Assembly: GCA_946887155.1 (NCBI GenBank)
Contig: CAMPKM010000024.1
Coordinates: forward strand, 1-15,191
Direction: 5' to 3'
DNA: 15,191 nucleotides
Origin: an uncultured Gemmatimonadota bacterium
Lineage (GTDB): Bacteria > Gemmatimonadota > Gemmatimonadetes > Gemmatimonadales > Gemmatimonadaceae
The notes below the pieces were generated by a model. That model was not told the DNA's origin. It saw nothing but the letters and a program-made list of their open reading frames with translations, and searched no databases. The position numbers and the translations under genes are program-made. This document shows positions 1 through 15,191 of this stretch, piece after piece (position 1 is the first letter of the stretch; each line of letters starts with the position of its first letter).

Positions 1-752
1 TGCTCCCGCGCGAAATCGGCGGCGATGCGGACGTCCTTGTCCATCAGCGCCAGCTTGAAGGTGCGCGGGAACGCGCGCGTCATCACGCGTTCCGGAAACA
101 GGTTCATCGATGTGTTCGAGCGGCCGCTGGAAGAGTTGATGACGTCGAGCGCCGTATCGGTCGCGACGCCGGCCTTCTGCAGGGCAACCAGTCCCTCGGC
201 CAGCGACCAGATGTGGATGCCTAACATCGCCTGGTTCACCGCCTTGACCGCGTGCCCCGCGCCGACCGGTCCGCACAACACGATCTTCTCGCCGAACGCC
301 TCGAGGATGGGGCGCGCGCGGGCCATGGTAGCCTCATCGCCGCCGCACATGATGGTCAGGATGCCCTTTGTGGCACCCGATACACCACCACTTACGGGGG
401 CGTCAACGAATCCAACACTGCGTTCCGCGATCCTGGCCGCGATGCGTCGCGACGTCGCCGGGTCGCCCGACGTACAATCGATGAGCGTCGACCCTGACGC
501 GAGCGCGTCGAACATGCCGTCGGGTCCATCGAGCAGCGATTCGACTTCGCGCGAAGTGGGCAGGCACGTGATCACGACCGCGGCATCGCGCACGGCTTCG
601 GCCGGTGTGGAAGTCGCTGTGGCCTTGTTGTCGCGGGCAAAGGCGCCCGCCCGGGACGCGGTCCGGTTCCAGACGAACAGGTCGTAGTGCGGCGCCAGGT
701 GCCGAGCCATCGGCGCGCCGATCGCGCCGAGCCCGAGGAATGCGACCTTCAT
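1..752 (-). CDS. NAD(P)-dependent beta-hydroxyacid dehydrogenase, HIBADH family (3' end cut by window)
   Basis: The first 250 residues are present; family members are usually about 290, so the end lies beyond base 1. The N-terminus carries a Rossmann dinucleotide site, GLGAIG at residues 7-12. DAPVSGG at 117-123 is the family substrate-binding signature. GAGHAVKAVNQ around 164-174 holds the expected catalytic Lys170 and Asn173. Family members oxidise 3-hydroxyisobutyrate (valine breakdown) or reduce tartronate semialdehyde, glyoxylate or succinic semialdehyde in the cytosol. The substrate cannot be fixed from the motifs. The start is the ATG at 752-750, which begins MKVAFLGLG, exactly where family members begin. 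There is no Shine-Dalgarno: the upstream TCAACTC repeat runs up to the start codon. The gene follows the HEAT-protein gene on the same strand after a 153-base gap, so a common transcript is possible but unproved. Confidence 0.9.
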   Translation of the reverse strand, partial: MKVAFLGLGAIGAPMARHLAPHYDLFVWNRTASRAGAFARDNKATATSTPAEAVRDAAVVITCLPTSREVESLLDGPDGMFDALASGSTLIDCTSGDPATSRRIAARIAERSVGFVDAPVSGGVSGATKGILTIMCGGDEATMARARPILEAFGEKIVLCGPVGAGHAVKAVNQAMLGIHIWSLAEGLVALQKAGVATDTALDVINSSSGRSNTSMNLFPERVMTRAFPRTFKLALMDKDVRIAADFARE

Positions 753-898
753 TGAGTTGATGAGTTGACGAGTGACCGAGTTGACGAGGGGTGGACAAAA
801 GATGTAGCGGGCGCAGCCAACGCACCACTCACTCAACCTGTCACCTGTTCAACTCGTCGACTCTCATCAACTCATCAACTCATTCAACTCTCCAACTC
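753..898. repeat. Inverted array of TCAACTC / GAGTTGA heptamers
   Basis: GAGTTGA occurs at 754-760, 762-768 and 778-784. Its complement TCAACTC occurs at 849-855, 867-873, 875-881 and 884-890, with a variant (CCAACTC) at 892-898. Units are mostly 8-9 bases apart. Segment 753-773 can pair with 863-883 at 19 of 21 positions, giving a long stem over a loop of about 89 bases. The array fills the space between two minus-strand genes and abuts the start codon at 752. Its role is unknown: it could act in RNA folding, as a terminator, or be a dispersed intergenic repeat. Confidence 0.75.
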
Positions 899-905
899 AT
901 CATTC

Positions 906-1490
906 CTAATGGACTGCTCCTAACGCCCACGCCACCGCCGCCCTCACCGTAGCATCGCGGTCGCCCAGGGCGCGCACCAGCGGCCGTGTGACCGTGGAAT
1001 CCCCGGTGAACCCGATGCCGATCGCGGCCAGCCTTCGCACCTGGGCCTCGTCGTCGCTCAGGGCCGACAGCAAGGCCGACCGTGCCGGCGCCAATTCACT
1101 CCGGCCCAGCATTCGCGCGGCGATGCGCGACACGCAGGCGTCGCCCGATCGCATGGCGGTCACGAGCTCCGGCACGAGTTCCGGCGCCTGGACTCGGCGG
1201 TGGATCACCATCGAGACGTTCCAGGCTACGCTGTCGCGATCAGGCGCCCTGTTCGATGACCAGGAATTGAACGACGAGAGCGCAATCTCGCACTGGATGG
1301 CGTTGGCGCTCCGCATACTCTCCAGGTACGCACGCAGATCGGCGGCCGTCGCGGCCGGATCGTGCTGTGACATCGCCGCCGAGGCCATGACGACCCTCGA
1401 TGGGACGATGCCTGATTCCCGCGCCCGCATGGCGATGGGGATGACGACCATCGCCGCCGCGAACGTCAGGACCGTTCGCGCGGCGCTCAT
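906..1490 (-). CDS. Small exported or membrane-anchored HEAT-repeat protein
   Basis: This is a 194-residue protein. The N-terminus has a hydrophobic stretch at about 6-22 after a short basic start, fitting a signal peptide or membrane anchor. The C-terminal part holds three short HEAT (PBS-lyase-type) repeats, with hallmarks near residues 120 (VSRIAARMLG), 151 (VRRLAAIGIG) and 182 (VRAAVAWALG), a 31-residue period. The region 45-115 is not recognised. HEAT arrays bind proteins, so an adaptor role is likely; no enzymatic motif is visible. Its ATG overlaps the TGA of the M56-HEAT gene (1487-1490), which implies translational coupling, and the repeats resemble those at the C-terminus of that protein. 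I infer that it works with the M56 protein outside the cytoplasmic membrane. It ends with TAG just before the repeat array. Confidence 0.85.
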   Translation of the reverse strand: MSAARTVLTFAAAMVVIPIAMRARESGIVPSRVVMASAAMSQHDPAATAADLRAYLESMRSANAIQCEIALSSFNSWSSNRAPDRDSVAWNVSMVIHRRVQAPELVPELVTAMRSGDACVSRIAARMLGRSELAPARSALLSALSDDEAQVRRLAAIGIGFTGDSTVTRPLVRALGDRDATVRAAVAWALGAVH

Positions 1491-3745
1491 CGCTTGTTCC
1501 GGTTGCCGAGCGCCTTGGCCGCACTTTCCCGGACGTCGGCGTTGGAATCCTTCAGCGCCGTCCGGAGGGCGGCGGTCACGGACGGATCGTCGAAATTGTC
1601 GAGCGATTCGACCACCGCCTGCCGCACCTCGACGTTGGTATCGCCGACGTGGTTGATGAGCGCGGTCAGCGCCGCCGGATCCTCGATGTGGCCTAACGCG
1701 TGAGCAACCTCGTGCCGCACCTGGGCGTCGCGGTCCTCCATCGCCCGGATGAGCTCCGGTGGAGCCGTCCGCAAACGGTCGATGTTGGTGAAGGCCGACG
1801 CGGCGGCACGGCGCACTTCGACATCGGCGTCGGACAGCGCCGCCGTGAAAGTGGCAACGGCACGGCGATCGGAGAGACTGCCCAGCGACTGGATGACCGC
1901 GCGCCGGATTTCCGGTTCCGGGTCACGAGCAATGGCAATCAACGCCGGCACAGCCTCGCTGTCGTCCATCGAGCCTAACGCCTCGGCCGCCGCCAGCCGC
2001 ACTTCGGCGTTGGCGTCGCGCAGGGCGCGCGTGACCGCCGGTACCGCGCGGCTGCCTTCCACGTTGTCGATCGCCTCGATCACCGCCCGCCGGACCCCGG
2101 CATCGTCGTCGCGATCGAGCACTCGGATGAGCGCATCGGTGGCAGCCGGGTCCTCGATGCTGGCGAGCGCCTCGGCCGCTTCCATGCGGACCGACGCCTC
2201 GGCGTCACGCTCCAGCGCCTGCGTGAGTACCGCCGTCGCGCGGGCGTCGTCGATGCTGCCCAGCGCGGACGCTGAGTTCTTGCGGACCTCGACATCCCGG
2301 TCACGCGATAGCGCCTCGGAGAGGGCTGGAATCGCCAGTGCGTCGGCGATCTCGCCCAGCGACCAGGCGGCGCTCCGCCTGACGACGGGACTTTCGTCCG
2401 TGCGGAGGACGTCCATCAGCGCGCGAACGGCGACGCTGTCCCGGGCATTCCCGAGCGCCTCGACAGCGGCATGTCGCACCGATGCCACCGGATCGCGAAG
2501 GGCCGCGGCAAGCGCACCAACAACGGACTCGCGCTCTCCGCTTTGAAGCGGCGCGCGCGGCGCGGAAGACGATTCTTCTTCGTGCTCCACGGTGCTCTCG
2601 TGTTCGACCTTGTCGTCCGATGCAACTGTGGACGTGCTCTGATCCAGCGAGTAGTTGGTGATTTCCTTCGGTGAAGTGGGCGCCGCGTCCGACGTGGGCG
2701 CCGCGTCCATGGATGCGACGCCGAGGCTGAGGCCGCCGACGAGGATCACGGTTCCTACGGCCCCTCGTGCGCTGGGCATTGTGCCTCCAGATTCGAGAAT
2801 CGCGAGCATGCGCCCCTCGAATTCCGAGCGGCGCGCCAGCGGCATGAGCGGTGCGGGATGCCAGGCCCGACGGGACTGGCGAACGATGTCGAGCAGATGG
2901 GCGGCGTAATCCGACGGCTTTGCGCCCGCGTTCACGACCCGATCGTCCGTGGCGCGCTCCGCCTCGGCACGGAGTCGAGCGGCGGCCAGCCACACGAGTG
3001 GGTTGAACCAGTAGACGGTGCGCGCGACTTCGGAGAGCAGGTGCGGCACGATGTCCATGCGCCTGATGTGACTCAGTTCATGCAGCAGCACGACCTCGAT
3101 CCGCTCCGCCGACCAGGTGGATGACTCGTCAGGCAGCAGCACGACGGGTCGGCGCCAGCCGGCGGCACACGGCATGGCAACCTTCGAGCTCACGATCACT
3201 CGCGGGACGTCGTGGAGCCCGAGTCGGGCCGCGCATGCTTCAGCCAGTTCCGCGGTTTCGCGCGACGATTCGACGCCACTCCGCCGCAGGCGGGCCAGTG
3301 CGATGAAACCCGCGATGAGCCGGAGGGCAAAGATGCCCACGCCGAGTAACCAGATGGATACCGCCCAACCCACCGCGCTCAGGCCTTCGTACCATGGCGG
3401 CTCGTTGGTCGGCGTCACTGGCGGCGTAGCGGAGAGATCCGACGACGACAGCGCCGACTGATCGATGCTCGAAGCGGAGGCGTCAGCAATCGAGGGATCT
3501 TTGTCCGAAGGTGGCGTGAGGCGTTGAGCGGAGATTCCCGAGACGCGTTTGGGCACGTTGACCGCCACGGTGACGGGGGCAATGATCGCGAGCAGTGGCA
3601 TCGCCACGACGGCAGCAAGCGCGCTGGCCCACAATACATGGCGCACGGCAGCGGCCTGCGGTCGCAGCAGCCGGGCGACGATGAACGCGATGGACAGCAG
3701 GAGGGCGCCGCGCCATGCTGCATCGGGAAGCCAGGTGAATTCCAT
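1487..3745 (-). CDS. M56 (BlaR1/MecR1-type) membrane metallopeptidase with C-terminal HEAT-repeat domain
   Basis: The protein has 752 residues. Membrane segments lie at about 11-28, 37-63 and 124-152, and another at about 329-346. Between the last two sits the M56 zinc-protease domain with HELSH at 222-226, followed by WFNPLVWLAAARLRAEAER (246-264), which supplies the probable third zinc ligand (a Glu in EAERATDD). In BlaR1 this domain is cytoplasmic and leads to cleavage of the BlaI repressor, and a penicillin-binding sensor follows the last helix. Here that sensor is absent. After an acidic, Ser-rich linker (about 347-404) come eleven HEAT repeats, with VRxxAxxAL-type motifs starting at 423, 455, 487, 519, 551, 582, 613, 644, 676, 707 and 738. 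By BlaR1 topology these should be extracytoplasmic. The gene starts directly after the repressor's TAA, with a strong AGGAGGG Shine-Dalgarno at 3753-3759, 7 bases from the ATG. The input signal is unknown. Confidence 0.93.
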   Translation of the reverse strand: MEFTWLPDAAWRGALLLSIAFIVARLLRPQAAAVRHVLWASALAAVVAMPLLAIIAPVTVAVNVPKRVSGISAQRLTPPSDKDPSIADASASSIDQSALSSSDLSATPPVTPTNEPPWYEGLSAVGWAVSIWLLGVGIFALRLIAGFIALARLRRSGVESSRETAELAEACAARLGLHDVPRVIVSSKVAMPCAAGWRRPVVLLPDESSTWSAERIEVVLLHELSHIRRMDIVPHLLSEVARTVYWFNPLVWLAAARLRAEAERATDDRVVNAGAKPSDYAAHLLDIVRQSRRAWHPAPLMPLARRSEFEGRMLAILESGGTMPSARGAVGTVILVGGLSLGVASMDAAPTSDAAPTSPKEITNYSLDQSTSTVASDDKVEHESTVEHEEESSSAPRAPLQSGERESVVGALAAALRDPVASVRHAAVEALGNARDSVAVRALMDVLRTDESPVVRRSAAWSLGEIADALAIPALSEALSRDRDVEVRKNSASALGSIDDARATAVLTQALERDAEASVRMEAAEALASIEDPAATDALIRVLDRDDDAGVRRAVIEAIDNVEGSRAVPAVTRALRDANAEVRLAAAEALGSMDDSEAVPALIAIARDPEPEIRRAVIQSLGSLSDRRAVATFTAALSDADVEVRRAAASAFTNIDRLRTAPPELIRAMEDRDAQVRHEVAHALGHIEDPAALTALINHVGDTNVEVRQAVVESLDNFDDPSVTAALRTALKDSNADVRESAAKALGNRNKR

Positions 3746-4150
3746 TTATCGTCCCTCCTGTCGTGCCGCGCGGATGCGCTTGGCGAGCGCATCGAGTCGA
3801 TCGGGGTCGAGGTTAGCGTCGGACAGGTTGGCCAGCGCCACCACGGCCCGGTCGACCGATCCGTCGAAGAACGTGTCCACCAACTGCTTCATCGCCGTCC
3901 GCCGCGCCCGCTCAGCGGGGACGGCGGGCCGGTAGACATAGCGGGGTCCGTCCGTTTCCTGGGTGAGGAAACCCTTGTCGCGGAGCTTTCCCAGCATTGC
4001 CCTTACGGCGGAATACGTCGGCGGGTTTGGGAGGGCCTCGAGGACATCAGCGACGGTAGCCGCACCCAGCCGGTAGACGATTTCGATGATCTGCCGCTCC
4101 CGGCGGCCGACATCCAACGGATTGGCGGACGATTTGCGCTGTGGTGTCAT
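3746..4150 (-). CDS. BlaI/MecI-family winged-helix repressor
   Basis: This is a 134-residue protein of normal family length. A winged-helix DNA-binding domain spans about 14-75: ERQIIEIVYRLG, then ATVADVLEAL, then the recognition helix TYSAVRAMLGKLRDKGFL. The C-terminal part contains the family motif QLVDTFFDGS (89-98) and a dimerisation region. In staphylococcal BlaI/MecI the protease-linked cut is Asn-Phe in the C-terminal domain. By eye, Asn108-Leu109 aligns there, but this is only a suggestion. The gene is first in an operon with the M56-HEAT protease and is followed without a gap by its ATG, the classic repressor/sensor pairing. Two palindromes directly upstream are the likely operator, so it should repress its own operon. 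A GGAG 10 bases before the ATG can serve as ribosome binding site and lies in the centre of the proximal palindrome. Regulated targets beyond this operon cannot be told. Confidence 0.93.
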   Translation of the reverse strand: MTPQRKSSANPLDVGRRERQIIEIVYRLGAATVADVLEALPNPPTYSAVRAMLGKLRDKGFLTQETDGPRYVYRPAVPAERARRTAMKQLVDTFFDGSVDRAVVALANLSDANLDPDRLDALAKRIRAARQEGR

Positions 4151-4155
4151 TTTAG

Positions 4156-4192
4156 TGCTACTCCAGTAGCATCAGGTGCTACTAGAGTAGCA
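4156..4192. promoter_or_regulatory. Tandem operator palindromes for the BlaI-type repressor
   Basis: Two 16-bp palindromes share perfect TGCTACT and AGTAGCA arms around a 2-base centre: TGCTACTCCAGTAGCA at 4156-4171 and TGCTACTAGAGTAGCA at 4177-4192. Their centres are 21 bp apart, two helical turns, so two dimers would sit on the same face of the DNA. The sites lie between the predicted -35 box and the start codon. The proximal one covers the Shine-Dalgarno and the distal one the predicted -10. Dyads in front of BlaI-family genes are normally the repressor's own operators; binding here is inferred. Confidence 0.82.
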
Positions 4193-4213
4193 TGATTTGG
4201 TTTGTGGAGTCAA
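4184..4213 (-). promoter_or_regulatory. Candidate promoter of the repressor/M56 operon
   Basis: On the minus strand TTGACT (4213-4208) is followed after 18 bases by TACTCT (4189-4184). The -35 is good and the -10 weak (three of six matches). The -10 lies inside the distal operator palindrome, which would let a bound repressor block RNA polymerase. Confidence 0.45.
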
Positions 4214-4519
4214 GTAGGGGCGATAAGAACGGGTAAGGCAGGAACGCGGGCTGCACTGGTGGCGCAGATGAACACCGATACCCTGTGAAAAACAGAACCC
4301 GCGTCCAGGACTTCTCGCAGAAGTAAAGAGATCCCGGGCGCGGGTTCTGCTTTTCACTGGTGTATCCGTGTTCTTCCGTGTCCTCAGCGCAGTCCGTGTT
4401 CTGCCTTACCGTCCCTATCTCCCCGCTACCAGCGAAAATCGCTTGTAGCCGCCTGACGACACTCATAACTTGCCCGCGAAATCGCTCACCAAGCGCAAGC
4501 CCTTGGCAGGACGTGACGT
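4214..4519. other. Non-coding gap between divergent repressor and mgtE genes
   Basis: I see no credible gene here; open frames across it are short and lack motifs. The central part is the palindromic element at 4270-4373. Further right, TTGTAG (4443-4448) and CATAAC (4464-4469) are 15 bases apart. They are at best a poor candidate promoter for mgtE. The rest, including variants of CCGTGTTCT, looks like ordinary intergenic sequence. Confidence 0.6.
4270..4373. repeat. 104-nt palindromic intergenic element (element A)
   Basis: The inner arms are 4285-4303 (GTGAAAAACAGAACCCGCG) and 4339-4357, which pair at 18 of 19 positions. With a few mismatches and one gap the pairing extends to 4270 and 4373. 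The 35-base loop (4304-4338) begins TCCAGG, ends CCCGGG and contains a small nested hairpin, CTTCT-CGC-AGAAG. There is no T-run beside it, so it is not an ordinary terminator for either neighbour, and the neighbours diverge. The architecture and loop resemble the element at 9781-9851, suggesting a dispersed palindromic family (REP/MITE-like). Confidence 0.75.
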
Positions 4520-5905
4520 ATGACGCCAGCCCAGCATAAGCCCGACCGCCCGATCGCGGCGTTGCTCGTCCCCGACATACTCGACCTGCTGGAAGAGGCG
4601 CCGGGCAGCCTGGCCGCGGAAACGGAAGAATTGCACGCGGCTGATCTCGCCGACGTCGTCGAGGCGTTACCGCCCGATCGCGTGGGTGACGTCCTGCGCG
4701 CGTTGTCGCCCAATCGGGCCGCACAGGTCATCGAGTACCTCGATGTAGAGCTGCGCGCCGAGTTCCTGGAGCACGCTACGGCGGAACAGGCTGCCGAGAT
4801 CATTTCGGAGATGACGCCTGACGACCGGGCGGACATCCTGGAGGATCTCGAGGAGGCAAAGGCAGACGAGATCCTCCACGACCTGACGGAGGAGGCGAGG
4901 GAAGAAACCCAAAAGCTGCTCCAGTACGAGCCGGACACGGCCGGCGGCCTGATGACGACCGAGTTTGCGTCGGTGGATCAGGGGGCAAGTATCGAGACGG
5001 CCTTGTCGGACGTCCGCGCCGCGGCACGGTCGGGGCGGCGCGAATCGATGCATGCGATCTATGTGGTCGATGCCGACGGCAAGCTGGTCGGCGTCATGTC
5101 GCTGCGCGAGCTGGTGGCGGCGCCCGAGGGCGCCACCGTGGCCAACGTCATGCATCGCGAACTGGTGGCCGTGCCGGTTTCGGCCGACCGCGAGGAAGTT
5201 GCGCGGATTACCTCAGAATACGACCTCGTCGTGGTGCCGGTGGTCGACGGATTCAACAGGATCGTTGGGGTCATCACTGTCGACGACGTCATTGACGCTA
5301 TTGTCGAGGAACAGACGGAGGATGTGCAGCGCCTGGGTGCCGTGCAACCGCTGGAAGATCCCTACTTCGTGGCCAGCTTCTGGGATGTGCTCAAGCGGCG
5401 CGTCGGCTGGCTGGTAGTCCTGTTCCTGGGCGGAATCTTCACCAGTACGGCGATGGATTCGCACCAGGCGACACTCAATGCCGTGACTTACCTCGCCACG
5501 TTTCTACCGCTCGTCATCAGTTCCGGTGGAAACTCCGGGTCGCAGTCTGCCACGCTCATCATTCGGGCCCTCGCTGTGGGGGACGTCGAGATAAGCGACG
5601 CGCTGCGGGTGTTCCTGCGCGAGCTGGGGCAGGGGTTGGCGTTAGGCGCCTGCCTGGGGATCATCGGGTTCGCTCTCGTCATGGTCGGTACGTCTCACGG
5701 TCCGCGCTTTGGCGCCGTGGTGGCAACTTCGATCATCCTCGTCGTGATCGCGGGCACCGTCGTCGGGTCGATGTTGCCGTTGCTGCTCCACCGCGTCGGG
5801 TTCGATCCTGCTGTCGCTTCGTCGCCGTTCGTGGCGTCCATCGTCGACGTCACGGGGATTGTCGTGTATTTCACCGTCGCGCGCCTGCTACTCGGACTTG
5901 CGTGA
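4520..5905 (+). CDS. mgtE: Magnesium transporter MgtE
   Basis: The protein has 461 residues, the normal MgtE length. An N-terminal helical superhelix domain (about 35-140) holds acidic repeats such as MTPDDRADILEDL. A CBS pair follows at about 143-262, with LVGVMSLREL and IVGVITVDDVIDAI as the two core motifs. A connecting helix then leads to five membrane segments (about 295-461). The pore signature PLVISSGGNSGSQS is at 330-343. FDPAVASSPFVASIVDVTG at 428-446 contains the family's conserved Asp (Asp443), which lies in the Mg2+ pore of Thermus MgtE. MgtE is a Mg2+-gated channel of the inner membrane; the N and CBS domains sense cytosolic Mg2+. The ATG at 4520 has only a weak GGCAGGA upstream. 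The next gene overlaps by 4 bases. No Mg2+ riboswitch was recognised in the leader. Confidence 0.96.
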   Translation: MTPAQHKPDRPIAALLVPDILDLLEEAPGSLAAETEELHAADLADVVEALPPDRVGDVLRALSPNRAAQVIEYLDVELRAEFLEHATAEQAAEIISEMTPDDRADILEDLEEAKADEILHDLTEEAREETQKLLQYEPDTAGGLMTTEFASVDQGASIETALSDVRAAARSGRRESMHAIYVVDADGKLVGVMSLRELVAAPEGATVANVMHRELVAVPVSADREEVARITSEYDLVVVPVVDGFNRIVGVITVDDVIDAIVEEQTEDVQRLGAVQPLEDPYFVASFWDVLKRRVGWLVVLFLGGIFTSTAMDSHQATLNAVTYLATFLPLVISSGGNSGSQSATLIIRALAVGDVEISDALRVFLRELGQGLALGACLGIIGFALVMVGTSHGPRFGAVVATSIILVVIAGTVVGSMLPLLLHRVGFDPAVASSPFVASIVDVTGIVVYFTVARLLLGLA

Positions 5906-6813
5906 GCGAGGCCGCCACGCGGGGATTTGCGACGCTGACGCTGGTAGGCGCTGCGTTCGGCTTTTCGACCATCACGATCTTTACCGCGTTGCTGGGTGGA
6001 GCCGGCATTCCGCTGTTGACTGCGATGGCCGGGAGGTACGTCTTTGCCAGCCTCGTGCTGATCCCGGCCGCGGGAGGTTTCGCGGCGATGCGGCTGCCCC
6101 GGCGTCGCCAGCTCGAACTGGCCGGCATCGGGGGGATGGGACAGGCGGTGATCGCGTTCCTGAGCCTGTCGGCGCTCGAGTTCATTCCCGCGGCGACACT
6201 GGTTTTCCTGTTCTACACCTTTCCGGTGTTCGTGGCGCTTCGCGCCGCATGGCTCGGCACCGAGCGATTGACCGGCACGCGGATTTTTTCGCTGGCCCTG
6301 TCGTTTGCGGGCATCGGCGTGATGGTGGGCTGGCCGGGGGCCGGCGGGCTCCATCCGTTAGGCGCGCTGCTGGCCCTGTCGGGGGCGATCGTCTATGCGC
6401 TGTTCATTCCGCTGATCGACCAGTTGCGCACCGGCGTGAGCGCGGTGGTATCGACGGCCTGGGTGTCGATCGGCGCGATGACGATCTTCCTGTTGGCGGG
6501 GCTCGTCGCGAACCAGCTGGTCCTGCCGTCGACCGTGTTACCGTGGACATGGCTGGTCGGCCTGGGGACACTGAGCACCGCGATTGCGTTCACACTCTTC
6601 CTGCGCGGGTTGCAGGTGGTGGGTCCGGTTCAAACCGCCATCGTCACGACCGCGGAGCCATTCTTTGTTTCGGCGATGGGTGCGCTGTTTCTCGGGCAGC
6701 CTATCGAACTCCGAACGATCGTCGGGGGTTCGTTGATCGCCATCGCTGTCCTGAACCTTCAGCGGCCAATAACGAGTGAACGGCAACCGACTGGAGAACC
6801 GAGTCATCGCTGA
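5902..6813 (+). CDS. EamA/DMT-family transporter
   Basis: This 303-residue, very hydrophobic protein has about ten predicted membrane helices arranged as two EamA halves (about 9-138 and 150-290). Typical features are GRYVFASLVLIP in helix 2, and ALEFIPAATLVFLFYTFPVF in the first half echoed by GLQVVGPVQTAIVTTAEPFF in the second. Drug/metabolite exporters of this type move amino acids, nucleotide derivatives or other small metabolites across the inner membrane; the substrate is not deducible. The GTG start at 5902 overlaps the TGA of mgtE (GTGA, 5902-5905), so translation is probably coupled and the two share a transcript. Why a Mg2+ channel and a DMT exporter are paired is not evident. The polar tail after about residue 290 is probably cytoplasmic. 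Confidence 0.92.
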   Translation: MSEAATRGFATLTLVGAAFGFSTITIFTALLGGAGIPLLTAMAGRYVFASLVLIPAAGGFAAMRLPRRRQLELAGIGGMGQAVIAFLSLSALEFIPAATLVFLFYTFPVFVALRAAWLGTERLTGTRIFSLALSFAGIGVMVGWPGAGGLHPLGALLALSGAIVYALFIPLIDQLRTGVSAVVSTAWVSIGAMTIFLLAGLVANQLVLPSTVLPWTWLVGLGTLSTAIAFTLFLRGLQVVGPVQTAIVTTAEPFFVSAMGALFLGQPIELRTIVGGSLIAIAVLNLQRPITSERQPTGEPSHR

Positions 6814-6920
6814 TTACACGAATCAACGCAAACAACGCTTCGCGAGATCCGCCGTTTCCGCAAGATTCGCGTCAGGGGGTTAGCTGTCGCGGCTCCGAGG
6901 AATTCCGGGTCAGGTCATTG
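6814..6920. other. Short convergent intergenic gap with a weak hairpin
   Basis: This gap separates the ends of the EamA gene and the acyl-CoA dehydrogenase gene. CGCGA at 6841-6845 can pair with TCGCG at 6867-6871 around imperfectly paired bases. Position suggests a bidirectional terminator, but there is no T-run and the inner stem is poor. Confidence 0.3.
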
Positions 6921-8846
6921 CTAACGAACCGTAGCCATCGGCGCGCTCGTTCGTTGAGAAGTCGGCCCGGCCGCATCCTCGGTTACGAGCGAAGAAGGCG
7001 GCGGCATGATGCCTTCCTCCAGCCAGGCGTGCTCGCCACGCAGCACTTCCTGCGCCAGGCGATAATGCGCGCCGTCGTTCCGGCCATCGAGTGACGCGAA
7101 CAGGCGCTTGATCCGCGAACGCGATTCCCGGCAGAACACGTCCGCGAGCCGCTCGCCTTCCATCTGGCCGCGCCGGGCGAGCATCCGTGCCCGGACACAG
7201 GCCGCCGAGATCGCGTACAATTCAGCGCCGATATCCACCGCCCGGAACAGGATCATCTGGCGCCGTTCGAGCTTCGGACCGTGCTTCACCATCTGGTGGA
7301 ACAGCGTGCGACCAAGCCGGTTCGTCGCCCGATCCGCGAATCGCAGGTGCCGGGCCAGCTTCCCGAACTCGGAGTAGAGCGCGGGTCGCAGCGCGCCTAA
7401 CCAGCGTGACGGGTACCAGGTCGCGTAGAACGGCGCCGATCGCCTGAGGCCCGCCAACCGCTCCTTCATGGTGCTGTCGGGATTGACGATCGGGAACGCG
7501 AGGTCGAAGTGCTGGTCCACGGCCTCGCGCGCGATGAACAACCGCATGATTTCCGACGTCCCCTCGAAGATCAGGTTGATGCGCCAGTCGCGCATTGCGC
7601 GTTCGACCGCGATTGCCGGCTCGCCCCGAGCGCGCAACGAATCGGCCGTTTCGTATCCCCGGCCGCCGCGGATCTGCAGCGCGTCATCGACGATGCGCCA
7701 TCCCATCTCGGTATTCCACATCTTCGCGATCGCGGCCTCGAGACGGATATCGTAGTCGCCGCGTTCGTAGAGCGCCGTCGATAACTCGGCGACGGCTTCC
7801 ATCGCAAACGTATCGGCGGCCATGCGGCCGATCTTGTTGGCGATCGCTTCATGCTTCCCGATCGGCTGCCCCCACTGCACGCGCGCCGCGGCCCATTCGC
7901 GCGAGATCCTCAGCATGGTCTTGGCGCCGCCGGCGGCGCTGGCCGGGAGCGTCAGGCGACCGGTGTTCAACGTGATCAACGCGAGTTTGAGTCCCTTCCC
8001 TTCTCCCCAGAGGATGTTCTCGCGCGGCACCCGCACGTTGTTGAACCGGATCAGGCCGTTTTCCATCGCGCGCAGGCCCATGAACCGGCAACGGTGCACG
8101 ATCTCCACGCCCGGTGCCGTGCCCTCCACGATGAACGCCGTGATCTGGCGTCGCTTCTTTCCGTCAGGCCGCTGCTCGTCAGGCGTGCGCGCCATGACCA
8201 CGAACAGGTCGGCCCGCGTGCCGTTCGTGCACCAGAGCTTCTCGCCGTTGATGGTGAAGGACGAGCCATCGTCTGACGGCGTCGCCGTCGTCGACATGTT
8301 CGCCGGATCGGAACCCGCATCGACCTCGGTGAGGGCAAAGGCGCTGATCGCCCCCTTCGCCAGCCGCGGAAAGAACCGTTGCTTCTGTTCGTCCGTGCCG
8401 AACAGCTTGAGCGGCTGCGGGACGCCGATCGACTGGCTCGCCGAGAGCAAGGCCGTCAGGCTGCCGTCCTGCGAGGTCACGAGTTCCAGCGCCCGGATGT
8501 AGGTCATCTGGGACAGTCCAAGGCCGCCATATTCGCGCGGGATCTTGATGCCGAACGCACCGATGTCGCGGAATCCCTGCACGACCGACTCGGGAATCTC
8601 CCCCTCACGGTCGATGGCGTCCGAGTCGATGGTGCCTAACAATTCGCGGAGGCGGCCGAGGAACTGTTCGGCGCGCGCCGCTTCGTCCGGGTCGACGGTT
8701 TCCGGATGCGGATGGATCAGGTCGAGACGGAACCGGCCGAGGAAGAGCTCCCGCACGAAACTCGGATGTTCCCACTGTGTCTCGCGCGCCGACTCGGCGG
8801 TTTCGCGCGCCTCGCGCTCATTGGCGAGAGACTGCGGAGGAGCCAT
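6921..8846 (-). CDS. Long acyl-CoA dehydrogenase (VLCAD/FadE-like)
   Basis: The protein has 641 residues, longer than the roughly 380 of ordinary acyl-CoA dehydrogenases and close to the very-long-chain type with a C-terminal helical extension. The helical N-domain is at about 55-165. The FAD/substrate signature ALTEVDAGSDPANM (171-184) leads into the beta domain (to about 280: TINGEKLWCTNGTRADLF, then GLRAMENGLIRFNNVRVP). The C-domain contains QIRGGRGYE (391-399). RINLIFEGTSEIMRLF (422-437) holds Glu428, which aligns with the catalytic base of VLCAD. Residues beyond about 445 form the extension. The predicted reaction is FAD-dependent alpha,beta-dehydrogenation of long-chain acyl-CoA, the first step of beta-oxidation, probably at the inner membrane. 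The ATG at 8846 has AGAGG 6 bases upstream. No other beta-oxidation gene is adjacent, and the partner electron-transfer flavoprotein is not in the window. Confidence 0.95.
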   Translation of the reverse strand: MAPPQSLANEREARETAESARETQWEHPSFVRELFLGRFRLDLIHPHPETVDPDEAARAEQFLGRLRELLGTIDSDAIDREGEIPESVVQGFRDIGAFGIKIPREYGGLGLSQMTYIRALELVTSQDGSLTALLSASQSIGVPQPLKLFGTDEQKQRFFPRLAKGAISAFALTEVDAGSDPANMSTTATPSDDGSSFTINGEKLWCTNGTRADLFVVMARTPDEQRPDGKKRRQITAFIVEGTAPGVEIVHRCRFMGLRAMENGLIRFNNVRVPRENILWGEGKGLKLALITLNTGRLTLPASAAGGAKTMLRISREWAAARVQWGQPIGKHEAIANKIGRMAADTFAMEAVAELSTALYERGDYDIRLEAAIAKMWNTEMGWRIVDDALQIRGGRGYETADSLRARGEPAIAVERAMRDWRINLIFEGTSEIMRLFIAREAVDQHFDLAFPIVNPDSTMKERLAGLRRSAPFYATWYPSRWLGALRPALYSEFGKLARHLRFADRATNRLGRTLFHQMVKHGPKLERRQMILFRAVDIGAELYAISAACVRARMLARRGQMEGERLADVFCRESRSRIKRLFASLDGRNDGAHYRLAQEVLRGEHAWLEEGIMPPPSSLVTEDAAGPTSQRTSAPMATVR

Positions 8847-8966
8847 GCGATCCTCTCAGACTGAATGCCCGCAGCGATTCACGAACGTGGCGCTGCGTCC
8901 TGAATTCGAGTCTTCGCCAAACAACGCGAAGGCGATTCTCTACTTCCCGTTTAGTAGAGTACCGTA

Positions 8967-9740
8967 TCAACGACCGTTCGTGCCACGCCGGCGGTCCCGC
9001 TGCAGCACCAGCACCGTGCCCACGACGCCGACGAGCGCAAACGCAAACCACTGGACCGCATAGGCACGGTGCGGACCTTCGTCGAGCGGGGGAGGATCCG
9101 CCCGTACCGGGTGCCCCCTGTCGACCGCAACGACTTCGCCCGAATCCAGCCGCTGCACGACCACGACCGGCGCCAGCGCGTACGGCAATCGTGTCCTGAT
9201 GGAGTCGTAGTTGAGCCGCCTGATGGCGTTCGCGACGCTGGACGTCGAGACCGGACCGGCGGAGGTGGAGAAATCTTCCACGAATCCGTCGACCACGACG
9301 GCATTCGAATCTTCGCGGAAAAGCGTGAGGTCGACCGTCATTCCGTCGGGGGCGTAAGCCCACCCGCGGTTGACGAGGATTGCGGAATCGCCGGACTCCA
9401 GTCGCAGTGGCGTTATCACGTGAACGCCCGGCGCCCCGTGCCTGCCCCGGGACGTCAGGACCATTTCGTTGGCAAAGTCATAGTGACCGGCGGTGCGAAC
9501 ACGCTTGAAGCGCACCAGGGAGTCGCGCGGCAGGGACTGAAGTTCCGCCGGTGCCTCGACGAGGCGGGCGGTAATCTGCGTGTTGCTCGCCTGCCGCTCG
9601 TTATGCCGTTCCACCTGCCAAAAACCCAGCCTGATGCAGCCGATCGACACCGCGATCGCGAAAATCGCAAATGCCATTGTTGCGCGTGACAGCGATTTCC
9701 GCGGTTCTTGTTGACTTCGATCTTCACGGTCGGTGATCAC
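8967..9740 (-). CDS. SURF1-family cytochrome oxidase assembly protein
   Basis: This 257-residue protein has the SURF1 layout. An N-terminal helix (about 22-39) runs into LGFWQVERHNER (38-49). A large extracytoplasmic domain contains HGAPGVHVITPLRLESGDSAILVNRGW (101-127). The C-terminal helix is at about 229-246, preceded by the family motif DEGPHRAYAVQWFAFAL (220-236). SURF1/Shy1 proteins help insert heme a into subunit I of aa3-type cytochrome c oxidase, which implies aerobic respiration. No oxidase gene is adjacent. The start is uncertain: GTG at 9740 gives 21 residues before the helix, while ATG at 9677 would start right at it. Neither has a clear Shine-Dalgarno. The acyl-CoA dehydrogenase gene lies 120 bases downstream on the same strand. 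Confidence 0.9.
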   Translation of the reverse strand: MITDREDRSQQEPRKSLSRATMAFAIFAIAVSIGCIRLGFWQVERHNERQASNTQITARLVEAPAELQSLPRDSLVRFKRVRTAGHYDFANEMVLTSRGRHGAPGVHVITPLRLESGDSAILVNRGWAYAPDGMTVDLTLFREDSNAVVVDGFVEDFSTSAGPVSTSSVANAIRRLNYDSIRTRLPYALAPVVVVQRLDSGEVVAVDRGHPVRADPPPLDEGPHRAYAVQWFAFALVGVVGTVLVLQRDRRRGTNGR

Positions 9741-9780
9741 GGATGACTGGATTTCAGGATAACAGCCGATTTACTGCTTT

Positions 9781-9851
9781 GGTAAAGCCTGGACACACCC
9801 GATATCCAGGCTGGAATAAGAAAGCCCGGCGTGGCGTGTCCAGGCTTCACC
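9781..9851. repeat. 71-nt palindromic intergenic element (element B)
   Basis: The arms 9781-9798 (GGTAAAGCCTGGACACAC) and 9834-9851 pair at 16 of 18 positions around a 35-base loop. A competing hairpin is possible, since AGCCTGGA at 9786-9793 is also complementary to TCCAGGCT at 9805-9812. The element lies in the 205-base gap between the SURF1 start and the DUF72 stop, both on the minus strand. There is no T-run. Its loop resembles that of the element at 4270-4373: a TCCAGG start, a GAA-TAA-GA stretch and a CCCGG end. Confidence 0.7.
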
Positions 9852-9945
9852 AATGAAGTACCCGCGGTCACCCGAAAAATCCAAGTCGTCCGTGTTCGCT
9901 CCACCGTGAAAATCAAAGTCCCAACCCAGCGAAAATCGCACTTGA

Positions 9946-10740
9946 TCAGAAGAGCGAGAGCTGTTCCCCGAGTTGAGATGGATCGACGACGGGTATATCA
10001 AGCTTGCTCTGGAGCTCGCGAGCCGACGCTGGGCTATGACCAGCAAAGTGATTGTTGAAATAACCGTAAACCTCGATCCTGGATTGTATCGTCGTTAACA
10101 CGCTTGCCCACGAATCGATTTCACGTGACCGGTCCACCTGAACACGCGAATAGTCGACGATTTCGCGATCCGGCCCCATCCACCGGATGTACGTGAAGTC
10201 AGCCGTCGGCCGCTCGGCGAGCGCGAGCATCGTCTTTCGTGGAATCCATCGCGCATCGGTCAGCGCCAACGCCACGTTATGCTCGGCGAGGAGCGCGATG
10301 ACGCCGTCATGAATCCAGCCACGTTGCCGGAACTCGACCGCGACGCGCAGGTCACGCGGCAGCGCCGGCAGGAACGTCGCCAGCGCCGGTAGTTCCGAGG
10401 GCCCGAACTCGGGTCCGAGCTGGACGAGCACGGGACCGAGCTTCGGTCCGAGCTCGCGAGCCCGATCGCAGAACAGTTCGAGCGCCGGTGCAAAGTTCCG
10501 TAATCGGTTCTCGTGCGTGATCTCCTGCGGCAGCTTGAGCGCGAACCGAAACTCGTCACCGACGCGCGACGCCCAATCACGGACGGTGCTCGCGGCGGGA
10601 ATGGCGTAGAACGTCGAATCGACTTCGACCGTGTTGAACGCCCGGGCATACACGCGCAGGAAGTCGACCGGCTTGGTGCCTTCAGGATAGAAGGGGCCGA
10701 TCCAGGAATCGTAGTTCCAGCCCTGGGTGCCGATGTGCAT
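9946..10740 (-). CDS. DUF72 (YecE-like) protein
   Basis: This 264-residue protein matches the DUF72 pattern throughout. It opens with IGTQGWNYDSWIGPFYPEGT (3-22). YARAFNTVEVDSTFYAIP (31-48) and RFALKLPQEITHEN (65-78) follow. YGYFNNHFAGHSPASA lies near the end, and the C-terminus is LDIPVVDPSQLGEQLSLF. The fold is a TIM barrel. The biochemical role of the family is not established, so none is assigned. The start is the ATG at 10740, since MHIGTQGW begins exactly at the conserved motif; the ribosome site is weak. It appears to be a single-gene unit: the divergent SPFH operon starts about 200 bases away, and SURF1 lies 205 bases downstream beyond the palindromic element. Confidence 0.93.
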   Translation of the reverse strand: MHIGTQGWNYDSWIGPFYPEGTKPVDFLRVYARAFNTVEVDSTFYAIPAASTVRDWASRVGDEFRFALKLPQEITHENRLRNFAPALELFCDRARELGPKLGPVLVQLGPEFGPSELPALATFLPALPRDLRVAVEFRQRGWIHDGVIALLAEHNVALALTDARWIPRKTMLALAERPTADFTYIRWMGPDREIVDYSRVQVDRSREIDSWASVLTTIQSRIEVYGYFNNHFAGHSPASARELQSKLDIPVVDPSQLGEQLSLF

Positions 10741-10873
10741 GTCTTGGATTTAGCGCAGGACAACAGGAACGCAGAGATAAGGCCAAAGTCCAGAGCCTGA
10801 CTCGTTGCCGATCACCTGCTCACATAGTTCAAGTTGCCACTGCACATAGAGTTACACTGCCGAACGGGGCGAT

Positions 10874-10902
10874 TTGACATCACGCTATCGAAGTGATATC
10901 AT
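10874..10902 (+). promoter_or_regulatory. Near-consensus sigma70-type promoter of the SPFH operon
   Basis: TTGACA (10874-10879) and TATCAT (10897-10902) are separated by exactly 17 bases. The -35 is a perfect consensus match, and the -10 matches four of six, including the key second and sixth positions. It lies 34 bases before the chosen ATG at 10937. It is the best promoter by eye in the window, and its -10 lies inside a palindrome. Confidence 0.8.
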
Positions 10903-10909
10903 TTTGATA
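10886..10909. promoter_or_regulatory. 24-bp operator-like palindrome over the SPFH promoter
   Basis: The 24 bases are symmetric at 20 positions, centred on TGATATCA (10894-10901). Half-site TATCG/TATCA occurs at 10886 and 10897, and its complement TGATA at 10894 and 10905. Each pair is exactly 11 bp apart, one helical turn. The palindrome covers the end of the spacer and the whole -10, so a bound protein would block transcription. The Arc-like protein two genes on is the obvious candidate, because Arc-type regulators read 11-bp-spaced subsites. This pairing is inferred. Confidence 0.65.
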
Positions 10910-10936
10910 CCCACCTCTATTACGGAGCCATCGAGC

Positions 10937-11806
10937 ATGCTGCGAGAGAAGGTACACAAGCCGTTCAACGGACTCCTGATGCTGCTGCTGGGCCTGGGCG
11001 CCCTCCTCGGGGCATTGGCTGGCGTGATTACCTCCGCCAACGCCGAGAACGGCCTGGGGGTCGGCCTGTGGGCCATCGCGATGGTCGCCATCAGTCTGCT
11101 CATGGCCGGCCTCTTCACGGTCAACCCTAACGAAGCCCGGGTCCTGACGCTCTTCGGACGGTACGTCGGCACTGTTCGCGAAGCTGGACTCTGGTACGCC
11201 AACCCCTTCTACGCGAAGAAGCGAATCTCGCTGCGCGTGCGGAACTTCGAGACGACAAAGCTGAAGGTGAACGACAACCACTCGAACCCGATCGAGATCG
11301 GCGCGGTCGTGGTCTGGAGGGTCGTCGATTCGGCGGAAGCGCTGTTCGAGGTCGACGACTACCAGCACTTCATGCAGACGCAGAGCGAGGCGGCCGTTCG
11401 CGCGCTGGCGCAGTCGTATCCGTACGATGCGCACCTCGTGGAGGAGATTGCGTTGAGCACACACCCCGCGGAAGTCGCAAAGGGCCTCCAGGCGGCGATT
11501 CAGGATCGGCTCGACAAGGCGGGCGTCAACGTGATCGAGGCGCGTATCAGCCACCTCGCCTACGCTCCCGAGATTGCCTCGGCGATGCTGCGGCGCCAGC
11601 AGGCGAGTGCGATCATCGCGGCGCGAAAGAAGATCGTCGAGGGCGCCGTTGGCATGGTAGAGAATGCGCTCGAGATGATTTCCGAGAAGTCGATCGTTCA
11701 GCTCGACGACGAGCGGAAGGCGGCAATGGTGAGCAACCTGCTGGTCGTGCTCTGCTCCGATCGAGACGCGCAGCCCATCGTGAATACGGGGACGATCTAC
11801 CAGTGA
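10937..11806 (+). CDS. SPFH/band-7 domain membrane protein
   Basis: This protein has 289 residues from the ATG at 10937, which has GGAG 9 bases upstream. A longer reading from 10874 is rejected because it would start on the -35 box. Two hydrophobic helices (about 11-32 and 43-62) anchor the N-terminus. The SPFH domain follows: [20 protein letters not shown] (60-79) begins it, and [20 protein letters not shown] and VVVWRVVD fit the band-7 core. [36 protein letters not shown] (202-237) is the coiled-coil-forming end. SPFH proteins build membrane-associated oligomers that scaffold microdomains or protease complexes. The specific job here is unknown, and no NfeD-type partner is adjacent. It leads a three-gene unit with an Arc-like regulator and a two-helix membrane protein. 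Confidence 0.92.
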
Positions 11807-11827
11807 TGTTTGGCAGAACCCGCATGG

Positions 11828-11864
11828 CCCCTGCATCCGGACTGATCATCATCGGCTGCAGGGG
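11828..11864 (+). other. Stable hairpin between the SPFH and Arc-like genes
   Basis: CCCCTGCATCCG (11828-11839) pairs with CGGCTGCAGGGG (11853-11864) at 11 of 12 positions, with a 13-base loop. It lies between the SPFH stop (11806) and the GAGGG ribosome site of the next gene (11877-11881). No T-run follows, so it is unlikely to be a simple intrinsic terminator. It could protect the SPFH message end or reduce expression of the downstream genes. Confidence 0.6.
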
Positions 11865-11890
11865 TGCGGAGGGTGCGAGGGTGGGCGCAC

Positions 11891-12091
11891 ATGGCTGAGC
11901 GAAAATCGTTCCTGCTGCGGGTCGATCCCGAGCTGCTGGAGAAGATCCAGCGGTGGGCGAACGACGACCTGCGCAGCCTGAACGGCCAGATCGAGTTCCT
12001 GCTGCGGCGCGCGCTGCGCGAGTCGGGCCGGGAAGTCCAGCGCGACCGGGGAACCGGTGACGGGCCGGCGGATCCGGCCGGAAACACCTGA
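11891..12091 (+). CDS. Arc-like ribbon-helix-helix DNA-binding protein
   Basis: This is a 66-residue protein. A basic beta strand, KSFLLRVD (4-11), is followed by helix A, PELLEKIQRWANDD, and helix B, SLNGQIEFLLRRALRE. The RSLNGQIEFLL segment corresponds to RSVNSEIYQRV of phage Arc repressor. The tail after about residue 47 is hydrophilic and probably disordered. The ATG at 11891 is preferred over an in-frame start at 11864 because GAGGG is suitably placed (11877-11881) and the RHH strand starts at once. Such proteins act as dimers or tetramers, often as autorepressors or antitoxins. The neighbours do not look like a toxin. I infer autoregulation of the SPFH operon through the palindrome at 10886-10909. 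Confidence 0.88.
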   Translation: MAERKSFLLRVDPELLEKIQRWANDDLRSLNGQIEFLLRRALRESGREVQRDRGTGDGPADPAGNT

Positions 12092-12106
12092 CGAGGTAGT
12101 CGACGC

Positions 12107-12475
12107 ATGATCTTCATCCCGATGGTGCACCAGCAGCGCACGCCGGCACCGACGCGGTACAGCCGCGAGCTCGGGCAACGGTTCGACGAGACGGTGCGCG
12201 AGTTCAAGCGGCAGCACCCCGACCTCACCGACGCTGACGTGCGGACCGCGCTGGCGACCTCGTTGAAGCAGGCTGGTTCCCCCGAAGACGAGGCGCGCCA
12301 GCGAAGGTTGGCGTTCGTAACGCTGCTCGCAATCGGCCTGGCGTTCATCGGCGTCGCGCTGTCGGGAGGGAACCCGGGCCAGGACAGCGAAGGCATGGCG
12401 CTGATGATCATGGGTATCGTCGTCGCGGCCGCCGGCGTGGCGGTGGCGGTGATTCGCCTCTCGCGCCGGGACTAG
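12107..12475 (+). CDS. Small two-helix membrane protein of unknown function
   Basis: This 122-residue protein has no recognised family. Residues 1-65 are soluble, charged and probably helical (RYSRELGQRFDETVREFKRQ, then DADVRTALATSLKQ). Two hydrophobic helices (about 68-86 and 97-117) are separated by a short acidic, Gly-rich turn (GGNPGQDSEG), and a basic end follows. This predicts an integral membrane hairpin with both ends in the cytoplasm by the positive-inside rule. GAGG stands upstream of the ATG at 12107, only 15 bases after the Arc-like gene, so the two are co-transcribed. Association with an SPFH protein suggests a membrane partner of that scaffold. Its TAG overlaps that of the convergent mntR gene in CTAG. 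Confidence 0.8.
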   Translation: MIFIPMVHQQRTPAPTRYSRELGQRFDETVREFKRQHPDLTDADVRTALATSLKQAGSPEDEARQRRLAFVTLLAIGLAFIGVALSGGNPGQDSEGMALMIMGIVVAAAGVAVAVIRLSRRD

Positions 12476-13191
12476 GACGCGGGCCGGTCCTGGGGTCGCG
12501 ACACCATTACCCGGGCGGCCAGCGCCGGCCCCACCTGCTGTGAGACGCTGCCCACCTGAATCGTGAGCGGACCGTCGAAGGGCGCTCGGCCGGTCAGGAT
12601 CACCTCGGCACCGGGCCGGAGGCCTAACGAATCCAGGTAACGCAGCATCCGCGGGTCCTCGTCGCCGACGCGGACCACGCGCGTGCGGGAGCCGACTTCG
12701 GCATCGGCCAGCGACTGGTGCACCGTCTCATCGATCTTCCCTTCGCGCGTTGGGATCGGCGCACCGTGCGGATCGGTGAGCGGCTCGCCGATCGCTTCGG
12801 CCATCCGGTCGATGAGCGTGTCGCTGGCGGCGTGCTCCAGCCGTTCCGCCTCTTCGTGGACTCCGTCCCACCCGTAGCCTAACGCGCGGACGAGGTACGC
12901 CTCGATCACCCGGTGCCGCCGCAGGGTCTTGAGCGCAGCCTTGCGCCCGGCGGCGGTCAGACGGACGCCCTTGTAGCGCTCGTACTCTACCAGGCCCTGG
13001 TCGGCCAATCGCTGCACCATGCCGCTTACCGACGCCGGCGCGATGGACAGTCGCTGGGCGATATCGGTCGTCGCGGCGGAACGGCCGTCGCGCTCGAATG
13101 CGTAGATCGTCTTGAGGTAATCCTCGACCGGTGCCGTCAGCAATTCGATCCGCGGCGTGGGACGAGGTGCCTTTTTTTTCTTCGCGGTCAC
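12472..13191 (-). CDS. mntR: MntR/DtxR-family manganese-responsive repressor with FeoA-like C-domain
   Basis: This is a 239-residue protein. A winged helix is at about 20-82, with DIAQRLSIAPASVSGMVQRLADQGLVEYERYKGVRLT typical of DtxR proteins. The dimer/metal domain (about 88-160) contains RRHRVIEAYL and GVHEEAERLEHAASD. Counted against DtxR, the ligands are Asp24 (DtxR Met10), His93, Glu97, His112, Glu116 (DtxR Cys102), Glu119 and His120. Asp and Glu at the Met10 and Cys102 positions are the manganese-type signature; Glu11 of Bacillus MntR corresponds to Lys27. An SH3-like FeoA domain ends the protein (about 166-230). The start is taken as the GTG at 13191-13189, overlapping the TGA of the stress-protein gene as GTGA; an upstream reading would run through that gene. 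Linkage to mntH supports Mn2+-dependent repression. Confidence 0.92.
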   Translation of the reverse strand: MTAKKKKAPRPTPRIELLTAPVEDYLKTIYAFERDGRSAATTDIAQRLSIAPASVSGMVQRLADQGLVEYERYKGVRLTAAGRKAALKTLRRHRVIEAYLVRALGYGWDGVHEEAERLEHAASDTLIDRMAEAIGEPLTDPHGAPIPTREGKIDETVHQSLADAEVGSRTRVVRVGDEDPRMLRYLDSLGLRPGAEVILTGRAPFDGPLTIQVGSVSQQVGPALAARVMVSRPQDRPAS

Positions 13192-13625
13192 GCGGTCGGT
13201 TTGGCTGGAGCTCGAACGAGCAGGACCGGTACCATCGACTTGTGCCGCACCGAGGTGGCGACACTGCCATGGATCATGTCGCCGAGCAGCTTGTGGCCGT
13301 GCGTCGCCATGGCGATCAGGTCGCATTTCTCGCGTTCGGCGGCGGACGTGATTTCCGACGACGGGTCACCGGTCGCCAGCAACGCCTCGGCGCGCAGGCC
13401 GGTGGTGACGAAGTCGGCGGCGACCCGCTCCAGGTATTCCCGGTCGTCACGCATTTCCTCGGATTCACGAAGCTCGAGGTGCTTGATGTTGCGAGCAGCC
13501 CAACCATCCGCCACATGGATCAGCAGCAGGGACGCCGCACAGTGCTTCGCGAGCTGCTTGATGTGACTCACGATGAACTGATCGGTCGGAGAATTCTCGA
13601 GGCATACCAGGATCCGCTTGTACAT
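13188..13625 (-). CDS. Universal stress protein (UspA family)
   Basis: This 145-residue, single-domain USP begins YKRILVCLENS, the first strand with its Cys/Leu-Glu variant of the usual Val-Asp. It has LLLIHVAD in the next strand and GDPSSEITSAAEREKCDLIAMATHGHKLLGDMIHGSVATSVRHKSMVPVLLVR at the end, here given as residues 87-138 in outline only. The nucleotide loop is Gly110-x4-Gly115-x4-Gly120-Ser121, a variant of the usual G-2x-G-9x-G(S/T), so ATP binding is uncertain. Of two ATGs, 13625 is chosen because it overlaps mntH's TGA by one base; 13637 would add four residues. USPs are cytosolic stress-response proteins. Its place inside the mntH-mntR operon suggests a role in oxidative or metal stress, but no mechanism is visible. 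Confidence 0.9.
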   Translation of the reverse strand: MYKRILVCLENSPTDQFIVSHIKQLAKHCAASLLLIHVADGWAARNIKHLELRESEEMRDDREYLERVAADFVTTGLRAEALLATGDPSSEITSAAEREKCDLIAMATHGHKLLGDMIHGSVATSVRHKSMVPVLLVRAPAKPTA

Positions 13626-15004
13626 CAGGAGATCCATCCGGTGAACGTCTGGTAGAGCAGCCAGAGGTTGAGCGTCGCGATGATACTCGCCACGAGGTAC
13701 GCGAGCAGCTTCAACCATCCGGGGTTTACGAATTCGCCCATCTTTCGGCGGTCGGACGTGAACATCACCAGCGGGAAAACGGCAAACGAGAGCTGCATGC
13801 TGAGGATCACCTGGCTCAACACCAGCAGCCTGGCGGTTCCTGATTCGCCGTACAAGATGGCCGTGGTTGCGGCGGGCACAATGGCAATTCCGCGAGTAAT
13901 CAGCCGTCGCAGCCATGGACGGATGCGCAGGTTGAGGAAGCCCTCCATCACGATCTGGCCGGCCAGGGTTCCGGTGAGTGTCGAGCTCTGCCCCGACGCC
14001 AGCAAGGCGAGCGCAAACACGACGCTGGCGGCGCCGACGCCAAGGAGCGGTGACAGCAGGTGATAGGCATCCTGAATTTCGGCGACCTGCGTGTTCCCTG
14101 ATTTGTAGAACGTGGCCGCGGCGACGATCAGGATCGAGGCGTTGATGAACAACGCGAATGAGAGCGCAATGGTCGAATCAATGAATGCATAGCGAACGGC
14201 CTCGCGTTTTCCGGCCGAGGTCTCCTCGTACTTGCGCGTCTGGACGATGGAGGAATGCAGGTACAGGTTGTGCGGCATGACGGTGGCGCCGAGGATGCCC
14301 ATCGCGATGTAGAGCATGGCCGGGTTGCGGATGATCTCCGCGCTCGGCACGAAACCCTTCAGCACGCCACTGATCTCGGGGCGGGAAATGATGATCTCGA
14401 ACAGGAAACAGAGACCCACCACCGCCACGAGCGAGATGATGAGCGCCTCCAGCCAGCGGAATCCCTTGTTTTGCAGGTAGAGGACGAGGAGCACGTCGAG
14501 GGCGGTGAGCGTCACGCCCCAGGCGAGCGGGATACCAAAGAGCAGGTTCAGGGCGATCGCGGTGCCGATGACTTCAGCGAGGTCGCAGGCGGCGATGGCG
14601 ATTTCGCAGAGCACCCAGAGGCCGAACGCGACTGGCGGTGAGTAGTGGTCGCGGCAGGCCTGTGCGAGGTCGCGTCCGGTGACGATGCCAAGCTTGGACG
14701 ACAATCCCTGGAGGAGAACCGCCATCAGGTTGGACAGCAGGATGACGGCGAGGAGCGTGTACCCGAACTGCGACCCGCCAGCGAGGTCGGTGGCCCAGTT
14801 GCCGGGGTCCATGTAGCCGACGGCGACGAGGTAGCCGGGTCCGGCGAAGGCGAGGATCTTCCGGAACCAGTGTCCTTGGCCGACGGGTATTGTCCGATAA
14901 ACCTCTGCCAAGCTGGGAGTTACGCGCGTTCTTCTCCAGCCGGACTCAGCCGTGGTGTTTCGATCGTCGGGTGATGGCGGTGGGGTCAGTTCTGGAGCGG
15001 TCAT
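13625..15004 (-). CDS. mntH: Nramp-family Mn2+/Fe2+ transporter MntH
   Basis: This 459-residue protein has about eleven membrane helices. [19 protein letters not shown] (55-73) in helix 1 carries the metal-binding DPGN (66-69). [14 protein letters not shown] (239-252) in helix 6 carries MPHN (243-246). These Asp, Asn and Met residues coordinate the metal in Nramp structures, so proton-coupled Mn2+/Fe2+ import at the inner membrane is expected. The first 45 residues are polar, proline-rich and longer than usual. ATG at 15004 is accepted although no Shine-Dalgarno precedes it. It heads an operon with a universal stress protein and mntR, joined by 1- and 4-base overlaps. A DtxR/MntR-type palindrome at 15095-15113 suggests repression when manganese is sufficient. 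Confidence 0.95.
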
Positions 15005-15094
15005 TGGAGGATCGAGGCGGCGCCGACTGGGCGAATTCGCGCGAATACTGCTCGTGCCCGTGGCCGAGTAACTTCAGGTGAGCAAACATACAAT

Positions 15095-15113
15095 TTAGGT
15101 TGTCCTAACATTA
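15095..15113. promoter_or_regulatory. DtxR/MntR-type operator upstream of mntH
   Basis: TTAGGTTGTCCTAACATTA matches the well-known 19-bp DtxR box (TTAGGTTAGCCTAACCTAA) at 15 positions and has perfect TTAGG/CCTAA arms. A further TTAGG half-site begins at 15111. It lies about 90 bases before the mntH start in otherwise G+C-rich DNA. The operon's own repressor, mntR, is the likely binder. No convincing -35/-10 pair was found beside it; TATGTT (15090-15085, minus strand) is a possible -10. Confidence 0.75.
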
Positions 15114-15152
15114 GGGGCAGCGTCGGCAGCCTGCAAGTGACCCCGAACCGGG

Positions 15153-15191
15153 TTAGAGGGAGGCGATGATGTGGGCGGTTTGGCGGAGCAT
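15153..15191 (-). CDS. Possible 3' end of a further minus-strand gene (very short)
   Basis: Read on the minus strand from the window edge, the last bases give MLRQTAHIIASL and then TAA at 15155-15153, nearly all codons ending in C. A minus-strand gene ending here, 148 bases before mntH, is plausible. However, the same stretch on the plus strand has a good ribosome site (AGGGAGG) 3 to 6 bases before two ATGs at 15166 and 15169, beginning MMWAVWRS. The visible sequence is too short to decide. Confidence 0.25.
   Translation of the reverse strand: MLRQTAHIIASL

Follow-up and report, generated by a model that had tools for sequence, protein, structure and literature searches.

BlaR1/BlaI is known as a drug-resistance switch, in which a membrane protease of family M56 and the repressor BlaI work together. 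The locus described here, from an uncultured member of the Gemmatimonadota, which are abundant soil bacteria, raises the question of what such a switch responds to when its beta-lactam sensor has given way to an array of HEAT repeats. The whole stretch of DNA analysed (15,191 nucleotides) is called the window below. The initial annotation had placed a BlaI/M56 signalling operon at 906-4192. These coordinates proved correct; a third gene (906-1490) and the two operator palindromes fall within them as well. On the minus strand the order was blaI, the M56-HEAT gene and the small HEAT gene; the blaI stop codon directly abuts the M56 start codon, and the M56 stop overlaps the third gene by 4 nt. 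The features are as follows.

3746..4150, minus strand: blaI-type repressor gene, 134 aa (Penicillinase_R; PF03965, E 3.8e-25)
1487..3745, minus strand: M56-HEAT receptor-protease gene, 752 aa (PF05569, E 5.9e-35; HEAT_2, E 1e-72; structure models)
2696..3745, minus strand: M56 part with four membrane helices, residues 1-350 (HELSH at 222-226; E263)
1490..2542, minus strand: array of eleven HEAT repeats, residues 402-752
906..1490, minus strand: small HEAT partner gene, 194 aa (HEAT_2, E 1.7e-15; hydrophobic N-terminus; C67 and C119)
4156..4171, no strand assigned: predicted operator palindrome 1 of the TGCTACTNNAGTAGCA type, separated from the blaI start codon by 5 bp
4177..4192, no strand assigned: predicted operator palindrome 2, 5 bp upstream of palindrome 1 and 26 bp before the blaI start

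The assignment of the first gene to the BlaI-type repressors was borne out by PF03965 (88.9 bits against a cut-off of 22.6). The nearest solved relative by sequence was 2k4b (E 4.5e-5), which covered only the DNA-binding part (BlaI residues 13-76). The best NCBIfam match of the repressor was the CopY/TcrY copper repressor, yet it reached 43.1 bits against a cut-off of 121.95, and this identity was rejected. In PMC9834060, the cleavage site of Staphylococcus aureus BlaI is given as Asn101-Phe102. The M56 protease was likewise recovered, with PF05569 matching residues 18-313 (121.3 bits against a cut-off of 31). The HELSH motif was located at residues 222-226 of the translation, and H222, E223, H226 and E263 were invariant in alignments of 38 and 37 rows, giving the HEXXH...E motif of gluzincins. 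The four membrane helices noted earlier corresponded to hydrophobic segments at residues 9-27, 44-62, 133-151 and 328-346.

The C-terminal part had been described as eleven HEAT repeats of 31-32 residues replacing the penicillin-binding sensor. The number of repeats stood, whereas a length of 31 or 32 applied to only 8 of the 11 (in order 35, 32, 32, 32, 32, 31, 31, 36, 27, 31 and 32 residues). The AlphaFold2 model showed eleven helix pairs over residues 402-751, and between residues 411 and 750 the pLDDT per ten-residue block was 93-98. In the model, consecutive helix pairs, each about 31 residues long, thus stack into a HEAT-repeat solenoid. The replacement itself was supported by Pfam: the 752-aa protein matched no families other than M56 and those of the HEAT/ARM type, and no class-D-like penicillin-binding sensor domain was reported at its C-terminus. 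The profiles blaR1_generic (91.3 bits, cut-off 400) and MecR1 (36.9 bits, cut-off 1200) both stayed below threshold. Since the beta-lactam sensor domain that defines BlaR1 and MecR1 is absent, the protein would work like BlaR1 without being a BlaR1. Among related proteins, P0099 and P0109 carried M56 fused to other domains (PF13349; an S41 protease with PDZ), which suggests from their domain composition that the outer parts of M56 receptors may have been swapped widely.

To place the locus among its relatives, we searched with the M56 part of the protein. The search scored 7,997 candidates and returned 607 proteins at E <= 0.001, and precomputed Pfam assignments gave HEAT domains in 107 of the best 120 of these 607. 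A search from a distant member (G239; G numbers denote genomes) returned 1,758 proteins, with HEAT domains in 118 of the best 120 listed; the source names among the matches listed included Gemmatimonadota and Thermoanaerobaculia. The closest named relative was a Gemmatimonadaceae MAG (L001) with 65% identity and the three genes in the same order, and 12 of the 179 genomes in the GTDB family of G001 contained a match with E <= 1e-60. For comparison, 33 M56-HEAT loci were assembled from the window and 32 genomes; they were taken as the best-scoring loci, so the share of loci with HEAT is biased upward. Excluded from this set were G180 and G325, whose M56 proteins had no HEAT match, a second M56 in G011, and G337, in which the contig ends within M56. 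The check on M56-HEAT fusions beside BlaI genes across genomes found blaI adjacent in 31 of the 33 loci, the other two being G166, with a masked stretch, and G348, at a contig end. On sequence evidence, the M56-HEAT/BlaI system is a widespread family. In G011 (L059), two BlaI/M56 pairs adjoined each other, and only one of the two M56 proteins carried HEAT repeats.

The third gene, which the initial annotation did not mention, appears to encode a conserved, exported-looking HEAT partner. A separate HEAT gene followed the M56-HEAT gene in 32 of the 33 loci, with G184 lacking it. The N-terminus of the partner was hydrophobic (residues 7-19 in the window) and signal-like in 32/32, as judged by a hydropathy call in which the choice of start codon favoured a hydrophobic stretch. 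The motif LLxAARGxxPxxCxLA and a second Cys were common to the partners; the two aligned cysteines (C67 and C119 in the window) were present in 32/32 loci and invariant in all 25 aligned close relatives. These features suggest an exported protein with a disulfide. Of 20 loci scanned, 4 had an additional operator between the M56 and partner genes, linking the partner to the repressor.

The two palindromes in front of blaI, likewise absent from the initial annotation, were perfect TGCTACTNNAGTAGCA matches (two at 0 mismatches in the pattern scan). At up to 3 mismatches, 0.12 matches were expected by chance, and at least two occurred in 2 of 200 shuffles at that setting. A scan of 4050-4530 gave no sigma-70-type promoter, and its sole terminator-like match (4176-4193) was operator 2 itself. 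A tandem pair also preceded blaI in L001, where one palindrome carried one mismatch, and in G337. Across 179 genomes the tandem pattern occurred at four places in three genomes (0 for the reversed control): twice in G001, at the operon and at a DUF5916 gene, once at the operon in G337, and once at a BlaI/M56 pair without HEAT in G325. At the last locus (L081), a single 14-kb stretch contained the pair, its tandem TGCTACNNNNGTAGCA operators and also a DUF5916 gene. Other cassettes carried different palindromes of similar shape. Those before blaI in L050-L083 shared the outline TGYNNN....NNNRCA with inner bases varying between lineages, as if repressor and operator had co-diverged. The TGYTGANNNNTCARCA pattern, derived from seven of the 16 genomes searched, gave 26 sites in these genomes against 6 for the reversed control; 14 of the 16 had a site at the cassette, and G022 and G024 had none there. 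Four genomes yielded 11 TGCTACNNNNGTAGCA sites against 7 in the control, so single sites of this type mean little and the tandem arrangement carries the weight. A pattern derived from the cassette of G081 itself gave 5 sites in that genome against 0. We infer that BlaI dimers bind the two palindromes of the window.

Operator matches away from the cassettes were found at 13 places, around which genes were called with a rough codon-bias heuristic. They lay before a DUF5916 gene in two cases (G001 and G247, the latter a tandem pair of another sequence) and, again as a tandem pair, before an unlinked (orphan) HEAT partner copy in G081. Thus, of the three distal tandem pairs found around M56-HEAT systems, two point to DUF5916 genes and one to a partner gene; the statistics on two of the three sites assume 4,000 genes per genome. 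Four matches concerned MacB/FtsX permeases (G242, G144, G184 and G081; in G081 the likely start is about 380 bp away). They are weak evidence, given the abundance of such genes, which number from 9 to over 142 per genome. Two others had another gene directly downstream, namely a 152-aa ORF without a Pfam match in G109 and a weak Peptidase_M1 below cut-off in G011, and the matches in G024, G138, G340 and G325 lay inside a gene or had no promoter relation.

The DUF5916 connection was also seen in gene order. In 9 of the 33 loci (G001, G031, G022, G245, G239, G020, G024, G081 and G155) a DUF5916 gene lay on the same strand in the fetched neighbourhood, directly after the partner in six of the nine by rough start calls, and one also preceded the contig-cut operon of G337; the window itself had none. 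With 6-14 DUF5916 matches per genome (8 of the 33 genomes measured), 0.96 such loci were expected at mean density and 2.0 at the highest, and the probability of at least nine was 8e-7 and 2e-4, respectively, assuming independence. The nine loci showed 24-57% M56 identity except for one pair at 95%, and thus represent about eight lineages. No operator within one mismatch preceded the in-operon DUF5916 genes, which fits their co-transcription with the cassette. We take DUF5916/CBM9 proteins to be outer-membrane barrels. The candidate targets are DUF5916 genes and the orphan partner copy and, less surely, MacB/FtsX permeases, whereas the targets of BlaR1 and MecR1 are beta-lactamase or PBP2a.

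Taken together, the locus probably encodes an autoregulated BlaI/M56 switch in which an extracytoplasmic HEAT solenoid, working with an exported HEAT protein, takes the place of the beta-lactam sensor. In this mechanism, BlaI dimers on the two adjacent palindromes would keep the operon shut. The receptor would sit in the inner membrane with its zinc-protease site towards the cytoplasm and its HEAT array outside. An envelope protein or peptide may dock on the array, probably together or in competition with the exported partner, and by analogy with BlaR1, TM4 and the TM2-TM3 loop would relay the change in docking to the protease, which would then cut BlaI. The cut would release the operon, yielding more receptor and partner, and raise the target genes, that is, those for DUF5916/CBM9 proteins and perhaps MacB/FtsX permeases. 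Given the candidate outer-membrane targets and the proposed docking on HEAT repeats, the switch is more likely to respond to the state of the envelope or of outer-membrane proteins than to a drug. A more specific version can be offered only tentatively, as possible: envelope surveillance, in which the HEAT-armed protease reads a disulfide-bonded exported partner tracking DUF5916 outer-membrane proteins, destroys BlaI and adjusts outer-membrane protein production in diverged Gemmatimonadota and probably Acidobacteriota.

The position of the array relative to the membrane is central to this mechanism. That it lies outside, as had been proposed, agrees with its place after the fourth membrane helix, and BlaR1 is described as N-out/C-out in PMC9834060; with this topology the array should be outside. 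The structural match of the membrane and protease part to BlaR1 covers residues 2-311 only and stops before TM4, so the side of the array rests on one hydrophobic helix and on the likeness to BlaR1. If this helix did not span the membrane, the array would be cytoplasmic and bind a cytosolic partner, as bacterial HEAT proteins, which are often cytosolic, would allow. The fold match omits residues 312-350, and over 27 loci the 60 residues after TM4 were near neutral (KR 10.0 and DE 10.1 per 100), which is compatible with that arrangement but does not decide between the two sides; KR per 100 was 7.5 in the outside TM2-TM3 loop and 19.5 and 14.2 in the inside loops, and the linker after TM4 in the window was acidic (4 KR, 14 DE). 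These counts cover the 27 of 33 loci that passed an automatic four-helix/HEXXH test. The others were G184 (HECAH, disallowed by the search pattern), G052, G239 and G247 (two or more helices below threshold or start mis-set), G166 (masked stretch) and G348 (cut by the contig end). Against a cytoplasmic array, a hydrophobic helix was modelled at about 326-344, the TM4 segment was present in 27/27 of the passing loci, Cys after TM4 numbered 0 in 23 of the 27 (1-2 in the other 4), and the neighbouring partner consistently has its signal-like N-terminus. We therefore regard a cytoplasmic array as very unlikely and a position outside the membrane as probable.

With the array outside, its input could still concern the cell wall. 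The HEAT repeats might bind another protein, such as a PBP or one that binds peptidoglycan, and beta-lactams would be detected by that protein, which would make the system a resistance switch like BlaR1; the shared BlaI and M56 parts agree with this. PMC9834060 describes an analogous system in Mycobacterium tuberculosis whose BlaR1 homologue has no sensor domain, and a separate protein is suggested there as the detector. No beta-lactamase or PBP domain was found in the M56-HEAT protein or among the nine distal target proteins scanned, and a drug or wall-damage input seems unlikely. The array might also be no sensor at all: M56 would be controlled through the TM2-TM3 loop or the membrane, with the HEAT proteins holding an envelope complex. 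HEAT solenoids are general scaffolds, and M56 proteins without HEAT also adjoin blaI (three of four other M56 matches in G001 and one in G011). The array, however, occupies the position of the BlaR1 sensor, and the length of the whole protein is nearly constant in close relatives (731-779 aa in the full-length rows P0001-P0064, except P0019 with 436 aa). A purely structural role thus appears improbable, and the switch with a HEAT solenoid as its sensor is preferred.

The protease and the repressor belong to known families, and the HEAT-sensor architecture was known earlier as an automatic label: the JGI name 'HEAT repeat protein/beta-lactamase regulating signal transducer with metallopeptidase domain' denotes the same architecture in many listed relatives without giving a function. 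In BlaR1/BlaI and MecR1/MecI (MEROPS M56) a penicillin-binding sensor is found where eleven HEAT repeats and an extra HEAT gene occur here, and alphaReps, which are HEAT-like solenoid binders, are artificial and soluble, whereas this array is fused to a membrane protease. The M. tuberculosis BlaI/BlaR pair, as presented in PMC9834060, is likewise an M56/BlaI pair without a beta-lactam sensor; there the sensor is absent, whereas here it is replaced by the array and a linked HEAT partner. The PubMed Central open-licence literature yielded no paper on BlaR1 or M56 with a HEAT repeat and none on DUF5916. If the more specific, envelope-surveillance version is correct, BlaR1 would have in this system a counterpart that senses proteins, and DegS/RseP-type outer-membrane stress signalling would have an alternative; no comparable envelope-stress pathway has to our knowledge been described in Gemmatimonadota. 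If the general mechanism holds, drug sensing would be one use of a modular repressor-protease chassis, whose sensor here would be a solenoid for protein docking that comes with a dedicated exported partner and controls a candidate regulon in the outer membrane. Because the partner, operators and candidate targets are named and recur in diverged genomes, the question of the input can be tested.

Several neighbouring genes of the window were also identified. An MgtE-type magnesium transporter (4520-5905, plus strand; TIGR00400) lies directly upstream of the operon in divergent orientation, and in L001 an MgtE-type gene also adjoins the operon, with a DUF5916 gene between them. An SPFH-type protein with weak HflK/HflC matches is encoded at 10874-11806 (plus strand), and an MntR/DtxR-like regulator (12472-13326, minus strand) lies near an Nramp MntH manganese transporter (13625-15004, minus strand).
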